Part shown: piece after piece, positions 1 through 64,000 of the stretch
Layout: every line of letters begins with the position of its first letter
Numbering within the stretch: position 1 is the first letter of the stretch
Assembly (NCBI RefSeq): GCF_947496725.1
Contig: NZ_CANMDS010000001.1
Location: 186,001 to 250,000, forward strand
Origin: an uncultured Dokdonia sp.
GTDB taxonomy: Bacteria; Bacteroidota; Bacteroidia; Flavobacteriales; Flavobacteriaceae
Reading direction: 5' to 3'
Length of the DNA stretch: 64,000 nt
Position numbers and translations under genes: made by a program
The notes under the pieces: model-generated
Seen by the model: only the letters and a program-made list of their open reading frames with translations
Told to the model about the DNA's origin: nothing
Databases searched by the model: none

Positions 1-1
1 G

Positions 2-151
2 AGCTACAAGGGTGAGCAGGGAGACACTTTTGACTGGTTATATCTAGATTATGCAAAGCTTGAGTGGTATGCAAAAAAAAATGAGCTCAAGTGTGAGCTC
101 ATTTTTGAAGGTGATCATTATGATTATCTTGCAAGGCTATCGCTTACATAG
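2..151 (+). CDS. C-terminal end of a probable SAM-dependent methyltransferase (partial)
   Basis: An open frame enters from the left edge and ends at the TAG at 149-151, giving the last 49 residues of a protein whose start lies outside the window. The visible part contains DWLYLDYAKLEWYAKKN, then CELIFEGDHYDYLARL. From memory this resembles the C-terminus of class I SAM-dependent methyltransferases of Bacteroidota, where a HYDYLA-type end is common, but the SAM-binding motifs are not in the window, so the function is inferred. Its 3' end overlaps the end of the convergent DUF2059 gene by 8 bases. Confidence 0.55.
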   Translation, partial: SYKGEQGDTFDWLYLDYAKLEWYAKKNELKCELIFEGDHYDYLARLSLT

Positions 152-671
152 AGTATCCCTTTTCGGCAAGTTTATCTACCATAGAGCGATATAAATCTCT
201 ACTCCATATTTGAGAAATCTCTCCTATATTTTGTGCTATATCTGGCTCTGCCATTAATATTTTTTGTCCTGTAGGTGTGTTGTAAAATACAGATGCTTCT
301 TTTTGCTGTTCATAATCTAGCGCTGTTCTATCTGCAAGTAACTGGCGACCTGTACCTGTTTCATAAAAGGCAAGCATATTCTGTATATCCTCGTGACTAT
401 ATGTCCCTCTGTAAGCAGAAACTAGCATATTTAATACACGCTCTACCTGTTTTGGAGAGTCTGCTTTAAGCTCTGTCCATACAGATTCTGGCACATTTTG
501 ACTTTCATATTGCTTTTTAAGTAAATCAAATAATCCGTCTGTTGCATTACTGTACTGAGCGGCGGTTCCATTTACTTTAAAATAAGCAAGTACATCTTCG
601 TGATAACTAGTATCTTGAGCCTGAATAGTCAGAGAAGAAATAAAAAATATGGCTAAAAGTAATTTTTTCAT
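144..671 (-). CDS. DUF2059 domain exported protein
   Basis: A protein of 175 residues beginning MKKLLLAIFFISSLTIQAQ, a clear signal peptide ending in AQAQ-type cleavage. A longer frame runs upstream to 881, but it lacks protein character and overlaps the divergent lipoprotein gene that starts at 718, so the start at 671 (or 674) is preferred. The mature part is alpha-helical, with segments such as MLAFYETGTGRQLL and FYNTPTGQKIL typical of the DUF2059 family, whose biochemical function is unknown. The two F-Y-x-T-x-x-G-x-x-L/I repeats are the family hallmark. Likely periplasmic. The gene is divergent from the metalloprotease-like lipoprotein gene, with 46 bases between starts. Confidence 0.8.
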   Translation of the reverse strand: MKKLLLAIFFISSLTIQAQDTSYHEDVLAYFKVNGTAAQYSNATDGLFDLLKKQYESQNVPESVWTELKADSPKQVERVLNMLVSAYRGTYSHEDIQNMLAFYETGTGRQLLADRTALDYEQQKEASVFYNTPTGQKILMAEPDIAQNIGEISQIWSRDLYRSMVDKLAEKGYSM

Positions 672-717
672 CATTTTTACGATTAAATTATAGCGATAAA
701 TATAGAACATATTACAT

Positions 718-1491
718 ATGAAATCCTCACAATGGCTCACATTTTTATTTGTATTCCTTACTATCACTTTAGGTTGTAGTGACGATGATACAACAACCGT
801 TCCAGAAACAAATGAAAATGCAGCAAACCAACAACCTCTAGGTAGCTCTGCTGCAGAATTACTCTCAAGCGAAGACTTCACGAGCTTACGTGTAGAGGTA
901 GCTTACCCGCAAGGCTTTAGACCTACACAGCAAACTCTAGATTTATTGATTCCGTTTTTAGAAGAAAGACTAGATAAACCAGACGGTATTACAATGGTGG
1001 AATCTATAATAACAACAGATGAAACAGGACCTTATGATATAAACGAGATAGTAGCTATTGAGGATGCTAATAGGACGGTGTTTAACAATGGTGATGAACT
1101 AGGCGTGTGGCTTTTCTTTTCTGACGAGCGTAGCGAGGGAGACAGTGGCAACTCTGTGGTACTAGGCTCTGCTTATAGAAACACATCTATGGTTATTTAT
1201 GAGAAAACTTTTATTGATATAGCAAATAACTCAACTACACCTGTTAATAGAACACTTATAGAGACCTCTACCATACGTCACGAGTTTGGACATATATTTG
1301 GCCTTGTGAATGTGGGAACTCCAGATCTATCTGCTCACGAAGATTTAGATAACCCTAGACATTGTAATGTAGAAGATTGTCTTATGTATTTCCAGACGGT
1401 AACAAACTCTTTTAATACAAGTTCATTAGAAAGTATACCAGACTTTGATGATTTATGTATTCAAGATTTACAAGCAAATGGTGGGCTATAA
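718..1491 (+). CDS. Metzincin-like zinc metalloprotease lipoprotein (putative)
   Basis: A protein of 257 residues. The N-terminus is a lipoprotein signal with lipobox TLGC (Cys20), followed by an acidic SDDDTTT spacer typical of surface lipoproteins in this phylum. Residues 188-192 are HEFGH, in the context RHEFGHIFGLVNVG, which matches the HExxHxxG zinc-binding helix. His207 or His215 could be a third ligand, and CLMYF around 221-225 resembles a metzincin Met-turn. The canonical HExxHxxGxxH/D spacing is not kept, because the third ligand lies farther away. It may be a degraded or variant member. Substrate unknown. A strong terminator follows the stop. Confidence 0.65.
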   Translation: MKSSQWLTFLFVFLTITLGCSDDDTTTVPETNENAANQQPLGSSAAELLSSEDFTSLRVEVAYPQGFRPTQQTLDLLIPFLEERLDKPDGITMVESIITTDETGPYDINEIVAIEDANRTVFNNGDELGVWLFFSDERSEGDSGNSVVLGSAYRNTSMVIYEKTFIDIANNSTTPVNRTLIETSTIRHEFGHIFGLVNVGTPDLSAHEDLDNPRHCNVEDCLMYFQTVTNSFNTSSLESIPDFDDLCIQDLQANGGL

Positions 1492-1510
1492 CGCACACTA
1501 ACTTGAATAA

Positions 1511-1544
1511 AAAAGGGCGATTGATTACTCAATCGCCCTTTTTT
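1511..1544. terminator. Bidirectional rho-independent terminator
   Basis: A 14-base stem AAAAGGGCGATTGA (1511-1524) pairs with 1529-1542 across a four-base loop. It is A-rich on the left and T-rich on the right, so it can stop both the lipoprotein gene (+) and the LysM gene (-), which end on either side. Confidence 0.85.
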
Positions 1545-1565
1545 GTTATCTAATAAGATAAAGGT

Positions 1566-3620
1566 TTAATCTTCTACCTCTGTAAAAAGTACTTCTTCTA
1601 GTTGTAAACCATCTGTGTACTTTAGTAAGTACACTGCCTGATTAGAAAAACCACCTGCCCCTCTTCTATCGTACTTAAATTTATTCTCTATATAATCTGT
1701 CTCTACTCCAGAAGAAGCTGCACTATATAAATCTTGTGCATATGCTAGACGTAATAACGTATCATACATAAGGTCATACCCACGTATTGCATACTCACTA
1801 GGACTTACATTATATCTACTCTCATAGCTGTCTACAAAAGCTTTTACATCTTTATACTTATACTCTTTCTCTACAGATGGAAAATGAAAAGAAAGATTTT
1901 TTAAATGCTCGTGTTGTATCTCATCGCTGTCATAAGCACTACCTCTGTTTGTAGTAAATAATATAACCTTACGAGCTCCTACTTGCGCATTAAGATTAGT
2001 CGTTACATTACTTATTAATGGGACATCATTAGACTCTATAAACACCCAGTTTTCTAACTCGTCAGAAAGTTGATTAGGTATATCATCTGGATATAAATAG
2101 TATCCATTATCACCAGAACGTGGTGTTACAGTTTTTGCGCTAGGAAAAAGTGCTTTTATTTTTGATTTTGTAGTTCCATTTTTTGCATCTGCAATAATCA
2201 CTACGTTTTTACCTTGCCCATTAAGTTTAAGGTAAGAAAGCATTTTATCTCTTAACAACCCGTCTGCAGGTCTTGATACAAAAATATTGCTTCTACCATT
2301 AACCTTATTAGACATAGGTGATATTACGGGTACATTTTGAGAAGCCAATAATGATGAAGCTCGGTCTATATTACTACCTAAAAGAGGTCCTATTACAGCA
2401 TTTACACCATTAAAATCATTAGACTGTATCACAGTCTCAACTTTTCTAGCATTTACTGCCTTACCGTCTTTACGGTTATATGCTGTATCATAAGTATCTA
2501 GTTGTACAGATATTCCTAGCTTTTTTGCATCTTCTGCAGCCATAAGGATACCGCTATATAAATCTAATGACAAACGTAGGATACGATCATTTTTAAGCAA
2601 ATCTTCATTAGTCTCTACATTATCACTAGAAACACGGTTTACACCAAAGGGCAACATAACCGCAACTCGCTTTGTAGAAAAATCTGTTAGACTAGTAGCT
2701 AGGCTACCTTTTTTACCCTGTGCTATAATCACTTCTGTTTGTGTAGAGGTCTCGCCGTATGCTGGCGTAGGGTTATCTGAACCTGGACTTCCTTTAGGTA
2801 CTTTAAGTATCATCCCCTCCTTAAGTCCTTCGTCTAGTGCAGGGTTAAGGGTTAAAAGTTCGTCTGCCTCAAGGTTTAAAGAACGTAATAAACTATACAT
2901 TGTATTACCTTTCTTAACTTCATAAAAAGCATACTTGTCATTATTAATAATTGTACTCTCTGCAAAGTTTGCTTTAGGTACATTTATAACATCTCCTATC
3001 TTAAGCCCACCTTTTACTTGTGGATTTGCCTGCTCGAGCTCTGCTATTGTGATACCATACTTTCTGGCAATACCGTACTTGGTCTCTTTTGCAATTACCT
3101 TATGAGTGGTTTGCTCAAGAGTAGTTTGAGGCTCAGGAAGTGTTACAACAGACTCCGTAACTATTTCTGGTTTATAGTTAGTCGGGATACGAAGTTTATC
3201 ACCCTTTCTAAGAGTCTCACTGTATAAACGCTTATTGTATCTCTTAATCACATCTTGAGGCACTCCATAACGCTTAGATAAACTATACAATGTCTCCTTG
3301 CGTTTTACTTTATGCGTCTTAAATTTAAGATTATCTTGTTCTACAACTTGTGCACTTCCTTGTGAAGAAGCTGGTAAGATGAGTACTAGACCATCATAGA
3401 TTTCCTTTTTGGCATCTGGATTAAGCTTAGTGATCTCTTTCTCACTAATACCGTACTTTTTTGCAATATCCTTTACAGTCTCACCGCCTTTTACTTGGTG
3501 AGATATAAACTTTTGAAAAAAGGTGCTAGATGCTTTTGAGACTGCTGTGGTTGGGTTCGCTTTCGCGAAAGCGAAACAAAAAACAACCGCTATTACTGCA
3601 ATATATTTAGTCATATTCAT
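1566..3620 (-). CDS. LysM repeat protein with periplasmic-binding-like domain
   Basis: 684 residues. Signal peptide MNMTKYIAVIAVVFCFAFAKA is followed by four LysM peptidoglycan-binding repeats at about residues 40-83, 101-147, 172-216 and 231-276; each has the H/Y-x-V...ET/NT...YG(I/V)...L...N pattern and ends with a LxVP/LxIP strand. From about residue 315 (KRVAVMLPFG) there is a type I periplasmic-binding-like domain, as in ABC substrate-binding or LpoA-like proteins. The likely role is in the periplasm at the cell wall; the ligand is unknown. Only 3 bases separate it from guaA upstream, so the two are probably co-transcribed. The signal-peptidase site AFAKA is encoded by a copy of the dispersed palindrome (3558-3573). 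Confidence 0.85.
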   Translation of the reverse strand: MNMTKYIAVIAVVFCFAFAKANPTTAVSKASSTFFQKFISHQVKGGETVKDIAKKYGISEKEITKLNPDAKKEIYDGLVLILPASSQGSAQVVEQDNLKFKTHKVKRKETLYSLSKRYGVPQDVIKRYNKRLYSETLRKGDKLRIPTNYKPEIVTESVVTLPEPQTTLEQTTHKVIAKETKYGIARKYGITIAELEQANPQVKGGLKIGDVINVPKANFAESTIINNDKYAFYEVKKGNTMYSLLRSLNLEADELLTLNPALDEGLKEGMILKVPKGSPGSDNPTPAYGETSTQTEVIIAQGKKGSLATSLTDFSTKRVAVMLPFGVNRVSSDNVETNEDLLKNDRILRLSLDLYSGILMAAEDAKKLGISVQLDTYDTAYNRKDGKAVNARKVETVIQSNDFNGVNAVIGPLLGSNIDRASSLLASQNVPVISPMSNKVNGRSNIFVSRPADGLLRDKMLSYLKLNGQGKNVVIIADAKNGTTKSKIKALFPSAKTVTPRSGDNGYYLYPDDIPNQLSDELENWVFIESNDVPLISNVTTNLNAQVGARKVILFTTNRGSAYDSDEIQHEHLKNLSFHFPSVEKEYKYKDVKAFVDSYESRYNVSPSEYAIRGYDLMYDTLLRLAYAQDLYSAASSGVETDYIENKFKYDRRGAGGFSNQAVYLLKYTDGLQLEEVLFTEVED
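3558..3573. repeat. Dispersed palindrome, exact copy 1
   Basis: CGCTTTCGCGAAAGCG, exact; the symmetry extends to 20 bases with TT and AA flanks. It lies in the signal-peptide coding region of the LysM gene, read as AFAKA. Confidence 0.95.
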
Positions 3621-3623
3621 ATT

Positions 3624-5156
3624 TTATTCCCACTCAATAGTGGCTGGTGGCTTAGAGCTTATATCATATACTACTCTATTAACGCCTTTTACCTTATTAA
3701 TTATATCGTTAGACACTTTTTGTAAAAATTCATAAGGAAGATTTACCCAGTCTGCCGTCATACCATCAGTACTCTCTACTGCTCTTAACGCTACACACTT
3801 CTCATAGGTGCGCTCGTCTCCCATAACTCCTACAGAGTTTACCGGGAGAAGCATTGCTCCTGCTTGCCATACCTTATCATATAATCCCCACTCACGAAGA
3901 CCACTTATAAATATATGATCTACCTCTTGTAGTATGCGTACTTTCTCTGCCGTAATATCACCTAGTATTCTAATAGCTAGACCAGGCCCTGGAAAAGGGT
4001 GTCTACCTAAAAGCTCTTGTGATAACCCCATACTCGCTCCTACTCTACGTACCTCGTCTTTAAATAACATTCTAAGTGGTTCTACCACCTTAAGTGTCAT
4101 ATAATCTGGTAATCCACCCACGTTGTGGTGAGATTTTATTGTTGCACTAGGACCTCCGGTTGCACTTACAGATTCTATCACATCTGGATAAATAGTTCCT
4201 TGACCAAGCCACTTTGCATTTTCTACGAGCTTGCTCTCATCATCAAAAACCTCTACAAAAACGCGACCTATAGCTTTACGCTTAGTCTCTGGATCACTTT
4301 CACCTTCAAGAGCATCCAAGAAGCGTGCCGAAGCATCTACTCCTTTTACATTAAGTCCCATACCTTCATACTGCTTAAGTACTTGTGTGTACTCATCTTT
4401 GCGCAGTAAACCGTTGTTTACAAAGATGCAGTATAAGTTTCTTCCTATTGCTTTATGTAGTAATGTAGCTGCAACTGTGCTATCTACACCTCCAGAAAGA
4501 CCGAGTATCACACGATCTTCTCCTAGTTTTTCTTTTAAATCTGCCACAGTGGTATCTACAAAGGCATCTGGCGTCCAAGTTTGTGCTATACCAGCAATTT
4601 TTACTAAGAAATTTTCTAAAATTTTCTTACCATCTGTAGAGTGATATACCTCAGGGTGAAACTGTATACCATAAGTATCTTCACCTTCTATTTTATACCC
4701 TGCATTTTCTACATCGTGGGTAGAGGCTATGCGCTTTGCTCCTGCTGGTAATTTTTTTATGGTATCACTGTGACTCATCCATACTTGACTACCAGTAGAT
4801 ACACCTTCTAAAAATGTTTCTCCCTCTTCTACCATAGATAGATTTGCACGACCATACTCACGTGTGTTAGACTGCCCTACTTCTCCATCAAAAAATTGTG
4901 CTAAGTATTGCGCTCCATAACATACGCCCAGTAAGGGTTTTTTTCCTTTTATTTCAGAAAGGTCAGGATGTGGTGCATCTTCACTACGTACAGAGTGTGG
5001 AGACCCAGATAAGATTACAGCCTTGTAAGAAGACAGATCTTTAGGTTGATTGTTAAATGGTTTAATCTCGCAGTAGATATTTAACTCACGCACACGTCGT
5101 GCTATTAACTGCGTATATTGAGACCCGAAGTCTAAGATGAGAACGTTATTTTGCAT
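3624..5156 (-). CDS. guaA: GMP synthase (glutamine-hydrolysing)
   Basis: 510 residues from the ATG at 5156 ([14 protein letters not shown]); an in-frame TTG two codons upstream is less likely. It makes GMP from XMP, ATP and glutamine in the last step of guanine nucleotide synthesis. The N-terminal class I glutamine amidotransferase domain has the nucleophile Cys79 in GVCYGAQ and the His167/Glu169 pair in FHPEVYHS. The ATP pyrophosphatase domain follows with the PP-loop SGGVDS at 221-226, then the C-terminal dimerisation domain ending KPPATIEWE, the usual GuaA end. Full length. It is directly upstream of the LysM gene, a pairing I recall from other Flavobacteriaceae. Confidence 0.98.
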
Positions 5157-5499
5157 AGACAAAAATAGTATAATTATATAAAGTTATAAGGCATATAATT
5201 AGACAAAAAATAACGGAGTTTTTAACAGTATATATCTGCTCCGTATTTTGTCTCATAGCCGTTATTTAAAAGTCTTTTTTTCTGCATTATGACTTCTTGT
5301 ACTATGTAGCAATACGTACACTTAGTTTTTATAATTGAAAAACGCATCCCCTTGTCGAGTCTTTCTCTCTAGTTATCGAAAAGTGAGCTACATACGTCTA
5401 TTTAAGAATAATACAATCTAAATAAACTGTACATTTATAAGAAACCAATAGGCTTTAAAAGGCTCACTGCTTTAACTATACCAACTTTACTACCCAATT
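5157..5499. other. Intergenic region between divergent guaA and an unknown gene, with an imperfect inverted repeat
   Basis: About 340 bases without a convincing gene. It holds an imperfect inverted repeat: 5201-5218 (AGACAAAAAATAACGGAG) pairs with 5239-5253 (CTCCGTATTTTGTCT), with three unpaired bases and a 20-base loop. A T-run follows at 5275-5281. It could be part of the guaA leader or an unannotated RNA. No TTG-N19-TAnnTTTG promoter was found for either gene, and nothing else is recognisable. Confidence 0.4.
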
Positions 5500-6069
5500 A
5501 TGATAAATGACGAAGATGAGCGTTTTAATAGTGAACTAGACGAGTGGCGTAAACTTCCTGTTTTTAAACAAGGTCTCGTTATTCTCCATCTTATAGAGCA
5601 TATTATAGAGAGTATACACTTAGATGATCCACATCCAAGCACTCATTATAAACTTAAATTATACGAGCGCTATACGAGACAAATGATGGAAAATGCACTG
5701 CTCATCCCTTCAGAAATAGCCACTGCAGACTCTACAGACCTTTATGATCATAAAATGGAGAATGCAACTATGATACGTAAAGCAGCAAAAGAAATTCTAG
5801 TAGATAGTAAAGGCTTACAAGCCTCTGGATACAAAGAAACAGAGTACTTAGAGCTACTTTATGATGCCGTAGAAGAATTTAGACCACTCTTTGCAGAGTG
5901 GGTGCAATCTTTTGATACAAAAAACTTTATCATAGATCGCTGGGGGCTATTTAATCCTCCAGGAATCGCATATGATGACCCTATAGATAGTTTGAGCTTT
6001 GACTCCTCTGCATTTTTAAGAGACTTAGAAGATGACTGGGATGATGGAGATGATGACGACCTTATTTAA
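5500..6069 (+). CDS. Hypothetical acidic cytosolic protein
   Basis: 189 residues, no signal peptide or membrane segment. I do not recognise a named domain. The N-terminal two thirds is predicted helical (for example VFKQGLVILHLIEHIIESI) with a charged pattern, followed by an aromatic segment around FIIDRWGLFNPPGIAY and a very acidic tail LEDDWDDGDDDDLI. Such a tail may mediate contact with basic partners or nucleic-acid-binding proteins, but that is speculation. The start ATG follows a 340-base upstream region. It converges on the Lrp-family gene and overlaps its end by 8 bases. Codon use looks like that of its neighbours, so it is a real resident gene. Confidence 0.75.
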   Translation: MINDEDERFNSELDEWRKLPVFKQGLVILHLIEHIIESIHLDDPHPSTHYKLKLYERYTRQMMENALLIPSEIATADSTDLYDHKMENATMIRKAAKEILVDSKGLQASGYKETEYLELLYDAVEEFRPLFAEWVQSFDTKNFIIDRWGLFNPPGIAYDDPIDSLSFDSSAFLRDLEDDWDDGDDDDLI

Positions 6070-6496
6070 CAATAGGATTATAAGACACTACGTGTGACAA
6101 TACAATCTGGGTTTTAGACTCACCATAGGTAATAACCCTGTCTATAAGCTCTTCCAGATGCTTCTGGTTACGGAGTACAACTTCCATAACAATATTCTCA
6201 TTACCGGTAATACGATAACAGTTTACTACCTCCTCCCATTTTTTTACATTTTCTAAAAATGGTTTTAATTTACCCATAAAAGCACGTATTGTTATAATTG
6301 CCTTGAGTTGATATCCCATTGCCTCGGGGTTAACTATTGCTTTATACCCTTGTAAAATACCTGCATCTTCCATTTTACGTATACGCTCACCTACTGCCGG
6401 AGAGCTCACGCCTACCTTTTTTGCAATAGCAGTATTAGACTGCCTAGCATCTTCTTGTAAACATTGTAAAATGCGATTATTTAATGAATCAATCAT
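6062..6496 (-). CDS. Lrp/AsnC family transcriptional regulator
   Basis: 144 residues, the normal size for the family. The N-terminal AsnC-type helix-turn-helix runs through about residues 4-50 (LNNRILQCLQEDARQSNTAI, then VGVSSPAVGERIRKMEDAGIL). The C-terminal RAM/ActL ligand-binding fold follows, with GYKAIVNPEAMGY, AFMGKLKPF and CYRITGNENIVMEV. Family members usually form octamers or dimers that wrap DNA and respond to amino acids; the ligand here is unknown. The divergent start region holds two copies of a 12-base direct repeat spaced 40 bases apart, a plausible autoregulatory site. The target could also be the divergent unknown gene at 6606. Confidence 0.92.
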   Translation of the reverse strand: MIDSLNNRILQCLQEDARQSNTAIAKKVGVSSPAVGERIRKMEDAGILQGYKAIVNPEAMGYQLKAIITIRAFMGKLKPFLENVKKWEEVVNCYRITGNENIVMEVVLRNQKHLEELIDRVITYGESKTQIVLSHVVSYNPIVK

Positions 6497-6510
6497 AATT
6501 TTTAAAGTTA

Positions 6511-6562
6511 TTACTTAAAAATACATTTATTCATAAGCAAAACAAATTTTTTACTTAAAAAT
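6511..6562. promoter_or_regulatory. Helically phased direct repeats in the lrp-like divergent promoter region
   Basis: TTACTTAAAAAT occurs exactly at 6511-6522 and again at 6551-6562, a 40-base period close to four helical turns. It sits between the Lrp-type regulator (start 6496, minus strand) and the divergent gene at 6606. Lrp-family proteins bind arrayed, phased sites and often control their own gene, so these are candidate operators. Confidence 0.5.
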
Positions 6563-6605
6563 CTAAATAGAGTTATCAACTCAAGCTTGTATTTTTACCT
6601 TACTG

Positions 6606-7028
6606 ATGGTAACTTTTAAAGACATACAACTTGCAAACACTAAGGATGTTTCTAGATGCACGCTATATGCAGATGCAGTAGCATTTTTTACGCTTTCGCG
6701 AAAGCTGTCTAAAAATCATTTATCATCAAGCGCTTGGCGCTGCTTAAAACAAAGGAATATAGCTTCAAACCTAAGTCAAGATATTTCTACAAGCGCACTA
6801 ACACTACCTATGACAATAGCCGAAGCATCTGTTACTGCAGATTATGGCAAGAAACTATTTTTTAAAGAAACTCTAGAACAACGTGTAGAAAAGATTCTCA
6901 CACTATGTGTTACTCTACAAAACGTATATCAGCCACAAGACAAAAGAGCAAAGCAATTGTATAAAGCTGCAAATAAACTACAAGCCGGACTCAAAAAATG
7001 GTCTCTCCATTTAACATCTCAAAATTAA
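6606..7028 (+). CDS. Hypothetical basic protein divergent from the Lrp-type regulator
   Basis: 140 residues, no signal peptide. I do not recognise a family. The C-terminal half looks helical (ETLEQRVEKILTLCVTLQNV, KRAKQLYKAANKLQAGLKKW) and basic. A one-mismatch copy of the dispersed palindrome at 6691-6706 encodes TLSRKLS near residue 30. The gene starts 109 bases from the divergent Lrp-type gene and may be its target. No clear ribosome-binding site is visible, as is usual in Bacteroidota. It could have a shorter true start or be a lineage-specific gene. Confidence 0.6.
   Translation: MVTFKDIQLANTKDVSRCTLYADAVAFFTLSRKLSKNHLSSSAWRCLKQRNIASNLSQDISTSALTLPMTIAEASVTADYGKKLFFKETLEQRVEKILTLCVTLQNVYQPQDKRAKQLYKAANKLQAGLKKWSLHLTSQN
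6691..6706. repeat. Dispersed palindrome, copy 2 (one mismatch)
   Basis: CGCTTTCGCGAAAGCT: the last base differs from consensus. It lies inside the unknown gene at 6606, read as LSRK. Confidence 0.85.
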
Positions 7029-7149
7029 AAACTGTAACGCCCATAGGCTCTTAAAGAGCTAAGGCAATATTTACTTTAAGACTTTGTTGTTAAATATCGT
7101 TAAGCCATACTGAGCTACATAAAAACCAATGTACTTTTAATGTATGATG

Positions 7150-7186
7150 ATTAATATCAACTATATACCAATAAGGTGATATTAAT
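7150..7186. promoter_or_regulatory. Inverted repeat upstream of a small lipoprotein gene
   Basis: ATTAATATCA at 7150-7159 and its exact reverse complement TGATATTAAT at 7177-7186, with 17 bases between the arms, 36 bases before the ATG of the 46-residue lipoprotein. The arm size and spacing fit an operator for a dimeric regulator better than a terminator, because there is no T-run. The repeat is AT-rich, so chance is possible. Confidence 0.35.
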
Positions 7187-7221
7187 TATTTAAAAACAAT
7201 TAACCATTAAAATCAAACATT

Positions 7222-7362
7222 ATGACAAAGAGATTTTTAACACTAGTAGCTGTAGCCATATTTACACTTTCATTCTCTAGCTGTAGAGAAAAAACAACAG
7301 GAGAAAAAGTAGGTAACGCAGTAGAAAACGCTGTAGATGATGTTGAGAATGCCGTAGATTAA
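7222..7362 (+). CDS. Small entericidin-like lipoprotein
   Basis: A gene of only 46 codons: MTKRFLTLVAVAIFTLSFSS followed by Cys21, a standard lipoprotein signal with lipobox SFSSC. The mature peptide has about 26 residues, with EKVGNAVENAVDDVENAVD, an amphipathic heptad-like pattern repeating E/D-N-A-V. Size and layout resemble entericidin-type lipoproteins, which are stress-induced membrane peptides in Proteobacteria; homology is not claimed. It has a candidate operator upstream (7150-7186) and a strong terminator 21 bases after the stop, so it is probably a single-gene transcript. Confidence 0.7.
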   Translation: MTKRFLTLVAVAIFTLSFSSCREKTTGEKVGNAVENAVDDVENAVD

Positions 7363-7383
7363 TCATCAATACATATAAACAAG

Positions 7384-7415
7384 AAGCCTTTCTATAACAA
7401 GAAAGGCTTTTTTTT
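7384..7415 (+). terminator. Rho-independent terminator of the small lipoprotein gene
   Basis: AAGCCTTTC (7384-7392) pairs with GAAAGGCTT (7401-7409) over an 8-base loop and runs into a T-tract to 7415. Confidence 0.85.
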
Positions 7416-7430
7416 GTGATCTAAAATTAA

Positions 7431-7464
7431 AAAAGGTCTTAACACTGTAGCGTTAAGACCTTTT
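7431..7464. terminator. Second terminator-like hairpin, symmetric
   Basis: AAAAGGTCTTAAC (7431-7443) pairs perfectly with GTTAAGACCTTTT (7452-7464) over an 8-base loop. It is A-rich to the left and T-rich to the right. The lipoprotein transcript already ends at 7415, so this may back it up, or end an unannotated minus-strand RNA from the gap on its right. Confidence 0.65.
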
Positions 7465-7760
7465 ATTATCCAGAGGAGGGTATAGATAACGATGGCTATT
7501 TATTAATCTATTGTAAACGAAACCTTATACGCTCAAATAGTCAATACAATTTATATACGTCAAAACAAGAATTATGGATCTCTAGAGAAAAAAATATTGC
7601 GCAAAAAACACTCACAGCAAGCACGTTACCATAAATATCCTAAGCTATGGAAACAAATTTTGTAAGTGCCTGTATAATGCTACGTCAAAGAACTCATAAC
7701 AATCATACAGTCTCTAAAATAGAAACTGAAATAAAAAAATCAAATAAAGAAAAAATTGCT
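7465..7760. other. Intergenic region before the cupredoxin-like gene
   Basis: With the start of the next gene placed at 7761, about 300 bases are non-coding. An open frame runs upstream to 7647 but reads like non-protein sequence (NNHTVSKIETEIKKSNKEK before the signal peptide). I see no hairpin, no TAnnTTTG motif and no known RNA here. A TATAAT at 7670-7680 has no matching partner element. Confidence 0.4.
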
Positions 7761-8153
7761 ATGAAAAAATTAATCTCAATGTTCGTTTTACTTTTATCTG
7801 TAACATTTGCAGCACAAGCGCAAGATAAAATGATGAAAGATGCTCCTACAAAAGTTATTGCCTTAGAGCAAACTAAAGGTGAGTTCACTCAAAAACAAAT
7901 CGTTGTAAATGAAGGAACTTACACCTTCTCTATTGCAAATAACAACGTAGGTACAGATGTAGGGTTTGTTTTAGTGCCAAAAGGTAAAGACATTTCAAAT
8001 CCAGAAAATCACATTAAAACGGCTTATGTAACTGCCGTTGTACCTAACAATACGACAGGTAGCTCAAACGCAACTACACTTAAAAAAGGTGAGTACGTAT
8101 ACTTCTGCCCGCTTAACAAAACAACTACAGATAACGTTCTTATAGTACAATAA
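7761..8153 (+). CDS. Exported cupredoxin-like protein
   Basis: 130 residues from MKKLISMFVLLLSVTFAAQAQ, an unambiguous signal peptide that fixes the start at 7761 rather than at an upstream ATG. The mature part reads as a small Greek-key beta protein: KQIVVNEGTYTFSIANNN, GFVLVPKGKD, then EYVYFCPLNK near the C-terminus. This is the layout of plastocyanin-like proteins, with Cys116 in the position of the copper-binding cysteine. The expected histidine after it is replaced (CPLN rather than CxxH), so a normal type 1 copper site seems absent; His84 is the only other candidate ligand. Periplasmic. A strong terminator follows. Confidence 0.7.
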   Translation: MKKLISMFVLLLSVTFAAQAQDKMMKDAPTKVIALEQTKGEFTQKQIVVNEGTYTFSIANNNVGTDVGFVLVPKGKDISNPENHIKTAYVTAVVPNNTTGSSNATTLKKGEYVYFCPLNKTTTDNVLIVQ

Positions 8154-8170
8154 GATACACTACTGTTATC

Positions 8171-8204
8171 AAAGCCCCATACATAAGGTATGGGGCTTTT
8201 TTTT
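8171..8204 (+). terminator. Rho-independent terminator after the cupredoxin-like gene
   Basis: AAAGCCCCATAC (8171-8182) pairs with GTATGGGGCTTT (8188-8199), followed by eight Ts. Confidence 0.9.
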
Positions 8205-8207
8205 GGT

Positions 8208-8215
8208 TATTTTTG
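8208..8215 (+). promoter_or_regulatory. Candidate -7 promoter element for the lipoprotein gene at 8234
   Basis: TATTTTTG matches the Bacteroidota -7 consensus TAnnTTTG. It follows the preceding terminator directly, so a fresh start is expected here; the implied transcript start near 8222 supports the ATG at 8234. No TTG was found at -33. Confidence 0.4.
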
Positions 8216-8233
8216 AACCAGAAAACTATCACT

Positions 8234-8920
8234 ATGAAAAAATACATCGCATTACTATCTCTTTTTGCCATAACGATAAGTTGTAATGAAAATTCAAAAA
8301 CAGCAACTCAAGATGAAGCAGAAGTAGCATTTACTCCCACTACCGAAGCCGAAAAAATTGCTTATGCAAACGGTATAGAAAACTGGGATAAGGTAACACA
8401 GCTAGACTTCACCTTTAATGTAGATCGCGGGGGTAATACCGTCGCAAAACGTTCTTGGTCTTGGAAACCAAAACAAAATGAAGTCACAATGACCGCTGCC
8501 AGCGATACCGTTACTTACAATCGTGCAAGCGTAGACAGTACATCTATGGCGGCAGACCAAGGTTTTATAAATGATAAATACTGGCTACTTGCACCTTACC
8601 AGATATTATGGGATGAAGGAACAACAGTAACTGTAAATGATAGTGTTATGAGTCCGCTTTCGCGAAAGCGTAGTCATAAACTTACCTTACTTTATGGAGA
8701 TGAAGGTGGTTATACACCAGGAGATGCTTATGATTTTTATTACGGTAATGATTATCGTATCACAGAGTGGGTTTTTAGAAAGGCAAATGCTAGCGAGCCG
8801 TCTATGATTACCACTTTTGAGGGTTATGAAGATATAAATGGCTTACAGATTGCTACAGATCATAAAAGTGAAGATGGCAGTTTTAGGCTCTATTTTACAG
8901 ATGTAAAAGCATACAATTAA
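8234..8920 (+). CDS. Hypothetical lipoprotein
   Basis: 228 residues from MKKYIALLSLFAITISC, with lipobox ITISC; an upstream TTG in frame at 8213 would bury the signal peptide and is rejected. The mature protein is rich in aromatic residues and beta-type segments (QLDFTFNVDRGGNTVAKRSWSW, then DAYDFYYGNDYRITEWVF and LYFTDVKAY at the end), resembling outer-membrane-associated or LolA-like folds, but I recognise no named family. Palindrome copy 3 at 8655-8670 encodes PLSRKRS in the middle. The next gene starts one base after its stop, yet a terminator hairpin lies inside that next gene. Confidence 0.75.
   Translation: MKKYIALLSLFAITISCNENSKTATQDEAEVAFTPTTEAEKIAYANGIENWDKVTQLDFTFNVDRGGNTVAKRSWSWKPKQNEVTMTAASDTVTYNRASVDSTSMAADQGFINDKYWLLAPYQILWDEGTTVTVNDSVMSPLSRKRSHKLTLLYGDEGGYTPGDAYDFYYGNDYRITEWVFRKANASEPSMITTFEGYEDINGLQIATDHKSEDGSFRLYFTDVKAYN
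8655..8670. repeat. Dispersed palindrome, exact copy 3
   Basis: CGCTTTCGCGAAAGCG, exact, inside the lipoprotein gene at 8234, read as LSRKR. Confidence 0.95.
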
Positions 8921-8921
8921 T

Positions 8922-9209
8922 ATGAGTTTTAGTCAAAAAAGCAAAAGCCCAAAGTGGAATTTAATCACCTTGGGCTTTTTTATATTTCTAAGTTCCTTAA
9001 TGCTATCATACAGCGATTATGGAACGCTACAGAAGTCTTCACAGTCTATTGTATACATACCTGTCATTATAGGCATTGCAAGCATTATTGTTTATGCGCT
9101 ATCTAGGCTGTTTACAAAGCGTTACAACTGGATTGTAACGCTACTGGGCATTGCTATTATGCTTATGATTGCTATCCCCATTTTTTTTGGGGCAGCAAAG
9201 CATAATTAA
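8922..9209 (+). CDS. Small three-helix membrane protein
   Basis: 95 residues with a short basic N-terminus (SFSQKSKSPKWN) and three predicted membrane helices: about residues 13-31 (LITLGFFIFLSSLMLSY), 42-62 (IVYIPVIIGIASIIVYAL) and 70-92 (WIVTLLGIAIMLMIAIPIFF). No family recognised. It starts one base after the upstream lipoprotein gene and ends directly against the convergent folD gene. A terminator-like hairpin lies over codons 8-19, so expression may be low or read-through dependent. Confidence 0.65.
   Translation: MSFSQKSKSPKWNLITLGFFIFLSSLMLSYSDYGTLQKSSQSIVYIPVIIGIASIIVYALSRLFTKRYNWIVTLLGIAIMLMIAIPIFFGAAKHN
8944..8981 (+). terminator. Terminator-like hairpin inside the start of a coding region
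   Basis: AAAGCCCAAAGTG (8944-8956) pairs with CACCTTGGGCTTT (8966-8978) with one mismatch, and six Ts end at 8981. It follows the lipoprotein gene ending at 8920 but overlaps the first codons of the membrane-protein gene. Confidence 0.7.
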
Positions 9210-10103
9210 TTATTTACCCTTAGACATTGCTCTGTGACGCTCTCTTGCTAGTAATGTGTTTTTAAGTAACATAGCAATAGTCATAGGCCCTACTCCACCA
9301 GGTACTGGGGTAATAAAACTAGCTTTCTTACTTACAGCATCAAAATCTACATCACCCGTGATGTAATACCCTCTCTCTCTAGACTCGTCTGGGACACGTG
9401 TGATACCTACATCTATAATTACTGCATCATCTTTTACCATCTCTGCCTTAAGGAAACCAGGGACACCTAATGCGGTAATAATAATATCTGCTTGCGAGGT
9501 AATCTGCGTTATATTTTTTGTGTGACTGTGAGTTAATGTCACCGTAGAGTTTCCTGGAAAACCTTTACGTCCCATAAGGATACTCATAGGTCTTCCTACT
9601 ATATGACTACGACCTATTACAACAGTATGTTTACCCTTAGTCTCTACACCATAACGATCCATAAGTTCTAATATACCAAATGGTGTTGCAGGTATAAACG
9701 TACTCATATCTAGTGACATCTTTCCAAAGTTTGTAGGGTGAAAACCATCTACATCTTTATCTGGATTTACTGCTAGTAGTACCTTTTGAGTATTTATTTG
9801 TGGTGGTAATGGTAACTGTACGATAAAGCCATCTATATCATCATTATCATTAAGTTCCTCAATCTTATCTAGCAACTCTATCTCACTAGTGGTATTAGGC
9901 ATACGTACCATAGTAGACTCAAAGCCTACACGCTCACAAGCGCGCACTTTGCTACCTACATAAGTAAGAGAAGCACCATCATTACCTACAATTACTGCAG
10001 CAAGGTGAGGCACCTTCTCGTTATTTGCCTTCATCTTATCAACGTCGGCTTTGATTTCGTTTTTAATGTCGTTTGAGGTTTTTTTACCGTCGAGAATTAC
10101 CAT
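9210..10103 (-). CDS. folD: Methylenetetrahydrofolate dehydrogenase/cyclohydrolase
   Basis: 297 residues. A bifunctional enzyme of one-carbon metabolism that converts 5,10-methylene-THF to 10-formyl-THF with NADP+. The catalytic Tyr48 and Lys52 are visible in TYVGSKVRAC, the signature LPLPPQ lies near residue 117, and the NADP-binding GRSHIVGRP follows near 170. The C-terminal PVPGGVGPMT is the second family signature. Full length. It lies 78 bases downstream of ffh on the same strand, separated by a weak hairpin, so partial co-transcription is possible. Confidence 0.97.
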   Translation of the reverse strand: MVILDGKKTSNDIKNEIKADVDKMKANNEKVPHLAAVIVGNDGASLTYVGSKVRACERVGFESTMVRMPNTTSEIELLDKIEELNDNDDIDGFIVQLPLPPQINTQKVLLAVNPDKDVDGFHPTNFGKMSLDMSTFIPATPFGILELMDRYGVETKGKHTVVIGRSHIVGRPMSILMGRKGFPGNSTVTLTHSHTKNITQITSQADIIITALGVPGFLKAEMVKDDAVIIDVGITRVPDESRERGYYITGDVDFDAVSKKASFITPVPGGVGPMTIAMLLKNTLLARERHRAMSKGK

Positions 10104-10146
10104 AAGTGACTCCTTATTATTTTGATTAGTTAGGTATATAAAAGAG

Positions 10147-10173
10147 CAAAGGCATCCTTTTAGAATGCCTTTG
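10147..10173 (-). terminator. Hairpin between ffh and folD
   Basis: CAAAGGCAT (10147-10155) pairs with ATGCCTTTG (10165-10173) over a 9-base loop. Read on the minus strand it comes after the ffh stop, but only a short T-rich stretch follows, so it may be a weak terminator or processing site. Confidence 0.5.
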
Positions 10174-10181
10174 TATATAAT

Positions 10182-11510
10182 TTATTTCATTTGATTCATC
10201 ATCTGCATCATCTTTCGGCCACCGCCGCCTTGCATCATTTTCATCATTTTGCTCATTTGGTTAAACTGCTTGAGCAACTGGTTTACTTGTTGTACAGAGG
10301 TGCCAGATCCTTTTCCTATGCGCTTTTTACGACTTGCGTTTATAGTAGAAGGGTTTTCACGTTCTCCTGGTGTCATAGAGTGTATGATTGCTTCTATATG
10401 TTTAAAAGCGTCGTCATCTATATCTACATCCTTGAGCATTTTTCCGGCACCTGGGATCATCCCCATTAGGTCCTTCATATTACCCATTTTCTTTACTTGC
10501 TGAATTTGCTTTAAGAAATCGTCAAAACCAAACTGGTTCTTTGCTATCTTCTTTTGAAGCTTTCTAGCTTCTTCCTCATCAAACTGCTCTTGTGCTCTCT
10601 CTACTAGTGAGACAACATCTCCCATACCTAAGATACGGTCTGCCATACGAGAAGGATAAAAGACATCTATAGCCTCCATCTTTTCTCCAGTACCTATAAA
10701 CTTAATAGGTTTATCTACTACAGATTTTATTGAGATTGCTGCTCCACCTCGTGTATCACCATCTAACTTTGTAAGTATAACTCCATCAAAGTTAAGAATA
10801 TCATTAAAGGCTTTTGCTGTGTTTACAGCATCTTGACCTGTCATTGAGTCTACTACAAAGAGTGTCTCTTGTGGTTGTATAGCAGTGTGTACATCTGCTA
10901 TTTCTTTCATCATTGCTTCATCTACTGCTAGACGACCTGCGGTATCAATGATTACTACGTTGTGACCGTTTGCTTTCGCGAAAGCGATACCATCTTGAGC
11001 AATTTTTACAGGATTCTTCTCATCACGGTCTGAGTATACATCTACCTTAATCTGGTCTCCCACTACGTGTAGCTGGTCTATTGCCGCTGGACGATATACA
11101 TCACAGGCTACTAGAAGTGGTTTTTTAGTTTTCTTAGTTTTAAGAAAGTTTGCCAGTTTACCAGAGAATGTTGTTTTACCAGAACCTTGCAATCCAGACA
11201 TAAGGATAATAGACGGAGTTGCAGAAAGGTTTATGCCTGCAGCATCACCTCCCATAAGTTCTGTAAGCTCATCCTTTACTATCTTAACCATTAATTGACC
11301 CGGTTGAAGAGTCGTTAACACGTCAGATCCTAGTGCCTTTTGTTTTACACGATTTGTAAATTCTTTGGCAGTTTTAAAGTTAACATCGGCATCTATAAGC
11401 GCACGACGTACTTCCTTAAGAGTTTCGGCTACATTTACTTCTGTAATGCTTCCGTGTCCTTTTAAGACGTGGAGGGCTTTATCTAACTTATCACTTAAAT
11501 TATCAAACAT
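10182..11510 (-). CDS. ffh: Signal recognition particle protein (SRP54 homologue)
   Basis: 442 residues, standard length. It binds signal sequences of nascent membrane proteins with SRP RNA and docks to FtsY. The N domain is residues 1-90. The GTPase domain has G1 GLQGSGKTT (106-114), DVYRPAAIDQL, the G3 DTAGR and the G4-region TKLDGDTRGG. The C-terminal M domain is rich in methionine (QMSKMMKMMQGGGGRKMMQM). A one-mismatch palindrome copy encodes IAFAKAN just before the DTAGR motif, at a place where homologues carry similar residues. A TAAATTTG motif 27 bases upstream may be its promoter. Confidence 0.98.
   Translation of the reverse strand: MFDNLSDKLDKALHVLKGHGSITEVNVAETLKEVRRALIDADVNFKTAKEFTNRVKQKALGSDVLTTLQPGQLMVKIVKDELTELMGGDAAGINLSATPSIILMSGLQGSGKTTFSGKLANFLKTKKTKKPLLVACDVYRPAAIDQLHVVGDQIKVDVYSDRDEKNPVKIAQDGIAFAKANGHNVVIIDTAGRLAVDEAMMKEIADVHTAIQPQETLFVVDSMTGQDAVNTAKAFNDILNFDGVILTKLDGDTRGGAAISIKSVVDKPIKFIGTGEKMEAIDVFYPSRMADRILGMGDVVSLVERAQEQFDEEEARKLQKKIAKNQFGFDDFLKQIQQVKKMGNMKDLMGMIPGAGKMLKDVDIDDDAFKHIEAIIHSMTPGERENPSTINASRKKRIGKGSGTSVQQVNQLLKQFNQMSKMMKMMQGGGGRKMMQMMNQMK
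10971..10986. repeat. Dispersed palindrome, copy 4 (one mismatch)
   Basis: TGCTTTCGCGAAAGCG: the first base differs. Inside ffh, read as AFAKA on the minus strand. Confidence 0.85.
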
Positions 11511-11536
11511 AGTTTTCTGGTAGTATGTAAAGGTTG

Positions 11537-11544
11537 CAAATTTA
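11537..11544 (-). promoter_or_regulatory. Candidate -7 promoter element of ffh
   Basis: On the minus strand TAAATTTG matches TAnnTTTG, 27 bases before the ffh ATG. At the -33 spacing the sequence is ATG instead of TTG, so the match is partial. Confidence 0.4.
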
Positions 11545-11600
11545 AGAATTTGAAGCGGTTTTGCATAGATTAACAGATGTAGATTCTATAAAAAAGAACC

Positions 11601-11634
11601 AAAAAAATATGGCTACCTATAAAGATAGCCATAT
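11601..11634 (-). terminator. Terminator of the lipoprotein gene at 11672-12760
   Basis: ATATGGCTA (11607-11615) pairs with TAGCCATAT (11626-11634); on the minus strand a run of Ts (11607-11601) follows. Confidence 0.8.
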
Positions 11635-11671
11635 CATATATGTCGCTTACTCAGTACTGCGATTGCCTCAC

Positions 11672-12760
11672 CTACTCACAATCTTCTGGAATTAAGTTTA
11701 TAGCAGCAACTGTATACTCAAGTGTATCTGGGTTTTCAATACGGGCATAAACTACTTGAGTTCCCGCTGTAGCACTTATAATATATTGATCTACAAGTAC
11801 ATTTATTGCAGCATCTGCATCACTTTGAGAAGCATAGTAGGTAATACCCCACTCTACTAGTGGTGATACTTCACCCGTGACCTCATCTACTTCTTGTTGT
11901 GGTGCCGCGATAATTACAACACAATCATCATAATCTGATAATGTAAATGAAGCTTCTCCATCTATAATACAACTCTCAAAGTCTAAAGTTTTACAATAGT
12001 CTGCCTCATCACATTCTTTATTGAGCACAAAAGAAACACCCTCATCATTTTCAATAGTAAAACTATTATTGTTGTCTACAATTAACTTCCAATCAAAATT
12101 CCAATCTGATTGTACATCTCCATCTCCCTGTAGATTAATATTAACGTGTACCTCTCCTTCTATTGCAAAAACAATCCAAGTCCCATTATAAGACTCTCCT
12201 CTATAATAAAACTCTGTGAGGCCTTCATTACCGTTGTCAAAAACGGCATTTGTATAGGTGTTAAAAACCTCATCTTCTGGTAACATCACTTCCCAAACAC
12301 ATTCAAGAAGCAACTCTGTTCCCGATTCTATGAGTTGTTGCTCTTCCTCGGCCCTACAAGCAATTATTGCTTCCTCAAGCTCTTCTTTATTTGCTACTTC
12401 AAAAGTAGTTCCATCTTCTAGCTGACTAGTTATAGGAAAACTTACATTTATAAAGTGATTTTCTTCTATGCTACTTAGTAGAGACGCAAACTCACTATCA
12501 TTTGAAACGGTTTGAGATGAAATAATCTGTAAATCTTCATTATACTCAATAACAACAAAGGAATACACAAAGTCTATACAAGTAACTTCTCGAGCATCTG
12601 GATCATCTGTAACAATACGATCTATTAAATTAAAAAGGTTAGACTCTTCGGCAATAAGGTCTGCTGTTGTGATTTGACTTAAATCGTCTACATCTTCATT
12701 ATCGCAACTAGCAAAAACTAGAAGTGCAAAAATTGAGAGGATTATGTGTGATAGTTTCAT
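11672..12760 (-). CDS. Hypothetical surface lipoprotein
   Basis: 362 residues with signal MKLSHIILSIFALLVFASC and an acidic stretch DNEDVDDL right after Cys19. Acidic residues after the lipidated cysteine favour surface exposure in Bacteroidota. No enzymatic motif is visible. The body is acidic and beta-rich, with several cysteines (CIDFVYSF, CRAEEE, CVWEV, CDEADYC). The C-terminal part from about residue 280 (EWGITYYASQSDADAAINVL, then GTQVVYARIENPDT) resembles Ig-like repeats commonly found in T9SS-secreted proteins of the phylum. An adhesion or structural surface role is a guess. Terminated by a hairpin downstream. Confidence 0.75.
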   Translation of the reverse strand: MKLSHIILSIFALLVFASCDNEDVDDLSQITTADLIAEESNLFNLIDRIVTDDPDAREVTCIDFVYSFVVIEYNEDLQIISSQTVSNDSEFASLLSSIEENHFINVSFPITSQLEDGTTFEVANKEELEEAIIACRAEEEQQLIESGTELLLECVWEVMLPEDEVFNTYTNAVFDNGNEGLTEFYYRGESYNGTWIVFAIEGEVHVNINLQGDGDVQSDWNFDWKLIVDNNNSFTIENDEGVSFVLNKECDEADYCKTLDFESCIIDGEASFTLSDYDDCVVIIAAPQQEVDEVTGEVSPLVEWGITYYASQSDADAAINVLVDQYIISATAGTQVVYARIENPDTLEYTVAAINLIPEDCE

Positions 12761-12894
12761 AGATAAAATTTAATTGATGATTATTGAATATCTGTTTATA
12801 CCTATAAGACTACTATCTACGTATAGGTTGCGTTATTTTTACTATTATCTATAGAAAAATATTATTGTGCTGAATATGATAATTTTTTGCACAA

Positions 12895-12924
12895 AAAAAG
12901 CCTCCTTGAATAAGGAGGCTTTTT
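12895..12924. terminator. Terminator of rpmE2
   Basis: AAAAAGCCTCCTT (12895-12907) pairs with AAGGAGGCTTTTT (12912-12924) over four bases. It works in both directions and lies 20 bases after the rpmE2 stop. Confidence 0.9.
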
Positions 12925-12943
12925 ATAAATTAAAGTATAAGAA

Positions 12944-13195
12944 TTACTTCTTAAACTTAGCGTATTTGTTTTTGAACTTGTCAATACGTCCAGCTGTATC
13001 TACTAGCTTAGCTTTACCAGTATAGAATGGGTGTGACGTTCTTGAGATTTCAAGTTTGATTAAAGGATACTCAGTTCCTTCTATCTCAATTGTTTCTTTT
13101 GTATCTGCAGCAGACTTAGTTAAGAACACCTCATCGTTAGACATATCCTTAAATGCTACTACTCTAAAATTTTCTGGGTGTATTCCTGCTTTCAT
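12944..13195 (-). CDS. rpmE2: 50S ribosomal protein L31 type B
   Basis: 83 residues, the normal size for type B L31. It starts [15 protein letters not shown], and the central [14 protein letters not shown] is the family signature. It lacks the four zinc-binding cysteines of type A L31, so it is the zinc-independent form. It has its own promoter: TAAATTTG with TTG 19 bases away on the minus strand (13233-13262), and a strong terminator. It is therefore a single-gene unit. Confidence 0.97.
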
Positions 13196-13232
13196 CTTAA
13201 TTCAGTGCTTTAATATTCGATTTTTCGAGGTG

Positions 13233-13262
13233 CAAATTTACATAATTTTTAAAAAACTACAA
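13233..13262 (-). promoter_or_regulatory. Bacteroidota promoter of rpmE2
   Basis: On the minus strand: TTG (13262-13260), 19 bases, then TAAATTTG (13240-13233). This matches the TTG-N19-TAnnTTTG consensus of the primary sigma factor in this phylum, 38 bases before the ATG. Confidence 0.75.
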
Positions 13263-13332
13263 CTATTATTTAAAATAATTCTCACCTATTGTACGAAGTT
13301 ACGATTTTTATAGGCTCGATGTAACGATATTG

Positions 13333-13340
13333 TATCTTTG
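13333..13340 (+). promoter_or_regulatory. Candidate -7 element for the DUF4199 gene
   Basis: TATCTTTG matches TAnnTTTG, 36 bases before the ATG at 13377. No TTG lies at the expected -33 position. Confidence 0.4.
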
Positions 13341-13376
13341 TGTACTAACTAGCCATAACCAAACCATCATACTATT

Positions 13377-13919
13377 ATGAAAATTGAAACTACAAACACG
13401 ACCACTATCAAAGATGTAATGATTAAATTCGGTGTCGTACTTGGTGTAATGTCTATACTCTTCAATGTTGTACTTTATGCAACAGATAATTTTCTTGCAC
13501 CACACTGGTCACTAGGGGTTTTAAACTTTGTGATTACAATCATTATAATTATAATGGCTCTAAAAGCTTTTAAACAAGGCAATGGCGGGTTTATGAAGCT
13601 TGGTCAAGCGATAAAAATTGGACTAGGCGTATCACTTATAGCAGCACTACTAGGAGGTATATGGCTTCTTATACTCACCCAAGTGCTAGAGCCTAATTAT
13701 TCTGAACTTGCACTAGATGCGGCTCGTAATCAAATAATCGAGATGTACCCAGATATGAGTGATGCACAGTTAGACCAATCTATTTCTTTTCAAGAGCCTT
13801 TCACAAAGATTAGCTTTATGTTACCAGTAGCTATAATGATGTCTCTGTTTTTTGGTTTTATCATATCGCTTATAGGTGGATTAATATTAAAGAAAGAGAA
13901 CCCGCACGCAGACGCTTAG
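13377..13919 (+). CDS. DUF4199 family membrane protein
   Basis: 180 residues with four predicted membrane helices, at about residues 18-40, 48-62, 78-100 and 145-170. The pattern, including GQAIKIGLGVSLIAALLGGIW in the middle and a final GFIISLIGGLILKKENP, fits DUF4199, a Bacteroidota family of unknown function. It is followed after 9 bases by a membrane-anchored GT2 glycosyltransferase, an arrangement I recall from other flavobacteria, which suggests a joint role in membrane or surface glycan assembly. Confidence 0.85.
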   Translation: MKIETTNTTTIKDVMIKFGVVLGVMSILFNVVLYATDNFLAPHWSLGVLNFVITIIIIIMALKAFKQGNGGFMKLGQAIKIGLGVSLIAALLGGIWLLILTQVLEPNYSELALDAARNQIIEMYPDMSDAQLDQSISFQEPFTKISFMLPVAIMMSLFFGFIISLIGGLILKKENPHADA

Positions 13920-13928
13920 AAAATACAT

Positions 13929-14870
13929 ATGCAAATATCTGTTGTTATCCCTCTACTTAACGAGGAAGAATCACTAAATGAATTACACCATTGGATTTCA
14001 GAAACCCTGGATTCCAATGGTTTTTCTTATGAAATCATATTTGTAGATGATGGTAGTACAGATGGCTCTTGGGAGGTGATAAGTACGCTTTCGCGAAAGC
14101 GTAACAACATAAAAGCGATACGTTTTAATCGCAATTTTGGAAAATCACAAGCGCTACACGCTGGTTTTAAAGCTGCCGAAGGTGATGTAATTATCACAAT
14201 GGATGCAGACCTTCAAGACAATCCCGAAGAGATCCCTGAGCTCTATAAAATGATTACAGAACAAAATTTTGATCTTGTCTCTGGCTGGAAAAAGAAGCGC
14301 TACGACTCTGTAATTGCAAAAAACTTACCTTCAAAACTCTTTAACGCCGCCGCTCGTAAAACGAGTGGTCTTAAACTACACGACTTTAACTGCGGTCTTA
14401 AGGCTTATAAAAATGAAGTTATAAAAACAGTCGATGTTTATGGCGAGATGCACAGATACATCCCTGTACTGGCAAAAAATGCTGGTTTTTCTAACATAGG
14501 TGAGAAGGTTGTACAGCATCAAGCTCGTAAGTATGGGGAGACTAAGTTTGGGATGGAACGTTTTTTAAACGGTTTTCTTGATCTATTGACTATTTGGTTT
14601 TTAGGAAGTTTTGGTAAGCGACCTATGCACCTTTTTGGGGCACTGGGCGTGGTGATGTTTATAGTAGGTTTTGGCTTTGCGGCATATTTAGGTATTGATA
14701 AGCTATTCTTAAATAAAGCCGGGAGGCTCATTACACAAAGACCACAGTTTTATATCTCTCTTGTATCTATGCTCATAGGTATACAACTATTTATAGCTGG
14801 TTTTATAGGAGAACTCATCTTACGTACAAAGAGAGAAAAGCAACGATACCACATTAAGGAAACATTATAA
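13929..14870 (+). CDS. GT2 glycosyltransferase (polyprenyl-phosphate type, DPM1/GtrB-like)
   Basis: 313 residues. The GT-A catalytic domain starts ISVVIPLLNEEESL. Acidic motifs are VDDGSTDGSW (about 39-48) and MDADLQDNPEE (91-101). Two C-terminal membrane helices follow around residues 235-258 and 270-298. This layout is that of GtrB/DPM1-like enzymes that move a sugar from a nucleotide donor to polyprenyl phosphate at the cytoplasmic membrane; donor unknown. It is translated just after the DUF4199 gene. Palindrome copy 5 encodes TLSRKRN at 53-59, in a linker after the first motif. Its end overlaps the convergent T9SS cargo gene by 6 bases. Confidence 0.92.
   Translation: MQISVVIPLLNEEESLNELHHWISETLDSNGFSYEIIFVDDGSTDGSWEVISTLSRKRNNIKAIRFNRNFGKSQALHAGFKAAEGDVIITMDADLQDNPEEIPELYKMITEQNFDLVSGWKKKRYDSVIAKNLPSKLFNAAARKTSGLKLHDFNCGLKAYKNEVIKTVDVYGEMHRYIPVLAKNAGFSNIGEKVVQHQARKYGETKFGMERFLNGFLDLLTIWFLGSFGKRPMHLFGALGVVMFIVGFGFAAYLGIDKLFLNKAGRLITQRPQFYISLVSMLIGIQLFIAGFIGELILRTKREKQRYHIKETL
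14086..14101. repeat. Dispersed palindrome, exact copy 5
   Basis: CGCTTTCGCGAAAGCG, exact, with TA flanks on both sides making a 20-base palindrome. Inside the GT2 gene, read as LSRKR. Confidence 0.95.
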
Positions 14871-17513
14871 ATCACCTCTTGTTATTAAAGTAAAGAAACC
14901 ATATGTAGTTCTTTCTTCATAAGTGATTTTATACCAGTATGTATTAGTTGCTAGTTTTCTACCGTTGTGGGTACCATCCCATCCTGGTGAGTTACTTGTG
15001 AGTGAGGTCATTTGTTTTCCAAATCTATCAAATACCTCTACGGTCAATCCTGGATAATTTTGAGCATTTATAACGTGCCAGGTGTCATTGTAACCATCGC
15101 TGTTAGGTGTAAAGAACTTGGGCGCACCCCTTACTTCTACCTCTCTCGTAATATAATTGCAACCCACTTCATCTCTCACAGCGATATTATAGATGCCAGG
15201 AGATAAGTCCTCAAACACATTTGATGTACCAAAAGTCGCTCCTCCATCTATACTGTAATAAATAGTCCCTTCTGCAAGGTAGGCATCTACAATAATCGTG
15301 TTACTCTGTAAAAAATCCTCTACTTCTACCTCTACTTGTAATTCTAGCCCTGCTACAACTTCATAATATAGTGAACCACTACAACCTGCAAATAAAGTAA
15401 CATCTAGTGTATATACTCCTGCCTCTGTTATGAGCAAGTCTTTTGTAGTTTCTCCAGTACTCCACTCATACTCCATAAAGCCTTCTGGACCTTCTAAGAC
15501 GGTGCCCTCTTCTGTAAAACAAATAACGAGTTCTTGATTTTCTAAGTCTAGAGGTTCACCTAGCGTTATCGATGCTAAACCCACGCCAATACAATCATCT
15601 GGCTCACCTAGTCTGTAGTATAACGAAGTGGGTTGAGAAAAATCAAATAGGATTGAACCCTGGATTTCATTGGTCTGTAAACCCGCAAACTCAATAGATT
15701 CATATAGACGTATTAAAACGTCAGGATAAATATCTTGCAGAGCATCAATAATGTTTTCTACTTGTACTACTGATGAGTTCTCCCCTTCTACTGATGGGCA
15801 TATAAGCAACTCGATATCTTCAAAAGGTTGTCCAAGATCGACACTTAGAATAATCTCGGTCGCTCTTCTACAATCTAAAGATGATTGAACACTGGCGTAC
15901 ACCGTTTGTCCATTATTCAAATTAGTATAACTCTCCGGATTAATAATTTGATTTTGGTCTAATAGCGCATCAATTTCAGTTTCATAAAACTGAAGGTTAA
16001 CTCCACCTACAAGCGTGCCATCTTCAATAAAAAGTACATCAAGCGCGTCATATAGATTAAATTGAGAAATACCATCGAGATTTCCATCTACATCACATTG
16101 ATATAAAAAAGCAGGTATAATTATTGGCGCTAAGACATTTTTTACAAGCACACTGTAAACCTCTACTAATCCAGACAAATATGTAACCTGTGCAGTAACT
16201 GTATATGTACCTACTCCAGAAAAAATATGTGATGGTGCAAGCTGAACACTTTGATTTGAGACTCCAGAATCTGGGTCTCCAAAATCCCAAACAACACTAG
16301 TTATCGCATCTTGAGTATTTAAGCTAAATAAAGTTTCATCACCGCTACATAAATTTTCATACTCTATAATGTTTCTATAGTTATCTTCATTTGTTATCGG
16401 TAAACCTAAAGAAGAAGTATTATTTCCTAATCCTACCGCTCTAAATTCAAAATTACAATCTACTCCTAGTCTATTAGGCAAGGTTATTACAGATAGTGTA
16501 GCACCTCCAAAACTATGATACAGTTTACCATCAATAGAAAGTTGTAATAAGCCTGCAAGGTTAATAAATGGACTTGATAGATAATCTGCTAGCTGTATTC
16601 TTGACCCAGGTATATCTGCTACTTGCAGGTTATATTGAAATACTCTAGAATTACCTGTGTCTTGCCCTCCTACAATGGGCACCTTTCCAGAAGCATAAAG
16701 CACTTGAGAGTTTGGAGAAAAAGAAGCTCCATAATAAACAACATCATCACCAAGTAATTGCTCATTACTCAAAACGCCAGTACTCATATTGAAATCATAT
16801 AAATACAATTCACCAGCAAGTGCTGGTTCAAAATAAGAGTGACAGATGGCAACCTTAGAGCCGTCTGGAGAAAATTTTATAGCTCCTCTTATGTTTCTAA
16901 AATCGGAAATATTAGGTCCTATTGTAGTTATAACAGGAGTACCTACTCCAGCCGCTGTAACAGGATATGCATAAAAACTATCTTCATACTGAGTTAAAAC
17001 CCAATAACCATTTGCGTTCCTTACAGCTGTTAGCTTTTCTGAACCTTGATTTAAAATATTTATATTTTTTTCTACCACAGCACCATTACCACCCGCAGCG
17101 TTCATATCTACGACAGAATAATTAATACCGTTACCCTGAGCGCTAGACTGGTAATGCTGTACCGCATCTGCAGTAAAAATGTAATATCTAGTAAGGCTGC
17201 CAGGTTCTGGTATTATGAGTGTACCATTCGTAGATGAAAGTTCTCCTAGAAGTCCGGTGCCATTTTCCATCACTTCATTATCTGCTGTATAAACTGTAAG
17301 TCCATCACTATAAAAAAGAAGAGCTCCAAATGAACTACATATAGCACCACTACTTTCAATAGTGTTGATAACACTTCCATCAAATGGCATTGGGCAACCC
17401 TCAGAAAAATCTAACCCTGCCCCATTACCAAAATACCACTTACTCGCTTCGAGCTGACCAAAGCTAACTGTGCTGCATAATAGTAAAAGAAGCGAGAGAT
17501 TTTTAATTGACAT
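14865..17513 (-). CDS. Large secreted protein with PKD domain and T9SS type B sorting domain
   Basis: 882 residues. Signal peptide MSIKNLSLLLLLCSTVSFGQ. The first 370 residues begin ASKWYFGNGAGLDFSEGCP and have repeated short beta motifs, such as GAIKFSPDGSKVAICHS and GASFSPNSQVLYASGK, suggesting a WD40-like beta-propeller. A PKD-like domain follows at about 405-460 (VVWDFGDPDSG, then HIFSGVGTYTVTAQVTY). The C-terminal 85 residues (KFFTPNSDGYNDTW, VEVFDRFGKQM, GWDGTHNGRKLATNTYWY) are the gliding-motility-associated type B domain that routes cargo through the type IX secretion system. It is probably a secreted or surface adhesin-like protein. Intact. Confidence 0.93.
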   Translation of the reverse strand: MSIKNLSLLLLLCSTVSFGQLEASKWYFGNGAGLDFSEGCPMPFDGSVINTIESSGAICSSFGALLFYSDGLTVYTADNEVMENGTGLLGELSSTNGTLIIPEPGSLTRYYIFTADAVQHYQSSAQGNGINYSVVDMNAAGGNGAVVEKNINILNQGSEKLTAVRNANGYWVLTQYEDSFYAYPVTAAGVGTPVITTIGPNISDFRNIRGAIKFSPDGSKVAICHSYFEPALAGELYLYDFNMSTGVLSNEQLLGDDVVYYGASFSPNSQVLYASGKVPIVGGQDTGNSRVFQYNLQVADIPGSRIQLADYLSSPFINLAGLLQLSIDGKLYHSFGGATLSVITLPNRLGVDCNFEFRAVGLGNNTSSLGLPITNEDNYRNIIEYENLCSGDETLFSLNTQDAITSVVWDFGDPDSGVSNQSVQLAPSHIFSGVGTYTVTAQVTYLSGLVEVYSVLVKNVLAPIIIPAFLYQCDVDGNLDGISQFNLYDALDVLFIEDGTLVGGVNLQFYETEIDALLDQNQIINPESYTNLNNGQTVYASVQSSLDCRRATEIILSVDLGQPFEDIELLICPSVEGENSSVVQVENIIDALQDIYPDVLIRLYESIEFAGLQTNEIQGSILFDFSQPTSLYYRLGEPDDCIGVGLASITLGEPLDLENQELVICFTEEGTVLEGPEGFMEYEWSTGETTKDLLITEAGVYTLDVTLFAGCSGSLYYEVVAGLELQVEVEVEDFLQSNTIIVDAYLAEGTIYYSIDGGATFGTSNVFEDLSPGIYNIAVRDEVGCNYITREVEVRGAPKFFTPNSDGYNDTWHVINAQNYPGLTVEVFDRFGKQMTSLTSNSPGWDGTHNGRKLATNTYWYKITYEERTTYGFFTLITRGDL

Positions 17514-17577
17514 ACGTCAAATATCAAATCTATTTATGAGAAATTGGTATTTCCCGATAAAAATTAACACAAAACCG

Positions 17578-17585
17578 TACTTTTG
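17578..17585 (+). promoter_or_regulatory. Candidate -7 element for the phosphohexomutase gene
   Basis: TACTTTTG matches TAnnTTTG, 22 bases before the ATG at 17608. No TTG was seen at the -33 position. Confidence 0.35.
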
Positions 17586-17607
17586 TTACTCTAACAAATA
17601 GAATATT

Positions 17608-19335
17608 ATGGTATACCACGATCCTGCAATTTTAGAAAAGGCAAATGCCTGGCTTACTGACACTTTTGATGCACAGACACAACAAAGCATTAAAAATAAC
17701 ATAGCTCATAACCCAGATGAGCTCGCAGATAGTTTTTATAAAAATCTAGAATTTGGTACAGGAGGTATGCGCGGTGTTATGGGCGCAGGAACCAATAGAA
17801 TTAATAAATATACCCTAGGTAAAAACACTCAGGGACTCTCAGACTATTTATATACTCAGTTTACAGATGAGCAAATAAGTGTCGCCATAGCTTATGACTG
17901 TCGTCACAATAGTAAAGAACTAGCACAAGTTGTAGCAGATGTATTTTCGGCAAATGGCATTAAGGTTTTCTTATTTTCAGACCTAAGACCTACACCAGAG
18001 CTTAGCTTTGCTGTGAGACACTTAAACTGTCACTGTGGCATTGTACTCACTGCGAGTCATAACCCACCAGAGTATAACGGTTATAAAGTATACTGGCAAG
18101 ATGGAGGACAACTAGTGCCACCACAAGATGCTGCAATAATTAAAACCATAGATGCACTAGACTTTAGTGATATAAAGTTTAAGGGTAATGATGATCTCAT
18201 AGAGCGTATAGACACCACAGTAGATAAAGCTTTTATAGACGCAAGTGTTGCAAAGGTATCTTTTGGTCTTGACAATAAAACCAAAGAAGATTTAGGTATC
18301 GTTTTTACTTCTTTACACGGGACTTCTATAACTTTAGTGCCAGACACTTTGAAGCAGGCTGGTTTTACAAACCTATCTATTGTAAAAGAACAAGAAGTAC
18401 CAGATGGTAACTTCCCTACCGTGGTATCTCCTAACCCAGAAGAGACTGCTGCTCTTAAAATGGCTTTAGAGCTAGGAGAAAAAGAAGGAGCAGATATAGT
18501 GATAGGTACAGATCCAGATTGTGATCGCCTAGGTATAGCCGTGAGAGGTGATAATGGTAAACTTACCATACTCAACGGTAACCAGACTATGATCTTAATG
18601 ACAGATTATTTATTAGAACGCTTTCGCGAAAGCGCAAACCAGCACCCACAACCATTTGTAGGGAGTACAATCGTATCTACACCTATGATGGACGTACTTG
18701 CTGCCTCTTACGATGTAGAGTGTAAAACTGGACTTACTGGCTTTAAGTGGATAGCAAAAATGATTGAAGACTACCCACAGCAACACTTTATAGGTGGTGG
18801 TGAAGAAAGCTTTGGCTTTATGGTAGGTGATTTTGTGAGAGATAAAGACGCCGTAACCGCTACCCTACTCGCTTGTACCATCGCAGCAGAAGCAAAGAAA
18901 AATGGACAAACACTATTTGAAAAACTAAAAGCGCTTTACCTAAAGCACGGATATTATCAAGAGTCTCTAATCTCACTTGTTAAAAAAGGACAATCTGGCG
19001 CAGCCGAAATAAAACAAATGCTCAAAGATTTACGTGAGAACCCTATGCAAGAAATAAATGGTAGCAAGGTGACTCGTGTAGAAGATTATCAAGCATCTAC
19101 TTCTCTTGACCTAGCCACCGGAAACACTACTACCATTGACATTCCAAAATCTAACGTGCTTATTTATTATACAGAAGATGGTAGTAAAGTAGCCGCTAGA
19201 CCAAGTGGTACAGAGCCAAAAATTAAGTTTTACATAAGCGTTAATGCACCACTTTCATCTCTTGAGGAGTATGACAGTATTACTGCAAATCTAGAAAATC
19301 GCATTGCTGGTATAAAAACTGCATTAGGGGTATAA
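17608..19335 (+). CDS. Phospho-sugar mutase (phosphoglucomutase/phosphomannomutase family)
   Basis: 575 residues, typical of the long Bacteroidota/Firmicutes type. It interconverts hexose 1- and 6-phosphates. All four domain signatures are present: the phosphoserine loop [13 protein letters not shown] with Ser150, the metal loop [10 protein letters not shown] near 303-312, the sugar loop GGGEESFGF near 395, and the phosphate loop [12 protein letters not shown] near 533. Glucose versus mannose preference cannot be read from sequence. Palindrome copy 6 encodes ERFRESAN in a surface linker. The MsbA-like gene follows after 36 bases. Confidence 0.95.
18619..18634. repeat. Dispersed palindrome, exact copy 6
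   Basis: CGCTTTCGCGAAAGCG, exact, inside the phospho-sugar mutase gene, read as RFRES: the third reading frame. Confidence 0.95.
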
Positions 19336-19343
19336 ACTTTTTT

Positions 19344-19359
19344 AGCTTTCGCGAAAGCG
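19344..19359. repeat. Dispersed palindrome, copy 7 (one mismatch)
   Basis: AGCTTTCGCGAAAGCG: the first base differs. It is in the 36-base gap between the mutase gene and the ABC exporter gene. Confidence 0.85.
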
Positions 19360-19371
19360 CACACATACTTT

Positions 19372-21198
19372 ATGGAATATTTTAAGAAGATTATTTCTTA
19401 CGCAATGCCTTACAAGGGATATGGGATTCTCAATATCATTTGTAATGTCTTTTATGCATTGTTTAGCACATTAGGTTTTGTAGCACTTATACCTATGCTA
19501 CAGGTCCTTTTTGATAAAACAAAAACAGTTACCGAAAAACCAGAGTGGAACGGCCTCCTCAAAGCAAAAGACTTTATGGAAGACTCTCTGGGATATTATG
19601 TTACAGAAATTGCTAGAGATGATAAAGTGCAAGCCCTCACGCTAATGATAGGATTTGTAATTGCGGTATTCTTACTCAAAAACCTTTTCGGTTATCTAGC
19701 GATGTACTTCATTACCTTTTTAAGAAATGGAGTCTTGATGGATATTAGAAATGCAATGTATGAGAAAATTGTCTCACTACCTGTGGCTTACTTTACAGAA
19801 AAACGCAAGGGTGACACCATTGCTCGTGTCACATCAGACGTGCAGGAGGTACAGCATTCATTTTTAAGCATCCTTGAGCTCATTGTAAGAGAACCTCTTA
19901 CCATCATATTTGCACTGGGAACTATGTTTTTACTCAGCCCGCAGCTGGCAGTATTTGTGCTTACATTTATACCTATAATGGGATTTGTAATATCACTCAT
20001 AGGCAAGCGTCTTAAAAAGAAGTCTGACCGTGTACAACGTGAGCAAGGAGAGATTTTATCAAAACTAGAAGAAACTCTAGGCGGACTTAAAATCATAAAA
20101 AGTTTTAATGCCGAAGACCGTTTTCAAGATAGCTTTAACACGAGCACAAAACGCTTTAATGATTATGCAAACAGCTTGATGCAACGCCAGGCTCTTGCCT
20201 CTCCTACTAGTGAGTTTTTAGGTATTGTAGTGATAGGTGTTTTACTTTGGTTTGGTGGTAATATGGTGCTTACAGAAGGAACTCTAGATGGCCCTACATT
20301 TATCGCATTTATGGGACTCGCTTATGGGATATTAACCCCGGCTAAAGCATTTTCTAAAGCTAGTTACAGTGTAAAACGTGGTAATGCCTCTGCTCAACGT
20401 ATTCTAGAAATTCTTGAAACAGAAAATACGATTACAAATAAAGATATCACAACACCAGTAGAAGGCTTTGCAAAGGCTATTGCGATTAATAATATTTCAT
20501 TTAAGTATGAAGAACAACTAGTACTTAAGAATTTCACACTTAACGTCCCAAAAGGCAAAACAGTTGCACTAGTAGGCCAGTCTGGTTCTGGTAAGAGTAC
20601 CATTGCAAACCTACTTACCCGTTTTTATGATGTCGTTTCTGGTGATATTACAGTAGATGGGGTAGACATACGCGATATGTCTCTTAAAGACTTAAGAAAA
20701 AATATAGGTATTGTAACGCAAGATGCTATTCTATTTAACGATTCCCTACGCAATAATATGATTGTAGGTAAAGCAAATGCAACAGACCAAGAGATTATAG
20801 AATCACTTAAAATTGCAAATGCTTGGGAGTTTGTAAAAGAGCTTCCAGAAGGTCTTGATACTAATATAGGTGATAGTGGTAATAAGCTAAGTGGTGGACA
20901 AAAGCAGCGACTGTCTATCGCGAGAGCAGTGCTTAAAAACCCGCCTATTATGATACTTGATGAAGCTACCTCTGCTCTTGATACAGAGAGTGAGCGTCTC
21001 GTGCAAAAGGCCCTAGAAAATATGATGAAAAATCGTACCTCTATTGTGATTGCTCACAGACTCTCAACTATTCAAAATGCAGATGAGATTGTGGTTATGC
21101 AAAAAGGTGAAATTGTAGAACAAGGAAAACATCAAGAATTAATAGATCAGAAAGGAATGTACCACAAACTGGTATCTATGCAATCTTTTGAGGAGTAG
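19372..21198 (+). CDS. ABC exporter, MsbA-like (permease fused to ATPase)
   Basis: 608 residues. The N-terminal exporter domain has six membrane helices within about residues 15-320, and its first intracellular loop reads PVAYFTEKRKGDTIARVTSDV. The ATPase domain has Walker A GQSGSGKST near 400, the signature LSGGQKQRLSIARA near 505, Walker B IMILDEATSALD near 525 and the H-loop IVIAHRLST. This is the half-transporter layout of MsbA, which flips lipid A-core, but drug exporters share it. The window also has LptD and an LpxH-like gene, which suits a lipid A role; the substrate is inferred only. It follows the mutase gene as a likely operon. Confidence 0.92.
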   Translation: MEYFKKIISYAMPYKGYGILNIICNVFYALFSTLGFVALIPMLQVLFDKTKTVTEKPEWNGLLKAKDFMEDSLGYYVTEIARDDKVQALTLMIGFVIAVFLLKNLFGYLAMYFITFLRNGVLMDIRNAMYEKIVSLPVAYFTEKRKGDTIARVTSDVQEVQHSFLSILELIVREPLTIIFALGTMFLLSPQLAVFVLTFIPIMGFVISLIGKRLKKKSDRVQREQGEILSKLEETLGGLKIIKSFNAEDRFQDSFNTSTKRFNDYANSLMQRQALASPTSEFLGIVVIGVLLWFGGNMVLTEGTLDGPTFIAFMGLAYGILTPAKAFSKASYSVKRGNASAQRILEILETENTITNKDITTPVEGFAKAIAINNISFKYEEQLVLKNFTLNVPKGKTVALVGQSGSGKSTIANLLTRFYDVVSGDITVDGVDIRDMSLKDLRKNIGIVTQDAILFNDSLRNNMIVGKANATDQEIIESLKIANAWEFVKELPEGLDTNIGDSGNKLSGGQKQRLSIARAVLKNPPIMILDEATSALDTESERLVQKALENMMKNRTSIVIAHRLSTIQNADEIVVMQKGEIVEQGKHQELIDQKGMYHKLVSMQSFEE

Positions 21199-21199
21199 A

Positions 21200-21904
21200 C
21201 TACTCTTCTTTTACAATAATAACGGTAGCGGTAAATCCAGAAGCAAGAAACCAAGAGTTTGACGAGATGACCTGTCGCTCATCATCATACATAACAAACT
21301 GTGCAGTATTTGCTCCTACAGAGCCTTGATTTAAGGCCTTTACTTCTATTTTATTAAAACCTTTTACAAGATCAAGATAAAAACCTTGAAACTCTCCTTC
21401 TAAAAAGATACGAGGGTGAATTACTGTACCATTAACGCTTACACTCACGAGGTCACCATCTACAGTACCGTGATCACGATACGTAAAGTTTACAAACTTA
21501 GAGCCACTTTTAAAATCTCCTAGATATTGATCTCTATAATATTCTGGCTTTAATTTTTCTTTATCCTTTGCGTTAGAGTTATTCATTTTATTCTCAAGAG
21601 CGCTAAAGTCTTTTTTTGCAAAATCGTCTCCTTTTATGAGATTGATTTCGCGCTTTTCCTTTGCGGCAAAAGGGTCGCTTAACTTTATCTTACTCTTAAA
21701 TATGAGTGATCCAGACTGTATCGTGTTATCCTTTTTTGGAGCTGTAGGTGATACAAAAACTTCTGTAGGCACCTCATTAGGTTGTTCTCCCTTTATTTCT
21801 ATAGAAGCTCTAGGTGCATCTATCTGCGCATTTACTGTACCTGCAAAGCATACCACTACACCCAGTGTAATGAGCCATAACGTTATGGGAGAAATAGTTT
21901 TCAA
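21200..21904 (-). CDS. Exported protein of unknown function
   Basis: 234 residues starting at a TTG codon (KTISPITLWLITLGVVVCFA, then GTVNAQ), which gives a complete signal peptide; no ATG is available in frame. The C-terminal third (VSVSVNGTVIHPRIFLEGEF, GFNKIEVKALNQGSVGANTA, FVMYDDERQVISSNSW) reads as an immunoglobulin-like beta domain, and the middle is charged and helical. I recall similar secreted proteins of Flavobacteriaceae, without known function. It converges on the ABC exporter gene with one base between stops. Confidence 0.75.
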   Translation of the reverse strand: MKTISPITLWLITLGVVVCFAGTVNAQIDAPRASIEIKGEQPNEVPTEVFVSPTAPKKDNTIQSGSLIFKSKIKLSDPFAAKEKREINLIKGDDFAKKDFSALENKMNNSNAKDKEKLKPEYYRDQYLGDFKSGSKFVNFTYRDHGTVDGDLVSVSVNGTVIHPRIFLEGEFQGFYLDLVKGFNKIEVKALNQGSVGANTAQFVMYDDERQVISSNSWFLASGFTATVIIVKEE

Positions 21905-21984
21905 GGGGTCAATTCGTTTTTTTAAAAATGTGACATTATGTAATAAGGGTGTTACACAAAGTATGCCAATAGTGGATTTTAGTA

Positions 21985-22000
21985 CGCTTTCGCGAAAGCG
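21985..22000. repeat. Dispersed palindrome, exact copy 8
   Basis: CGCTTTCGCGAAAGCG, exact, in the 243-base divergent gap between genes starting at 21904 (-) and 22148 (+). Confidence 0.95.
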
Positions 22001-22147
22001 TTATCTCATTAATCTACATTCAAATATAAAATAATTACAACTCTTAACGTATTTAATAGGTAGTGAAAAAATAGAATCCATTACAATTACAAAGAAATAA
22101 ATACAAAAGTAAGGCGTTCTTTAGTCAACAATCTCAAATGACTAATT

Positions 22148-23203
22148 ATGAAATTATACATATTAATTTTTACCCTTGTAAGTATTTCAATTTTCACCTC
22201 TTGTAGCTCAAGAGACGATGATGGAGGTGGTGATGATAGCATTGCTTGTCTTAACTTAGGTACCCAAGAATTAAATATTACCATACAAGAATCATACACA
22301 ACCTTACCATCTAAGGTTTCTGTATTTTTTAAAGTAAATGGTACAGATGGAAGCCCTGTGGCCGGGTTAACTCCTTCCAGCTTTACCATTTTTGAACAAG
22401 GTCGCAATGATGACTGTTATAATGAAATCTCTAGCTCAGAAGCATCTGCCGCGATATCTCCAAATGCTCAAATTTTTTCAAACAACACCCTCCTTGTACT
22501 TGATTTGAGTAATAGCGTGTTGAGTTCAAGTCTACAAGAATTAAAACAAGCCTCTACCAGTTTTATTACTAATGTGATGCCAGCCGTACCTACAGAATCT
22601 TTTAAAATGGCTATTTATTGGTTTGATGGAGAAGATGTACTGCACGAGTTACAACCACTTACTACGAGCGCAACTCAACTTCAAGAGGCTATAGATGGTA
22701 TTACAGATGACATAAGTAATGACCCCTCTACAGACTTGTATGGAGCTGTAATCAAAGCAGCTACGAATGCCGAAAATATAGTAGACACCTTAGAAAATGA
22801 AGATTTATTTGCAGCTGCATCTGTCGTAATATTTACAGATGGGAAAGATCAAGCTGCTAGATATAGTGAGCAAGAAGCACTAGACGCTGTAAGTAATGCC
22901 GGAGAAGATATAAGTTTTTTTACCATAGGTTTAGGCTCAGAAATAGATGAGGAGGTTCTCACAGCAATAGGTAAAACAGGTAGCGCTTTTGCCGAAAATA
23001 GTAACGAACTGGAAACTGTTTTTAATGACATATCAAACGGAGTCGCTGGGCAGGCAAATAGTTTCTATCTTTTTGAATATTGTAGCCCAAAACGTGATGG
23101 TAGTGGTGATAATGATCTTATTATACAAGTCATAACTGGTGACAGAGATGGTATTGTTCAAACCTCTTTTGATGCAACAGGGTTCACTAGTGGCTGTGAA
23201 TAA
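22148..23203 (+). CDS. Lipoprotein with von Willebrand factor A domain
   Basis: 351 residues. Lipoprotein signal MKLYILIFTLVSISIFTSC, then a SSRDDDGGGDD tether. An Ig-like segment about residues 45-90 (VSVFFKVNGTDGSPVAGLTP) precedes the vWA domain at about 118-300. The metal-site motif is DLSNS in LLVLDLSNSVLSSS, with the distal parts STDLYGAV and VIFTDGKDQ, so the MIDAS residues appear kept. Such domains bind proteins through Mg2+. A surface adhesion or complex-assembly role is likely; the partner is unknown. C-terminal FYLFEYCSPKRDG suggests an extra small domain. Intact single gene. Confidence 0.88.
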   Translation: MKLYILIFTLVSISIFTSCSSRDDDGGGDDSIACLNLGTQELNITIQESYTTLPSKVSVFFKVNGTDGSPVAGLTPSSFTIFEQGRNDDCYNEISSSEASAAISPNAQIFSNNTLLVLDLSNSVLSSSLQELKQASTSFITNVMPAVPTESFKMAIYWFDGEDVLHELQPLTTSATQLQEAIDGITDDISNDPSTDLYGAVIKAATNAENIVDTLENEDLFAAASVVIFTDGKDQAARYSEQEALDAVSNAGEDISFFTIGLGSEIDEEVLTAIGKTGSAFAENSNELETVFNDISNGVAGQANSFYLFEYCSPKRDGSGDNDLIIQVITGDRDGIVQTSFDATGFTSGCE

Positions 23204-23319
23204 CACAATATTTTACTCATTTACAGTACTTTATCGATAACTTTAAACCTATTATCTATTGACATACTCACTTAAAATCTTTAAATTTAAGATTATTACT
23301 AAAGATTTAATTTTGACAT

Positions 23320-23751
23320 ATGTTAGTATCCGAATCAAATCTTAATTACGAATTACAAGACATCTACATTCTTGATAATGGCACTTTTTACTTCTTTGAT
23401 AATTTTATTATCTCAGAAATAAAAGAAGGTGTGTTATTTGACTGGGAGATGGCTCAAGAAATTATAACTATCGCAGAGTCTTACTATGGTGTAGGTCAAA
23501 AGGTAGCTTACATTTCTAACAGAGTACATCCATACTCACTTGTTCCTCAAGACTGGCTAAAGTTTTTTAAAGCTAGAAACTCTATTAGCGCTTTTGCTGT
23601 GGTATCATACAGCCAGCAAGAACGATCTAATATTTTACTAGAACGTTTATTTTTTAAATCAAAAATTAAAAAATTCTTTGATTTAGAAGAAGCAGTAAAA
23701 TGGGCTATAAGTGAGCAACTAAAGTATGATGATCGTAGAACTACTGCTTAA
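23320..23751 (+). CDS. Hypothetical protein, possibly STAS/SpoIIAA-like
   Basis: 143 residues, cytosolic. The alternating strands and helices (FYFFDNFIISEIKEGVLFDW, MAQEIITIAESYYG, KVAYISNRVHPYSLVPQDW, ISAFAVVSY, FDLEEAVKWAISEQL) resemble STAS or SpoIIAA-like folds seen in short flavobacterial proteins, including a final DLEEAVKW helix. No catalytic residues are evident. The identification is by fold pattern only. It ends overlapping the convergent hexosaminidase gene by 11 bases. TAATTTTG at 23308-23315 looks like a -7 element but is too close to the ATG to be used with this start. Confidence 0.7.
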   Translation: MLVSESNLNYELQDIYILDNGTFYFFDNFIISEIKEGVLFDWEMAQEIITIAESYYGVGQKVAYISNRVHPYSLVPQDWLKFFKARNSISAFAVVSYSQQERSNILLERLFFKSKIKKFFDLEEAVKWAISEQLKYDDRRTTA

Positions 23752-25291
23752 GTGAAGAATGAATGAGTGGAGATGTATAAAAATTTATACCTAGTATCTC
23801 CATTCTAGAATAGTGTTTTTGTAATCTCCCTCTGTAATTATCCCAATTATAATTTGCTGGATTACTCCAGCCTAATTCTGCGTGCCCTATAACTCTAGGG
23901 AAAGCCAGATACTCAATATCTTCTGATGTTTGTATTGTCTCTGCCCATAATGGTGATTCTAAACCTAGTAATTGCGAGGTATCTATATCCTTAAATATAG
24001 AAGACGGCTGCCAGATATAAGCACTATCTACCTCTACCATACCCGCCCAAGTAAGACCTATGGGAGACTGTTTTGTGTATTTCATATCTAAGTACATCTT
24101 CTTAGCCGGTGAGAGAATCACTTTTGCCCCTTTATCTATTCCTTTTTGAGCGGTAGCTTCTTTTTGCCAGTGCTGTATTACATAGGTACTATCTATATCT
24201 GCACTTTGTATTTCTTCCCAGCCCACAACACTTTTACCATACTTTTTTACAATAGGAAAAACCTTATTTAAAAATATATTATAGTCCGTTTTTGAAGTAA
24301 CGTGAGATTCATCACCACCTAGATGCATATACTCTCCAGGAGTTATTGCTGCTACTTCTCTTATTACATCGTCTATAAATTTATACGTGATATCTTTATC
24401 TACACATAGCGTACTAAAACCTACACGCATACCTCTATAAAGTTTTGTTGCTTTACCATTGCAATTAAGCTCTGGGTATGATGCAAGAGCTGCATTAGTA
24501 TGACCTGGCATATCTATTTCGGGAATTACCGTAATATATTTACTTTGTGCATAAGCCACAATTTCCTTGTATTCTTCTTGTGTGTAAAAGCCTGGACTCT
24601 CATCACGTACAGATGAGCTTCCTCCTATCTCTGTAAGTTTGGGCCAAGATTTAATTTCAATACGCCATCCTTGATCATCTGTAAGGTGCAAGTGTAGCTT
24701 GTTGAGCTTATAAGACGCCATTTGATCTATGACACGCTTTATTTGGTTTACGGTAAAAAAATGTCTGGCTACATCAAGCATCATCCCTCTGTATGCAAAT
24801 CTAGGCTCATCTATTATACGTATACCTGGTATAACAAGACTATCCAAACGCTTAGCTGCTATTAGACTGTCTGGAAGTAGCTGGGTCAATGTTTGCACAC
24901 CTTTAAAAAGTCCCGCTTCTGTAGATCCTGCAAGGGCAATTTTATGATGCGTTATGTCTAGCACATAACCCTCTTCAGATTGAATACTATCTGGAGAGAC
25001 CAGAGAAAATGAGATAACATTTTCTTCTTTCTGGGTGGTTTGTACGGCTTCTTTTAAAAATGGTGTTACCTTAAAGTACTTTTTAAAATCACTAGCCACA
25101 TTTCTAACTTCTGTGAGCGTGTCACTTACTATAACTGTTTCTATATCAAAAAGAAAACCATATGAGTGCGCTTTTACCTCATTAGGTATAGGGATAAAAT
25201 TTACATCTTCTATAGTGGTTTCTACAAGCGGTTTTTCTTCTTTACAAGAAAGTATAGCTATCGATATAAAAAGAACCAGTAGGCAACGCAT
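23741..25291 (-). CDS. Beta-N-acetylhexosaminidase, GH20, lipoprotein
   Basis: 516 residues from MRCLLVLFISIAILSCKEE; the start at 25291 gives a proper lipoprotein signal (lipobox AILSC) and avoids overlap with the upstream gene. The N-terminal GH20b domain is followed by the TIM barrel with RGMMLDVARHFF, KLHLHLTDDQGWRIEI and MHLGGDESH, in which Asp327-Glu328 form the catalytic pair of substrate-assisted hydrolysis. It removes terminal GlcNAc or GalNAc from chitin- or glycan-derived oligosaccharides, probably on the cell surface or in the periplasm. It sits 19 bases downstream of the RlmI-like gene. Confidence 0.93.
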   Translation of the reverse strand: MRCLLVLFISIAILSCKEEKPLVETTIEDVNFIPIPNEVKAHSYGFLFDIETVIVSDTLTEVRNVASDFKKYFKVTPFLKEAVQTTQKEENVISFSLVSPDSIQSEEGYVLDITHHKIALAGSTEAGLFKGVQTLTQLLPDSLIAAKRLDSLVIPGIRIIDEPRFAYRGMMLDVARHFFTVNQIKRVIDQMASYKLNKLHLHLTDDQGWRIEIKSWPKLTEIGGSSSVRDESPGFYTQEEYKEIVAYAQSKYITVIPEIDMPGHTNAALASYPELNCNGKATKLYRGMRVGFSTLCVDKDITYKFIDDVIREVAAITPGEYMHLGGDESHVTSKTDYNIFLNKVFPIVKKYGKSVVGWEEIQSADIDSTYVIQHWQKEATAQKGIDKGAKVILSPAKKMYLDMKYTKQSPIGLTWAGMVEVDSAYIWQPSSIFKDIDTSQLLGLESPLWAETIQTSEDIEYLAFPRVIGHAELGWSNPANYNWDNYRGRLQKHYSRMEILGINFYTSPLIHSSLKQ

Positions 25292-25310
25292 ATGTTTATT
25301 TTTAGTATAA

Positions 25311-26519
25311 TTAATTAAGCCTGTAATACCCACATTTGAGATAAGCACCTTCTGGAAAACCTATAGGGTGATCTATGTCGTGGTAGGTTTTATCTTCTAC
25401 ATTAAAGGTTCTATTAGACTTTCTTATATGTGCCTCACATATATCAAAAAAGACCTGAGCCTCCACTCTAGAAGAGCAAGACGCTAGTACCAGTAACCCA
25501 TTTCTCTTAGTGAGCTGCGCTCCCAGTTGTGCCAGTCTTGCATAACTATTTCTAGCAGTAGGCACTTCTCTTGCACTTTTTGCAAAACTAGGTGGGTCTA
25601 TTACCACAATATCAAACTGCTGTTGCTCATCTATAAGTTGCTGTAATCCCACAAAAGCATCTATAGCCATCGTTCTATGTGTACCCTTATGCGGGTTTAA
25701 CTTTCCGTTTTGTACGGCCACTTCTAGAGCCTGTGCGCTTATGTCAAGACTCACTACCTCTTTTGCCCCACCAGCAAGCGCGTGTACAGAAAATCCTCCG
25801 GCATAACTAAAAACGTCTAGTACGCTCTTTCCTCTAGAAAGTTCTCCCACACGCTTACGGTTGTTGCGATGATCTAAAAAGTAACCTGTTTTATGACCAT
25901 AAATCACATTTGCCGAAAATTTTACACCGTGCTCCACAAAAGTGACAACGTCGTTTTTAAGTACGCCGTGTATCACCTGTCCATCTGCAAGACCGTAAGT
26001 ATTGCCTTTACCCACGTTACGACTCAACCTCAACACCATAGTCTCAGTATGAGAAACAGCTAATAAATGTGGTAATACCATCTCTAAGTATGGAAACCAG
26101 ATAGCACTATATACTTTTACTACAATCACGCTATCGTACACATCGGCAATGAGCCCAGGAAAACCATCATTCTCACCAAAAAGAAGTCGATAACTATTAG
26201 TATCTGTACGTAAGAGTTTAGCTCTTTTTTTAAAAGCTACTTGAATTTTATCCCTAAAAAATACTTCGTTTGCAGTAGCTGGGGTACTACTTAGTACCTT
26301 AAGACGTATGGGTGAATCTGGATCATAAAGAGCGATACCATACACCTTATCTGCCCTGTTATCAAAAAGAATAGCAAGATCTCCAGCTTGACCTTCCTTA
26401 TTGAGTTTTGCAATACTATTATCAAAAACCCAAGGGTGCCCTTGTTTAACAAGCTTTTCAGCTCTAGCAGTGAGCTTTACAGCAAGACGTTTGGTTTCAA
26501 TTTTAGGTAAATCAATCAT
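25311..26519 (-). CDS. RlmI-family rRNA methyltransferase
   Basis: 402 residues. The N-terminal PUA domain (KLTARAEKLVKQGHPWVFDN) is followed by a class I SAM-dependent methyltransferase domain: LDVFSYAGGFSVHALAGGAK is motif I, VVIDPPSFAKS is motif IV, and LVLASCSSRV carries the family cysteine. This is the RlmI layout, where the enzyme makes m5C at position 1962 of 23S rRNA in E. coli. Specificity here is inferred from the family. It lies just upstream of the GH20 gene and is divergent from the VanX-like gene, with a palindrome copy in the shared promoter region. Confidence 0.9.
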   Translation of the reverse strand: MIDLPKIETKRLAVKLTARAEKLVKQGHPWVFDNSIAKLNKEGQAGDLAILFDNRADKVYGIALYDPDSPIRLKVLSSTPATANEVFFRDKIQVAFKKRAKLLRTDTNSYRLLFGENDGFPGLIADVYDSVIVVKVYSAIWFPYLEMVLPHLLAVSHTETMVLRLSRNVGKGNTYGLADGQVIHGVLKNDVVTFVEHGVKFSANVIYGHKTGYFLDHRNNRKRVGELSRGKSVLDVFSYAGGFSVHALAGGAKEVVSLDISAQALEVAVQNGKLNPHKGTHRTMAIDAFVGLQQLIDEQQQFDIVVIDPPSFAKSAREVPTARNSYARLAQLGAQLTKRNGLLVLASCSSRVEAQVFFDICEAHIRKSNRTFNVEDKTYHDIDHPIGFPEGAYLKCGYYRLN

Positions 26520-26545
26520 TAAGGAGCGTTGTATTATTAAAATTA

Positions 26546-26561
26546 CGCTTTCGCGAAAGCG
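26546..26561. repeat. Dispersed palindrome, exact copy 9
   Basis: CGCTTTCGCGAAAGCG, exact; symmetry extends through TTA and TAA flanks to 22 bases. It lies in the 73-base gap between two divergent genes. Confidence 0.95.
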
Positions 26562-26592
26562 TAAAAAACCAAATTAATCGTAATTTTCCAGT

Positions 26593-27210
26593 ATGAAGAT
26601 ATATCGCACGTTTTTTTTAGTACTATCAGCACTTTTTTTTCTTGCAATGCAAAGCGATCAAGAAAGTCCGCTGGTGAATATAGCCGAATTTGATTCAAAA
26701 TTTTCATATGATGTACGCTATGCTACAGATGATAATTTTCTAGAACAAACCGTTTACGACTGTGTGCAATGTCTCCTTATACCAGAGGTTGCAGAGGCGC
26801 TCGTTGAGGCAAATAATTACTTTTGCGAGTTAGGGTATATGATACAGCTTTATGATTGCTATCGCCCACTCTCTGTACAAAAAAAGATGTGGGAGATTTA
26901 CCCTAACCCTGGCTACGTGGGCAATCCTTACGGTAGTGGGTCTATACACAACCGTGGTGCTGCAATAGATATGACCATTGTAAAGCTGGATGGCACACCG
27001 CTAGATATGGGTAGTGACTATGACTTTTTTGGAAAAGAAGCTCATATAGACCACCCACATAACGATACCATTACGGCAAATAGAAAACAGCTGTGGTCTG
27101 TGATGAAAAAATTTGGCTTTTCACCCATACGTACCGAATGGTGGCACTTTAACTATGACGCAAAAAATTACGGGTTAAAAGTGCTCGACATAGACTTTGA
27201 CTGTGAGTAA
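26593..27210 (+). CDS. D-Ala-D-Ala dipeptidase, VanX/DdpX-like (M15D)
   Basis: 205 residues with a hydrophobic N-terminal export signal (about residues 5-20). The zinc and catalytic residues of M15D peptidases are present: His119 and Asp126 in SIHNRGAAIDMTI, then Glu182 and His185 in EWWHFNYD; Arg91 in DCYRPLS also fits. The enzyme cleaves D-Ala-D-Ala, a product of cell-wall turnover. There is no vanH or vanA partner nearby, so a nutritional or recycling role is more likely than glycopeptide resistance. It converges directly on the DUF5117 protease gene. Confidence 0.93.
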   Translation: MKIYRTFFLVLSALFFLAMQSDQESPLVNIAEFDSKFSYDVRYATDDNFLEQTVYDCVQCLLIPEVAEALVEANNYFCELGYMIQLYDCYRPLSVQKKMWEIYPNPGYVGNPYGSGSIHNRGAAIDMTIVKLDGTPLDMGSDYDFFGKEAHIDHPHNDTITANRKQLWSVMKKFGFSPIRTEWWHFNYDAKNYGLKVLDIDFDCE

Positions 27211-29709
27211 TTATTTTGGATCTAGTAATTGATTTATACGTGCAATTGCATCTTCATAATGGTACTTAGTCATTGTATCTACACTTGCATTGCGTGCTGA
27301 CCTTAATGTCTTTTTAAGTTTTTGTAACTCTCCACGTACTAGGGGTCTTACATCTGATGCGCTTATATCATAACGTAAAGCTCCCTCAAAACCTGGTCTT
27401 CCAGATCTTGATTTTGGCCCTTCATCTGTCATTAAAAATGCCATACGATCTAAGTATGATCGCTGTAAGTTACGACGATAGATATCTACAGAAGCACCTT
27501 TTCTTGTCTCAGACCAGATACCAGACCTCAGGTCTGAAAGCATCTCTAGAGCGCTATAATATTCTGTCTGTGTAGTCTCTGCATCTATTAATCTCCCTAG
27601 TCTATCAAAACTTAAAAGTCTATTTAAGTATCTAGATTGTGTTCTTCTTATTTTTTCTGCATAACCGGCGTGGTCTATATTTTGTAAAATAGCAGGGTCT
27701 ACAAGCCAGGTAGGTGTTTCAAAAAGGTTATTCTGTAACCATTGCATAGATTCCTTTTGTGATGCTTCATCTAGGTGCGTGTACACCACGCCGCCCTGTG
27801 CAGGAGTTTTGATATTTTCATATACGCCACCTACGTTAGTCACCACGTGACCTACAAATCTACTATACACCCCTATGAGTTCTCCATAGAGTTCTTCTAG
27901 GTCTTGGTAATCGTTTGTTTTGCTAGATGTCCACGACGGTAAGTTTTTCGCTACGTAGCGTAGGTTTTTAATACCATATGTACTTGCCTTTACAGGATCA
28001 TTACCTATAGCCTCCGTTTGTGATTGTGGGTCAAAGCTACTAGACTGTCTCCCAAATTTATAGATTGGATCTCCTGCTTTTTCCTGAATCCATTGGTTAA
28101 GGGTTGCTTTCTCCATTAGTGGTGAGGTAGCATCTGGTATCCATCTATAACCCCAGTTTGTAGCATAGTGATCATAAGGTCCCATCTGTCTCACAAAGCG
28201 AATGTTTGTATCTCCTGGCTGTGCGATATAGTTATAACGAGCATAATCCATAAGACTCGCTGCGATACCATTTTTTTGAGTAAATGCCCCATCACGGTAT
28301 GACGCTACATTATATGCATAACTTGCCGCCATATTGTGAGGAAAACCAAGTGCGTGGCCTACCTCGTGAGCTATCACCATACGCATCATCTCCCCTATCT
28401 CCTCTTCTGGAGTATCTAGTGTGCGTGCGCTTGGATTTGCCGCTCCAGTCTCTAGTAAATAACGGTTTCTATAACTTCTTAAGTGATTATGATACCAGAT
28501 AATGTCACTTTCTATAATCTCCCCGCTACGTGGGTCAGACACGCTAGGGCCCACGGCATTACGAGTTGTACTGGCTACGTAACGCACTACAGAGTAACGT
28601 ATATCTTCTGGACTAAACTCTGGATCTTCTTCTTGTGTAGGAGCATCTTTTGCTATAATGGCATTTTTAAAACCTGCTGTTTCAAACGGTTTTTGCCAGT
28701 CCTCTATACCTTGTTTTATATACTCCTTAAGTGACTCTGGCGTACCAGGGTCTAAATAATATACAATAGGTTTTACAGGGTCTACAAGTTCTCCTCGCTT
28801 ATATGCTTCTACATCACTAGGCTCTAGTCTCCAGCGGCGTATGTATGTTTTTTGATCTGCCTTGAGCGCCTCACTACCGTAATCATATTGCTTTACTGTA
28901 AAGAAGCCTACTCTTGGGTCATACAATCTAGGTTGCATAGGTTGCTCTGGCAGTAATATCATAGACTGGTTTACCTGAAGGCTTATACTCTCTGCAGCCC
29001 TCTCTGTAGGTGGCTCTGCCGCATCATATGTAAAGTCTTGTTTTACCTCTATATTTTCTGGAAAACTCTTAACACTGTTTATAAAACTACGATTAGCATC
29101 TAGTTTTTTTACTTTATACTGTTTACGTATACGACCAGATAGTGCACTTATACCCTTTACATCAGACGAGAATAGCTTTGTTACATTAATAACAGCTGCT
29201 GTAGAGTCTTTATCAAAAGTCTTGATATCAAAGGCGTAGAGTGTAGGCTCATAATTATTTACACGTACAGAATTACTTATCGCCTTTGTACTATCTGCTA
29301 CACTGGCATATGATTTAATTTTAATAAGTATTTTATCTTGAAAACGCTCCCACTGCACTACTTGCTCATTGGTCTTTGAGCCAGCATTTATATAACCTCC
29401 TCCTAATCCATTAGGAATTTGAGCAATACGGGTTACCCACAGCATATCTTTATTAAGCTGTGAGAAAGGAATCTCATAAAAGAACTCATCCTTAACTTTA
29501 TGTACTTGAAATAATCCAGAATCTGTAACCGCTTCTTTTGTGATTACTTTATTGTACGGTTTAAAACCACTCTTATCTGGCTTTTCTTCTGGAGCTTTCT
29601 TCTCAGTCTTATTTTTAGATTTTTTGCGGCGTGTTTTTTTGCCTTGTGCAAAGGAATCTTGTGTTGTAAAAAAAGTAGCTAATAAACAAAGGAGTAGTAT
29701 TCTTTTCAT
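27211..29709 (-). CDS. Zinc-dependent metalloprotease, DUF5117/DUF5118 family
   Basis: 832 residues. Signal peptide (residues 1-22, ending DSFAQG) followed by a lysine-rich stretch to about 47. The N-terminal DUF5118/DUF5117 region (PYNKVITKEAVTDSGLFQVH, EIPFSQLNKDMLWVTRIAQ) leads to the metal site HEVGHALGFPHN at 448-459, an extended HExxHxxGxxH motif with His448, His452 and His458 as ligands and Glu449 as the base. The family is common in Bacteroidota, often secreted, with unknown physiological substrates. Full length. A palindrome copy lies in the gap before its promoter. Confidence 0.93.
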   Translation of the reverse strand: MKRILLLCLLATFFTTQDSFAQGKKTRRKKSKNKTEKKAPEEKPDKSGFKPYNKVITKEAVTDSGLFQVHKVKDEFFYEIPFSQLNKDMLWVTRIAQIPNGLGGGYINAGSKTNEQVVQWERFQDKILIKIKSYASVADSTKAISNSVRVNNYEPTLYAFDIKTFDKDSTAAVINVTKLFSSDVKGISALSGRIRKQYKVKKLDANRSFINSVKSFPENIEVKQDFTYDAAEPPTERAAESISLQVNQSMILLPEQPMQPRLYDPRVGFFTVKQYDYGSEALKADQKTYIRRWRLEPSDVEAYKRGELVDPVKPIVYYLDPGTPESLKEYIKQGIEDWQKPFETAGFKNAIIAKDAPTQEEDPEFSPEDIRYSVVRYVASTTRNAVGPSVSDPRSGEIIESDIIWYHNHLRSYRNRYLLETGAANPSARTLDTPEEEIGEMMRMVIAHEVGHALGFPHNMAASYAYNVASYRDGAFTQKNGIAASLMDYARYNYIAQPGDTNIRFVRQMGPYDHYATNWGYRWIPDATSPLMEKATLNQWIQEKAGDPIYKFGRQSSSFDPQSQTEAIGNDPVKASTYGIKNLRYVAKNLPSWTSSKTNDYQDLEELYGELIGVYSRFVGHVVTNVGGVYENIKTPAQGGVVYTHLDEASQKESMQWLQNNLFETPTWLVDPAILQNIDHAGYAEKIRRTQSRYLNRLLSFDRLGRLIDAETTQTEYYSALEMLSDLRSGIWSETRKGASVDIYRRNLQRSYLDRMAFLMTDEGPKSRSGRPGFEGALRYDISASDVRPLVRGELQKLKKTLRSARNASVDTMTKYHYEDAIARINQLLDPK

Positions 29710-29790
29710 CGATAGTGTATTTCTACTCGAAAATAAGAATTGACTGCTGGGAGTTAATTTAATTTAGATAATATTAACAATTGGGTATTA

Positions 29791-29806
29791 CGCTTTCGCG
29801 AAAGCA
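29791..29806. repeat. Dispersed palindrome, copy 10 (one mismatch)
   Basis: CGCTTTCGCGAAAGCA: the last base differs. It lies in the 105-base gap downstream of the lipoprotein gene at 29815 and upstream of the protease gene. Confidence 0.85.
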
Positions 29807-29814
29807 TAAATATA

Positions 29815-30744
29815 TCATTGCTTTGTAAATCTATAAGTAAACTCTCTCTCGTTATTTCCTAACTGTCCATCCCAGCCCTCATAACCTATCACGATAGTCA
29901 TATCAAATACGGTATCATCTATTAAGTTTACTTGTCCAAAGGACGTATCACTTGGCCCTGTAAGAATATGAAAAGTAGAGTCTCTACAAAAGCCGTTATA
30001 TGATCCATAAATTTTTGGATAAATAGATGTTCCAGCAATAGTTAATTCTAACGCATCTGTATATAATGGCATAGTGCGTACATTAGGCATAGTCGTACTA
30101 GATATTGTAATAAAACCTTGTTTAGGAACTCCATCGGCATCATCTCCACCTATTATTTCATAAAAATAGGTGCCTGTAAAATCTGCATCAGGGATGGGTT
30201 CTATCACATTAATCACATAACGATATGGGGATTTAAAAAAACAAAAATCTGTAAGTATAGAAGCAGAGCCACTATCATTACTATAACTACGACCGTCTGT
30301 TAAGAAAACCTCTAGCCTTACCTCAAACTGATCTCCAGGCTCTATATTATCCAGATCTAAACTATGTGCATTTATCATCTCCTCATAGCTTACCTCAATG
30401 ATATCTCTAGGCAAACCAAAGGGTCCAGCAGTAAAACTCGACGCTTCAATATCTGACAGTATAACCTCTGCTGTACTATCGTTGCCATTAGACAAATCTC
30501 GGTCTATAAACTTCGTGTATACACGCACAAAATCTAATAGAGCTCCGTCTTCTTCATCTTGCTCCTCTACCTCTACCGCAAATGTGCTGGTAAGATCTCC
30601 ATCTACAAAATTCTTTTCTATACGATTGATGTTTCTCAACACAGCACCACGTTCTATTCCCTCAGTAACAACCTCTATCGCTTTTTCATCATCACTACAA
30701 GCTGTTAAAATGCCTACTAAGATTATAAAATATATTTTTTTCAT
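29815..30744 (-). CDS. Hypothetical lipoprotein, second of a tandem paralogous pair
   Basis: 309 residues with signal MKKIYFIILVGILTAC and acidic residues after the cysteine. It shares an ordered set of motifs with its upstream neighbour: IERGAVLRN, VEEQDEEDGALLDFVRVY, FGLPRDIIEVSYEEM, LTDGRSY, YVINVIEPIPDADFTGTY and a C-terminal FTYRFTKQ. The pair therefore arose by duplication. No family name is recognised. Similar proteins are often found near outer-membrane nutrient uptake genes, but none is present here. Probably a surface protein translated from one mRNA with its neighbour (3-base gap). Confidence 0.78.
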   Translation of the reverse strand: MKKIYFIILVGILTACSDDEKAIEVVTEGIERGAVLRNINRIEKNFVDGDLTSTFAVEVEEQDEEDGALLDFVRVYTKFIDRDLSNGNDSTAEVILSDIEASSFTAGPFGLPRDIIEVSYEEMINAHSLDLDNIEPGDQFEVRLEVFLTDGRSYSNDSGSASILTDFCFFKSPYRYVINVIEPIPDADFTGTYFYEIIGGDDADGVPKQGFITISSTTMPNVRTMPLYTDALELTIAGTSIYPKIYGSYNGFCRDSTFHILTGPSDTSFGQVNLIDDTVFDMTIVIGYEGWDGQLGNNEREFTYRFTKQ

Positions 30745-30747
30745 AAT

Positions 30748-31719
30748 TTATTGTTTTGTAAATCTATATCTAGATGGTGCGGTGTTAAATCCACAACCTC
30801 CATCAAAGTTAAGGTAGCCCTCAACAAACCAGAGTTCAAAAACAGTATCATCTACAATATCTGCACTCCCATTTTCTATATCAGGTCCTAGCAAAATAGG
30901 CGCCGTAGAGGTACAATACCCTTCTGGTGAAGACAGCTGGTTTTTACCAAAAACAATCTCATCTCCCACTACATTAAACTCCCATCTTCGTTTTTGCTCT
31001 ATTCCTCTATGATACCTCCAGTGCCAGGCATAAAATTGTCTTGTGGTATTAGACCGCCCTTTTGTAATTTCTACCGTATAGCAATCTACAAAGGTTTCTC
31101 CATCTGGACCGGGTCCATCCATTATAGACTCTACGGCATACACCCCCGTATATGCCGTGTCATCTATGGGTGATACTACATTAATAGTATAAAGAAATGG
31201 GGAACTATAGAACGTATCATAAGCGATTATTATAGAGCTAGAAGTGCCCGTGGTAAAATTTCTACCATCGGTAAGTTTTAAATTAAGCCTGTATATAAAT
31301 TGATCTTTTACAGCAACATCGCTAAGCTGTAAGTCTACAAAGGAAAGTGCCTCTTGAAATGATATATTAAGTTCATATCGAGGTAAACCAAATTCGCCTT
31401 CATAAAAATCTGAAGCCGGTATGACATCATATAATACCTCTTGTGTAGAAAGTGCCTCTGTGACCGAAGTACTACCTATATACTGTATATAAACCTCAAC
31501 CTCATCTAGCAAGTCTCCATCTTCAAGATCTTGCTCTTCAATTACAACGTGAAAATCACTTTGTACATCTGTAATTAAGTAGTCATTATTTATGTACTCC
31601 TGCGTTCTTAAAACAGCCCCTCTTGTAATCTCCTCTGCAATAGTTTCGGTAGAGACGATATCTCCCTCATCACAAGATGTGATAATAATAAGTAATACAA
31701 GTAGTAATAGTTTTTTCAT
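30748..31719 (-). CDS. Hypothetical lipoprotein, first of a tandem paralogous pair
   Basis: 323 residues with signal MKKLLLLVLLIIITSC followed by DEGDIVST. It is a paralogue of the following gene: ITRGAVLRT, IEEQDLEDGDLLDEVEVYI, FGLPRYELNISFQEALS, LTDGRNFT, YTINVVSPIDDTAYTGVYAV and the same C-terminal RYRFTKQ. Identity appears moderate, so the duplication is old. Function unknown; surface exposure is likely. No promoter motif was recognised upstream. Confidence 0.78.
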   Translation of the reverse strand: MKKLLLLVLLIIITSCDEGDIVSTETIAEEITRGAVLRTQEYINNDYLITDVQSDFHVVIEEQDLEDGDLLDEVEVYIQYIGSTSVTEALSTQEVLYDVIPASDFYEGEFGLPRYELNISFQEALSFVDLQLSDVAVKDQFIYRLNLKLTDGRNFTTGTSSSIIIAYDTFYSSPFLYTINVVSPIDDTAYTGVYAVESIMDGPGPDGETFVDCYTVEITKGRSNTTRQFYAWHWRYHRGIEQKRRWEFNVVGDEIVFGKNQLSSPEGYCTSTAPILLGPDIENGSADIVDDTVFELWFVEGYLNFDGGCGFNTAPSRYRFTKQ

Positions 31720-31820
31720 TTAGTAAAGCATTATTTTGATACTATAAAACTAAACGTAAAATATTCATTTATAGGTGCAACCGATAAGAGTTAACCCATT
31801 CTTAAGAAGAATTACCCTCT

Positions 31821-32219
31821 CTACTCTGTAGATGCGCCCAGTCTATTTTTTACATACTCTATTTCTGTCTTACCGTGTGGTTGGGGCTTACCTTCTTCAT
31901 CTAGCCCTACCATAACAATACGTTCTATAGTAATAATAGTCTCTCGTGTCATTTTATTTCTCACCTCACACTTAAGAGTAACAGATGCTGTCCCAAACTT
32001 AGTAGCCTCAAGACCTATCTCAATAATGTCACCTTTTTTTGCGCTTGCGCGAAAATCTATCTCACTCATATACTTTGTGACAGATCGAGGGTTTTCTATC
32101 TGAATTATAGTATATAATGCAGCTTCTTCATCTATCCACTCTAACAACCTTCCTCCAAACAAAGTTCCATTTGGGTTTAAGTCTTCTGGTTTAATCCATT
32201 TGCGTGTGTGAAAATTCAT
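31821..32219 (-). CDS. Acyl-CoA thioesterase, hotdog fold
   Basis: 132 residues, a single hotdog domain of the YciA/BACH type. The motif NPNGTLFGGRLLEWIDEEAA at about 15-34 carries the usual catalytic-site region (N..G..FGG..L.W.D..A), with the strand DFRASAKKGDIIEIG and VTLKCEVRNK following. It hydrolyses acyl-CoA to free acid and CoA; chain length cannot be read. It follows the HAD gene by 38 bases on the same strand. A heavily decayed palindrome-like stretch at 32042-32057 encodes part of RASAK. Confidence 0.9.
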   Translation of the reverse strand: MNFHTRKWIKPEDLNPNGTLFGGRLLEWIDEEAALYTIIQIENPRSVTKYMSEIDFRASAKKGDIIEIGLEATKFGTASVTLKCEVRNKMTRETIITIERIVMVGLDEEGKPQPHGKTEIEYVKNRLGASTE

Positions 32220-32257
32220 AGGTTTTTCTTTTTATATTTTAATCTACTCGTATAAAA

Positions 32258-32947
32258 CTAAGATAAAATGGAACTTAAAGACCTAGCATCTTCAAGACTT
32301 TTAAAACGCTCGTGAGACACTTCTATATCTACCTGCTCGTGAGCCCAAGTAGTATGAAAAGGAATATGCACCGCATAACTACCTACCTCAAGCACTGGCA
32401 ACACATCAGACTTTAAAGAGTTCCCCACCATTAGAAATGAAGTAGGGTCTATATCTAGATGTTTTATAAGCTTTAGATAATTTGCCGGTTGTTTATCAGA
32501 CATTACCTCTATGTGGTGAAAATATTTTGACAGACCAGATTTCTCGAGCTTACGTTCTTGATCTAGTAAATCACCTTTAGTAGCAACTACAAGCTTGTAA
32601 TGCTTTGATAGCTCCTCTAGCACCTCTTCTATATGCGGTAGTAAGGTAACAGGCGCGTTGAGCATATCCTTACCTAGATCTATAATATCGCCTATAATGG
32701 CATTAGAAACTTTTCCATCAGACACCTCTTGCGCACATTCTATTAGTGATAATGTAAAAGGCTTGATACCATAACCATATAGTGCTAGGTTGCGCATCTC
32801 CATTTCAAAAAGACGCTTCTGGCAATTATCGTAGTCTATATAATCACTTAACAGTTCACAAAAAGTATGTTCTGCATCTCTAAAGAAAGTTTCGTTTACC
32901 CATAGAGTATCGTCTGCATCAAAAGCAATAGTCTTTATATTCTTCAT
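32258..32947 (-). CDS. HAD-family hydrolase
   Basis: 229 residues. Motif I is FDADDTLW with Asp10 and Asp12; motif II is the Thr in VVATKGD; Lys and the MVGNSLKSDVLPVLEVGSYAV stretch are motifs III and IV. The cap is a small helical domain at about 15-95. This is the form of YjjG-like nucleotidases or phosphoglycolate-like phosphatases; the substrate is not predictable. It is cytosolic and is upstream of the thioesterase gene, probably on the same transcript. Confidence 0.9.
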   Translation of the reverse strand: MKNIKTIAFDADDTLWVNETFFRDAEHTFCELLSDYIDYDNCQKRLFEMEMRNLALYGYGIKPFTLSLIECAQEVSDGKVSNAIIGDIIDLGKDMLNAPVTLLPHIEEVLEELSKHYKLVVATKGDLLDQERKLEKSGLSKYFHHIEVMSDKQPANYLKLIKHLDIDPTSFLMVGNSLKSDVLPVLEVGSYAVHIPFHTTWAHEQVDIEVSHERFKSLEDARSLSSILS

Positions 32948-33091
32948 TATATTACAATCATCTTAGTGACTATAAAAGTACAGAATACAAGGAGAAAATC
33001 TCCTAAAACTACAATACTAGACTCGCAAAAAACGACGCAATAAACCTTCTTAAATTATGATATTGATAATGACAAATAAAAGCTAGCGCTT

Positions 33092-34393
33092 CTATCCCTT
33101 GTAGTTGTCATCCCAGTCTTTAACCTTAGGATCACCTAGTTTATCTACAGACTTTGCAACTACCATAGATACCGCAGCATCTCCAGTCACATTTACTACT
33201 GTACGACACATATCAAGAGGTCTATCTACCGCAAAAATAAGTGCAAGTCCTGCCTCAGGTATTCCTGCATAACCTAGCACACCCACAAGCATTACCATAC
33301 CCGCACCAGGTACTGCAGCACTACCTATAGAAGCTAGTGTTGCTGTTGCAATAATACCCAGTTGTGTACCCAGTGTAAGATCCATACCAAAAGCTTGTGC
33401 TATAAATACTGCCGCTACTGCTTGATATAAACTGGTACCATCCATATTGATAGTCGCTCCTACAGGTAAGACAAAACTAGCCACCTCTTCCTCTACACCT
33501 AGGTGTTCGGTAACTCGCTCCATTGTTACTGGTAATGTAGCAGCACTAGAACTTGTTGAGAATGCTAATAATTGTGCTGGAGAAATACCATTAAGAAATG
33601 ATGCTGGACTTCTTTTTGTAAAGATGATAACGATGAGCATATAAACACCTATCATACACAATAGACCAAGTACAACCGTAAATGCATACCAGCCCAGGGC
33701 TTTAAAAAGATCTGCATTAGGCGACTCTACCACAAGGGCTGCAAGAAGTGCAAACACACCGTAGGGTGCTGCGAGCATAATGAGATCTACCATTTTAAGT
33801 ATCACTTCATTTACACCATCAAAAAAACTTTTTACCGTCTTACTCTTTTCTTCTGGTATTAAAATAAGCCCTATACCAAAGAACACTGCAAAAAAGATTA
33901 CCTGTAGCATATTACGATTACTAGTCGCTGCCGAAAATATATTTTGTGGTACAAGGTCTTCAAGAGCCTGCAATGGTCCTGTTTCTTTTTGTGCCTTTGC
34001 AGTTTCTTTGTATTTATTTGTGCTATCTGTATAACCATCTACAAGCTCTGTACGCGTCTCGTCTGAGATAGATTTACCAGGAGATACAATATTTACTAAA
34101 ACAAGCCCTATAGACACTGCAATAACCGTAGTGACAACATACGTCCCTATGGTACGTCCTCCCATCTGTGAGAGCTTAGATATATCTTTAAGATCTGACA
34201 CTCCTTTGATGAGTGCGGCAAGTATTAATGGTATTGCAATTAACTTTAAAGAGTTAATAAAGATGGTTCCAAAGGGTTTTATCCAGTCACTTACAAAGTC
34301 TTTTCCCCACTCAAAATTTGTCATAATGAGAGCAAAAACAACTCCTAAAACCATTCCTATTAATATTCTCCAGTGTAACGCAAGTTTTTTCAT
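33092..34393 (-). CDS. Dicarboxylate/amino acid:cation symporter (DAACS family)
   Basis: 433 residues with about eight membrane helices. Family signatures are visible: AFSTSSSAATLPVTMERVTE (the serine-rich hairpin), GATINMDGTSLYQAVAAVFI (substrate and cation site) and GAGMVMLVGVLGYAGIP with DRPLDMCRTVVNVTGDA near the C-terminus. These are the GltP/DctA elements that carry glutamate, aspartate or C4-dicarboxylates with Na+ or H+. The long polar loop around residues 115-145 (TRTELVDGYTDSTNKYKETA) is longer than in GltPh and typical of Bacteroidota members. Single gene. Confidence 0.94.
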   Translation of the reverse strand: MKKLALHWRILIGMVLGVVFALIMTNFEWGKDFVSDWIKPFGTIFINSLKLIAIPLILAALIKGVSDLKDISKLSQMGGRTIGTYVVTTVIAVSIGLVLVNIVSPGKSISDETRTELVDGYTDSTNKYKETAKAQKETGPLQALEDLVPQNIFSAATSNRNMLQVIFFAVFFGIGLILIPEEKSKTVKSFFDGVNEVILKMVDLIMLAAPYGVFALLAALVVESPNADLFKALGWYAFTVVLGLLCMIGVYMLIVIIFTKRSPASFLNGISPAQLLAFSTSSSAATLPVTMERVTEHLGVEEEVASFVLPVGATINMDGTSLYQAVAAVFIAQAFGMDLTLGTQLGIIATATLASIGSAAVPGAGMVMLVGVLGYAGIPEAGLALIFAVDRPLDMCRTVVNVTGDAAVSMVVAKSVDKLGDPKVKDWDDNYKG

Positions 34394-34503
34394 AAAGGTC
34401 TTAATATTTACTAGGCACGACGTAAAGCCACGCTATATCGATATAGTTTATACAAAAGCCTACTTTTTAGTAAGTGAGCTTTTTATTGAATAAATAAATT
34501 ATG

Positions 34504-35568
34504 CTACAATCTAACAGATTTATCTCGTAGTACAAAATCTGCAATCACAAGTGCTGCCATTGCTTCTACTATAGGCACCGCTCTAGGGACTACACAAGGA
34601 TCGTGACGCCCTTTACCTTGCATCTCTACAGTTTCTCCGGCGGCATTAATCGTTTCTTGCTTTTGCATCACCGTTGCTACCGGCTTAAACGCTACTTTAA
34701 AGTAAATATCCATCCCGTTTGAGATACCGCCTTGCACGCCACCACTAAGATTGGTCTTTGTAGTACCGTCATTATTAAAATGGTCGTTATGATCTGAGCC
34801 CTTCATCTTTGCTCCCTCAAAACCGCTTCCATACTCAAAGCCTTTTACAGCATTTATAGAAAGCATAGCCTTACCTAACTCTGCGTGTAGTTTATCAAAC
34901 ACAGGCTCTCCTAACCCTATAGGTACGTTTTGTATCACACAGGTTATAACACCTCCTATGGTATCACCTTGCTTTTTTATTACTTTAATTTTTTCTTCAC
35001 ACGCTTTCGCGAAAGCGGGATCAGCACATCTTACATCATTTTTTTCAATCTCATTAAAGTCAAGTTCTTGATATGGAGTATCCATAGATAAATCTCCTAC
35101 CGCACTTGTAAATGCGTGAAAGGTAATGCCTTGTAAAAATTGCTTTGCAATCGCCCCAGCTACTACTCTACTCGCAGTCTCTCTAGCCGAAGATCTTCCA
35201 CCACCACGATAATCGCGATTACCATACTTTTTATCATACGTATAGTCTGCGTGGCTTGGTCTATAGGTGTCTTTTATATGCCCGTAATCTTTAGACTTCT
35301 GATTTGTGTTTACAATTTGAAAACCTATAGGAGTCCCTGTAGTCTTTTCTTCAAAAATACCAGATAAAAAGTCTACCGTATCCGGTTCCTTACGCTGGGT
35401 TACAATTTTAGATTGTCCTGGTTTACGACGATCTAGATCTCTCTGTATTGCATCAAAATCTATCTCAAGACCTGCAGGACATCCATCTATGATTCCTCCT
35501 ATTGCCTTACCGTGAGACTCGCCAAAAGTGGTGAGTTTAAATATCGTTCCGTAGGTATTACCAGCCAT
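34504..35568 (-). CDS. aroC: Chorismate synthase
   Basis: 354 residues from the ATG at 35568 ([20 protein letters not shown]); a TTG six codons upstream is rejected because homologues start here. It makes chorismate from EPSP with reduced FMN, the last step of the shikimate pathway. Signatures are [10 protein letters not shown], the arginine-rich [19 protein letters not shown] and [20 protein letters not shown]. Palindrome copy 11 encodes [12 protein letters not shown] in a variable surface region. A promoter with TAnnTTTG and TTG spaced by 18 bases lies 16 bases upstream. Confidence 0.97.
35002..35017. repeat. Dispersed palindrome, exact copy 11
   Basis: CGCTTTCGCGAAAGCG, exact, inside aroC, read as AFAKA. 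Confidence 0.95.
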
Positions 35569-35583
35569 TGTACTTGTTTTCAA

Positions 35584-35612
35584 CAAATGTAAATTGAAAA
35601 GCTCATAATCAA
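35584..35612 (-). promoter_or_regulatory. Bacteroidota promoter of aroC
   Basis: On the minus strand: TTG (35612-35610), 18 bases, then TACATTTG (35591-35584). This fits TTG-N18/19-TAnnTTTG. The implied transcript start near 35577 lies just before the chosen ATG at 35568 and excludes the upstream TTG as start. Confidence 0.65.
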
Positions 35613-35739
35613 AAACTAATAACTCACTTAATGATTAATTAAAGTAGCTCTCAAATCATAACAAAAACTTTTAAACCACTTAACCCCTAATTAACCAACA
35701 CAAAATGTTTTATAACAAACTTGCAATCAAAACGATACA

Positions 35740-36558
35740 TTGAAGAGACCTGTAGAAATAGTTGTACTTTCAGACATACATTTAGGCACTTACGGCTGTC
35801 ACGCTACAGAGGTTTTTCAATATCTAAACTCAATAAAACCAGAAATTCTTATCCTTAACGGTGATATTGTAGACATCTGGCAGTTTAGAAAACGGTTTTT
35901 CCCAAAAGAGCATCTTAAGGTTATTAAAAAAATCATCACACTCGCCTCAAAGGGTACACAGGTGTACTACATTACGGGTAATCACGATGAGATGCTTCGT
36001 AAATTTAGCGATGCTGTGATGGGTAATATCCATCTCATAGACAAGTTAGTACTTAACCTAGATGGTAAAAAAGCGTGGTTTTTTCACGGAGATGTTTTTG
36101 ATGTCTCCATACAGCACACCAAGTGGATTGCAAAACTAGGCGGATGGGGTTACGACTTTTTAATACTCTTTAATAGGCTACTTAATAAATGGCTTGTAAA
36201 AATGGGAAGAGAGAAATACTCGCTCTCTAAAAAAATAAAGAATAGTGTAAAAGGAGCTGTTAAGTTTATAAATGATTTTGAAAACACAGCTACAGATCTG
36301 GCTATAGAAAACAAGTTTGATTATGTAATATGTGGTCACATACACCAGCCTGCTATACGTAAGGTTAAAAATCATAAAGGAAGTACCTTATACCTAAATA
36401 GTGGAGACTGGATTGAAAACCTTACATACCTTGAATATCACGATAAAGAGTGGAGTCTCAAAAACTATAGAGCTGAGTTTGATAAAACCTCTTACATTGA
36501 AGAAACCTTAGACCCTATGTATGATCTTAGCGCGTTGTTGCCTAATGTCTTAAAATAG
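35740..36558 (+). CDS. LpxH-like metallophosphoesterase (UDP-2,3-diacylglucosamine pyrophosphatase family)
   Basis: 272 residues from a TTG start at 35740; it is the only start that keeps the KRPVEIVVLSDIHLG terminus seen in homologues, and a stop lies nine codons upstream. Calcineurin-type metal motifs are complete: SDIHLG (about 10-15), NGDIVDIW (about 41-48), GNHDEM (about 81-86), and GHIHQPA near 200. Homologues in this phylum are annotated as UDP-2,3-diacylglucosamine diphosphatase, a lipid A pathway enzyme, though this branch differs from classical LpxH. Cytosolic side of the membrane expected. Confidence 0.85.
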   Translation: MKRPVEIVVLSDIHLGTYGCHATEVFQYLNSIKPEILILNGDIVDIWQFRKRFFPKEHLKVIKKIITLASKGTQVYYITGNHDEMLRKFSDAVMGNIHLIDKLVLNLDGKKAWFFHGDVFDVSIQHTKWIAKLGGWGYDFLILFNRLLNKWLVKMGREKYSLSKKIKNSVKGAVKFINDFENTATDLAIENKFDYVICGHIHQPAIRKVKNHKGSTLYLNSGDWIENLTYLEYHDKEWSLKNYRAEFDKTSYIEETLDPMYDLSALLPNVLK

Positions 36559-36576
36559 CAGCAAGGCTTTGTTTAC

Positions 36577-36584
36577 TATATTTG
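36577..36584 (+). promoter_or_regulatory. Candidate -7 element for the lipoprotein gene at 36607
   Basis: TATATTTG matches TAnnTTTG, 22 bases before the ATG. The -33 TTG is not at the right spacing. Confidence 0.35.
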
Positions 36585-36606
36585 TTTTAAAGCAAATAAG
36601 TACATT

Positions 36607-37443
36607 ATGAAATTTTACACACTACTCGCCTTATCCCTTTTTATAACCTTAGCAAGTTGCAGTGACTCAGATGAGGATACTCAGAGCACTACAGATATGA
36701 GTGAGAGTGAGGACCAGATGGAAGATGCTCCGGTTTATAGCTACTACTCTTTAACCACTGGAGATAACTGGCAGTATGACGTTACCACAGATGATATGGA
36801 CACTACACAAGACAATCTTGAGGTAATAGGACTTACCGAAATTAATGGAACAAGCTTTACAGATTTTGAGTCAAATGTAGATAGCGCAGGCTTTATTACA
36901 AATCTTATCGCTGCTGGTGGACTTGTAGAAAGTGAAGGTACCTTACGTTACTCTGGAGAAGTGACTATACCTCTAGATGAGACTAATAATATCTCGCTGC
37001 TTATACCAGTAATAAAATTATATGATCAATCCATTACGACAGCAGGCACGCAAGTAGATCAGATTACACAAACTATTACTCAAGAAATAGAAGGAATCCC
37101 TGTTACTATAGATGCACTTGTTACATCTACTAGTGGTAATACAATAGAAAATAGTAGTATAAATGGAGAGACATTCCCGCGTGTTCTGACAGCAACACTT
37201 ACTATTAATGCTACTATAAGCGCATCTATACTAGGTGTACAAGTAACGCTTCTTGAGTCACAAGATGTTATCGTAACTACTAACACCTATGCTCAAAATA
37301 TTGGTCTTGTAAATTCTGATCTAGATTTTCAATATGAATTTGAGGACTTAAGCAGCTTTGGTGTAACGCTCCCATTCCCTGAGAGTGCTTCTAGTTTTAC
37401 TAATCAAGTGATTACTACCTATGATGTCGCTGGTGATGATTAA
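36607..37443 (+). CDS. Hypothetical lipoprotein
   Basis: 278 residues. Signal MKFYTLLALSLFITLASC with an acidic and serine/threonine-rich tether (SDSDEDTQSTTDMSESEDQ). The mature part begins YYSLTTGDNWQYDVTTDD and continues in alternating beta strands, ending SASSFTNQVITTYDVAGDD. I do not recognise a named family; the YY(P/S)LTxGNxWxY start is common in flavobacterial lipoproteins of unknown function. Surface location is likely. Its stop overlaps the stop of the convergent oxidoreductase gene by 4 bases. Confidence 0.78.
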   Translation: MKFYTLLALSLFITLASCSDSDEDTQSTTDMSESEDQMEDAPVYSYYSLTTGDNWQYDVTTDDMDTTQDNLEVIGLTEINGTSFTDFESNVDSAGFITNLIAAGGLVESEGTLRYSGEVTIPLDETNNISLLIPVIKLYDQSITTAGTQVDQITQTITQEIEGIPVTIDALVTSTSGNTIENSSINGETFPRVLTATLTINATISASILGVQVTLLESQDVIVTTNTYAQNIGLVNSDLDFQYEFEDLSSFGVTLPFPESASSFTNQVITTYDVAGDD

Positions 37444-40352
37444 ATAAGCGCTTGTCTTAAAACTGTAACAGGATGTAAAGCTACACGTTGTGTACCATCC
37501 TTTATTTGGTGTCTACAGCTAGTCCCGTTTGCAACTATAACAGTGTCGTTACTTGCCCTACGCACTGCGGGAAATAAGGTTTGCTCACCTACCTTCATAC
37601 TCACTTCATAATGCTCCTTCTCATACCCGAAGCTGCCCGCCATACCGCAGCAGCCAGATGGTATAATGGTAGGCACATAGTTTACCGGTAAATTAAGTAT
37701 TGCAAATGTGTGTGATACAGATGAGAGTGCCTTTTGATGGCAATGCCCGTGTATTTTGAGTTTTTTCGCTTTCGCGGAAAACTGCTCTGCGGTAATTACT
37801 CCTTTTTTAATTTCATTATGTAAAAACTCTTCTATAAGAAAAGCCTTTGCAGCTATTTGTTTTGCTATCTCTACGTCATCTGCCAGTCGAATATATTCAT
37901 CTCTAAACGTAAGCAACGCCGAAGGTTCTATACCCACTATGACAGTTTGATCCCCAATATCTTTAAACGCCGCAATATTTTTATTTGCCAAAACTTTTGC
38001 TTCATCTAAGAATCCCTTTGAGATGTAAGAACGACCACTATCGTGGTTTGTAATTACCTGCAAGTCGTATCCAAGATTAGTTAAAAGTACAACTGCATCT
38101 TGCGCTATTGATCCATCTAGATATTGAGAGAATTCATCTATATAAAGAACAACTTTAGTTTTGGATATAGCTGGAGTACTTAAATTAGTGTAGCTAGCTA
38201 CATTACTTTCTTGAGGATTTAAAAATACCTCAAGTTTAGGCAAACTACGCTTTTTTGCTATACCTAAAGTGGCTTTTGCAATACCACCAGTTACCGCTAG
38301 CATTGTATTATAAAACCTAGGAGCTGCAGCTCCTAACTTATTAATTTTTGTGTTATGCGCAAATAATTTGGTGCGTAAACTACTCCCATTAGATTTTTGA
38401 TATTGATACTCAAACTCTGCTTTGAGCGTAGCAACATCTACATTACTTGGACACTCACTTGCACACGCTTTGCAACTAAGGCATAAGTCAAAAACATCCT
38501 TAAGTTCCTTGTGATTATACTTATTTGCCTTTTCTGAAGTTGTTAAAAACTCACGTAAGGTATTGGCCCTCGCTCTAGTTGTATCTTTCTCATCACGAGT
38601 CGCACGATAACTAGGGCACATAGCACCTCCAGCGCTAGGCATCTTTCTACAATCACCACTACCATTACATTTTTCGGCTAGGCGTAGTATTCCTTGATTG
38701 TCATTAAAATTTAATAGCGTCTCTACCTCTGGTTCTTGACGACCAACTTCATAGCGTAAATTTTGATCCATAGGGAAAGCATCTATTATCTTTCCGGCAT
38801 TAAAAATATGATGAGGGTCAAAAGCACTCTTAACTGCTTTCATCATCTCATAATTTTTTTTACCCACCATAAGTGGTATGAACTCTGCACGTACAATACC
38901 ATCACCGTGCTCACCACTCATTGAGCCATTATATTTTTTAACCAGATGCGCTACATCTGTAGTAATCTGTCTAAAGAGCGATACATCTTCCTTTTTCTTT
39001 AAATCAAGTATAGGTCGTAAATGCAACTCTCCAGCGCCCGCGTGTGCATAATACACAGCATCTTGCTCATAACGGTCCATAATAGCTGTAAACTCGTCTA
39101 TATAAGCCGCAAGATCCTCTAGAGCCACTGCCGTGTCTTCTATGCAAGCTACTGCCTTCTTATCTCCTATTATATTTCCTAAGAGACCCAGGCCTGCTTT
39201 GCGCAACTCCATAGCTTGAGCTATTTCTGCTCCTTCCAGTATTGGAAAGGCATAACCTATTTGCTCCTTTTGTAAATCTGTAATAACAGCACTTGCTTGT
39301 GCTCTTGCACCTTCTAGTGTATGGTCACAAACTTCTAGCATTAATATTGCTGCCGGATCACCGTCTACAAAAAATCTATTTTTGAGCTGATCACGATTGT
39401 TTTTTGTGCAGTCTAAAATCACTTTATCCATCATCTCACAGGTAAAGAGATTATGACGCATAGCCGGCACAACAGCTTTAAGACAACTAGTTAAATCCTC
39501 AAAATGCGCGGCTACAAGTACATTATATGCTGGAGGTAACTCGTCAAGTTGTAAAGTGATTTCTGTAGTAAAAGCAAGCGTACCCTCACTTCCTGCGAGT
39601 AAACTACACATATTAAAATCTTTTCCACTTACGTGAAAAGGGTTCATTTGTGCCAAGTAATCTAGGGCATAGCCCGTATTTCTTCTATGTATCTCTGGTT
39701 TTGGAAAATGCGCTACTATTTCAGCTCTTGATTCCTCGTCTTTTAGTGATGTATAAATTGTGTTGTATATACTCCCTTCTAAGGTGTTATGTGTTAACTT
39801 TTCGCGAAAGCGTACTTCATCTAAATTTTCAAAAGTAGCCTCACTACCATCAGATAAAATCGTTTTAAGTTTTACCGTCTTATCTCTGGTCACACCGTAC
39901 TGAATACTAGTGGTTCCGGAAGAGTTATTACCCACCATACCCCCTATCATACAGCGGTTTGCAGTAGATGTATTAGGTCCAAAAAACAAGCCGTGAGGCT
40001 TTAAAAATAAATTAAGCTCATCGCGTATCACTCCGGGCTGTACAACAACCTGTTTTTTTTCTTTATCAAAAGAGATGATGTTTGTAAAGTGTTTTGACAC
40101 ATCTACCACAATCCCATCTCCCACACACTGTCCCGCTAGGGATGTTCCTGCGGTGCGCGGTATGAGTGTGATGTTATTTTGTAAAGCAAACTCACATAAA
40201 ACTTTAATATCCTGCCCTGTTTTAGGAAGAGCAACAGCTAGCGGAATTTTACGATATACAGATGCATCTGTCGCATAAATAGTTTTATGTAGATTATCGT
40301 AGTGAAGTTCTCCTTCTAATTGAGTCTGTAATTTTTTTAATAATATTTTCAC
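37440..40352 (-). CDS. FAD-linked oxidase fused to Fe-S/CCG domains (D-lactate or D-2-hydroxyglutarate dehydrogenase-like)
   Basis: 970 residues from a GTG start. The N-terminal FAD-binding PCMH domain (about 30-270) has LIPRTAGTSLAGQCVGDGI and MVGNNSSGTTSIQYG. A FAD-oxidase C-terminal domain follows to about 530 (GSMSGEHGDGIVRAEF). Next come ferredoxin-type clusters: a GDCRK/MCPSY region near 555-575 and CLSCKACASECP near 625-635. The end has a CCG domain with GCCGMAGSFGYE near 900. This single-chain layout is that of YdiJ-like D-2-hydroxyacid dehydrogenases passing electrons to the quinone pool. The exact substrate is unknown. A decayed palindrome copy encodes RFRE (39797-39812). Confidence 0.92.
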   Translation of the reverse strand: MKILLKKLQTQLEGELHYDNLHKTIYATDASVYRKIPLAVALPKTGQDIKVLCEFALQNNITLIPRTAGTSLAGQCVGDGIVVDVSKHFTNIISFDKEKKQVVVQPGVIRDELNLFLKPHGLFFGPNTSTANRCMIGGMVGNNSSGTTSIQYGVTRDKTVKLKTILSDGSEATFENLDEVRFREKLTHNTLEGSIYNTIYTSLKDEESRAEIVAHFPKPEIHRRNTGYALDYLAQMNPFHVSGKDFNMCSLLAGSEGTLAFTTEITLQLDELPPAYNVLVAAHFEDLTSCLKAVVPAMRHNLFTCEMMDKVILDCTKNNRDQLKNRFFVDGDPAAILMLEVCDHTLEGARAQASAVITDLQKEQIGYAFPILEGAEIAQAMELRKAGLGLLGNIIGDKKAVACIEDTAVALEDLAAYIDEFTAIMDRYEQDAVYYAHAGAGELHLRPILDLKKKEDVSLFRQITTDVAHLVKKYNGSMSGEHGDGIVRAEFIPLMVGKKNYEMMKAVKSAFDPHHIFNAGKIIDAFPMDQNLRYEVGRQEPEVETLLNFNDNQGILRLAEKCNGSGDCRKMPSAGGAMCPSYRATRDEKDTTRARANTLREFLTTSEKANKYNHKELKDVFDLCLSCKACASECPSNVDVATLKAEFEYQYQKSNGSSLRTKLFAHNTKINKLGAAAPRFYNTMLAVTGGIAKATLGIAKKRSLPKLEVFLNPQESNVASYTNLSTPAISKTKVVLYIDEFSQYLDGSIAQDAVVLLTNLGYDLQVITNHDSGRSYISKGFLDEAKVLANKNIAAFKDIGDQTVIVGIEPSALLTFRDEYIRLADDVEIAKQIAAKAFLIEEFLHNEIKKGVITAEQFSAKAKKLKIHGHCHQKALSSVSHTFAILNLPVNYVPTIIPSGCCGMAGSFGYEKEHYEVSMKVGEQTLFPAVRRASNDTVIVANGTSCRHQIKDGTQRVALHPVTVLRQALI

Positions 40353-40438
40353 GGGGATAAAAATAGATAAAATTTTATGCAGTCGTTAACGTTATAGAGG
40401 TGGTGTTCTTAATAATTTTACACTTAAAATAAATAACT

Positions 40439-40933
40439 ATGAAACATACAATATATACCCTACTTCTCTTTATAGGAATTAGCGTAACGGCTATAGGGCA
40501 AGAAATCTCTCCAAATGCTATAGGTTTAAGACTAGGCGATAATAATGGTTTTAGCACAGAAGTAAATTACCAGCGAGCACTAAGTGAGAATAATAGACTA
40601 GAGTTAGGCCTCTCGTGGAGAACGGGTAATAACTTTGATGCTATAAAAGGTACAGGTATTTATCAGTGGGTATGGAATATAGATGGTGGCTTAAACTGGT
40701 ATGCCGGAGCAGGTGCATCTGTAGGGTCTTTTGATGTAGATGAAGATTTTCCTGGATTTGATAATAACGACAGTGAGTTTTTTCTCAATGCAGCTGGTGA
40801 TATCGGGATTGAATATAGGTTTGACTTCCCACTACTACTCTCTCTAGATTTTAGACCAGAGATAGCAATACTTAATGACTTTGATGATAGTCTTGAGTTT
40901 GATGTAGCACTAGGTATAAGATACCTTTTTTAA
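40439..40933 (+). CDS. Small outer-membrane beta-barrel-like protein
   Basis: 164 residues. Signal peptide MKHTIYTLLLFIGISVTAIGQ. The mature part is a run of amphipathic strands: AIGLRLGDNNGFSTEVNYQR, RLELGLSWRTG, WNIDGGLNWYAGAGASVG, IGIEYRFDFPLLLSLDFRPE and a final VALGIRYLF ending in phenylalanine, the usual C-terminus of an outer-membrane barrel. Seven or eight strands are likely. No function can be assigned. It is followed after 7 bases by the end of the convergent bshA gene. Confidence 0.8.
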   Translation: MKHTIYTLLLFIGISVTAIGQEISPNAIGLRLGDNNGFSTEVNYQRALSENNRLELGLSWRTGNNFDAIKGTGIYQWVWNIDGGLNWYAGAGASVGSFDVDEDFPGFDNNDSEFFLNAAGDIGIEYRFDFPLLLSLDFRPEIAILNDFDDSLEFDVALGIRYLF

Positions 40934-40940
40934 GAGGAAT

Positions 40941-42068
40941 CTAAGCTTTTACTAAAGCTCTTTCATATAACTCCTCATAAAGCGGTACAATGTTTTGAAT
41001 ATCAAACTTGGCCGCTTCTTTTTTGGCATTAGTTTTAAATTCTTCAAGAATCTTATCGTCCTCAAGTATGCGTATAGCATTTTGAGCCATATCTGCAATG
41101 TTCCCTACGTTACTTAAATAACCTGTTACACCATCTACATTTACTTCTGGTATACCACCGGCATTACTTGATATAACTGGTACACGGTTTACCATAGCCT
41201 CTAGCGCTGCAAGCCCAAAACTCTCTGCCTCAGAAGGCAGTAAGAAGAGATCAGAAAAGCAAAGTATTTTATCTATCTCATTACTATTACCTAAAAATCG
41301 TACTTTCTCCTCTATACCTAGTTCTCTCACGCGCTGCTCTGCCGCTTCACGTTCTGGCCCCTCACCTACCATAAGAAGCTTAGAAGGAATCTCAAGTTGT
41401 AATCGATAAAACACCTCAATAACATCAGAGATACGTTTTACCTTTCTAAAGTTACTTATGTGAGTTACTATGCGCTCATCTTCATTTGCCATAAGGCTGC
41501 GCTGGCAGTCTGTAAATGTATCATCTACAGCAGTGTAGTCTATAAAGTTAGGTACTACATCTATTTCTTTTGTGATATCAAATAAGCGTAGCGTATCCTG
41601 CTTTAAACTTTCTGAAACAGAGGTAACAACATCACTATTATTAATACTAAAACTTACTGCTGGTCTATAAAAAGGGTGACTCCCCACAAGAGTTATATCT
41701 GTACCGTGAAGTGTGGTTACCATAGGCACTTCTATTCCCTCTTGCTTGAGCATTTCTTTTGCCATATAACCGGCATATGCGTGTGGTATTGCATAGTGCA
41801 CGTGTAAGATATCAATGCTCTCTTTTTTTATAATACGTACTAGCTTACTAGACAAAGCAAGCTCGTAAGGTTGATAATGAAATAGCGCATAGTCTGGTAC
41901 ATTTACCTCGTGAAAATGAATATTGTCATTAAGCAATGCAAGTCTCACTGGCTGCTTGTAAGTAACAAAGTGTACCTCGTGACCTCTTTTTGACAAAGCG
42001 ATTCCAAGTTCGGTTGCTACTACACCACTTCCTCCAAAGGTTGGGTAACAGACAATTGCAATTTTCAT
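40941..42068 (-). CDS. bshA: N-acetyl-alpha-D-glucosaminyl L-malate synthase
   Basis: 375 residues from MKIAIVCYPTFGGSGVVATE; an upstream in-frame extension (MSPLSRKRKRNN) is merely the palindrome being read through, so the inner ATG is chosen. It is a GT4 glycosyltransferase that joins GlcNAc from UDP-GlcNAc to L-malate, the first step of bacillithiol synthesis. Signatures are PTFGGSGVVATELG, the H..HYA region ILHVHYAIPHAYAGYM, and ESFGLAALEAMVNRVPVISS in the donor-binding lobe. Its presence implies bacillithiol as the main low-molecular-weight thiol; bshB and bshC lie elsewhere. Confidence 0.95.
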   Translation of the reverse strand: MKIAIVCYPTFGGSGVVATELGIALSKRGHEVHFVTYKQPVRLALLNDNIHFHEVNVPDYALFHYQPYELALSSKLVRIIKKESIDILHVHYAIPHAYAGYMAKEMLKQEGIEVPMVTTLHGTDITLVGSHPFYRPAVSFSINNSDVVTSVSESLKQDTLRLFDITKEIDVVPNFIDYTAVDDTFTDCQRSLMANEDERIVTHISNFRKVKRISDVIEVFYRLQLEIPSKLLMVGEGPEREAAEQRVRELGIEEKVRFLGNSNEIDKILCFSDLFLLPSEAESFGLAALEAMVNRVPVISSNAGGIPEVNVDGVTGYLSNVGNIADMAQNAIRILEDDKILEEFKTNAKKEAAKFDIQNIVPLYEELYERALVKA

Positions 42069-42106
42069 AGTACGGTTTTTTGGGTTGTTTCTTTTACGCT
42101 TTCGCG

Positions 42107-42122
42107 AAAGCGGACTCATACA
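42107..42122. repeat. Dispersed palindrome, exact copy 12
   Basis: CGCTTTCGCGAAAGCG, exact, in the gap between the GH3 gene (stop at 42161) and the bshA start (42068). Confidence 0.95.
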
Positions 42123-42160
42123 CTTTATAAGTAGTACAAGTAGCTCATAGCCTTACAAAT

Positions 42161-45082
42161 TTAATCAATTAAAGATTGATAAATCACCTCTTGAATGGTG
42201 GTTCTCAATCCTGATTTTATAAGTGCTCTATTGTCCATAGTAGGAAATGTTCTGTTAGATAAGAACACGTAAACTAACTCATTTTCTGGGTCTGCCCAAG
42301 TGTAAGTCCCTGTAAAACCGCTATGTCCAAAACTCGTCATAGGCACACAACCGCAAGTAGGGCCTCCACCACTAAGTTGTGGTTTATCAAAGCCTACACC
42401 TCTGCGCACTTTATTATCACAATAATTACAGGTGTTAAAGCGGTCCATTGTTTCTTTTGAGAAATAGCGTTTGCCTCCATAATAACCATCTTGAAGATAC
42501 ATTTGCATTAACTTGGCAACATCATTTGAGTTTGAAAACAACCCGGCGTGGCCACCCATATTGCTTTGCATCGCTGCTCCCATATCGTGTACATATCCTT
42601 GTACTTTCTGGTTGCGCCAGTAGGTATCATTTTCTGAGGGTACAATCATTTCTTTTTTAAACTTTCTAAGGGGTCTGTAGCCGGTGTAATTTGCACCAAG
42701 CGCATTATAAAAATGACTGCTTGTAATTGCATCAAGATTTTGCCCATAGTAATCTTCTAGAAATTTTTTCATCAGATAATAAGGCAAGTCGCTATACTTA
42801 TAAGATAAGCGAGAGCGCAAGTCACTGTCTGCTATTTTCTTTATGATGGTATCTGTATATCCAGTGCGCAGATACATCTTCTCTGCCACCTTAATGTTAT
42901 AATTAGGCGAGTATGAGGTACTGTAGTAATCATCTAGCGGTTTTTTTGTAACCGAGTCTAGCGTGCTCACGTAAAACGGAATCCACGCCTTGAATCTACC
43001 ATAATGAGAAAGGGCCTTCTTAAGTGTTATGTTTGCTTTATTACTACCCTTTAGTTCTGGTATAAGCGTACCTAACTTATCTTCTAGATCGATACTTCCC
43101 TCGCTCTCAAGCTCCATTAACAGCGGTAATGAGGCAAGAATTTTTGTCATAGAGGCGATGTCATACATACTCTCTGGACGTACAGGTTGTTTTTTATTAT
43201 AGGTGTGATAACCAAAACTTTTATCATATATCACCTTTCCCCTGCGCGCTACAAGTACCTGTGCTCCAGGCATCATTGCTCTTTTAATACCTAGATTAAC
43301 AAGAGAGTCTATCTTAATATTGAGCGTGTCTGAGTCTACACCTACCTCTTCTGGTATACCGTAAGACATTCTTCTTAAGGTTCCAGACTGTAAGCCTGTG
43401 CGTATAGGTGTCTCACCTAGCGATACGGGTAATCTTCCTTTACTGGGGATTGCTCCAAAAATGAGCTGTGCACTTTTTTCTTGTGCTAGTTTACTGTTCT
43501 GGTAACTATGTATTATCGCTTCTATATCTTGTGTGTCTTGCAAGTCTAGCATTGCATACGGACGCACAAAAAGATCTAGTACTACCGTTTTAGTTTTGGC
43601 TATCTCCTTAATCCAGCGTATGTTTTCTTTTGTAAACTTATAGGACTTCCAAGGGTTTACATTAGATCTGTGGAAACCAATAATCACATAGTTGAAATCG
43701 GCTAGTTTTTCTTGAGTTGCCTCTAGGGTTTTTGTAGTAATATTTTCAATAGAAGCATACTTACGTAGTTGCTGTTTAAAAGCCGAACCGTCATCATCAC
43801 CAAGACCTACATAAGCTATCTTTTTCTGATCAATATTTGTAACTGGGATAACGTTATTATTGTTTTTTGTAACAGTAATTGCATTTTCGATTGCCTCGCT
43901 ATATACGATATCGTCGTATCTAGAATTCAGGTCATTTACTAGATTTTTAGTTGAGACAGGCTTATGGTTGTGTAAGCCTACTTTGTATTTGGCATATAGT
44001 ATCTTCTTAACAGAATGGGCTAACCGCTCTTCTGTAATCTCACCTTGTTGTAATGCATTTAAAATTTTGGCGGAAGCCGAAGGAACATTTTCACTTATGA
44101 GTAAGATATCATTACCTGCCTTAAAGGCTGCAAGATCAATATCTCCAGGTTCTTTAAAGTTTGCAGCGCCTTTCATATTAAGGGCATCTGTAAATATTAA
44201 ACCGTGAAAGAGGTAATCTTCCTTGAGCATTTTTGTAACCACCGTAGGTGATATACTTGTGGGTACACCTTCTTCTGGCACAAGTGCTGGTACATTGAGG
44301 TGTGCTACCATAATGCTGGCAATACCATTTTCTATAATAGGTTTATAGGGATACATCTCTACACTCTGAAGTCGCTCTTTTGTAAAATTGAGAGTAGGGA
44401 GCGTTTTATGACTGTCTTTATCTGTATCTCCGTGACCAGGAAAATGCTTTGCACTGCCTAAGACACCCGCCTCTTGCATTCCTTCCATAAAGGCAATTGC
44501 CTTTTCTGTAACATTTATTTTATCTTCTCCAAAAGAGCGGTTACCTATAATAGGATTTGCAGGGTTGATATTTATATCTACTACAGGAGCAAAGTTAATG
44601 TGTACACCAAGACGCTTTGAGTGCTCGCCTATGCGTCTCCCCACCTTCTTTACAATATTATTATTTTGTATGGCACCTAGTGTCATATTCCAAGGGAAAG
44701 CATATGTGCTATCTAGTCGCATTGCAAGTCCCCACTCTGCATCCATACCCACGAGGAGTTTTGTTTTTGACATTGCTTGAAACTCATTATTGAGTTTTGC
44801 CTGTCGCATAGGGCCACCTTTAGAGAATATGAGACCGCCTATGTGCTCTTCTTTAATGAGCTTTTTGATTTTATCTATCTTGACCTGAGGGTCACTTGAG
44901 AATATGTCAACCATAAATAGTTGACCTATGCGCTCCTTTGGAGTCATTTGTTGATAAACAGAATCAACCCAAGCGCGCTGTGCCACAATATCCTTTGCAT
45001 ATAAAGGATATTGCTCTTGACCGTAAGCAAAAGTCGTAATTAAAAGAAATAATAGTATGGTGAGATTGCGTGTAAACGCCAT
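42161..45082 (-). CDS. GH3 glycosidase fused to a serine beta-lactamase-like domain
   Basis: 973 residues from MAFTRNLTILLFLLITTFAYGQ; this start gives a clean signal peptide. The GH3 domain (about 35-560) contains GMDAEWGLAMRL and SAKHFPGHGDTDKDSHKTLP, the NagZ-like motif with catalytic His and the acidic residues, so a beta-N-acetylhexosaminidase acting on peptidoglycan-type glycans is likely. The C-terminal class C beta-lactamase/esterase domain (about 590-970) has SMTK near 640, YKYSDLPYY as the Tyr motif and HSGFTGTY as the third motif. The fusion is found in Bacteroidota and suggests joint processing of a sugar and its peptide or acyl group. Confidence 0.92.
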   Translation of the reverse strand: MAFTRNLTILLFLLITTFAYGQEQYPLYAKDIVAQRAWVDSVYQQMTPKERIGQLFMVDIFSSDPQVKIDKIKKLIKEEHIGGLIFSKGGPMRQAKLNNEFQAMSKTKLLVGMDAEWGLAMRLDSTYAFPWNMTLGAIQNNNIVKKVGRRIGEHSKRLGVHINFAPVVDININPANPIIGNRSFGEDKINVTEKAIAFMEGMQEAGVLGSAKHFPGHGDTDKDSHKTLPTLNFTKERLQSVEMYPYKPIIENGIASIMVAHLNVPALVPEEGVPTSISPTVVTKMLKEDYLFHGLIFTDALNMKGAANFKEPGDIDLAAFKAGNDILLISENVPSASAKILNALQQGEITEERLAHSVKKILYAKYKVGLHNHKPVSTKNLVNDLNSRYDDIVYSEAIENAITVTKNNNNVIPVTNIDQKKIAYVGLGDDDGSAFKQQLRKYASIENITTKTLEATQEKLADFNYVIIGFHRSNVNPWKSYKFTKENIRWIKEIAKTKTVVLDLFVRPYAMLDLQDTQDIEAIIHSYQNSKLAQEKSAQLIFGAIPSKGRLPVSLGETPIRTGLQSGTLRRMSYGIPEEVGVDSDTLNIKIDSLVNLGIKRAMMPGAQVLVARRGKVIYDKSFGYHTYNKKQPVRPESMYDIASMTKILASLPLLMELESEGSIDLEDKLGTLIPELKGSNKANITLKKALSHYGRFKAWIPFYVSTLDSVTKKPLDDYYSTSYSPNYNIKVAEKMYLRTGYTDTIIKKIADSDLRSRLSYKYSDLPYYLMKKFLEDYYGQNLDAITSSHFYNALGANYTGYRPLRKFKKEMIVPSENDTYWRNQKVQGYVHDMGAAMQSNMGGHAGLFSNSNDVAKLMQMYLQDGYYGGKRYFSKETMDRFNTCNYCDNKVRRGVGFDKPQLSGGGPTCGCVPMTSFGHSGFTGTYTWADPENELVYVFLSNRTFPTMDNRALIKSGLRTTIQEVIYQSLID

Positions 45083-45232
45083 ATAGTCTAAGTTTTTAAG
45101 TTGTCGTGTAGAAATCAAAAATAACGCCAAGGAGTGCTTTCTAATTACTAATATAAAAATAGGAGGTTTATTGTAACCCTGTTCTTAAAAATTAGAAATC
45201 TTAACAACATCTTATGAACTAAGAGAGACTAG

Positions 45233-45727
45233 CTATTTTCCTTTTTTAAGAAAGCGAGAATGCCAGCTATCTTTTGCAGCAATCTCCCAGTTTACTTTAT
45301 ACTCACCTACAGTAGCTACTAGATTATTAAACACTATAGTGTTCTTGCCTACTGCACCGTCTTTGATCATTTTTTTAAAATCAAGAAGTGTTTTATAATG
45401 TATGCGATCATTTTGATAATAAGTCACATTCATTTTATCAAGAAGATCTACACCTAGCTCCTCTTGTAATGATATAATAAATCGCACCTGGCTATCTATA
45501 GAGCATCCACTAGCGGCAGCTTCTGTTTGATCAAGGCCTATGGCTATAAAACGATTATATTTTATTTCAAAACCTGCCTTAAGACTTGCTCCGTGAGCTG
45601 TCCAGCCGGTTAAAAAAGTACTCAAATCTTTTTCTAGTTGAGCTACTTGCTCATCTGTAAATTTTTGATCAGACTGGTATAACCAGATTCTTGATGTGTC
45701 TGAAAGTGAATTAAAATCTACAAGCAT
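45233..45727 (-). CDS. Hypothetical cytosolic protein (conserved in Flavobacteriaceae)
   Basis: 164 residues, no signal peptide. Homologues are often labelled ABC transporter ATPase, but no Walker A, signature or Walker B motif is visible, so that label is not used. Features include RIWLYQSDQKFTDEQVAQLE, AHGASLKAGFEIKYNRFIAI and CSIDSQVRFI, which looks like a small alpha/beta protein. Function unknown. It lies downstream of the Fe-S protein gene with a terminator-like hairpin about 25 bases before its ATG, so it needs its own promoter or read-through. Confidence 0.72.
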   Translation of the reverse strand: MLVDFNSLSDTSRIWLYQSDQKFTDEQVAQLEKDLSTFLTGWTAHGASLKAGFEIKYNRFIAIGLDQTEAAASGCSIDSQVRFIISLQEELGVDLLDKMNVTYYQNDRIHYKTLLDFKKMIKDGAVGKNTIVFNNLVATVGEYKVNWEIAAKDSWHSRFLKKGK

Positions 45728-45744
45728 ATATTCTATTTTAAAAG

Positions 45745-45772
45745 TAAAAAAAAGCGGATGTTACATCCGCTT
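45745..45772 (-). terminator. Terminator or attenuator hairpin after the Fe-S operon
   Basis: AAGCGGATGT (45752-45761) pairs with ACATCCGCTT (45763-45772) around one base; on the minus strand a T-run (45751-45745) follows. It ends the operon from 51008 but lies only about 20 bases before the next ATG, so it could also act as an attenuator. Confidence 0.75.
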
Positions 45773-45799
45773 AAAATAAACTAAAACTATCGTACTTAA

Positions 45800-45861
45800 G
45801 GTATCGATATGTGAGTCTAACAATGATTATAAGGAGTAAAATACTACCAGGTGTCGATATG
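45800..45861. repeat. Direct repeat in the leader between the Fe-S and hypothetical genes
   Basis: GGTATCGATATG at 45800-45811 and GGTGTCGATATG at 45850-45861, one mismatch in twelve and 50 bases apart. It lies in the 198-base gap before the gene at 45727. It may be a binding site; chance is possible. Confidence 0.35.
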
Positions 45862-45925
45862 ATATGAATGACTTTATCAAACAAATTTACCTTCTGACCA
45901 GGCTTATCCTTATCACCCATAGTCT

Positions 45926-46717
45926 CTACAATTCTTCTGCAGAGGCAATCATCTCTGCAACATCCATTACCTCGATGCTACCTTCCTTTTCTTTATTCTT
46001 AACACCATCTGTCATCATTGTGTTACAAAAAGGACATCCTGCTGCTATCACGTCTGGCTTCACCTCTAGTGCTTGCTCTGTACGCTCTATGTTTACATCT
46101 TTATTACCTGGTTCTGGCTCTTTGAACATTTGTGCTCCACCAGCTCCACAACATAAACCATTAGTCTTACACTTGCGCATTTCTACAAGCTCTACATCAA
46201 GTTTACGTAGTAATTCTCTAGGAGCTTCGTACACACCATTTGCACGTCCTAAATAGCAAGGATCGTGGAAGGTGATACGCTTTCCTTTAAACTTACCTCC
46301 CTCTACTGTAAGACGACCGTCATCAAGTAGTGATTTTAAGAATTGTGTATGATGTACCACTTCATAGTTTCCTCCTAGTGATGGATACTCATTTTTAAGT
46401 GTATTAAAACAGTGCGGGCAAGCCGTTACTATTTTTTTTACTTCATAACCATTAAGCACTTCAATATTTGTAACTGCCTGCATCTGGAACAAGAATTCAT
46501 TTCCTGCTCTTTTTGCTGGATCTCCAGTACAACTTTCTTCTGCGCCTAAAACTGCAAAATCTACGTTTGCTTTATTTAATATACGAGCAAATGCTTTTGT
46601 AATTTTCTTTGCTCTGTCATCAAAACTCCCTGCACAACCTACCCAAAAGAGTACTTCTGGCTGCTTTCCTTGCGCCAGATATTCGGCCATTGTGGGTACT
46701 TTAAGTGTCTCACTCAT
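45926..46717 (-). CDS. Fe-S oxidoreductase subunit with CCG domains (HdrB/GlpC-like)
   Basis: 263 residues. Two CCG-type cysteine motifs are visible: the first domain has GCAGSFDDRA and ACPHCFNTL, the second has FHDPCYLGR, GLCCGAGGAQMF and GCPFCNTMMTDG. This is the catalytic-type subunit of heterodisulfide reductase-like and GlpC-like electron-transfer complexes. It probably works with the 4Fe-4S protein encoded at 47505-48851 in the same operon, forming a membrane redox pair with unknown substrate. The two genes between them are inserted in the same direction. The hairpin at 45745-45772 ends the transcript. Confidence 0.88.
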   Translation of the reverse strand: MSETLKVPTMAEYLAQGKQPEVLFWVGCAGSFDDRAKKITKAFARILNKANVDFAVLGAEESCTGDPAKRAGNEFLFQMQAVTNIEVLNGYEVKKIVTACPHCFNTLKNEYPSLGGNYEVVHHTQFLKSLLDDGRLTVEGGKFKGKRITFHDPCYLGRANGVYEAPRELLRKLDVELVEMRKCKTNGLCCGAGGAQMFKEPEPGNKDVNIERTEQALEVKPDVIAAGCPFCNTMMTDGVKNKEKEGSIEVMDVAEMIASAEEL

Positions 46718-46749
46718 ATGCGTATATTACTATGTAATCTAATTATAAT

Positions 46750-47184
46750 TTAATCTTCAAAGACCTCTATGGTCACATTCTTTTCTACTAGGTCTGTAAA
46801 TTTACCTTTGTAGCGTGTTGCTTTTACTAGGTGATTATCTACCCAGTGATAATTTCCTCCTCTAGGTTTCCCCATTAAAAGGCTATGAAATTTAAACCCG
46901 TGACGGTTTAACCATTCTGTTGTTACATCTCTATGCTCTTCTGTTCTTGAAGTAAAGAAACAGATTATGTGCCCCTCATCATACCACTTGTTAAGCGTTT
47001 TTAATGCATCTGGAAAAGGCTCACAAGTACCCATACGCTCTGGCTCCTCATTTGGAACATCTTCTGTAATTGTACCATCTATATCTATAAGATAATTTTT
47101 AACACCTTCTGGAAGTACTGGACTTACGTGCTCTCCATCTTCTAACTTCTCGCTTAATAGCTTGTCTACGTCTTCTTTATTCAT
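46750..47184 (-). CDS. Small HAD-superfamily protein
   Basis: 144 residues. HAD motif I is LIDIDGTITED (Asp34, Asp36), motif II is FFTSRTEEH with the hydroxyl residue, and LLMGKPRGGNYHWVDN carries Lys and Asp of the later motifs. Homologues are often labelled phosphoheptose isomerase, but the SIS fold is absent, so a phosphatase-type role is more likely. Substrate unknown. It overlaps the upstream small exported-protein gene by 8 bases, so it is translated in the same operon as the Fe-S proteins. Confidence 0.85.
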   Translation of the reverse strand: MNKEDVDKLLSEKLEDGEHVSPVLPEGVKNYLIDIDGTITEDVPNEEPERMGTCEPFPDALKTLNKWYDEGHIICFFTSRTEEHRDVTTEWLNRHGFKFHSLLMGKPRGGNYHWVDNHLVKATRYKGKFTDLVEKNVTIEVFED

Positions 47185-47515
47185 TGGTATCGTTTAGGTT
47201 TTTAAAATCTTCTTTACTAAATCTTACGTAGAGCGCCAGTCTATGCTCTCCAGGTTTTTTATATCTAGGGTTGTGACGCTCTATCATAGATTGTCGCATT
47301 GCCTCATCTCTTAATACTTGCATCTGGGGTTTTGTACACCAATCACAAAATATTTTTCTTACTGTAATGCTATCTATTTGTAACTGTGGCCCTACGAAGA
47401 GACGTGTGTACATTTTAAATTGTAAACTATCAATTTTATAATTTTTTGTAGGGGTTTGCGCTTTCGCGAAAGCGAAAAACAACAATCCTACTATTATAAA
47501 AATGTTACCCCTCAT
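47177..47515 (-). CDS. Small exported protein
   Basis: 112 residues. Signal peptide MRGNIFIIVGLLFFAFAKA; the cleavage box AFAKA is encoded by palindrome copy 13. The mature part (about 92 residues) has IDSITVRKIFCDWCTKPQMQ, with a CxxC pair, and ends RLALYVRFSKEDFKNLND. A CxxC next to tryptophan could be redox-active or bind metal. No family recognised. It overlaps the Fe-S gene upstream by 11 bases and the HAD gene downstream by 8 bases, so it is tightly embedded in the operon. Confidence 0.75.
   Translation of the reverse strand: MRGNIFIIVGLLFFAFAKAQTPTKNYKIDSLQFKMYTRLFVGPQLQIDSITVRKIFCDWCTKPQMQVLRDEAMRQSMIERHNPRYKKPGEHRLALYVRFSKEDFKNLNDTNE
47459..47474. repeat. Dispersed palindrome, exact copy 13
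   Basis: CGCTTTCGCGAAAGCG, exact, in the signal-peptide region of the small exported protein, read as AFAKA. Confidence 0.95.
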
Positions 47516-48851
47516 TAATCCAGTTACCTCTGTCTAATTGATTAAACGGCCACGGTGCTCCGTTATTTTCTATATTAGACATTGCATTATTTAAATCTGT
47601 AGGTGCTGCACTTTCTTCCATCACCATATAACGTCTCATATCTACAATGATACTCAATGGATCAATACCTATAGGACAAGCCTCAACACAAGCATTACAC
47701 GTAGTACAGGCCCAAAGCTCCTCTTTTGTGATATAATCATCTAGCAATTGCTTGTTATCTGGTACAAATACACCGTTATTGCTGTCTATATTTTTACCAA
47801 CTTCTTCAAGACGATCACGAGTATCCATCATAATCTTACGAGGGCTTAGTTTTTTTCCTGTTTGGTTTGCAGGGCACTCACTCGTACAACGTCCACACTC
47901 TGTACAACTGTAAGAGTTCATAAGTTGTACCCAGTTAAGATCTGTCACATCACTTGCTCCAAATTTTCCTACCTCTGCCTCTTCTGCTCCTTCTGGTGGT
48001 GCGGCAAATGGGTCTGCATTAGGATCCATCATAAGCATTACCTCATCTGTAACAGCTTGTAGATTATTAAACTCACCTTGTGGTTTAAGCTTTGCATACC
48101 AAGTGTTTGGGAATGCAAGTAAGATGTGTAAGTGTTTTGAGTAGTATAGGTAATTTAAGAAAACTAATATTCCTAAGATGTGTATCCACCAGGCAGCGCG
48201 CTCTACGATTATAAGAGCACTCTCAGACATTCCTTCAAAAAGTGGTGTTATGAAACTACTTATAGGGAAAGAGCCCATTATACTACCATCTGCAGATGCA
48301 TAGTGAGCAGCTCCCATAGTTTGTAATTGTAAGTCGGCAGCATTCATTGTGAGGAAAAGCCCCATTAATACTACTTCAAAATAGAGTATGATATTACCAT
48401 CAGACTTAGGCCATCCCTTCATCTCTGGTTTTAAGAATCGCTGTATTTTAATCACATTACGACGTAACCAGAAAATGATTACAGCTACAAGTACTAAAAA
48501 TGCAAGAATCTCAAAGCTACCTATAAGAAAATCATATAACCCTCCTAAGAAGCTAAATACTCTGTGTGTACCAAAAAGACCATCTATAATGATCTCAAGG
48601 ACTTCTATGTTTATAATGATAAAACCTACGTAAACAACAACGTGTAGAATACCAGATACTGGTCTTTTTACCATCTTGTACTGGCCTAAGGCAATCTTTG
48701 CCATATTCTTCCAGCGCTGTGGCTTGTTATCAGAACGATCTACATCTTTTCCCAGATTTATATTACGGGAAAGCTTTTTAATGTTTTTTACAAAGAAACC
48801 AACCCCAAGAACTAGGGCTACAAGGAAAATAAAATTTTGAATGTATTGCAT
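47505..48851 (-). CDS. Membrane-bound 4Fe-4S dicluster protein (HdrC/E-like)
   Basis: 448 residues. The N-terminal half has about five or six membrane helices (starting YIQNFIFLVALVLGVGFFV; others around GILHVVVYVGFIIINIEVL and LAFLVLVAVIIFWL), resembling the cytochrome-b-like subunit of nitrate or heterodisulfide reductases. The C-terminal cytosolic part has two clusters: CTECGRCTSECPANQTGKKL and CTTCNACVEACPIGID. It probably passes electrons between the quinone pool and the CCG subunit encoded at 45926. The operon also holds MCE and amidase genes. Substrate unknown. Confidence 0.9.
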   Translation of the reverse strand: MQYIQNFIFLVALVLGVGFFVKNIKKLSRNINLGKDVDRSDNKPQRWKNMAKIALGQYKMVKRPVSGILHVVVYVGFIIINIEVLEIIIDGLFGTHRVFSFLGGLYDFLIGSFEILAFLVLVAVIIFWLRRNVIKIQRFLKPEMKGWPKSDGNIILYFEVVLMGLFLTMNAADLQLQTMGAAHYASADGSIMGSFPISSFITPLFEGMSESALIIVERAAWWIHILGILVFLNYLYYSKHLHILLAFPNTWYAKLKPQGEFNNLQAVTDEVMLMMDPNADPFAAPPEGAEEAEVGKFGASDVTDLNWVQLMNSYSCTECGRCTSECPANQTGKKLSPRKIMMDTRDRLEEVGKNIDSNNGVFVPDNKQLLDDYITKEELWACTTCNACVEACPIGIDPLSIIVDMRRYMVMEESAAPTDLNNAMSNIENNGAPWPFNQLDRGNWINEG

Positions 48852-48875
48852 AAAATTCGTTAGTTAAGCTCGCGC

Positions 48876-49820
48876 CTACTGTAACGAATCTTTAGGCGGA
48901 GTGTACGCTCCCGGTTTTTTACCAAAAAGCGAAAAATGAACATATCTCTTAGGGTTGAGCTTCATATCCTGAAGTAAGTCCCCCATCTGATTTGCTGTAC
49001 GATCCAAATTTAAGTAAAGTTGCTCATCATTCAAAAGTTTACCTACGGTTCCTTCTGGAGAATTTAACTTATTAGAGATTTCTTGAAAATCTGCTATAGT
49101 CTTTTCTAAATCTGCAACCATTGTCCCCATTTGTATCTGCGACAACGAATCTGATAATGTTGCAAAATTACCACTCATTTTGTCAAGATTTGCTATGGTA
49201 CGGTCTAATTTTACTTGGTTTTCTGATAATAAGGCATTTACAGACCCAGATATTCCTTTAAGCTCTCTAGAAGCTGTTGTAAAGTTTGCAATCGCGTCTC
49301 TTAAGTTTGCTCTTGTATCTCTATCTAGTACAGAATTTACGTTTACCAGAAGAGAATCTGTGTCACCTATTACCTTCTCAACTTGATTTTGTAATGGCGT
49401 AAGGCGCTCGTTTACTAGCTCCATAATACCCTCACCCATCTCACCTGGTAATGTATCTCCAGTTTTTGCATTTTGACCCTTCTCATAATTAGGAACTATC
49501 GCTAGTGACTTACCTCCTATTAATCCTCCACCGTAGACTCTAGCAAGACTCTGGTTTGAAAACTCAAAATCTTTCTCAACCACAAACTTTACGACAAGCT
49601 TACCAGAACTGTCTGCAAAGTCTATAGATAGTACTCTACCTACTGGCAACCCATTAATAGTCACCTGTGATGAAGGTGCAAGACCTTCTACGTTATCATA
49701 TTTTGCGTAGAGAATTTTACTCTTATCTAGTAGATTATTTCCTTTAAGATAATTGTAGCCAAAAATAAGTAACAGCAATGCTGCAATTACTAGTATGGCG
49801 GTTTTGATTTCTTTAGACAT
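48876..49820 (-). CDS. MCE-family (MlaD-like) protein
   Basis: 314 residues. One N-terminal membrane helix (about 7-25, TAILVIAALLLLIFGYNYLKG) and one MCE domain at about 35-110 (YAKYDNVEGLAPSSQVTING, VGRVLSIDF, GGGLIGGKSLAIVP). The rest is a long alpha-helical, coiled-coil-like tail (LDRTIANLDKMSGNFATLSD). This is the MlaD form that carries phospholipids between membranes with an ABC transporter; the MlaE/MlaF partners are not in this window. It lies between the amidase and Fe-S genes, with 24 bases to the latter. Confidence 0.92.
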   Translation of the reverse strand: MSKEIKTAILVIAALLLLIFGYNYLKGNNLLDKSKILYAKYDNVEGLAPSSQVTINGLPVGRVLSIDFADSSGKLVVKFVVEKDFEFSNQSLARVYGGGLIGGKSLAIVPNYEKGQNAKTGDTLPGEMGEGIMELVNERLTPLQNQVEKVIGDTDSLLVNVNSVLDRDTRANLRDAIANFTTASRELKGISGSVNALLSENQVKLDRTIANLDKMSGNFATLSDSLSQIQMGTMVADLEKTIADFQEISNKLNSPEGTVGKLLNDEQLYLNLDRTANQMGDLLQDMKLNPKRYVHFSLFGKKPGAYTPPKDSLQ

Positions 49821-49886
49821 TAATTGAGATGATGGTTATAAAAACAAATGTAGGTGAATTGTTAAAGGTCTACCTTACAGATAAGA

Positions 49887-51008
49887 CTAATTTAACACTT
49901 GCTTAAGCTGTAACTTGTTGTCACTTTTATCAAAAGGTACAATAAAAGCTTCCTTATACCCCTTTGCTTTTGCATCTTTTAAAAATCTTCTAGCCAGTGT
50001 ATAATCTGAGGTTGCTTCATAAAAATATTTATAAAGCCTCCCATCTTTAATTCGGCTCACATTCTTAAGTCCCTTAAAATTGTAAGATTTAGTCTCAAGC
50101 TTGCGCTTACTTGCCGCTAGCTGTACTTTAAAAGTAACATCTATATAAACCTTAGATTTTTCAACACGCACAGGTTCATTAACCACAGGTGCATCTGCCG
50201 CTACGGTAATACTTTCTGTCGCTTGTATAGCCTTCTTATAATTAGTCACCGCGGTACTTATGGCCTTTGCCATCTTGACTCTCCCCGCGTTTGAGTTTAA
50301 AAATCTTCCCTCTTCATTGTTAGTAAGAAAGCCAGTCTCTACAAGTACGCTAGGCATTACAGACCTGTGCAGTACCCAGAAAGGGCCTTGCTTTACACCT
50401 CTACTACTTCTTCTCACGGCACTTGTAAATTCTTTTTCTATAAAACTCGCTAGATTTAAACTCTGGTCAAGATACTCCTCTTGCATAAGCTCTAGCCCTA
50501 TCATTGTTTCTGGTTTATTAGGATCAAAGCCAGCATAGCGCTCTTCATAATTATCTTCAAGAAGGATTACCGCATTTTCCTTTTTGGCAATGCGCATATT
50601 TTTTTCATTCTTATCGATACCCATTACAAACGTCTCTGTACCCTTTGCCTGGCTAGAGTGCGAGTTACAGTGTACACTTATAAAGAGATCTGCATTTGCT
50701 TCGTTTGCGATATCTGCTCTGGTTGCTAGTGGTATAAAGACATCCTTCTTTCTAGTATAGATAACTTCTACGTCTTTTTGCTTTTCAAGTTCGGCACCTA
50801 CGGCTAATACAATGTCTAGCGCAATATTTTTTTCATAATACCCGTTTCCACGGTTTCCGCTATCGTCACCACCGTGACCGGCATCAAGCACGACCTTAAA
50901 TTTCTTACTGGTTGAGGATGATTGCGCTTTCGCGAAAGCGCCATTAAGACAACTCCACACGAGTAGCCCAATTGTTAAATAAATCTTAAATGTGTCTTTT
51001 TTACGCAT
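49887..51008 (-). CDS. N-acetylmuramoyl-L-alanine amidase (Amidase_3)
   Basis: 373 residues from the ATG at 51008 (MRKKDTFKIYLTIGL); a TTG four codons upstream is less likely. Signal peptide ends GAFAKA, with the cleavage site encoded by palindrome copy 14. The catalytic zinc domain (about 38-265) shows VVLDAGHGGDDSGNRGNGY (first His), EKNIALDIV (Glu), FISVHCNSHSS (second His) and LVETGFLTN. It cleaves the amide between MurNAc and the stem peptide in cell division or wall turnover. The C-terminal 90 residues (VTFKVQLAASKRKLETKSYN) form an SPOR-like domain. First gene of the minus-strand operon, divergent from lptD. Confidence 0.93.
   Translation of the reverse strand: MRKKDTFKIYLTIGLLVWSCLNGAFAKAQSSSTSKKFKVVLDAGHGGDDSGNRGNGYYEKNIALDIVLAVGAELEKQKDVEVIYTRKKDVFIPLATRADIANEANADLFISVHCNSHSSQAKGTETFVMGIDKNEKNMRIAKKENAVILLEDNYEERYAGFDPNKPETMIGLELMQEEYLDQSLNLASFIEKEFTSAVRRSSRGVKQGPFWVLHRSVMPSVLVETGFLTNNEEGRFLNSNAGRVKMAKAISTAVTNYKKAIQATESITVAADAPVVNEPVRVEKSKVYIDVTFKVQLAASKRKLETKSYNFKGLKNVSRIKDGRLYKYFYEATSDYTLARRFLKDAKAKGYKEAFIVPFDKSDNKLQLKQVLN
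50925..50940. repeat. Dispersed palindrome, exact copy 14
   Basis: CGCTTTCGCGAAAGCG, exact, in the signal-peptide region of the amidase gene, read as AFAKA. Confidence 0.95.
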
Positions 51009-51137
51009 CCTTTGTATCAAATCTTACTCTTTTAAGCGTTAGGTATAAAATTAAACTCGTTTACTGATGTAACGTGCTGAATACGGGTGTTATTTTCAAA
51101 AAATATTTTCTAAGGCAAAAGCCGAAAAAAATATACG

Positions 51138-51145
51138 TAATTTTG
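51138..51145 (+). promoter_or_regulatory. Candidate -7 element for lptD
   Basis: TAATTTTG matches TAnnTTTG, 44 bases before the TTG start at 51190. No TTG at -33 was found. Confidence 0.4.
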
Positions 51146-51189
51146 GCACTTTAATTGATTGATATTCGCACAAAAATAGGCTAATCCCA

Positions 51190-53979
51190 TTGCAAACAAA
51201 AACTGGACTCCTTCTTATTATCTGCTCACTTTGCTTGCTGCCGCTTCTTACAGTAAATGCTCAGGACGTTCCATCCAAGAATGATGCCAGACGTGTACCG
51301 CCTCAAGACACCACGCTTATGCAGAGTGCTACAGAAGGCTTTAAGACGCTAAAAGCTCCTGTAGACACATTAACTACAAAAAACATTAGCGTAGAGGAGC
51401 TACTTATAAAACCTCAAGACTCTGTAAAGAAAAAACCAGAAACACTTACAGATAAGGTAACCTATAAAGCTACAGACTACCAGCGCATCTCACAGCGCAA
51501 AAAGAAAATATACCTATATAACGAGGCAGAGATTCTTTATGAGGATATGAAAATTAATGCCGGAGAGATCATACTTGACTATGAGTCTAACACGGTGTTT
51601 GCAAAAGGTATTAAAGACTCTGCTGGTAATTATTCTCAAATACCGGTCTTTATACAAGGCGTAAATGAGGTACAACCAGACTCTATAAAATTTAATTTTG
51701 ACACACAGCGCGCCCTCATCTATGGCTCACGCGTAGAAGGTGCTGGAGGGCAACAAATAAACCTCAAAGCCGAACGTAGTAAACGTGTAAACGACTCTGT
51801 GGTGTTTATGAGTAATGTAAAGATCACCACCTCAGAAGATCTAGACAATCCAGAATATTACTTTTATGCTAGGCGTGTAAAGTTTGTACCTGGTAAAAAG
51901 CTAGTTGCGGGTCTTACTAATATGTACATCGCAGATGTGCCTACACCCATCGGGATTCCTTTTGCTTTTTTCCCTATGGAAAAAGAGCGTAGTGTGTCTG
52001 GCTTTATTGTACCTGGTGTGGGTGAGAGTAATGAGCGTGGCTACTCTGTAACAGATGGTGGTTACTACTTCTCACTAAGCGATTATTTTAATCTTGCGCT
52101 TACAGGAGATTATTATACTAATGGTAGTTATGCCATACGAGCAGATACAGAATATAAACTGCGTTATAAATTTAACGGTCGTTTTAGTTTTAGCTCTGAG
52201 CGCATCCTTTTTAGTGAGCGAGGCTTACCAGACTTTTCTGAAACAAACACCTATAACATACGCTGGAACCACTCTCAAGACACAAAATCTAGTCCTAACA
52301 GTAGGTTTTCTGCCTCTGTAAACTTAGGTAGTAGTAACTTTTATAGACAATCGTTAAGTCAGGCAAACACGGGTAACTTTTTAAATAACAACTTTAGTTC
52401 TTCTGTGTCTTACTCACGTACCTTCCCAGGTACGGTACCTGTAAACCTTACGGTAGCAGCAACACACTCTCAAAACTCACAGACAGAGCAAATTACGATG
52501 TCGCTACCTACCACACAGCTTAACGTAGATAGAATCTACCCCTTTGCAGGTAAGTCTGGGTCCAAAAAAGGGCTTATTAAAAATGTAAATCTGAGCTATG
52601 CCCTACGAGCAGATAACCGTTTTAACACTACAGATGATGAATTTTTCACCTCAGAGATGTTTGAGAGCGCTCAGACAGGTATAAGACACAGCATCCCAAT
52701 CTCTACTAACTTTAAACTCTTTAACTACATAAGTGCCTCAGTAAATGGTAACTTTGAAGAGAGCTGGGTTTTTAAAACTATAGATCAGAGTTTTGATCAA
52801 GACACAAAAACAGTGGTACGCGATACCGTAAATGGTTTTGATGCCTACCGTACTTATAGAGGTGGTGTAAGCCTAGGGACAACTGTATATGGTACTTTTA
52901 ACTTTAAAGAAGGTAGTAAAATACAAACCATACGCCACGTGGTACGTCCTTCTATAGGGTGGTCATACACTCCTGCCTTTAGCCAGTTTTATGACACCTA
53001 TGAGCGCAATGACCCTAACGACCCATTGAGTGACGTTTTTGATGAGACTGTTGAGTACTCACGTTTTGATGGAGGTTTTTTTGGAGCACCTAGTAACCAG
53101 GTGTCTAACTCACTTTCTTTTAGTCTAGCAAATACACTTGAGGCTAAAGTGAGAAGCAAAGACAGCACAGCTACAGAGCCCCGTAAAATCAATCTTATAA
53201 ACAACCTTAACATAAGGACCTCTTATAATTTTGCCGCAGAAAGTCTCAGGCTTTCTCCTATAAATGTTAATGGCTCTATACCTATTATACAAGACAAGCT
53301 AGATATCAACTTTGGTGGAAATCTAGATATCTATGCGCTTAACAGTTCTAATCAAAGAATAGATAAGCTCAACATAAATAATGGTGGTAGCCTTTTTAGA
53401 CTTACTTCTGGGCAAGCGAGTTTTGGTTACAGTTTTTCAAGTAGAGACTTTGAGAAAGGTGGTAAAAAAGATCCCGGTCGCAATACAGATCGTACAGAAA
53501 ACTCAACCTTTGCTGGTGGTGGCCGTCCAGATGACTTACTGGGTCAAGGAGTAGATATTACCGGAAATAGAAATGCCGGAAGAGATGAACCAGATGAAGA
53601 TGAGGAAGAAAAAGAAGTAGAATTCTACACCTTTAAAGTGCCGTGGAATTTACGTTTTGGCTATCAAGTAGGTTATGCAAATAATGCTAGACAAGACCAG
53701 ATAAGCACCCACTCTATTGTAATAAGTGGTGATATAAAACTAGGCAACCGCTGGACCGTAGGAGGATCTACTGGGTATGACCTTGCAAACCCTGGTATTA
53801 CATACACCTCACTTAACTTTGCAAGAGATCTTGAGAGTTGGAATATGCGCTTTAGCTGGGTACCACCTGTAAATAATGACCTGAGTAGAACCTCGTGGAA
53901 TTTCTTTATTGGGATTACCGGTAACCTGCTTAGTGATATAAAATATGACAAACGCCGTACCCCAGACCAGCAATTATAA
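51190..53979 (+). CDS. lptD: LPS-assembly protein LptD (OstA-like)
   Basis: 929 residues from a TTG start at 51190; a stop lies nine codons upstream and no ATG is available, and the start gives the signal QTKTGLLLIICSLCLLPLLT with cleavage after VNAQ. The N-terminal LptA-like OstA region (about 90-260: IYLYNEAEILYEDMKINAG, VFMSNVKITTSEDLDNPEYY) is followed by a large barrel with many aromatic-ended strands (FSFSSERILF, RFSASVNLGSSNFY, FGYSFSSRDF). LptD inserts LPS into the outer leaflet. It is divergent from the amidase operon by about 180 bases. It is full length for the Bacteroidota type. Confidence 0.92.
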   Translation: MQTKTGLLLIICSLCLLPLLTVNAQDVPSKNDARRVPPQDTTLMQSATEGFKTLKAPVDTLTTKNISVEELLIKPQDSVKKKPETLTDKVTYKATDYQRISQRKKKIYLYNEAEILYEDMKINAGEIILDYESNTVFAKGIKDSAGNYSQIPVFIQGVNEVQPDSIKFNFDTQRALIYGSRVEGAGGQQINLKAERSKRVNDSVVFMSNVKITTSEDLDNPEYYFYARRVKFVPGKKLVAGLTNMYIADVPTPIGIPFAFFPMEKERSVSGFIVPGVGESNERGYSVTDGGYYFSLSDYFNLALTGDYYTNGSYAIRADTEYKLRYKFNGRFSFSSERILFSERGLPDFSETNTYNIRWNHSQDTKSSPNSRFSASVNLGSSNFYRQSLSQANTGNFLNNNFSSSVSYSRTFPGTVPVNLTVAATHSQNSQTEQITMSLPTTQLNVDRIYPFAGKSGSKKGLIKNVNLSYALRADNRFNTTDDEFFTSEMFESAQTGIRHSIPISTNFKLFNYISASVNGNFEESWVFKTIDQSFDQDTKTVVRDTVNGFDAYRTYRGGVSLGTTVYGTFNFKEGSKIQTIRHVVRPSIGWSYTPAFSQFYDTYERNDPNDPLSDVFDETVEYSRFDGGFFGAPSNQVSNSLSFSLANTLEAKVRSKDSTATEPRKINLINNLNIRTSYNFAAESLRLSPINVNGSIPIIQDKLDINFGGNLDIYALNSSNQRIDKLNINNGGSLFRLTSGQASFGYSFSSRDFEKGGKKDPGRNTDRTENSTFAGGGRPDDLLGQGVDITGNRNAGRDEPDEDEEEKEVEFYTFKVPWNLRFGYQVGYANNARQDQISTHSIVISGDIKLGNRWTVGGSTGYDLANPGITYTSLNFARDLESWNMRFSWVPPVNNDLSRTSWNFFIGITGNLLSDIKYDKRRTPDQQL

Positions 53980-53997
53980 TAGAGATAGTAGTAATTA

Positions 53998-54013
53998 CGC
54001 TTTCGCGAAAGCA
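53998..54013. repeat. Dispersed palindrome, copy 15 (one mismatch)
   Basis: CGCTTTCGCGAAAGCA: the last base differs. It lies in the 51-base gap between lptD and ridA. Confidence 0.85.
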
Positions 54014-54030
54014 TACTAAAAACCATACTA

Positions 54031-54411
54031 ATGAAAAAAATAATCACAACTTCAAACGCCCCAGCACCTATAGGACCGTACAATCAAGCAACCCTTGTAA
54101 ACGGAATGTTATATACTAGCGGACAGATTGCCATCATACCAGCAACTGGCGAATTTTTTAAAGGAAGTATAGAAGAGGAAACTGAGCTTGTAATGCAAAG
54201 TGTAAAAGCGATTCTTACCGAAGCGGGAATGACTTTTGAAAATGTGGTAAAGACTTCCATCTTTATAAGTGATATGGAAAACTTTGGGAAGATAAACAGT
54301 GTGTATGGTAAGTACTTTAACGAGGCAACAGCTCCTGCTAGAGAAACCGTAGAAGTGGCAAACCTACCTAAATACGTAAATGTAGAAATAAGCGTAATCG
54401 CCGCCGAATAA
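54031..54411 (+). CDS. ridA: RidA-family enamine/imine deaminase
   Basis: 126 residues, the usual size. It hydrolyses reactive enamines and imines such as 2-aminoacrylate. Signatures are APAPIGPYNQATLVNGMLYT, ILTEAGMTFENVVKTSIFIS and APARETVEVANLPKYVNVEI, which holds the Arg of the active site (about 105). Trimeric cytosolic enzyme. It follows lptD by 51 bases with a palindrome copy between, so it may be read from the same transcript. It converges on holA with 14 bases between stops. Confidence 0.95.
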   Translation: MKKIITTSNAPAPIGPYNQATLVNGMLYTSGQIAIIPATGEFFKGSIEEETELVMQSVKAILTEAGMTFENVVKTSIFISDMENFGKINSVYGKYFNEATAPARETVEVANLPKYVNVEISVIAAE

Positions 54412-54425
54412 TAGGTGTCTAGTCC

Positions 54426-55430
54426 TTAGTTCATAATCTTTACGAGCAGTTCTTTGAGTAAATCATTACTTGCAAAGGCACTTGCTCCTACTCCTTTACT
54501 TTTTACATCTACCTCTCTTATGAGGGCGATACAGGCGCTCACCTTTTTCATAGGGTAGTTACGAGCGGCGGTGATGTACTCACCTACAAAAAAGGGAGAT
54601 ACTCCTAGCGTTTTTGCCACTGTAGCTTTATCCTTTTGCGGTAAGCCGTGATATTTTAGTATACTTGAGAAAAGGCTAAAAAGTTGCCCCACGGTAAGTA
54701 CTAGCGGGTTATCTTTTGGGTTTTGTGTAAAGTACTGTGCGATGCGCTGTGCTTTTACGACATCTTTTTCTGAGATAGCTTTACGAAGCTCAAAAATATT
54801 AAAGTCCTTACTTATACCTATGTTCTCCTCTATAGCCTTTGGGGTAATCTCACTCCCTTTAGGTAAAATAAGCATCAGTTTATTGAGCTCATTTACTACT
54901 TTACTTAAATCATTACCTAGGTAATCTACTAGCATTTGTGCTGCCTTAGGCTGTATGTGGTAGCCTTCATCTATTAGTACACGGCGCAGCCAGTCACCTA
55001 CTTGGTTTTCATAAAGCTTCTTGCTTTCATAATGCACTCCGTGCGTTTTAAGTGCTTTTGAGAGTCCTTTGCGCTTGTCTAGTTTCTTATACTTATAAGC
55101 CACTACCAGCACTGTAGTAGGCTGCGGATTTTTTACATAATCTGCAAGCTTTTCTATTGTACGAGAGAGGTCTTGTGCTTCTTTTACAATCACCACCTGT
55201 CGCTCTGCCATCATAGGGTATCGCTTTGCATTGCTCACAATATCTTCTATAGAGACATCACGACCATAAAGTACTACTTGATTAAATCCTTTTTCGGCTT
55301 CATCAAGGAGGTTATGCTCTATGTAATCTGTGATTTGATCTATAAAATAGGGTTCCTCTCCACTTAAAAAATAGATAGGTTTTATGATCCCATTTTTAAT
55401 ATCGTCTACTATGTTTTTTGCGTGCTTCAC
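54426..55430 (-). CDS. holA: DNA polymerase III subunit delta
   Basis: 334 residues from a GTG at 55430 (VKHAKNIVDDIKNGIIKPIY), which matches the start of homologues; a longer frame begins at a TTG at 55472 but overlaps the divergent gene. The delta subunit is part of the clamp loader and opens the sliding clamp. Visible parts are FLSGEEPYFIDQITDYI (N-terminal domain), RYPMMAERQVVIVKEAQDLS, VVAYKYKKLDKRK and the C-terminal collar helices (NPLVLTVGQLFSLFSSILKY). Walker A is not kept, as is normal for delta. Confidence 0.92.
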   Translation of the reverse strand: MKHAKNIVDDIKNGIIKPIYFLSGEEPYFIDQITDYIEHNLLDEAEKGFNQVVLYGRDVSIEDIVSNAKRYPMMAERQVVIVKEAQDLSRTIEKLADYVKNPQPTTVLVVAYKYKKLDKRKGLSKALKTHGVHYESKKLYENQVGDWLRRVLIDEGYHIQPKAAQMLVDYLGNDLSKVVNELNKLMLILPKGSEITPKAIEENIGISKDFNIFELRKAISEKDVVKAQRIAQYFTQNPKDNPLVLTVGQLFSLFSSILKYHGLPQKDKATVAKTLGVSPFFVGEYITAARNYPMKKVSACIALIREVDVKSKGVGASAFASNDLLKELLVKIMN

Positions 55431-55466
55431 CTTTGGCTTTTCCCGTAGAACTCGTACTATTGTGGT

Positions 55467-55910
55467 ATGCAACAGCTCTCTTTTCCTGCATACTCCTTTA
55501 GGCTCAAAAATAGCGAAAACAAACCGTATATATTTGACCTCATACGCAAAAAATTCTTGGTATTAACTCCAGAAGAATGGGTGCGACAGCACGTACTACA
55601 ATGGTTAACAAACGATAAGGGATATCCCATAAGTCTCATTAATGTAGAAAAAGAGATACGCGTAGGAAATACCCGTAAACGCTATGACATTGTGGTTTTT
55701 AAACCAGATGGATCTCTGTATATTATAGTAGAGTGCAAAGCGCCAAAGGTGCAAATCACTCAAGCTACTTTTGACCAGATAGCCAGGTATAATCTGGAGT
55801 TGCAAGCAGACCTGCTTATGGTTACAAATGGTCTCTCACATTACTATTGTAAAGTAGATGCTACCGCAGAGCGTTATGACTTTTTAAGAGAACTACCAGA
55901 TTATAAATAA
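55467..55910 (+). CDS. Stand-alone HsdR N-terminal-like PD-(D/E)xK nuclease-domain protein
   Basis: 147 residues consisting only of the HSDR_N domain that opens type I restriction R subunits. The PD-(D/E)xK site reads YDIVVFKPDGSLYIIVECKAP with Asp74, Glu89 and Lys91; EKEIRVGNTRKRYD and QITQATFDQIARYN fit the family. No HsdM, HsdS or helicase gene is near, so this is not part of a complete type I system. The gene is divergent from holA, a pairing I recall from other Bacteroidota, and may belong to DNA maintenance. Activity is unproven. Confidence 0.88.
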   Translation: MQQLSFPAYSFRLKNSENKPYIFDLIRKKFLVLTPEEWVRQHVLQWLTNDKGYPISLINVEKEIRVGNTRKRYDIVVFKPDGSLYIIVECKAPKVQITQATFDQIARYNLELQADLLMVTNGLSHYYCKVDATAERYDFLRELPDYK

Positions 55911-55927
55911 CATAATGGACTTTATTG

Positions 55928-55943
55928 CGCTTTCGCGAAAGCG
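55928..55943. repeat. Dispersed palindrome, exact copy 16
   Basis: CGCTTTCGCGAAAGCG, exact, in the 63-base gap between the HsdR_N-like gene and the GT2 gene. Confidence 0.95.
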
Positions 55944-55973
55944 TATTAACATAAAAAAGCTTTTATTTGCACC

Positions 55974-56963
55974 GTGAAAATTGCAATCGTCATCCTCAAC
56001 TGGAATGGTAAATCGCTACTAGAACGATTTTTACCTTCTGTAGTATCCCATAGTCCAAACGCTGAAATATATGTCGCAGATAATGCGAGTACAGATACTT
56101 CTGTTGCTTATGTTCAAGAGCAATTTAAGGAGGTTAAGATTATACAAAACTCAGAAAATGGTGGCTATGCAAAAGGCTATAATGATGCATTAAAGCATAT
56201 TATGGCAGACATCTATGTACTGCTTAACAGCGACGTACAAGTTACCGAAGGCTGGCTAGAACCTGTGATTGCATTATTTGATAATCCGCTAGTAGGTGCT
56301 GTACAACCTAAAATAAAAGACCTTAAGAAACCTACACACTTTGAGTATGCTGGTGCGGCCGGAGGCTATCTAGATGCTTTTGGTTATCCATTTTGTCGCG
56401 GGCGTATTTTTGATACCTGTGAAGAAGATACGGGTCAATATAATGACACAAGGGAGGTACAGTGGGCAAGCGGAGCTTGTCTTTTTGTAAGAGCACCCTA
56501 CTTCTGGCAAGTAGGAGCGCTAGACGAAACTTTTTTTGCACATCAAGAAGAGATAGATCTTTGCTGGCGTTTACGTAATATGGGATATCAAGTACTAGCG
56601 AGTGGTGCTAGTGAAGTATTGCATCTAGGTGGCGCTACACTTCCATCAGAAAATCCTAAGAAGACATTTTATAATTTTAGGAATACCTTGTTTAATGTGA
56701 TGAAGAATGTAAAGGGAATAAGAGCTTTCTTTATCGTCTTTGCACGACTTATACTTGACGGTATTGCTGGTCTTAAATACCTTTTTGCAGGAAAGCCCAA
56801 GCATTTACTTGCCATTGTAAAAGCGCACTTTAATTTTTATTACCACTTACCATCATTACTGGTTAACCGCATGACACTCAAGCATCCTACTCCCTACGCG
56901 CAGACCTTCTCAATAGTATGGAAGTACTTTGTTCAAAAAAAGCAGTACTTTAAGGACCTGTAA
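55974..56963 (+). CDS. GT2 glycosyltransferase (rhamnosyltransferase-like)
   Basis: 329 residues from a GTG start (KIAIVILNWNGKSLLERFLP), the usual N-terminus. The GT-A domain carries VADNASTDTS, NGGYAKGYNDALK, YVLLNSDVQV (the DxD-like motif is NSDV) and DETFFAHQEEIDLCWRLRNMG with the likely catalytic acid. The C-terminal helical part (about 230-300) may contact the membrane. This is the WcaA/RfbF-type branch that adds sugars to LPS or capsular chains. It follows the HsdR_N-like gene; no operon partners are clear. Confidence 0.92.
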   Translation: MKIAIVILNWNGKSLLERFLPSVVSHSPNAEIYVADNASTDTSVAYVQEQFKEVKIIQNSENGGYAKGYNDALKHIMADIYVLLNSDVQVTEGWLEPVIALFDNPLVGAVQPKIKDLKKPTHFEYAGAAGGYLDAFGYPFCRGRIFDTCEEDTGQYNDTREVQWASGACLFVRAPYFWQVGALDETFFAHQEEIDLCWRLRNMGYQVLASGASEVLHLGGATLPSENPKKTFYNFRNTLFNVMKNVKGIRAFFIVFARLILDGIAGLKYLFAGKPKHLLAIVKAHFNFYYHLPSLLVNRMTLKHPTPYAQTFSIVWKYFVQKKQYFKDL

Positions 56964-57045
56964 GAAATCTATAAATATGTGTTAACGATGATCCACAAGC
57001 AAGTGGGTTTCGTACATTTATAAACATTTTAAAGTTAAACAACCT

Positions 57046-57909
57046 ATGAAACGATTATTGATTGCTGGTATAGCTAGCACTTTACTCTTAACTTCTTGCG
57101 TTTCTAAAAAAGAATATGCTGCGCTAGAAGCGAGACAGCAAGAAACTCAAGACCTTTTAAACTCTGCTACGGTTAAGCTCAACGCTTGCCTTGAAGAAAA
57201 AGCAAGTGCAACCACTCGTGTAAAATCACTTGAGGAGCGAGTTGCCGAAATGAGAAATGACAAGAATGAACTTATACAAAGTTCTAAAGACCTTACGGTT
57301 CTTACTAAGCAGGGCGCTGTAAATCTTGAGAAGTCACTTGAGAGCCTTAAAGAAAAGGATCTTAAAATTAATAGACTACAAGATGCCCTTACTAAAAAGG
57401 ATAGTGTAACTCTTGCTCTAGTAACTAGTCTTAAACGTGAGGTAGGTATCAATGATCAAGATATTGAGATTAATGTAGAGAAAGGTGTGGTATTTATATC
57501 ACTATCTGATAAAGTACTCTTTAAGAGTGGTAGTTACCAGATTACTTCTAGAGCAGAAGAGATACTAGGTAAAGTTGCTACTGTTATAAATGGTAAGCCA
57601 GACTTTGAAGCGCTAGTAGAAGGTCATACAGATGATGTACCTTATAATAGAGGTGTCCTCATAGATAACTGGGATCTAAGTGCAAAAAGAGCAACTGCTA
57701 TTGTACGTAAGCTTGTTGAGCTAGGTGCAAACCCTGCACAACTTATTGCAGCTGGACGAAGTGAGTTTGTACCACTTGTACCTAATGACACTCCAGAAAA
57801 TAAATCTACAAACAGAAGAACGAAGATTTATGTACTTCCTAAGATTGATCAATTTTATAATATGATTGAGCAGGAAATGAAAAATATGTCTGAAGAAGAA
57901 GGGAACTAA
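57046..57909 (+). CDS. OmpA-family lipoprotein
   Basis: 287 residues. Lipoprotein signal MKRLLIAGIASTLLLTSC followed by a long coiled coil (about 25-125, heptads with ARQQETQDLLNSATVKLNAC) and a C-terminal OmpA-like domain (about 150-270). The latter holds VLFKSGSYQITSRAEEILG, VEGHTDDVPYN with the conserved Asp, LSAKRATAIVRKL and RSEFVPLVPNDT then NRRTKIYVLP. It anchors the outer membrane to peptidoglycan. It is followed by a strong terminator, so it is a single transcription unit. Confidence 0.94.
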   Translation: MKRLLIAGIASTLLLTSCVSKKEYAALEARQQETQDLLNSATVKLNACLEEKASATTRVKSLEERVAEMRNDKNELIQSSKDLTVLTKQGAVNLEKSLESLKEKDLKINRLQDALTKKDSVTLALVTSLKREVGINDQDIEINVEKGVVFISLSDKVLFKSGSYQITSRAEEILGKVATVINGKPDFEALVEGHTDDVPYNRGVLIDNWDLSAKRATAIVRKLVELGANPAQLIAAGRSEFVPLVPNDTPENKSTNRRTKIYVLPKIDQFYNMIEQEMKNMSEEEGN

Positions 57910-57937
57910 TCCCAATCTATTTTAACAAGATTTGACT

Positions 57938-57967
57938 AAAGGTTACCGTTTAACGGTAACCTTTTTT
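57938..57967 (+). terminator. Terminator of the OmpA lipoprotein gene
   Basis: AAAGGTTACCGTT (57938-57950) pairs with AACGGTAACCTTT (57952-57964), with Ts continuing to 57967. The stem is strong and the loop is formed by its central bases. Confidence 0.9.
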
Positions 57968-58021
57968 CGTTCATATACACAATTCTGACTCGACGAAAGA
58001 CACGCCGAACTACCAAAACAC

Positions 58022-58110
58022 CGATTAAATACACAAATTACACGATTAAATGTTAAAAAATCGTGTATTTCGTCGATAATCGAGAAAATAGTGTTGTTTA
58101 CCGATTAAAT
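58022..58110 (+). promoter_or_regulatory. Operator-like repeats in the LRR gene promoter region
   Basis: CGATTAAAT occurs three times, at 58022-58030, 58043-58051 and 58102-58110; the third lies between the -33 and -7 elements. Two palindromes lie among them: TACACGATT/AATCGTGTA (58039-58047 and 58059-58067) and TCGATAATCGA (58073-58083). The layout suggests control by a repressor or by several dimers. Confidence 0.55.
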
Positions 58111-58123
58111 GCTCTTACATTTG
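58094..58123 (+). promoter_or_regulatory. Bacteroidota promoter of the LRR gene
   Basis: TTG (58094-58096), 19 bases, then TACATTTG (58116-58123), a full match to TTG-N19-TAnnTTTG. The transcript should start near 58130, so the ATG at 58109 cannot be used and translation starts at 58151. Confidence 0.8.
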
Positions 58124-58150
58124 AATAACCCAATCATAAACAAGAGAACT

Positions 58151-58912
58151 ATGAAATCAATTACACTAACTATCCTTTGCTTCTTTTTTACAGCTTTTGC
58201 TATCGCAGAAATTACTCCTGCTCAAAAACAAGCCCTTGTAGATTTATACAACAGCACAAACGGTAATGAGTGGACAAACTCTTGGGATCTTAACGATTCT
58301 CCAGAAAACTGGAAAGGTGTAACTATCTTTAGAGATCAAGTTCTTGCAGTAAGTTTAAGAGACAATAACTTAACGGGTACATTACCTGCTTCTTTAAGTA
58401 ACTTAACTTCTCTTAAAGTACTTAATTTACACAACAACAAACTAGAAGGAACAATACCAGCAAGTCTTGCTACTATAAAAGGGTTAAAAACAATTAACTT
58501 ATCTCTTAATAGACTAGAAGGAACAATACCTACAAATATTCTTGCAATGGGTTCGCTTGAGTATTTAGATCTTTTCTTTAACCGTCTTGAAGGTTCTTTA
58601 CCGACAGATCTTTCTGGATTAAAGAAACTTAAAAGATTAAGCATTTACAGTAATGACTTAGAAGGTGAGTTACCTAGCTCAATCACAAGTCTTACTAACT
58701 TAAAAGAATTACAACTTAACAGTAATAAATTTACTGGAGAGTTACCAGAAGGAATCGCAATGTTACCATCTTTAAAGAAACTAAGTGTTTTTGATAATGA
58801 TTTTAGCGGTGAGTTTCCAAACAGCATCAACACATTAAGCTTAGATGAGTTAGTTTACCACGATAACAACTTCTCTACAGTAGCATCAGACGCCCTTGCA
58901 GGCGGAGAATAA
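58151..58912 (+). CDS. Leucine-rich-repeat secreted protein, plant-type repeats
   Basis: 253 residues from MKSITLTILCFFFTAFAIAE, a signal peptide; the promoter position fixes this start. A cap ITPAQKQALVDLYNSTNGNE is followed by about seven 24-residue repeats of the plant extracellular type, such as LNLHNNKLEGTIPASLATIK and LDLFFNRLEGSLPTDLSGLK (consensus L-x-x-N-x-L-x-G-x-I-P-x-x-L). Such proteins bind other proteins or glycans at the surface. There is no T9SS sorting domain at the end (ASDALAGGE), so its route and anchor are unclear. Two repeats share an exact 18-base stretch, a sign of recent duplication. Terminator follows. Confidence 0.88.
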   Translation: MKSITLTILCFFFTAFAIAEITPAQKQALVDLYNSTNGNEWTNSWDLNDSPENWKGVTIFRDQVLAVSLRDNNLTGTLPASLSNLTSLKVLNLHNNKLEGTIPASLATIKGLKTINLSLNRLEGTIPTNILAMGSLEYLDLFFNRLEGSLPTDLSGLKKLKRLSIYSNDLEGELPSSITSLTNLKELQLNSNKFTGELPEGIAMLPSLKKLSVFDNDFSGEFPNSINTLSLDELVYHDNNFSTVASDALAGGE

Positions 58913-58970
58913 GTTACTAGTTTCATAGCTAGTAAGCCCCCCAAATCTTTTTATTAGATTTAGTTAAGAG

Positions 58971-58993
58971 CCTCTTCCTTTGAAGAGGTTTTT
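58971..58993 (+). terminator. Terminator of the LRR gene
   Basis: CCTCTTC (58971-58977) pairs with GAAGAGG (58982-58988), followed by Ts to 58993. It lies directly before the end of the convergent Sua5/YciO gene. Confidence 0.75.
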
Positions 58994-58997
58994 CTAT

Positions 58998-59615
58998 TTA
59001 TAGCTCTGGACTTCCTTTTCCTTCTCTTATAAGAATAGGCTCATCACCTGTAAGATCAATTACGGTAGAAGGTACATTGCCTCCATAACCTCCATCTACT
59101 ATTACGTCTACCCTATTTTGCCATTTCTCAAAGATGAGCTCTGGATCTGTGGTATATTCTATCACCTCATCTTCATCATAAATAGAGGTAGATACAATAG
59201 GATTTCCTAGTGCACGTACAATGGCTCTTGTAATCTCATTATCTGGTACACGTATACCCACTTCCTTCTTTTTCTTAAAAGAGCTAGGCAAGTTATTATT
59301 ACCAGGTAATATAAAGGTGTACGGTCCCGGCAGGGCACGTTTTAATATTTTAAAGGTCTTTGTATCTATCTGTCGCACATAATCTGAGAGATTGCTTAAA
59401 TCTTCACACACAAAGGAAAAGTTTGCCTTAGCAAGCTTTACGCCCTTTATCTGCGCCACCTTTTCTAGTGCCTTTGCATTTGTAATATCACAGCCCAGTG
59501 CATATACAGTATCACTTGGGTAAATAATAAGACCACCAGCTTTTAAGATCTTTACAATTTGCTTGAGATCTTTAGGGTTTGGGTTTTCTTCGTAGAGTTT
59601 TATAAACTGTGACAT
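58998..59615 (-). CDS. Sua5/YciO/YrdC-family protein (threonylcarbamoyl-AMP synthase-like)
   Basis: 205 residues. The family signatures are seen: GGLIIYPSDTVYALGCDITN (about 29-48), FSFVCEDLSNLSDYVRQID, LPGPYTFIL and IVSTSIYDEDEV with FEKWQNRVDVIVDGG. The YrdC domain makes the TC-AMP intermediate of tRNA t6A37 in TsaC/Sua5, but this short form with a K-V-A-Q-I-K-G variant resembles YciO, whose role is less certain. I therefore do not give the symbol tsaC. Cytosolic, single gene. The start ATG at 59615 is the natural one. Confidence 0.85.
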   Translation of the reverse strand: MSQFIKLYEENPNPKDLKQIVKILKAGGLIIYPSDTVYALGCDITNAKALEKVAQIKGVKLAKANFSFVCEDLSNLSDYVRQIDTKTFKILKRALPGPYTFILPGNNNLPSSFKKKKEVGIRVPDNEITRAIVRALGNPIVSTSIYDEDEVIEYTTDPELIFEKWQNRVDVIVDGGYGGNVPSTVIDLTGDEPILIREGKGSPEL

Positions 59616-59689
59616 AGCATAACATTTAGATAGGTTAAAATTACAAAGAATAACAGCGCCATAAAGACGCTGTGTATAATTAGGAGGTA

Positions 59690-59905
59690 TTATGCGTCTG
59701 CGCGCTCTACTTCACTTTCTAGCTTGAGTACATTTGTACCGTCTTCTTGCTCTATGTAGAGGGCTTTGTTTCCTTCTTCGCCATCGCGGGTAACTTCGTT
59801 TCCTTTTATGGTACGGGTGACACTCTTTGTAAATGTAGACTGTACTTTACCCTCTGCTGTGCCATTTCCCCAGCTCCATTTTACTTTTGTTCCTTCTTTA
59901 ATCAT
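59690..59905 (-). CDS. DUF2945 / Tudor-like small protein
   Basis: 71 residues. It starts MIKEGTKVKWSWGNGTAEGK and continues with VTRTIKGNEVTRDGEEGNKA and ALYIEQEDGTNVLKLESEVE. This is the hypervirulence-associated (HVA1) Tudor-domain family, DUF2945, a small beta barrel of unknown function widely found in bacteria. Cytosolic. It lies upstream of the Sua5/YciO gene, 74 bases away, with a weak hairpin (ACAGCG at 59653 and CGCTGT at 59668) between. Confidence 0.88.
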   Translation of the reverse strand: MIKEGTKVKWSWGNGTAEGKVQSTFTKSVTRTIKGNEVTRDGEEGNKALYIEQEDGTNVLKLESEVERADA

Positions 59906-60011
59906 CTTGTTTTTTATTTAAAGTTAGGGAGTTTGCCACAAACTCCATAAAAAACTAACGCAACCTTAACATAAAAAGCACATCTACACGTTAGTACTTA
60001 AAACTATCTTA

Positions 60012-60935
60012 ATGAGACCGCTACACACACTCCTACTTGCTGTATTACTATCATTCTTAACAATAAACTGTTCTGATAGCGAGGAGCTAGTACCAGAAGT
60101 TATCACAGATGATGTTGTTGCAACAGATGACGGCCCTACAGAAGAAGCAGACCTAGAAGCCTTAGTACTTACAGATGTATCATATGGTGACGACCCGTTA
60201 CAGGTGTATGACATCTACCTCCCTGCTGGTCGTAAGGCAACCAGGACTAAAACCATTATCCTCATACACGGTGGTGGCTGGGTAGAAGGAGATAAGGAAG
60301 ATGTTACTGCTTTTATAGACCTCGTGCAATCGCTACACCCAGACCACGCAGTGGTAAATATGAATTATGTACTGGCAGACCCTCCTAGTGTGCCTGCGTT
60401 TCCTAACCAGTTTCTAGATGTGCAGGCGGTAATAGATCAACTAGACGACACCCACGAGGAGCTAAGCTTTCTTAACGAGTATGGGTTTGTAGGTCTTAGT
60501 GCTGGGGCACATCTGGCTATGATGTATGATTATACCTATGATACACAAGACCAAATAAAATTTGTAGCAAACATAGTGGGACCAGCAGATTTTACAGATC
60601 CTTTTTATGCAGATGAGCCTGGTTTTGAGCAATATCTAGATGCACTTACAGATGAGAGCGCATACCCGGCAAATACAAACCTTGCCGAAGCATTAAGCCC
60701 TGCCATTGTAGCAAATGTAGATAGCAGCCCTACCCTACAGTTTTATGGTAATGAAGACCCGCTGGTACCCCTCACAAACGGGCAGCGACTAGACACGGCA
60801 TTATCTAACAATAATGTACCTCACATCTTTACAGTATATGATGGTGGTCACGGTAACTGGGACGAGACAAGTTACCTAGACGTACGTACCAAGATAGGGC
60901 AATACATAGATCTCTACCTTGCGATAGAAGAATAA
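60012..60935 (+). CDS. Alpha/beta hydrolase lipoprotein (BD-FAE/esterase-like)
   Basis: 307 residues. Lipoprotein signal ending LTINC (Cys20) with an acidic tether (SDSEELVPEVITDDV). The hydrolase domain begins QVYDIYLPAGRKATRTKTII. The oxyanion motif is HGGGWVEGDKED, the nucleophile elbow GLSAGAHLAMM holds the Ser, LQFYGNEDPLVPLTNGQ holds the Asp and VYDGGHGNW the His. This is the HGGG class of esterases/carbohydrate acetyl or feruloyl esterases. The natural substrate is unknown; a surface enzyme acting on acylated glycans is plausible. Converges on the helicase gene, with a palindrome copy between. Confidence 0.92.
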   Translation: MRPLHTLLLAVLLSFLTINCSDSEELVPEVITDDVVATDDGPTEEADLEALVLTDVSYGDDPLQVYDIYLPAGRKATRTKTIILIHGGGWVEGDKEDVTAFIDLVQSLHPDHAVVNMNYVLADPPSVPAFPNQFLDVQAVIDQLDDTHEELSFLNEYGFVGLSAGAHLAMMYDYTYDTQDQIKFVANIVGPADFTDPFYADEPGFEQYLDALTDESAYPANTNLAEALSPAIVANVDSSPTLQFYGNEDPLVPLTNGQRLDTALSNNNVPHIFTVYDGGHGNWDETSYLDVRTKIGQYIDLYLAIEE

Positions 60936-60973
60936 ACAACTGTGTTGCGAGTAAGATGTAATGAGGCTGTTTA

Positions 60974-60989
60974 CGCTTTCGCGAAAGCG
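60974..60989. repeat. Dispersed palindrome, exact copy 17
   Basis: CGCTTTCGCGAAAGCG, exact, in the 83-base gap between convergent genes. There is no T-run beside it, so it is not the terminator. Confidence 0.95.
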
Positions 60990-61018
60990 CAACAAAAACC
61001 CTTATCACTCCTCACCTA

Positions 61019-63355
61019 CTACTCTACAATCTTAAGTTTTGCAAAGCGCAGAAGCAATTTTTTAAGTCCGCCGTTTTCAAAATTGATTTCAGCTTTTTGG
61101 TCTTGACCTTTGCCTTCTATACCGGCTACAATTCCTTTTCCAAAACGTATGTGCTCTACAACAGTACCTGGCTCTAGACTACCTGCCAGTGATGGCGTAG
61201 CACTATCTCCTGCGGCTGGACGTATCTTTCTAAGTTTACGTAGTTGGTCTTGTGTAGGTGTTCCTACCTTAGGTGGTGTGCCACTTACCGGCTTCTTGAG
61301 ACGCAGTTTACTCTTATCTACATCGCCAAAGATATCTGCATCTATAAGCGGTTTATAGCGATAACTCTCCATAGGTGTCTGGTAGTCCAGATACTTATCA
61401 TCTATCTCCTCTATAAAGCGGCTAGGCTCTGCATCTACCAGTTTACCCCAGCGATAGCGAGACTCTGTGTAGGTGAGATATGCCTGCTTCTCTGCTCTAG
61501 TGAGTGCTACATAAAAGAGACGTCGCTCCTCCTCTAGCTCACTACGTGTACTCATACTCATACCAGAAGGAAAGAGATCTTCTTCCATCCCCACGATGTA
61601 TACAAATGGAAACTCCAGCCCCTTTGCAAGGTGTATAGTCATAAGTGCCACACGGTCATCATCACCCGTATCATTATCTAGTGTGGTAGCCAGCGCTACA
61701 TCTTCTAGAAACTCTGCCAGCGAGCCAGTGGCATCTGCCAGCTCTTTTTGCTCTTCTACAAAGTCGCGCATACCGTTAAGGAGCTCCTCTATATTTTCTA
61801 TACGAGCAATTCCCTCTGGCGTACCGTCTTTTTTAAGTTCTTGTAATAGGCCTGTCTTTCTTGCAACCGTCTCTGCTACGGTAAAGGCGTCACTCTCTTC
61901 ATTAAGAATCTGGAAACTCTTAATCATCGTGACAAAATTCTTAAGCTTGGTCTGTGTACCGCGATTTATATTCATCGAGGGACCTAGCTGTTCTATTTTA
62001 TCCATCACCTCAAACATAGAGCGGCCATAATGCTTTGCCGCCACCGTAAGTTTGTCTAAGGTGGTACCGCCTATACCACGGGCAGGGTAGTTTACCACAC
62101 GCTTGAGTGCTTCCTCATCTTTTGGGTTAACCAGTACACGCAGGTAGCCCAGTACATCCTTTATCTCCTTGCGCTGGTAAAAGGAAAGTCCACCATAAAT
62201 ACGGTATGGGATGTCACGCTTGCGCAGGGCATCCTCCATTGCACGAGACTGTGCATTTGTTCTGTACAGTATCGCAAAGTCACCATTGTTAAGCTGGTGG
62301 TTCATTCTATTTTCAAAAATGGAGCTTGCCACATAGCGTCCCTCCTCACCATCTGTAGGCGAGCGGTGCACGATAATCTGGCCTCCATCTTCGTTTGCCG
62401 TCCATACGGTTTTATCAAGACGGGTTTTATTTTTTTCTATCACGCTGTTTGCCGCCTCCACAATATTTTTTGACGAGCGATAGTTTTGCTCCAGGCGGTA
62501 CATTGCCACATTCTCATAATCCTTCTGGAAGTTAAGAATGTTATTAATGTTTGCCCCTCTAAAGGCATATATACTCTGCGAGTCATCACCCACCACACAG
62601 ATATTTTGAAACTTATCTGAGAGTGCCTTTACAATAAGGTACTGGCTATGGTTTGTATCTTGATACTCATCTACCAGTATGTATTTAAAACGGTTTTGGT
62701 ATTTATTAAGCACCTCTGGAAAGCGGTTGAGCAGCTCATTTGTGCGTAGCAGTAAATCGTCAAAATCCATCGCGCCGGCTTTAAAACAGCGATCTACATA
62801 CTCTGCATAGATCTCTCCCATACGTGGGCGTTTTGCCATCGCATCTGCCTCTACCAGCTCTGGATTATTTGCATAGGCACGCACGGTAATCAAGCTATTT
62901 TTAAAAGAAGAGATACGGTTTTGTACCTGCTTGTACTTGTAGATATCCTTATCTAGCTGCATCTCCTTGATAATAGCACTTATAAGACGTTGTGAGTCTT
63001 GGGTATCATAAATAGTAAAGTTAGACGGGTAACCTAGCTTATCTGCCTCGATACGCAAGATTTTGGCAAATATGGAGTGAAAGGTTCCCATCCATAGGTT
63101 TTTTGCCTCATTGTTACCCACAATACCGGCAATACGTTTTTTCATCTCACGTGCCGCCTTATTTGTAAAGGTGAGCGATAAGATATTAAAGGCATCTACC
63201 CCTTGTGACATCAAGTATGCGATGCGCATTGTGAGCACACGTGTTTTACCAGAGCCCGCGCCCGCAATCACAATAAGGGCACCATCTTTATGTAGTGTAG
63301 GTGCACGCTGGGCATCATTTAAGCCCTCAATATATACTTCTAATTTTGAATCCAT
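61019..63355 (-). CDS. UvrD/PcrA-type ATP-dependent DNA helicase
   Basis: 778 residues, typical for PcrA/UvrD. Superfamily 1 motifs are in order: Q motif LNDAQRAP, motif I AGAGSGKT (31-38), Ia SLTFTNKAAREM, II LVDEYQDTNHSQY, III VVGDDSQSIYAFRGA, IV YRLEQNYRSS, V VALMTIHLAKGLEFPFVYIV and VI RRLFYVALTRAE. The C-terminal Tudor-like domain (EPGTVVEHIRFGKGIVAGIE) is the PcrA element that binds RNA polymerase. It acts in mismatch or excision repair and in clearing transcription blocks. Divergent from the VOC gene, with palindrome copy 18 in the shared region. Intact. Confidence 0.96.
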   Translation of the reverse strand: MDSKLEVYIEGLNDAQRAPTLHKDGALIVIAGAGSGKTRVLTMRIAYLMSQGVDAFNILSLTFTNKAAREMKKRIAGIVGNNEAKNLWMGTFHSIFAKILRIEADKLGYPSNFTIYDTQDSQRLISAIIKEMQLDKDIYKYKQVQNRISSFKNSLITVRAYANNPELVEADAMAKRPRMGEIYAEYVDRCFKAGAMDFDDLLLRTNELLNRFPEVLNKYQNRFKYILVDEYQDTNHSQYLIVKALSDKFQNICVVGDDSQSIYAFRGANINNILNFQKDYENVAMYRLEQNYRSSKNIVEAANSVIEKNKTRLDKTVWTANEDGGQIIVHRSPTDGEEGRYVASSIFENRMNHQLNNGDFAILYRTNAQSRAMEDALRKRDIPYRIYGGLSFYQRKEIKDVLGYLRVLVNPKDEEALKRVVNYPARGIGGTTLDKLTVAAKHYGRSMFEVMDKIEQLGPSMNINRGTQTKLKNFVTMIKSFQILNEESDAFTVAETVARKTGLLQELKKDGTPEGIARIENIEELLNGMRDFVEEQKELADATGSLAEFLEDVALATTLDNDTGDDDRVALMTIHLAKGLEFPFVYIVGMEEDLFPSGMSMSTRSELEEERRLFYVALTRAEKQAYLTYTESRYRWGKLVDAEPSRFIEEIDDKYLDYQTPMESYRYKPLIDADIFGDVDKSKLRLKKPVSGTPPKVGTPTQDQLRKLRKIRPAAGDSATPSLAGSLEPGTVVEHIRFGKGIVAGIEGKGQDQKAEINFENGGLKKLLLRFAKLKIVE

Positions 63356-63443
63356 AGCAGGGATCTAAATTACGGACTCCACCCGTGAATTAAAACCCAA
63401 AAAGAGACTTTTATAGCCATTTTTTTAACAATGGATATGGGTA

Positions 63444-63459
63444 CGCTTTCGCGAAAGCG
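63444..63459. repeat. Dispersed palindrome, exact copy 18
   Basis: CGCTTTCGCGAAAGCG, exact, with TA flanks on both sides (20-base palindrome). It lies between the divergent helicase and VOC genes. Confidence 0.95.
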
Positions 63460-63488
63460 TAACACCACACAACCCCACCTACCCCGAG

Positions 63489-63517
63489 ACAGGTAGCCGC
63501 ACCACCGGCTTGCCTGT
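63489..63517. other. GC-rich hairpin in the helicase-VOC gap
   Basis: ACAGGTAGCCG (63489-63499) pairs with CGGCTTGCCTGT (63506-63517) with one bulge and one G-T pair and a six-base loop. It is strikingly GC-rich for this genome and has no T-run. It could be a remnant of a repeat or the leader structure of the VOC gene. Confidence 0.45.
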
Positions 63518-63559
63518 ACCCAAAAAAATGATGATCTTTAAACCTCACAATCATCACCT

Positions 63560-63943
63560 ATGCATACATTTACCTTTAACCATATAGCGCTCTCTGTGAC
63601 AGATGTGGCGGGGGCTGTCGCTTTTTACCAAAACGTTTTTGGCTTTACCGAGATAGAAAACACCGCCTCTGTCTCCCCCACTCGCTGGCTCGCGATGGGC
63701 AATGGCAAACAACTACACCTCATACCGCGCCCAGATGCCATCATAAAAACTAATAAAGCCGTACACTTTGCCCTAGCCACAGATAACCTGGGCGGTTTTA
63801 TCACACACCTCAAAACCCTCGCCATAGACTACTCAGACTGGCGCGGCACGCCTACTAAAGATTATGTGCGCAACGACGGCATACAGCAGGTATACTTTCA
63901 AGATCCAGATGGCTACTGGGTGGAGGTAAATGATGATGTGTAG
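63560..63943 (+). CDS. VOC-family protein (glyoxalase/bleomycin-resistance-like)
   Basis: 127 residues, one VOC domain with two paired beta-alpha-beta-beta-beta units. Metal-ligand candidates are His8 in FNHIALSV, His54 in KQLHLIPRP, His69 in AVHFAL and the Glu near the end in YWVEVND; HIALSV and QDPDGYWVEV are the family hallmarks. It could be a glyoxalase-like lyase or isomerase; the substrate cannot be read. The GC content appears higher at third positions than in its neighbours. It is divergent from the helicase gene. No further gene is seen in the last 57 bases of the window. Confidence 0.9.
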   Translation: MHTFTFNHIALSVTDVAGAVAFYQNVFGFTEIENTASVSPTRWLAMGNGKQLHLIPRPDAIIKTNKAVHFALATDNLGGFITHLKTLAIDYSDWRGTPTKDYVRNDGIQQVYFQDPDGYWVEVNDDV

Positions 63944-64000
63944 CCTCTCCGTTTTTTACTAGTACTTATTTTAAGAAAATATTAAGACCTGCTTTACGGA

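Follow-up and report, generated by a model that had tools for sequence, protein, structure and literature searches.

The DNA ahead of the leucine-rich-repeat (LRR) gene probably contains the operator module of an activator. In Flavobacteriaceae this activator would control a group of genes, mostly for exported proteins, to which the LRR gene belongs. In the 64-kb stretch of DNA analysed here (the window, contained in a genome of 3.29 Mb, G000), two near-copies of a 15-base site, TCGAYNAAATACACA, lie upstream of the LRR promoter. The sites are conserved, they are held at a fixed spacing that shifts by one helical turn between lineages, and they recur before other genes. From these patterns we propose that the LRR gene may be one of the activator's most conserved targets, and we file the system as a putative transcription-factor regulon with a candidate regulator. 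To our knowledge, few Flavobacteriaceae regulons have been described, and a literature search with the motif strings found no paper. With a precise consensus, constant spacing, a list of targets and a candidate for the regulator, the activation model can be tested. The lineages, whose -7 boxes differ in position by one helical turn, themselves provide a natural counterpart of the classical helical-phasing experiment.

Promoter elements of the LRR gene in Dokdonia

The elements considered below are the following (positions in the window).

57990-58004, plus strand: weak extra site TCGACGAAAGACACG, two mismatches; doubtful, the genome showing no excess over the reversed control at this level
58021-58035, plus strand: site A, CCGATTAAATACACA, one mismatch to TCGAYNAAATACACA; contains repeat 1 of the original prediction
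58039-58067, no strand: palindrome 1, TACACGATT...AATCGTGTA, arms 58039-58047 and 58059-58067
58048-58056, minus strand: AAATGTTAA element; in the orientation of site C it reads TTAACATTT and occupies +20 to +28; overlaps repeat 2
58062-58076, minus strand: site C, TCGACGAAATACACG, one mismatch to TCGAYNAAATACACA; centre 58069, about -59; the most conserved element
58073-58083, no strand: palindrome 2, TCGATAATCGA, its TCGA common with conserved site C
58094-58096, plus strand: TTG of the -33 element, from the sequence, 19 bp ahead of the -7 box
58102-58110, plus strand: third CGATTAAAT copy, between -33 and -7
58116-58123, plus strand: -7 box TACATTTG; its start and the centre of site C are 47 bp apart
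58151-58912, plus strand: LRR gene, 253 aa; a further in-frame ATG lies at 58109

All elements named in the original prediction were found in the sequence, i.e., three CGATTAAAT repeats, the -33 TTG, the -7 box TACATTTG and two palindromes, with the third repeat between the TTG and the box as described. The box (58116-58123) and the TTG (58094-58096) together correspond to a Bacteroidota sigma-A promoter, which consists of a TAnnTTTG -7 box and an upstream TTG. The CGATTAAAT copies are located at 58022-58030, 58043-58051 and 58102-58110, with one more at 680-688; these four copies in the 64-kb window compare with a shuffle mean of 0.74, and four or more were reached in 1 of 100 shuffles. The name "LRR surface protein" holds for its first part, which is a Pfam match of the gene at 58151-58912, while a location at the surface is suggested by the signal-like N-terminus. 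Further upstream, 57938-57964 forms a perfect-looking terminator hairpin belonging to the upstream OmpA-family gene, which also gave a self-match.

An LRR homologue was present in all 18 Dokdonia genomes, and the sequences upstream of each genome's best homologue were compared (L004 to L021; L021, a fragment, contains an internal stop). The unit that these regions have in common is the 15-base TCGAYNAAATACACA. Site C, in reverse orientation and with up to two mismatches, lies 75-89 bp ahead of the ATG in 17 of the 18 and is absent in L020. A second site (up to two mismatches) was found exactly 41 bp upstream of C in 14/18 orthologues; this upstream partner is inverted in L015 and L019 and sits at 40 bp in L018. 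At the downstream side, 15/18 have TAnnTTnG beginning precisely 47 bp from the centre of C, the exceptions being L016, L020 and L021, and the stricter TAnnTT[CT]G is found there in 7 of the 17 promoters having C. All 17 also carry TGTTAA beside C. Dinucleotide shuffles of these upstream regions equalled the observed best match in 0-2 of 100 cases, the related promoters not being independent of each other.

The claim of a dense regulatory region, to be given up if conservation upstream of orthologues was lacking, is strongly supported, and such conservation was found. The operator unit itself had to be redefined: the orthologues keep TCGAYNAAATACACA instead of CGATTAAAT, which was therefore replaced. 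Repeat 1 falls within conserved site A, and repeat 2 overlaps the conserved AAATGTTAA element. The third repeat is exact in L004 and L006, altered in L005 and missing in the remaining 15 of 18 regions. Palindrome 1 occurs only in L004 (this genome) among the 18 and is missing even in two relatives with a 98% identical protein.

Conservation in other genera and recurrence before other genes

LRR protein matches were obtained in 136 of 299 family genomes. The other-genus set comprised the 28 best-scoring LRR loci of these 136 matching genomes, hence not a random sample, and was reduced to 25 after L384, L398 and L399 were dropped as cut stretches. Among these top-scoring homologues, reverse site C (up to three mismatches) was located at -95 to -66 in 18/25, compared to 8 of 1000 random windows from the same loci, and was missing in seven. 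TAnnTT[CT]G starts exactly 37 bp from C in 16 of the 18 promoters with C, and TGTTAA stands next to C in 7 of the 18. A looser count, allowing a site with up to two mismatches anywhere within 250 bp, gave 10 of 26 other-genus loci. The distance from C to the box is therefore 47 bp in Dokdonia vs 37 bp in the other genera, a difference of 10 bp or about one helical turn. C thus keeps its helical face in both groups, a requirement for contact between an activator and polymerase.

The exact site occurred 127 times in the 18 Dokdonia genomes, all of which contained it, vs 0 for the reversed control. Across the family, it was present in 119/299 genomes (control match in 23 by our own count), leaving 60% without an exact site; as the collection scans considered exact sites, these counts are lower bounds, and the core logo is likewise fixed by the exact-site search. 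Class-wide, 18 of 395 genomes matched, two of them Flavobacteriaceae, and outside the family about 16 matches vs about 27 for the control (counted by eye) represent no excess. With up to two mismatches, G000 itself yielded 66 sites vs 102 for the reversed control, again no excess, and weak sites thus mean little on their own. Among the 204 distinct sites of the fetched loci, which include 140 regions and do not cover every site, 189 were intergenic by naive ORF calls.

The site often precedes genes for exported proteins. By a crude rule, a signal-like N-terminus was found in 77 of 118 genes neighbouring sites vs 58 of 178 ORFs elsewhere in these loci. The LRR gene is a recurrent neighbour, as are a CAP-domain lipoprotein, whose gene diverges from an asparaginase-type gene, and an Ig/DUF1573-type exported protein (Pfam). 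By reading, an ECF sigma factor, the 7TMR-DISM-like P0001 and LepA, the last paired with a divergent receptor-like gene, belong here too; the names LepA, PriA, rpsF, ECF sigma, CoA transferase and ABC transporter come from reading translations, without a family search. A putative ECF sigma-factor gene is preceded by the site in six genomes of different genera (L192, L143, L195, L209, L259 and L167), and such a target could possibly provide a second tier of control. Sensor-kinase genes adjoining sites in G167, G043, G228 and G194 and a membrane protein adjoining a site in G031 were also considered and set aside as scattered and uninformative.

The spacing to the promoter recurs outside Dokdonia LRR loci. 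TAnnTTTG at 46-48 bp was found in 11 of 133 other promoter-side sequences, compared to a permutation mean of 0.87 and a maximum of 5 in 2000 permutations; this set excludes L004 to L021 and retains the other-genus LRR loci, none of which is among the 11. The 11 matches represent about eight gene groups (by reading), and the other 122 sites lack TAnnTTTG at the favoured distance. Of 155 dereplicated sites, 17 have a direct partner at -21 and 19 have one at -20, most sites having no clear partner, and 23 have an overlapping inverted copy sharing TCGA. TTAACA at +20 accompanies 17 of the 155, vs about 0.4 expected.

Proposed activation, candidate regulators and rival explanations

In the proposed mechanism, the activator would bind TCGAYNAAATACACA, with C centred at about -59, A 41 bp (four helical turns) further upstream in the opposite orientation, and the TTAACATTT element between them. 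Positioned ahead of -33 and on the correct face of the helix, it would contact RNA polymerase and turn on the TAnnTTTG promoter, transcription presumably starting near 58128. In the accessible text of PMC9723704, the -7 box of Flavobacterium psychrophilum spans -12 to -5; if the same numbering applies, the centre of C is at about -59 here and at about -49 in the other genera. A position ahead of -33 that is both constant and helically phased suits an activator. The distance is fixed and helically phased as in a class I operator, namely 47 bp in 15/18 Dokdonia orthologues, 37 bp in 16/18 other-genus promoters and the favoured spacing in 11/133 sequences elsewhere vs 0.87. The binding of a protein to these sites and the resulting activation are predictions.

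The original prediction had instead assumed that a protein on the CGATTAAAT copies, chiefly the third, blocks sigma factor. The position of repeat 3 between -33 and -7 would suit such a repressor, and a LytTR-gene promoter in G122 and G249 contains a site-like sequence at which the same protein might repress. However, a copy of repeat 3 exists in just 3 of the 18 Dokdonia orthologues, no conserved site overlaps -33 or -7, and those sites that are conserved keep constant distances upstream of -33, all of which makes the repressor array improbable and argues against the blocking of sigma through the third repeat. A function as RNA (a structured leader) or a pattern arisen by chance is scarcely credible: the palindromes do exist, but the sites lie upstream of the promoter, and chance is excluded by the exact-site counts, the TAnnTTTG spacing permutations and the other-genus conservation compared with random windows. 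Rfam, including Flavo-1, gave nothing at the gathering threshold in 17 sources including the window, except one tRNA; at 57000-60000 a single weak match, STnc390, fell on the upstream terminator hairpin at 57938-57964.

As to the protein that would bind, the genome encodes nine LytTR matches and 14 HTH_18 (AraC) matches. Our favoured candidate, tentatively held and at less than even probability, is the LytTR response regulator at L067 (G000:C3, near 495281). Two 2-mismatch sites 20 bp apart lie before its gene, a pair noticed after the fact; none of 200 shufflings of the nine LytTR loci produced such a pair. The second site is about 37 bp from TAATATTG by our own count. Orthologues in G122 and G249 are 70% identical and have TCGATGAACTGCAA (three mismatches) in the promoter. 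There this site is about 16 bp from TAATATTG (own count), so that a bound protein would block rather than activate. The LytTR response-regulator loci L067, L403 and L404 are syntenic and have site-like sequences in the promoter.

An AraC-type regulator is the less likely choice. The 15-base site is asymmetric, its two blocks are spaced by one turn and its partners stand at 20-21 bp, which is reminiscent of AraC half-sites, and the direct partners at -21 (17/155) and -20 (19/155) as well as the 14 HTH_18 matches of G000 are in line with this. Against it, a scan of seven of the 14 loci in G000 returned 2-mismatch matches only, in two of them, and none was linked to the site. Even more improbable is that P0001, a membrane protein named by eye as 7TMR-DISM-like with a LuxR-like C-terminus (its Pfam and NCBIfam matches are weak), regulates its own gene and others. 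Ahead of the start codon, 12 of 13 Dokdonia orthologues have a site at -80 to -89 (three mismatches allowed), which is exact in this genome. Nevertheless, P0001 has no match in G010 (99% complete) and one of 23% identity in G017, where exact sites number 9 and 12, respectively, and at E 1e-20 it matches in just 12 of 299 family genomes. Given that G010 and G017 have sites without a clear orthologue, a role as master regulator is unlikely, and P0001 is more likely a target than a regulator.

Returning to the LytTR candidate, LytTR operators consist of two direct half-sites about 21 bp apart with the 9-base consensus [TA][AC][CA]GTTN[AG][TG]. The system described here resembles those of AgrA, VirR and BtsR in that a minority of its sites have a direct partner about two helical turns away (17 of 155 at -21, 19 of 155 at -20) and in having LytTR genes in the genome, one of which is preceded by a site-like pair. 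It differs in that the main site has 15 bases and is often single, inverted or overlapping. Compared by eye, the main site does not seem to fit the 9-base consensus, and ACGTTTAAATG, present in some orthologues, nearly fits it. With the class I activator sites near -60 of CRP and MarA/SoxS/Rob, it has in common the fixed, phased distance and the occurrence in either orientation, whereas the consensus is its own, the promoter is of the Bacteroidota -33/-7 type and the binder is predicted. The TAnnTTTG -7 box at -12 to -5 is also common to the Flavobacterium psychrophilum motifs SM1-SM6; these are sigma-factor motifs, and no site resembling TCGAYNAAATACACA is among them in the accessible text (PMC9723704).

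A broader reading, which is possible yet rather doubtful, is that one regulator reading TCGAYNAAATACACA remodels the cell surface through an undescribed, Flavobacteriaceae-specific activator circuit, with a conserved element in the LRR 3'-UTR besides. The regulator would perhaps be a conserved LytTR protein encoded beside rpsF and priA. It would switch on exported proteins of the LRR, CAP-domain, peptidase and Ig types, together with an ECF sigma factor, a LuxR-like protein bound to the membrane and one or more conserved small RNAs.

The LRR 3'-UTR and small-RNA candidates

Downstream of the LRR gene, one further element stands out.

58939-58947, plus strand: CCCCAAATC, within the LRR 3'-UTR; a conserved hairpin-like stretch and a terminator-like stretch come after it

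The 3'-UTR is strongly conserved over 58930-58985, comprising CCCCAAATC, AAATCT...AGATTT and the terminator. CCCCAAATC is exact in 16 of 17 Dokdonia orthologues examined and one base off in L015. As a general UTR signal it was discarded, its excess in G000 being modest (16 vs 6 for the reversed control).

At L035 (G000:C2), a site at 325371-325385 precedes a conserved noncoding stretch of some 200 bases. This stretch begins behind a -7-like box with a CCCCAAATC-like block, and a strong terminator hairpin closes it. Stretches of this type also occur in L090, L087, L089, L139, L225 and L240. The L035-type stretch is a candidate small RNA in Dokdonia and G207, with 35 consensus pairs, 7 of them changed on both sides; L035, L087 and L089 had no match in Rfam. 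Pairing of two small-RNA candidates with the LRR 3'-UTR was unsupported, as 791 and 870 of 3456 windows and 56 of 300 shuffles equalled them. A second small-RNA-like stretch, ending in AATTATGATTTGGGGTGAAA and a terminator, was seen in L364 (near 741-830), L326, L345 and L138 (near 1583-1650). It occurs in G000, G001, G004 and G207, with a motif site just upstream in G207. In the same genome, positions 1634-2170 of L138 hold a unit of about 133 bases in tandem, with CCCCAAATC in each copy, adjoining a motif site.
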